Assembly (NCBI GenBank): GCA_002404115.1
Contig: DHJB01000052.1
Span: 337 to 7,411, forward strand
DNA: 7,075 bases
Direction: 5' to 3'
Source of the DNA: Microbacteriaceae bacterium UBA4731
Lineage (GTDB): Bacteria > Actinomycetota > Actinomycetes > Actinomycetales > Microbacteriaceae
Shown: piece after piece, positions 1 to 7,075 of the stretch
Numbering within the stretch: position 1 is the first letter of the stretch
Layout: every line of letters begins with the position of its first letter
Program-made: the position numbers and the translations under genes
The notes under the pieces: generated by a model
What the model saw: the letters and a program-made list of their open reading frames with translations, nothing else
The model's database searches: none
Told to the model about the DNA's origin: nothing

Positions 1-152
1 GGCGGCTGCCGGCGCAGGAGCCGATCGAGGAGGTGTGCCTGAACGACGTCGCGCCCTACAACATGGTCTTCCAGGAGGGCCAGGGCGGCGCGGGGTTTTC
101 GCCTCACCTGTTTAGGTGCTGCTCCGTCGTGTCGGTGCTGACCGGCGAGTGA
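1..152 (+). CDS. C-terminal fragment of an unrecognised protein (5' end outside window)
   Basis: The reading frame starting at base 3 is open from the window edge to a TGA at 150-152, giving about 49 residues. The first 31 codons all end in G or C, the normal signature of coding DNA in this genome, and this is better than any other frame here. The visible peptide includes EEVCLNDVAPYNMVFQEG and ends in LTGE. I do not recognise the family, and no catalytic motif can be assigned from so short a tail. From about base 96 the codons turn less biased (ttt, cct, ttt, agg), and the last 41 bases overlap the 3' end of the minus-strand cytochrome P450 gene. The original C terminus may therefore have been replaced when the neighbouring operon arrived. 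That it is coding is moderately supported; its identity is unknown. Confidence 0.45.
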   Translation, partial: RLPAQEPIEEVCLNDVAPYNMVFQEGQGGAGFSPHLFRCCSVVSVLTGE

Positions 153-1269
153 CAGTCACGTTGCGCGGTGATTGGAACGAGAGGAGCCGCGTCCACTCGG
201 GCGAAGGATCCACGAGATGAACCCCGGACAGGGCGAGAGACGTCTCCTGAACGACGACGGCAGCCTCCATCTCGGCCAGCTTCGCCCCCAGGCAGCGGTG
301 AATGCCAGATCCGAAGGCCAGGCTGTAGTCGGTGGGCCGGGCATCGGGCCCATGGTTGCCGGTGAGTTCCAAGAGGATCTCCGATCCGGCGGGCAGGACT
401 TCTCCCCCGAGCTGGACGCTCCGAGTCGTGACCCGTCGCCAGGTGGGCACGGATGATTCCTCGGCAAGCACCCGGCGCACGGCCAGCGTTGCGCCGGCGC
501 GGGTTGCTGCCGACGCCAACGCAGGGATGCCGGCTGCGTTCGGGCTCTCGAGCAGCCGGAACAGCACGGTGCTGATGAGTTGCGAGGTGGTTTCTTGTCC
601 GGCGATCAGCAGGAAGTAACCGAGCGAACACAGTTCAGGCGTGGAGAGGCCGTGCTCCGCGAGCGATGCGAACAGGTTTCGCCGGGGTGAGGCGACGGCC
701 TCCAGTATCAGTTCGCGTAACCAACGGTAGAAATCCGCAGCGCTCTCCGCCAGGACCAACTGGCGGTCGTCATCGGGCCAGCCCCAGAACAGCTCGAGAG
801 ATTCGCGACTCCAGGCCTTCAGCCTCGCCACGTCCCGCACCGGAAGCCCGAGCATCTCCAGCATCAGGATCGCCGGAGGCCGCGCCGCCACTGCTTCGAC
901 CAGGTCGATCGGCTGGCCGGTCTCCAGCGACCGTTTCGCTTCGGTCGCCGCGGCCCGGGCGATCTCCCGCATGCGGGGTTCGATCGCCGCGACAGTCGCT
1001 GGCGTAAAGAAGCCCGACACGACACGGCGAACGCCCGAATGAGTGCCGGTGTCGTTGCTCGCCAGGATCGGCGGGAGGGCGAATTTGGCGCGCTGCAGGA
1101 TCCTGAGGCTCTGCCCGGTCAAGGGTTTCACGGCCACGAGCGCATTGACCGGGCTGAACACGTCCGGTTGACGGAGCACCTCGCGGGCGAGCATCGGATC
1201 CTTGACGACGTGATACTTCGCTTCGGCAGCATCCATCTGGACCGGGCGTCTCGTCGACTGCGCGCTCAC
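112..1269 (-). CDS. Cytochrome P450, last gene of the biotin operon (possible BioI-like role, atypical K helix)
   Basis: The product is a 385-residue soluble bacterial-type P450. Seen in the sequence: the heme-binding loop FGSGIHRCLG at residues 319-328 with thiolate ligand Cys326; an I-helix oxygen-activation motif AGQETT at 223-228; and a C-helix H77...R81 pair of the kind that contacts heme propionates. Oddities: the K-helix ExxR, near-invariant in P450s, reads R266-V-L-A269. The meander between the NHGP stretch and the heme loop is about 10 residues shorter than usual, and only about 20 residues precede the first beta/B-helix region. The start is GTG at 1269, inside a GTGA overlap with the bioD stop. 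An internal ATG at residue 12 is an alternative. By position it may supply or process the pimeloyl precursor, as BioI (CYP107H) does by cleaving acyl-ACP. That is inference; no redox partner is encoded here. P450 membership is secure, its substrate is not. Confidence 0.92.
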   Translation of the reverse strand: MSAQSTRRPVQMDAAEAKYHVVKDPMLAREVLRQPDVFSPVNALVAVKPLTGQSLRILQRAKFALPPILASNDTGTHSGVRRVVSGFFTPATVAAIEPRMREIARAAATEAKRSLETGQPIDLVEAVAARPPAILMLEMLGLPVRDVARLKAWSRESLELFWGWPDDDRQLVLAESAADFYRWLRELILEAVASPRRNLFASLAEHGLSTPELCSLGYFLLIAGQETTSQLISTVLFRLLESPNAAGIPALASAATRAGATLAVRRVLAEESSVPTWRRVTTRSVQLGGEVLPAGSEILLELTGNHGPDARPTDYSLAFGSGIHRCLGAKLAEMEAAVVVQETSLALSGVHLVDPSPEWTRLLSFQSPRNVTVTRRSAPTRRSST

Positions 1270-1949
1270 GCGTGGATCCCGGCCAGCCAGAGGCCCGCGC
1301 GAGCGCGGAAAACGTCCGGTGAAAGTGATGACGCGTCCTCCGGGATGACACCCAGCAGCGGAATTGAACCCGATTCGAACGACTGCCGATTGTGAACCTC
1401 AGCCAGGCCGGGCGTCAGCGGCCACGTGCCCAGCACCACCCCGAGCGAGGCGAGACCACGGTGTTCCAGCGCCTCAACGGTCAGTTCCGTGTGGTTCAGA
1501 GTTCCCAGGGATGGGCGCGAGACGACCACACAGCCGGCCTGCGTGCCGAGCAGCGCCGCGAGGTCGGCCAGGGTTCCGCCATCCGCATCAAGCTCCACCA
1601 GCAGGCCGCCGGATCCTTCGATGAGCACGTGGTCCACATCCGGTGCCGACCGACGAATTCGCTCTGCGTGCTCGGCCACGGTCGGAAGACGTGCGCCCTC
1701 GAGCCTGGCCGCGACAACCGGGGCAAGAGGTTCGGCCAGAACCACTCCGTCACCGGCCTCGATGTCGCCGACGAGCCGCCGTATCTCCGCGCAATCGGAG
1801 TCCCCCTGAACGGCCCCGCTCTGGCAGGGCTTGTACACGCAGACCCTCCGCCCCGCCGACAACAGGACGGCTGCGATCGCCGCCGTCGTCACTGTTTTTC
1901 CCACACCGGTGTCTGTACCGGTGATGAAAAGGAAAATGGGCAGGCTCAC
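1266..1949 (-). CDS. bioD: ATP-dependent dethiobiotin synthetase
   Basis: BioD carboxylates 7,8-diaminopelargonate with CO2 and ATP and closes the ureido ring to give dethiobiotin in the cytoplasm. The 227-residue length is normal for the family. The P-loop GTDTGVGKT lies at residues 11-19 (Lys18). The KPxQSG segment at 40-45 carries the second conserved lysine (Lys40). EGSGG at 111-115 is the switch/Mg-binding region, and RPSLGTLNHT at 145-154 matches the family RxxLGTxNHT block. The start is GTG at 1949, preceded by GAGGA (minus strand of 1956-1960) at a 6-nt spacing. The start lies inside the 4-nt GTGA overlap with the bioF stop, and its own stop overlaps the P450 start in the same way. 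All catalytic elements look intact. Confidence 0.97.
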   Translation of the reverse strand: MSLPIFLFITGTDTGVGKTVTTAAIAAVLLSAGRRVCVYKPCQSGAVQGDSDCAEIRRLVGDIEAGDGVVLAEPLAPVVAARLEGARLPTVAEHAERIRRSAPDVDHVLIEGSGGLLVELDADGGTLADLAALLGTQAGCVVVSRPSLGTLNHTELTVEALEHRGLASLGVVLGTWPLTPGLAEVHNRQSFESGSIPLLGVIPEDASSLSPDVFRARAGLWLAGIHA

Positions 1950-3103
1950 AGGCGGTCCTCAACTATCGTTCCGATGACCTCGCAGGCGCGCGAAATCTCA
2001 TGGTCGTGCAGCGTCGCGCGTGCGGTCAGCCGCAGCCGCGAGACGCCGTCGGGAACCGACGGCGGCCGGAAACACCCGATCTGGATGCCGGCTGCGCGCG
2101 CGGCCTGCGCGCAGGAGAGCGCGGTCGCCGCGTCCGGCATCGCAATCGAGCGGACGGCACCGACGGCCTGGTCCACTGTGAGTCCGGCGCGGCCGAGGCG
2201 TGAGGAAAGCCCCCCAGCCAGGGCCGTCGCGTTCGCGCGGACGGCTGCTGCGCGCCACGGTTCGGCACGGACGACCGCGATCGCCTCGAGCGCGGCAGCA
2301 GCGGAGGCGGGCGCAAGCGCGGTATCGAAGATGAAGCTCCTCGATCGATTGATCAGGTGGGTGCGCAGCCAGTCCGGGCCGAGGACGGCGCCGCCCTGGC
2401 TTCCCAACGCCTTGGACAGGGTTGCGGTCACGATGACGCTGGGATGGGCGGCCAGGGGTGTCCCGGCCACGGCCCCTCGGCCCTCGCCGAGGATGCCGAC
2501 GCTGTGTGCTTCATCCACGACGAGCATCGCGTCGTGCCGCTCTGCCAGTTCCAGCAGCTCCGGCAGGGGTGCCGTGTCACCATTCACGCTGTAGACGGAT
2601 TCTGCGACGATGAGCGCCCGCGGTTCGCGGCGACCCGACAGCAGGCGATCGGCATCCGCCACCGTGTTGTGGTCGAAAACTTCCGTGCGGGAACGGCTCA
2701 GCCGGAACCCATCGATCAGTGAGGCATGGCACTGGCTGTCGGCGACGATCAGGGTTCCAGGTCCGCCGAGGGCGGTCAGCACGCCAATGTTGGCCAGGTA
2801 CCCGGACGAGTACACCAATGCGGTGTCCATGCCGAGTAGGCGAGCCAGTTCGATCTCCAGGTGCTCATGCAGTTCGGTCGTGCCGACGACCAGGCGGGAG
2901 GACGTCGCTCCCGTGCCCCACACGGATAGCGCCTCCGCTGCCGCCTGCACGAGCCGCGGGTCGGTGGCCAGACCGAGATAGTCGTTGCTGGCCAGATCCA
3001 GCAGATCGGCGCCAGGTCTGCGCGGTGTCAGCTCCCGCGCCAGCCCCCGGCGCGTGCGCGCGGATTCTTGACGGTCGAGCCATCGTTTCATTGCGACGCT
3101 CAT
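1946..3103 (-). CDS. bioF: 8-amino-7-oxononanoate synthase (KAPA synthase)
   Basis: BioF is a PLP-dependent alpha-oxoamine synthase. It condenses L-alanine with pimeloyl-ACP or pimeloyl-CoA, releasing CO2, and is the first committed ring-assembly step. The 385-residue length is typical. Recognisable blocks are SNDYLGLA (39-46), GTGATSSRLVVGT (63-75), a stacking His126 in SQCHASLIDG, DEAHSVGILG (197-206) with Asp197 and His200, and the PLP-lysine block TLSKALGSQGG with Lys231. The ATG at 3103 sits in an ATGA overlap with the bioA stop and has only a weak purine-rich stretch before it, consistent with re-initiation by ribosomes finishing bioA. An ATG at residue 5 is a possible alternative. Related AKB ligase and ALA synthase share the fold, but the bio neighbours settle the assignment. 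Confidence 0.97.
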   Translation of the reverse strand: MSVAMKRWLDRQESARTRRGLARELTPRRPGADLLDLASNDYLGLATDPRLVQAAAEALSVWGTGATSSRLVVGTTELHEHLEIELARLLGMDTALVYSSGYLANIGVLTALGGPGTLIVADSQCHASLIDGFRLSRSRTEVFDHNTVADADRLLSGRREPRALIVAESVYSVNGDTAPLPELLELAERHDAMLVVDEAHSVGILGEGRGAVAGTPLAAHPSVIVTATLSKALGSQGGAVLGPDWLRTHLINRSRSFIFDTALAPASAAAALEAIAVVRAEPWRAAAVRANATALAGGLSSRLGRAGLTVDQAVGAVRSIAMPDAATALSCAQAARAAGIQIGCFRPPSVPDGVSRLRLTARATLHDHEISRACEVIGTIVEDRL

Positions 3104-4437
3104 TGTCGGCTCTCGCCGCGGGCCCCACCGTACACTTCGGCGATGGCGGCGACCATTCCCGCAGTCAGCACGGACACCTCCCCCGGGCTGCTGACAAAGG
3201 GCGGCATGGCGTAGACGAGGTTGCGGAACGGTCGAACCCAGACTCCGTTCCGCAGGCCGGCCCGGGTGACGGCTGCGATGTCGACCGGGCGGTCCAGCTG
3301 AATGACTCCGACGGCGCCGATCGTGCGAACGTCCTCGACCACACTGAGCTGCCGCGCCGCAGCCAGACCGGACTCGAGCCCAGCGTTCAGGCGGACGATG
3401 TTTTGCCGCCAGTCCGCGGAGAGCAACAGCTGGACACTGGCGAGTGCGACGGCGCAGGCCAGCGGATTGGCCATGAAGGTTGGCCCGTGGAGCAGCGCGC
3501 CGGCGGAACTCCGCGAGACCGTCCTGGCGACCTCGCCAGTGCAGATCATGGCTGCGAGGGTGAGGTAGCCGCCGGTGAGGGCCTTGCCGACGCAGATGAT
3601 GTCGGGCGCGACCCCGGCGTGGTCCGCGGCGAACATTTCGCCGGTGCGACCGAAGCCGGTCGCGATCTCATCGAAGATCAGGAGGAGTCCGTGCCGGTCG
3701 GCGATCCCTCGGAGCGCGAGCAGGCACTCCGGCGGGTAAATGAACATGCCCCCCGCACCCTGCAGCACTGGTTCGACGATGATGGCGGCCAACTCGTCGC
3801 TGTGCTGAGCGGCGAGCGCGGCGACCTCCTCTGCCCAGCATTCGACGTCGTCTGACGATGCCGTCGCCGCACTCGGCGGACGCGGGGCGAAGATATTGGA
3901 GGGGAGGATCCCGTCGAAGGCCGAGTGCATGCCGTCTACTGGATCGCACACACTCATGGCGGCGAAGGTGTCACCGTGATAGCCGCCGCGCACACTGAGC
4001 ATCCGTTGTCGCCGTGGGCGCCCGCGCGCCCCCTGGAACTGGACGGCGAGTTTGATCGCAACCTCGACGCAGACCGAGCCGGAGTCGGCGAAGAAGACAT
4101 GGTCCAGACCGGGTGGAGTGACCGACACCAGGAGCTCGGCGAGATCCACCGCGGGGGCGTGGGTGAGCCCGCCGAACATCACGTGACTGAACCGGCCCAG
4201 CTGCTGCGTCACAGCGTTGTCCAGGACCGGGTTGCGGTAGCCGTGAATCATGCACCACCAGGACGACATCGCATCGATGACGTCGTGGGTCTGGCCGTCC
4301 TCGCCGCGCAGGGAGAGCCTCACACCTCCCGCAGCCTGGACCTCCCACAGCGGTCCGGGTGAGTGGACAGCCGAGTACGGGTGCCACAACGAGGTCCGGT
4401 CCCGCTGGATGAGGGTGTTGGTGTCTCCACCGGTCAT
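3100..4437 (-). CDS. bioA: Adenosylmethionine-8-amino-7-oxononanoate aminotransferase (DAPA synthase)
   Basis: BioA transfers an amino group, classically from S-adenosylmethionine, to KAPA to make 7,8-diaminopelargonate. It is a class III PLP aminotransferase. Numbered from the chosen start, the protein has 445 residues. HPYS at 19-22 (Tyr21) and SSWWC with Trp60/61 match the BioA substrate pocket. GGYHGDT at 151-157 holds the PLP-stacking Tyr153. FDEIATGFGRTG at 255-266 holds Asp256, and GKALTGG at 284-290 holds the Schiff-base Lys285. The start was placed at ATG 4437 rather than an in-frame ATG at 4476. A strong GGGGAGG lies 7 nt upstream of it, homology begins just after it, and its ATG overlaps the bsaP TGA by 4 nt, as at other junctions of this operon. 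Nothing looks missing. Confidence 0.97.
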   Translation of the reverse strand: MTGGDTNTLIQRDRTSLWHPYSAVHSPGPLWEVQAAGGVRLSLRGEDGQTHDVIDAMSSWWCMIHGYRNPVLDNAVTQQLGRFSHVMFGGLTHAPAVDLAELLVSVTPPGLDHVFFADSGSVCVEVAIKLAVQFQGARGRPRRQRMLSVRGGYHGDTFAAMSVCDPVDGMHSAFDGILPSNIFAPRPPSAATASSDDVECWAEEVAALAAQHSDELAAIIVEPVLQGAGGMFIYPPECLLALRGIADRHGLLLIFDEIATGFGRTGEMFAADHAGVAPDIICVGKALTGGYLTLAAMICTGEVARTVSRSSAGALLHGPTFMANPLACAVALASVQLLLSADWRQNIVRLNAGLESGLAAARQLSVVEDVRTIGAVGVIQLDRPVDIAAVTRAGLRNGVWVRPFRNLVYAMPPFVSSPGEVSVLTAGMVAAIAEVYGGARGESRQ

Positions 4438-4670
4438 GAGGCGACCTCCCCGTGCCGGGAGCATTCCGCGCGCCATCCGAATGGATCCACCTGGACTTTC
4501 ATCCGACGGCGACAGATGCGGCAGTACCGTGGCGGCTCCATAACCAGCCTGTCGGTGCAGTCGACAGAGGAACCGCCCCCGTGCCCGGCGGCATCCGACG
4601 CTTCCCCGCAGCGCCCGCAGTAGATCGCCTGCCCAACGACGGGTTCGTTGGAAGCGTTATTCGATGACAT
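4434..4670 (-). CDS. bsaP: Biotin synthase auxiliary protein BsaP
   Basis: This small 78-residue cysteine-rich protein is encoded between bioB and bioA. The C-terminal half carries the block I recognise from the actinobacterial BsaP family (M. tuberculosis Rv1590 type): MEPPRYCRICRRRMKVQV followed by GWRAECSRHG. Six cysteines are present: C18 and C21 (CGRC), C38, C50 and C53 (CRIC), and C70, with a His at 73. They could bind a metal or an iron-sulfur cluster. BsaP is reported as needed for the actinobacterial form of BioB to convert dethiobiotin to biotin; a role in supplying or renewing its iron-sulfur cluster is a plausible mechanism, not shown by this sequence. The ATG at 4670 lies 2 nt after the bioB TAG, and its TGA overlaps the bioA ATG. 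There is no obvious strong Shine-Dalgarno, so it is probably translated by ribosomes leaving bioB. Confidence 0.9.
   Translation of the reverse strand: MSSNNASNEPVVGQAIYCGRCGEASDAAGHGGGSSVDCTDRLVMEPPRYCRICRRRMKVQVDPFGWRAECSRHGEVAS
4445..4451 (-). promoter_or_regulatory. Ribosome binding site of bioA
   Basis: On the minus strand this reads GGGGAGG and ends 7 nt before the ATG at 4437. It is the strongest Shine-Dalgarno match in the operon and lies within the last codons of bsaP. It decides the bioA start against the upstream in-frame ATG at 4476, and it may allow bioA to be translated at a higher level than pure coupling would give. Confidence 0.75.
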
Positions 4671-4672
4671 GG

Positions 4673-5719
4673 CTAGAGCGTCTTCTGCAGTTCCTTGATC
4701 GGCATGTTGAGCTCCACCAGGAGATCGAGGTCGGCTGTCGCCGGTCGCCCCAGGGTGGTCAGGTAGTTGCCGACGATGACAGCGTTGATTCCGCCCAGGA
4801 GGCCGTCGCGGGTGCCGAGGTCCCCGAGGGTGAGCTCGCGGCCGCCCCCGTAGCGCAACACGGTTCGGGGCATGGCCAGGCGGAACGCGGCGATTGCACG
4901 CAGGGCATCCTTGCCGGACATCAGCGGCTGGTTCTCCAACGGTGTTCCCGGTCGGGGGTTGAGGAAGTTGAGCGGCACCTCGTGCGGCTCGAGGGCCGCG
5001 AGTTGAACGGCGAGTTCGGCGCGCTGGGCGTTGGTTTCCCCCATGCCGATCAGGGCGCCGCAGCAGAGCTCCATTCCCGCGTCCCTCACCATCCGGCAGG
5101 TGTCCAGGCGTTCCTCGTAGCTGTGCGTGGTGACAACCTCGGGGAAGAAGCTGCGCGCGGTTTCGAGATTGTGGTTGTAGCGGTGAACACCCCACTCGGA
5201 GAGAAGGTCGACCTGCTGCTGCGTGAGCATCCCCAGCGAGCAGGCGATGTTGATGTCGACCGCCTTGTTGATGCGATCGATAGCGAATTTGATCTGGTTC
5301 ATCAGCTTGAGATCGGGGCCGCGAACGGCAGCCACGATGCAGAACTCGGTCGCCCCGGTCGCCGCCGTCTCCTTCGCCGCCTGCACCAGTCCGGGGATGT
5401 TCAGCCACACCGAGCGGACGGGCGAATCGAACAGGCCCGACTGCGAGCAGAAATGGCAGTCCTCCGGGCATCCGCCGGTCTTGACGGAGATGATCCCCTC
5501 GACTTCAACGGCGTCGCCGCAGTATTTCAGACGAACCTCGTGTGCCAGTTCCAGGGCCGCAGGAAGGCACTCGTCAGGCAACTCGAGGATCTGGAACACC
5601 TCTTCCTCGGAGAGCCCCTCGCCGCGATGCAGCACTTTTTCCCGAGCCTGCTGGAGGATCGGAATGTCTGCGGTCGGGACTGGTGGAGTCTCACTCAGCG
5701 TGTCGGCATTGATCGTCAT
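4673..5719 (-). CDS. bioB: Biotin synthase (radical SAM)
   Basis: BioB inserts sulfur into dethiobiotin by radical SAM chemistry, using a [4Fe-4S] cluster and a sacrificial auxiliary cluster as sulfur donor. The 348-residue protein has the CxxxCxxC motif [13 protein letters not shown] with Cys84, Cys88 and Cys91. By alignment to the E. coli enzyme, Cys127, Cys160, one of Cys219/220 and Arg289 are the expected auxiliary-cluster ligands, so both clusters appear intact. YNHN at 181-184 and [10 protein letters not shown] at 254-263 are further family blocks. About 30 residues precede the E. coli-type core, as is common in actinobacteria. The ATG at 5719 has a moderate AGAGGA 4 nt upstream. It is the first gene of the operon: a perfect inverted repeat at 5748-5776 lies just upstream, and bsaP follows after 2 nt. 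Confidence 0.98.
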
Positions 5720-5747
5720 GGGGTCCTCTCGCGGCGCGGAACACGGT

Positions 5748-5776
5748 CCCTCAACAGCCTATTTTCGTGTTGAGGG
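5748..5776 (-). promoter_or_regulatory. Candidate operator/promoter of the biotin operon (perfect inverted repeat)
   Basis: CCCTCAACA (5748-5756) and TGTTGAGGG (5768-5776) are a perfect 9-bp inverted repeat around an 11-nt AT-rich spacer. The inner end is 28 nt from the bioB start. On the minus strand the spacer runs into TAGGCT (5756-5761), which fits the actinobacterial -10 pattern TAnnnT, so a repressor bound here would cover the promoter. No convincing -35 is seen. The arms do not match the BirA consensus (TTGTAAAC with GTTTACAA) or the BioQ type (TGAAC-N3-GTTAC), so the regulator is unknown. A hairpin in a longer leader RNA is an alternative reading. Confidence 0.6.
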
Positions 5777-5790
5777 CTCCCGCCCGGGAG
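5777..5790. repeat. Short GC-rich inverted repeat next to the candidate bio operator
   Basis: CTCCCG and CGGGAG flank a 2-nt spacer, directly abutting the 5748-5776 inverted repeat on its promoter-distal side. It falls about where a -35 element would lie for the TAGGCT -10. It may extend a protein-binding region, but a 6-bp GC palindrome can arise by chance in this composition. Confidence 0.35.
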
Positions 5791-5868
5791 ACTCGACCAA
5801 GAGCCGGTGCACATTTGAGAGCACTCTTTCTCGCAACCATCCCGCGGAGGCAGTACGATCGCGCGAGC

Positions 5869-5888
5869 GGCCTGTTCCGGAGCAGGCC
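5869..5888. repeat. 20-bp near-perfect palindrome
   Basis: GGCCTG (5869-5874) and CAGGCC (5883-5888) flank TTCCGGAG, whose centre TCCGGA is itself palindromic. Only one symmetric base pair is broken (T against G, still a wobble pair in RNA). The compact two-fold symmetry without a loop is more like a dimeric repressor site than a hairpin terminator, and no T-run follows on either strand. It lies about 150 nt upstream of bioB. Confidence 0.45.
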
Positions 5889-5933
5889 CGGGCGTCAGGA
5901 ATGCTACTCGCACGTCCCGACCGCCAGCGCGCA

Positions 5934-6003
5934 TCGAGATTGACCGGTGCGGTCGAGATTGACCGGCGTTCCGGGCGATTTCGACCGGAACGGTCAATCT
6001 CGG
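5934..6003. repeat. Cluster of TCGAGATTGACCGG repeats forming a long hairpin
   Basis: TCGAGATTGACCGG occurs exactly at 5934-5947 and 5953-5966. A degraded third copy (10 of 14 matching) lies at 5975-5988, and an inverted 12-base copy lies at 5991-6002. Copy 2 pairs with the inverted copy: 5954-5964 with 5992-6002 gives 11 bp, then a 3-nt bulge, then 5968-5974 with 5985-5991 gives 7 bp, closing a 10-nt loop. The hairpin begins 36 nt after the stop of the C26 peptidase gene, so it could stabilise or end that transcript. No U-run follows. It resembles a dispersed intergenic palindromic repeat (REP-like), but copy number elsewhere cannot be seen here. Confidence 0.65.
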
Positions 6004-6037
6004 CGAAAGTGGCGAGGGTGCGCGCGGGTGCGCCGGG

Positions 6038-6805
6038 TCAGGCGGCGACGAGCTCGGCGACGCTGGCGGCGGCGACCTGGGCGCGGAGCGCGGCGAGCAG
6101 CAGCGGCAGCTGGTCGGCCGGCGCATCGGGGGCCTCCGGATGCCACTGCACCCCGGTGATCGACGCGGTGACGTGTTCGAGCGCCTCGACGAGGCCATCC
6201 GGGGCGAGCGCCGCCGGCACGAGGCCGTCGCCGAGCAGGCCGACCGACTGGTGGTGCGCGCTCTGCACGCGAATCCGGGTGGCGCCGAGGCCCTCGGCGA
6301 GGCCGCTGCCGGCGCTGAGCTGCACCTCGTGCTCGGTCAGGATCTGGTCGATGGGCACGCCGACATTGCGGTGGATGCCCTCGTCGGCGATGTGCTGCAC
6401 GATCGTGCCACCCAGGGCGACGTTGATGATCTGGAGGCCGCGGCAGATGCCGAGAAGCGGGGTGCCCTGGGCGAGCGCCCGGTGCACGAGCGCGATCTGT
6501 CCCTCGTCAGCGGTGTCGTAGTGGCGGGTTTCGCCCTCGTAGCCGGTGTGCGCGCCGTAGAAACGGGGCGTGATGTCCTCGCCGCCGACGATCACGATGG
6601 CGTCGGCATCCTCGGTCGCGGCCAGCAGCTCCAGGGTCGTGACATCCGCCGCGGCGATGCGCGTGACCTGCCAGCCGCCGTGCCCGCCGTCGGTGGCGAC
6701 CCGGGTATTGAGCACCTGTACCTTGGCGTGGTATTCCGGCCGGTCGGGGCGGTGCCGGGTGACCTCGACGACGGCCAGCCTGGGGAGCGCGAATTCTCTG
6801 GTCAT
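6038..6805 (-). CDS. Gamma-glutamyl-gamma-aminobutyrate hydrolase family protein (peptidase C26, class I GATase-like)
   Basis: The product is a 255-residue cytoplasmic hydrolase of the PuuD-like C26 family, which cleaves gamma-glutamyl amide bonds, for example in polyamine or GABA catabolism. The catalytic triad is visible. The nucleophile Cys121 is in GICRGLQIIN and the His222/Glu224 pair in GVQWHPE, numbered from the chosen start. VGGEDITPRFYG and SAHHQSV are further family blocks. The ATG at 6805 was chosen because GGAGG (minus strand of 6811-6815) sits 5 nt upstream and family homology starts at the LAVVEV strand. In-frame ATGs at 6829 and 6850 lack such a site. No glutamine synthetase-like ligase or other puu gene is adjacent, so the physiological substrate is open. 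Third codon positions are more G/C-rich than in the bio genes (35 of the first 40 codons). Confidence 0.93.
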   Translation of the reverse strand: MTREFALPRLAVVEVTRHRPDRPEYHAKVQVLNTRVATDGGHGGWQVTRIAAADVTTLELLAATEDADAIVIVGGEDITPRFYGAHTGYEGETRHYDTADEGQIALVHRALAQGTPLLGICRGLQIINVALGGTIVQHIADEGIHRNVGVPIDQILTEHEVQLSAGSGLAEGLGATRIRVQSAHHQSVGLLGDGLVPAALAPDGLVEALEHVTASITGVQWHPEAPDAPADQLPLLLAALRAQVAAASVAELVAA

Positions 6806-6810
6806 GCCGG

Positions 6811-6815
6811 CCTCC
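6811..6815 (-). promoter_or_regulatory. Ribosome binding site of the C26 peptidase gene
   Basis: This reads GGAGG on the minus strand, 5 nt before the ATG at 6805. It fixes the start at that codon rather than at the in-frame ATGs further upstream. Confidence 0.7.
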
Positions 6816-6904
6816 GATCGTGGTCTCATCGTTGATCCCAGTGTGGACATCGGCGACGGATGCCGCGACCCCGCGCGTAACAGGCCGAAACAGTGCTGGC
6901 GGGC

Positions 6905-7075
6905 TCAGCCGCCCTGCACCACGCAGAACTCGTTGCCCTCAGGGTCCTGGAGCACGCTCCACCGGGCATCCCCGCGGTCGTGCTCGGCGACCAGGGCGGC
7001 GCCGAGGCCGACGAGCCGCAGCACCTCGACCTCCCGGTCGTCCGCCAGGAAGTCGACGTGCATCCGGTTCTTCGC
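6905..7075 (-). CDS. VOC/glyoxalase-like protein, C-terminal part (5' end outside window)
   Basis: Fifty-six residues are visible, ending in TGA at 6905-6907. The peptide starts AKNRMHVDFLADD and has LQDPEGNEFCVVQ near the end. The RxHxD strand and the DPEGNEFC strand are the hallmark second half of a glyoxalase/bleomycin-resistance/dioxygenase (VOC) module of the small actinobacterial Glyoxalase_6-like kind. His6 and the Glu of GNEF are the positions that usually bind metal. Such proteins are mostly of unknown function, so none is assigned. It is on the same strand as the C26 peptidase gene, 99 nt upstream of that start, and may or may not be co-transcribed. GC3 is about 96% over the visible codons. 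Confidence 0.82.
   Translation of the reverse strand, partial: AKNRMHVDFLADDREVEVLRLVGLGAALVAEHDRGDARWSVLQDPEGNEFCVVQGG

Follow-up and report, generated by a model that had tools for sequence, protein, structure and literature searches.

A cytochrome P450 gene within a biotin operon

The window (the whole stretch of DNA analysed, 7,075 nucleotides long) carries on its minus strand six genes in the order bioB-bsaP-bioA-bioF-bioD-P450 (Table 1), which bears out the original prediction that the P450 is part of a vitamin (biotin) operon. The P450 gene overlaps bioD by 4 bases, and its open reading frame encodes 385 amino acids from a GTG at 1269, or 374 when read from an internal ATG, the form found in database entry P0001; its N-terminus is short compared with those of the relatives L116 and L117 described below. 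The starts of bsaP (4670) and bioA (4437) are our own choices, the former within a longer open reading frame and the latter within one whose longest form begins at 4476. With these starts, four of the five junctions are 4-base overlaps and the fifth is a 2-base gap, so that the genes of the operon look like one translated unit.

Table 1 Genes of the operon and sequence features of the P450 in the window
Feature	Position	Strand	Basis or remark
bioB, biotin synthase, first gene of the operon	4673..5719	-	TIGR00433, 342.7 bits, above cut-off
bsaP, biotin synthase auxiliary protein	4434..4670	-	NF052237, 79.1 bits, above cut-off
bioA	3100..4437	-	TIGR00508, 529 bits, above cut-off
bioF, 8-amino-7-oxononanoate synthase	1946..3103	-	TIGR00858, E 4.9e-113, below cut-off (377.6 vs 426.45)
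bioD, dethiobiotin synthase	1266..1949	-	TIGR00347, 115.8 bits vs cut-off 83.3
P450 gene, last gene of the operon	112..1269	-	PF00067, 38.5 bits
I-helix A223-G-Q-E-T-T228 (acid-alcohol pair)	586..603	-	
K-helix A263-V-R-R-V-L-A269	463..483	-	minus-strand bases GCCGTGCGCCGGGTGCTTGCC
ExxR equivalent R266-V-L-A269	463-474	-	within K-helix 463..483
T-W-R-R (276-279), after the K-helix	433..444	-	conserved
Stretch in the meander's place, residues 302-317, 16 residues	319..366	-	LTGNHGPDARPTDYSL
Heme cysteine loop F319-G-S-G-I-H-R-C326-L-G	286..315	-	Cys codon 292-294

Upstream of the operon lies a peptidase C26 gene (6038-6850, minus strand; PF07722 match) whose product resembles gamma-glutamyl-GABA hydrolases, with an NCBIfam score of 64.5 bits that is far under the cut-off of 266. 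Between this gene and bioB, at 5935-6002, is an inverted repeat with 32-base arms that are 84% complementary and spaced by 4 bases, possibly a terminator or another repeat element. A search of the window for a BioQ-like operator motif gave five matches with two mismatches against 1.9 expected, the nearest lying upstream of bioB by about 240 bases, and no operator is proposed.

Genome contigs scanned for the P450 yielded 183 matches, the best 80 of which were kept as loci. Biotin genes adjoin the P450 in all 80 of these (bioD in 80, bioF in 79, bioA in 78 and bioB in 77), the nearest being bioD in 75 loci and bioF in 5, at a distance of 300 bases or less in 79 of the 80. The genes follow one of two operon orders. 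Type I is the order seen in the window and is shared by eight Kribbella loci, in seven of which bioB-bsaP stands apart from bioA. Type II, found in 25 loci (L047-L071), reads bioB-bioA-bioF-P450-bioD; its BioB is 31-34% identical to that of the window and scores above the TIGR00433 cut-off in L047, the type II protein tested, while no match to bsaP was found in these 25 loci. This may perhaps reflect a natural exchange in which a BsaP-independent BioB took the place of a BsaP-dependent one. All but one of the 25 type II loci carry a regulator gene nearby, and both of those typed are TetR. The type II operon occurs in Arthrobacter, Salinibacterium, Knoellia and Cryobacterium. Other flanking genes recur in subsets of genomes. 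Comparison of seven reference loci showed no ferredoxin or ACP gene recurring next to the P450 as a partner for electrons or acyl carriage, which counts against the BioI-like role proposed below.

K-helix, meander and heme site of the biotin-operon P450

In ordinary P450s, the Glu and Arg of the K-helix ExxR motif grip a basic meander residue, pinning the meander over the loop that carries the cysteine ligand. The motif is taken as proof of P450 identity and is also invoked to account for heme retention. The window P450 had been predicted to lack both residues, and R266 and A269 indeed stand in their places in the 385-residue open reading frame; the segment was correctly placed, at coordinates (462..474) that are off by one base (Table 1). 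Alignments made with phmmer to solved P450s set AVRRVLA opposite AVDEVLR in CreJ, VVEEVLR in 6gmf and AAEECLR in 6ldl, and an AlphaFold2 model has the segment within helix 246-259 (374-residue numbering). An intact Glu-x-x-Arg elsewhere in the K-helix, which had been raised as a way in which the reading might fail, is absent, the only E-x-x-R of the protein lying at 19, 91, 99 and 347 of 374.

To set this in context we used the best 120 of 605 homologs that passed the E-value threshold, with the window protein among them. These are 59-100% identical to it, and those with names come mostly from Arthrobacter and close genera, and also from Sinomonas, Cryobacterium and Pengzhenrongella; among the matches listed, the nearest P450 from a named organism is that of Cryobacterium sp. 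PH31-O1 (74% identity). Within these best 120, neither Glu nor Arg occurs at its ExxR place in any protein (0/120 each). The first position holds His in 106, Arg in 8, Ser in 2 and Gly, Leu, Gln or Asp in one each, and the fourth holds Ala in 101, Thr in 14, Gly in 2 and Met, Ser or Ile in one each. The Arg immediately before the first position (Arg 265 here) is present in 117 of the 120, and the pattern R-x-[VIT]-L-[AT]-x-E-S-S-V-x-T-W-R-R fits 112. Arg 265 and Glu 271 co-occur in the window's clade (R-A-E in 166 rows and R-T-E in 22, counted over unthinned rows of this one clade in which certain genes are repeated). When the best 80 loci and the window were read together, an intact ExxR was present in two of the 79 readable rows out of 81 (L053 and L071 dropped), both from Kribbella. 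We take these alignments to confirm the loss of ExxR as a clade-wide trait. The original prediction had missed this sharing across the clade, as it had the absence of a normal meander and the intermediate states in relatives.

A sequencing error, which had been named as a possible cause of the missing motif, can be rejected, and with it a frameshift or a decaying pseudogene in this single genome. The oddity of the motif is all that speaks for such an origin, to which we assign a vanishingly small probability: the state is identical in 120 of 120 listed homologs, the dN/dS of the window gene is 0.177-0.219 against three relatives (0.135-0.266 across the family, 10 pairs), and the frame is open and overlaps that of bioD.

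The region between the K-helix and the cysteine loop is also altered. From the strand before the meander to the cysteine loop there are 24-28 residues in the normal-meander rows of the tree described below (28 in 23 of 25), 16 in the window protein and 10 in Kribbella. A second measure, the distance separating the Trp of T-W-R-R and the cysteine-loop Phe, is usually 54 (rows P0195, L128 and L129 left out; certain genes repeated among the rows), against 32-36 in Kribbella-type proteins (119 of 119 readable) and 41-68 in the 120 listed homologs of the window protein. Since 71 of these 120 exceed the usual 54 (55-68), the meander there would have been replaced and not shortened, its scoring as absent in these 71 resting on a pattern of our own. 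None of 240 listed matches (120 homologs of the window protein and 120 Kribbella-type) carries H-x-[AST]-F-G, the sequence that ends a normal meander. These alignments show the normal meander to be deleted in Kribbella and, in the window's clade, a variable stretch to stand in its place.

In contrast to these losses, the heme cysteine and the I-helix threonine are kept, as the original prediction held: the window protein, 120 of 120 listed homologs and again all 120 of the second, Kribbella-type set have both AGQETT and the cysteine loop, and FGSGIHRCLG at 286-315 fits the P450 cysteine-loop pattern F-x-x-G-x-x-x-C-x-G. T-W-R-R is invariant in alignments A1 to A4 and in 79 of 79 readable rows of the loci and the window, with A-W-R-R in the Kribbella-type P0232 and S-W-R-R in certain distant relatives. 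Its second Arg aligns with the usual position of the heme-propionate Arg and presumably has that role; the propionate-binding residues are invariant in the alignments. A structure prediction had also been proposed as a check, and AlphaFold2 gives a confident P450 fold (pLDDT 88.5), in a ligand-free model that is silent on heme.

These data bear on whether the protein is still an enzyme. A P450 fold that is no longer an oxygenase and acts as a structural or activating partner, in the manner of the P450-derived glycosyltransferase activators, would accord with the absence of both ExxR and a normal meander and with a match to TIGR04515, the model for those activators, that is weak (37.3 bits against a cut-off of 343). 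Matches to enzyme families are stronger, such as that to CYP119 (76.5 bits, also below its cut-off, 680), and the conservation of AGQETT, the cysteine loop and the propionate-binding residues argues against a non-oxygenase, which we regard as quite improbable. Of the two readings in the original prediction, a compensated fold is the better fit to the cysteine, AGQETT, the heme-propionate residues, the dN/dS values and the confident fold, while an enzyme losing its monooxygenase function gained no support from anything we found.

Intermediate states in relatives and a possible order of loss

Relatives were sought across one class and several orders of genomes. Both ExxR and the meander are intact in the biotin-linked L116, L235 and L236 (order bioA-bioF-bioD-bioB-bsaP-P450), in L121 (bioB-bsaP-bioA-P450), in L177 (bioB-bsaP-bioA-bioF-bioD-P450), and in L120 and L122, where bioD and bioF lie about 2 to 6 kb off. 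Among the Kribbella-type matches listed, ExxR is intact in 54 of the 118 proteins scored out of 120 (P0195 and P0232 did not match the scoring pattern, P0232 having an intact ExxR by eye) and the meander is absent wherever readable, that is in 119 of 120 after 12 further rows unmatched by the pattern were rechecked. In the changed motifs, Glu gives way to Asp, Gln, Ala, Gly, His, Arg, Val or Thr, and Arg to Ala, Gln or Cys. Three other biotin-linked rows with a short meander also vary, ExxR being kept in L169/L179, reduced to the Glu in L176 and lost at both positions in L168/L178.

Elsewhere in the tree described next, a P450 beside bioF (L213/L225, genome G1194) has independently shortened its meander, and its ExxR reads D-V-L-R, with Asp for Glu. 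L117-L119 are close to the biotin family and have ExxR and the meander intact, but a neighbourhood of about 8 kb gave no match to a biotin gene.

A tree of 73 rows was built by thinning 434 rows at 80% identity, with the K-helix and meander columns excluded and L014, L053, L071, L073, P0195, L128 and L129 dropped; L117 and L118 are included, and L167 forms a long branch whose placement is unsure. The meander state was called by our own pattern, H-L or H-Q before the cysteine loop, plus length. ExxR is present in all normal-meander rows, 13 of 13 in the family and 12 of 12 in the outgroup, and in 3 of 48 rows without a meander. No biotin linkage was seen for L117, L118, L214 or L217 among the 13 family rows. 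The fewest changes on this tree are three for the meander and six for ExxR. An independent-pairs test of the link between the two was not significant (median p 0.5), because the meander was lost independently only two or three times. The suggestion that the meander may have been lost first and ExxR later thus comes from the states seen in Kribbella and L169 and not from a significant correlation.

From these states we outline how ExxR could have become dispensable. Deletion of the normal meander, or its exchange for a variable stretch, which the alignments indicate, would leave the Glu and Arg of ExxR without a partner to hold. The ExxR residues vary freely in Kribbella, and the K-helix of the window's clade has in their stead a new conserved Arg 265 and Glu 271, for which other contacts are possible. 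Heme would still be bound through conserved residues to which we ascribe heme-holding roles: the cysteine loop, which is unchanged, together with its His, the C-helix H-x-x-x-R, and the second T-W-R-R Arg. ExxR would on this account be a meander clamp, and not a requirement of the heme fold itself, that was free to go after the meander was lost; among Arthrobacter and its relatives, whose biotin P450s lack the whole Glu-Arg-Arg triad, Arg 265 and Glu 271 would have taken over, with Kribbella and L213 as in-between steps. We put this forward tentatively and somewhat doubtfully, having lowered our estimate because 71 of the 120 homologs have stretches longer than a normal meander.

The series from ExxR with a meander, through ExxR without one, to neither makes the purpose of ExxR directly testable, because it is graded and because the gene accompanies a pathway that can readily be assayed by growth. 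The states also matter for annotation. By our count, the Pfam P450 label is missing in 28 of the 120 Kribbella-type relatives among the matches listed. One genome survey (PMC6408508) classes any protein that shows just one of the two motifs as a fragment or pseudo-P450, a rule that would throw out the whole biotin P450 clade.

Relation to known P450s and candidate role in pimelate supply

CYP157 of Streptomyces, reportedly the subject of a study by Rupasinghe et al. in 2006, had been cited as a precedent. The comparison stands in so far as both have a K-helix without a complete ExxR, but the loss in the window P450 goes further, with the Glu also gone; in place of an ExxW-type K-helix with Glu it has R266 and A269, and no listed homolog of the 120 has the Glu. 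PMC3599690 describes CYP157 as keeping the Glu and changing only the Arg (EVLW, EQILW, EQSLW), and links it to conservons; the genes upstream of the P450 in the window are biotin genes. Since CYP157 members without a complete ExxR have been published as P450s (PMC3599690 and PMC3990721), ExxR is a signature motif and not a defining one, and the window protein, which lacks it, has the cysteine loop and fold of the P450 superfamily.

By sequence and fold, the nearest solved relatives are CreJ (5xjn, 5gwe) and CYP116B (best 60 of 308 and of 609 PDB sequences). They share W-R-R after the K-helix with the window P450 and, unlike it, have an intact ExxR in the alignments; the 12 outgroup rows also have a normal meander, and no biotin genes were found beside those outgroup rows taken with their flanks.

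In structural alignments (3ejb, 3ejd, 3eje) the window P450 is 20-21% identical to BioI (CYP107H1) of Bacillus subtilis, which itself has ExxR and a meander, and no BioI entry is among the best 60 of 308 PDB sequences found by phmmer or the best 60 of 609 found with a profile. The rule for a CYP family, over 40% identity as given in PMC3599690, would place the window P450 outside the BioI/CYP107H1 family, with which it shares location in a biotin operon. The biotin P450 described here most likely belongs to a P450 lineage other than that of Bacillus BioI, and the comparison points to a separate actinobacterial biotin P450 lineage, of which no description was found in open PubMed Central papers. 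Orthology with BioI was considered and set aside as unsupported by sequence; the fold match to BioI ties with those to many other P450s and is not taken as a sign of kinship. A search of the same literature, open PubMed Central papers, found no report of a biotin-operon P450 without ExxR, and a P450 clade that lacks both ExxR residues and a normal meander and is fixed beside biotin genes appears to be new.

The operon holds the late biotin genes, without the pimeloyl step. In Bacillus, BioI oxidatively cleaves a long-chain acyl thioester at a C-C bond to give a pimeloyl thioester, turning acyl-ACP into pimeloyl-ACP. We consider it probable that the window P450 is a working enzyme supplying the pimeloyl thioester used by BioF, most likely by a BioI-like cleavage of this kind, a step that is our best guess from gene position and chemistry.

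Alternatively, an active P450 could serve another step near biotin, with pimelate coming from elsewhere or from outside; it might, for instance, produce or shorten an unusual dicarboxylate, or alter a biotin intermediate. MkpG, a P450 of the alpha-methyl-KAPA pathway in Streptomyces, offers some encouragement: PMC13336041 calls it homologous to BioI and proposes that it works in a biotin-like antibiotic pathway, cleaving an acyl chain for a BioF-like enzyme, although this is secondary metabolism. Pimelate also seems obtainable by other means. Among 159 genomes of the order of a Cryobacterium genome (G001), bioD was found in 11, two of which carry this P450 (both E < 1e-150); the other nine lack it and have no BioC above cut-off, so their pimelate must come from elsewhere. 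Against another step stand the pimeloyl step being the one missing from the operon, and the pairing of the P450 with biotin genes in both operon orders and in all of the best 80 of 183 loci; we judge this alternative unlikely, and continue to favour the supply of a pimeloyl thioester to BioF.

Neither BioC above cut-off nor BioW was found in the 15 genomes carrying the P450 that were searched (0/15 each). These absences lend the BioI-like step weak support, and that of BioC was dropped as proof of P450 function, as none of the 159 genomes of G001's order has BioC above cut-off, with or without the P450. Four further genomes of this order match the P450 with E-values between 1e-68 and 1e-78, as outgroup sequences do. 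At a threshold of E 1e-12, bioD went unmatched in 148 of the 159, and many of these organisms are therefore probably biotin auxotrophs.
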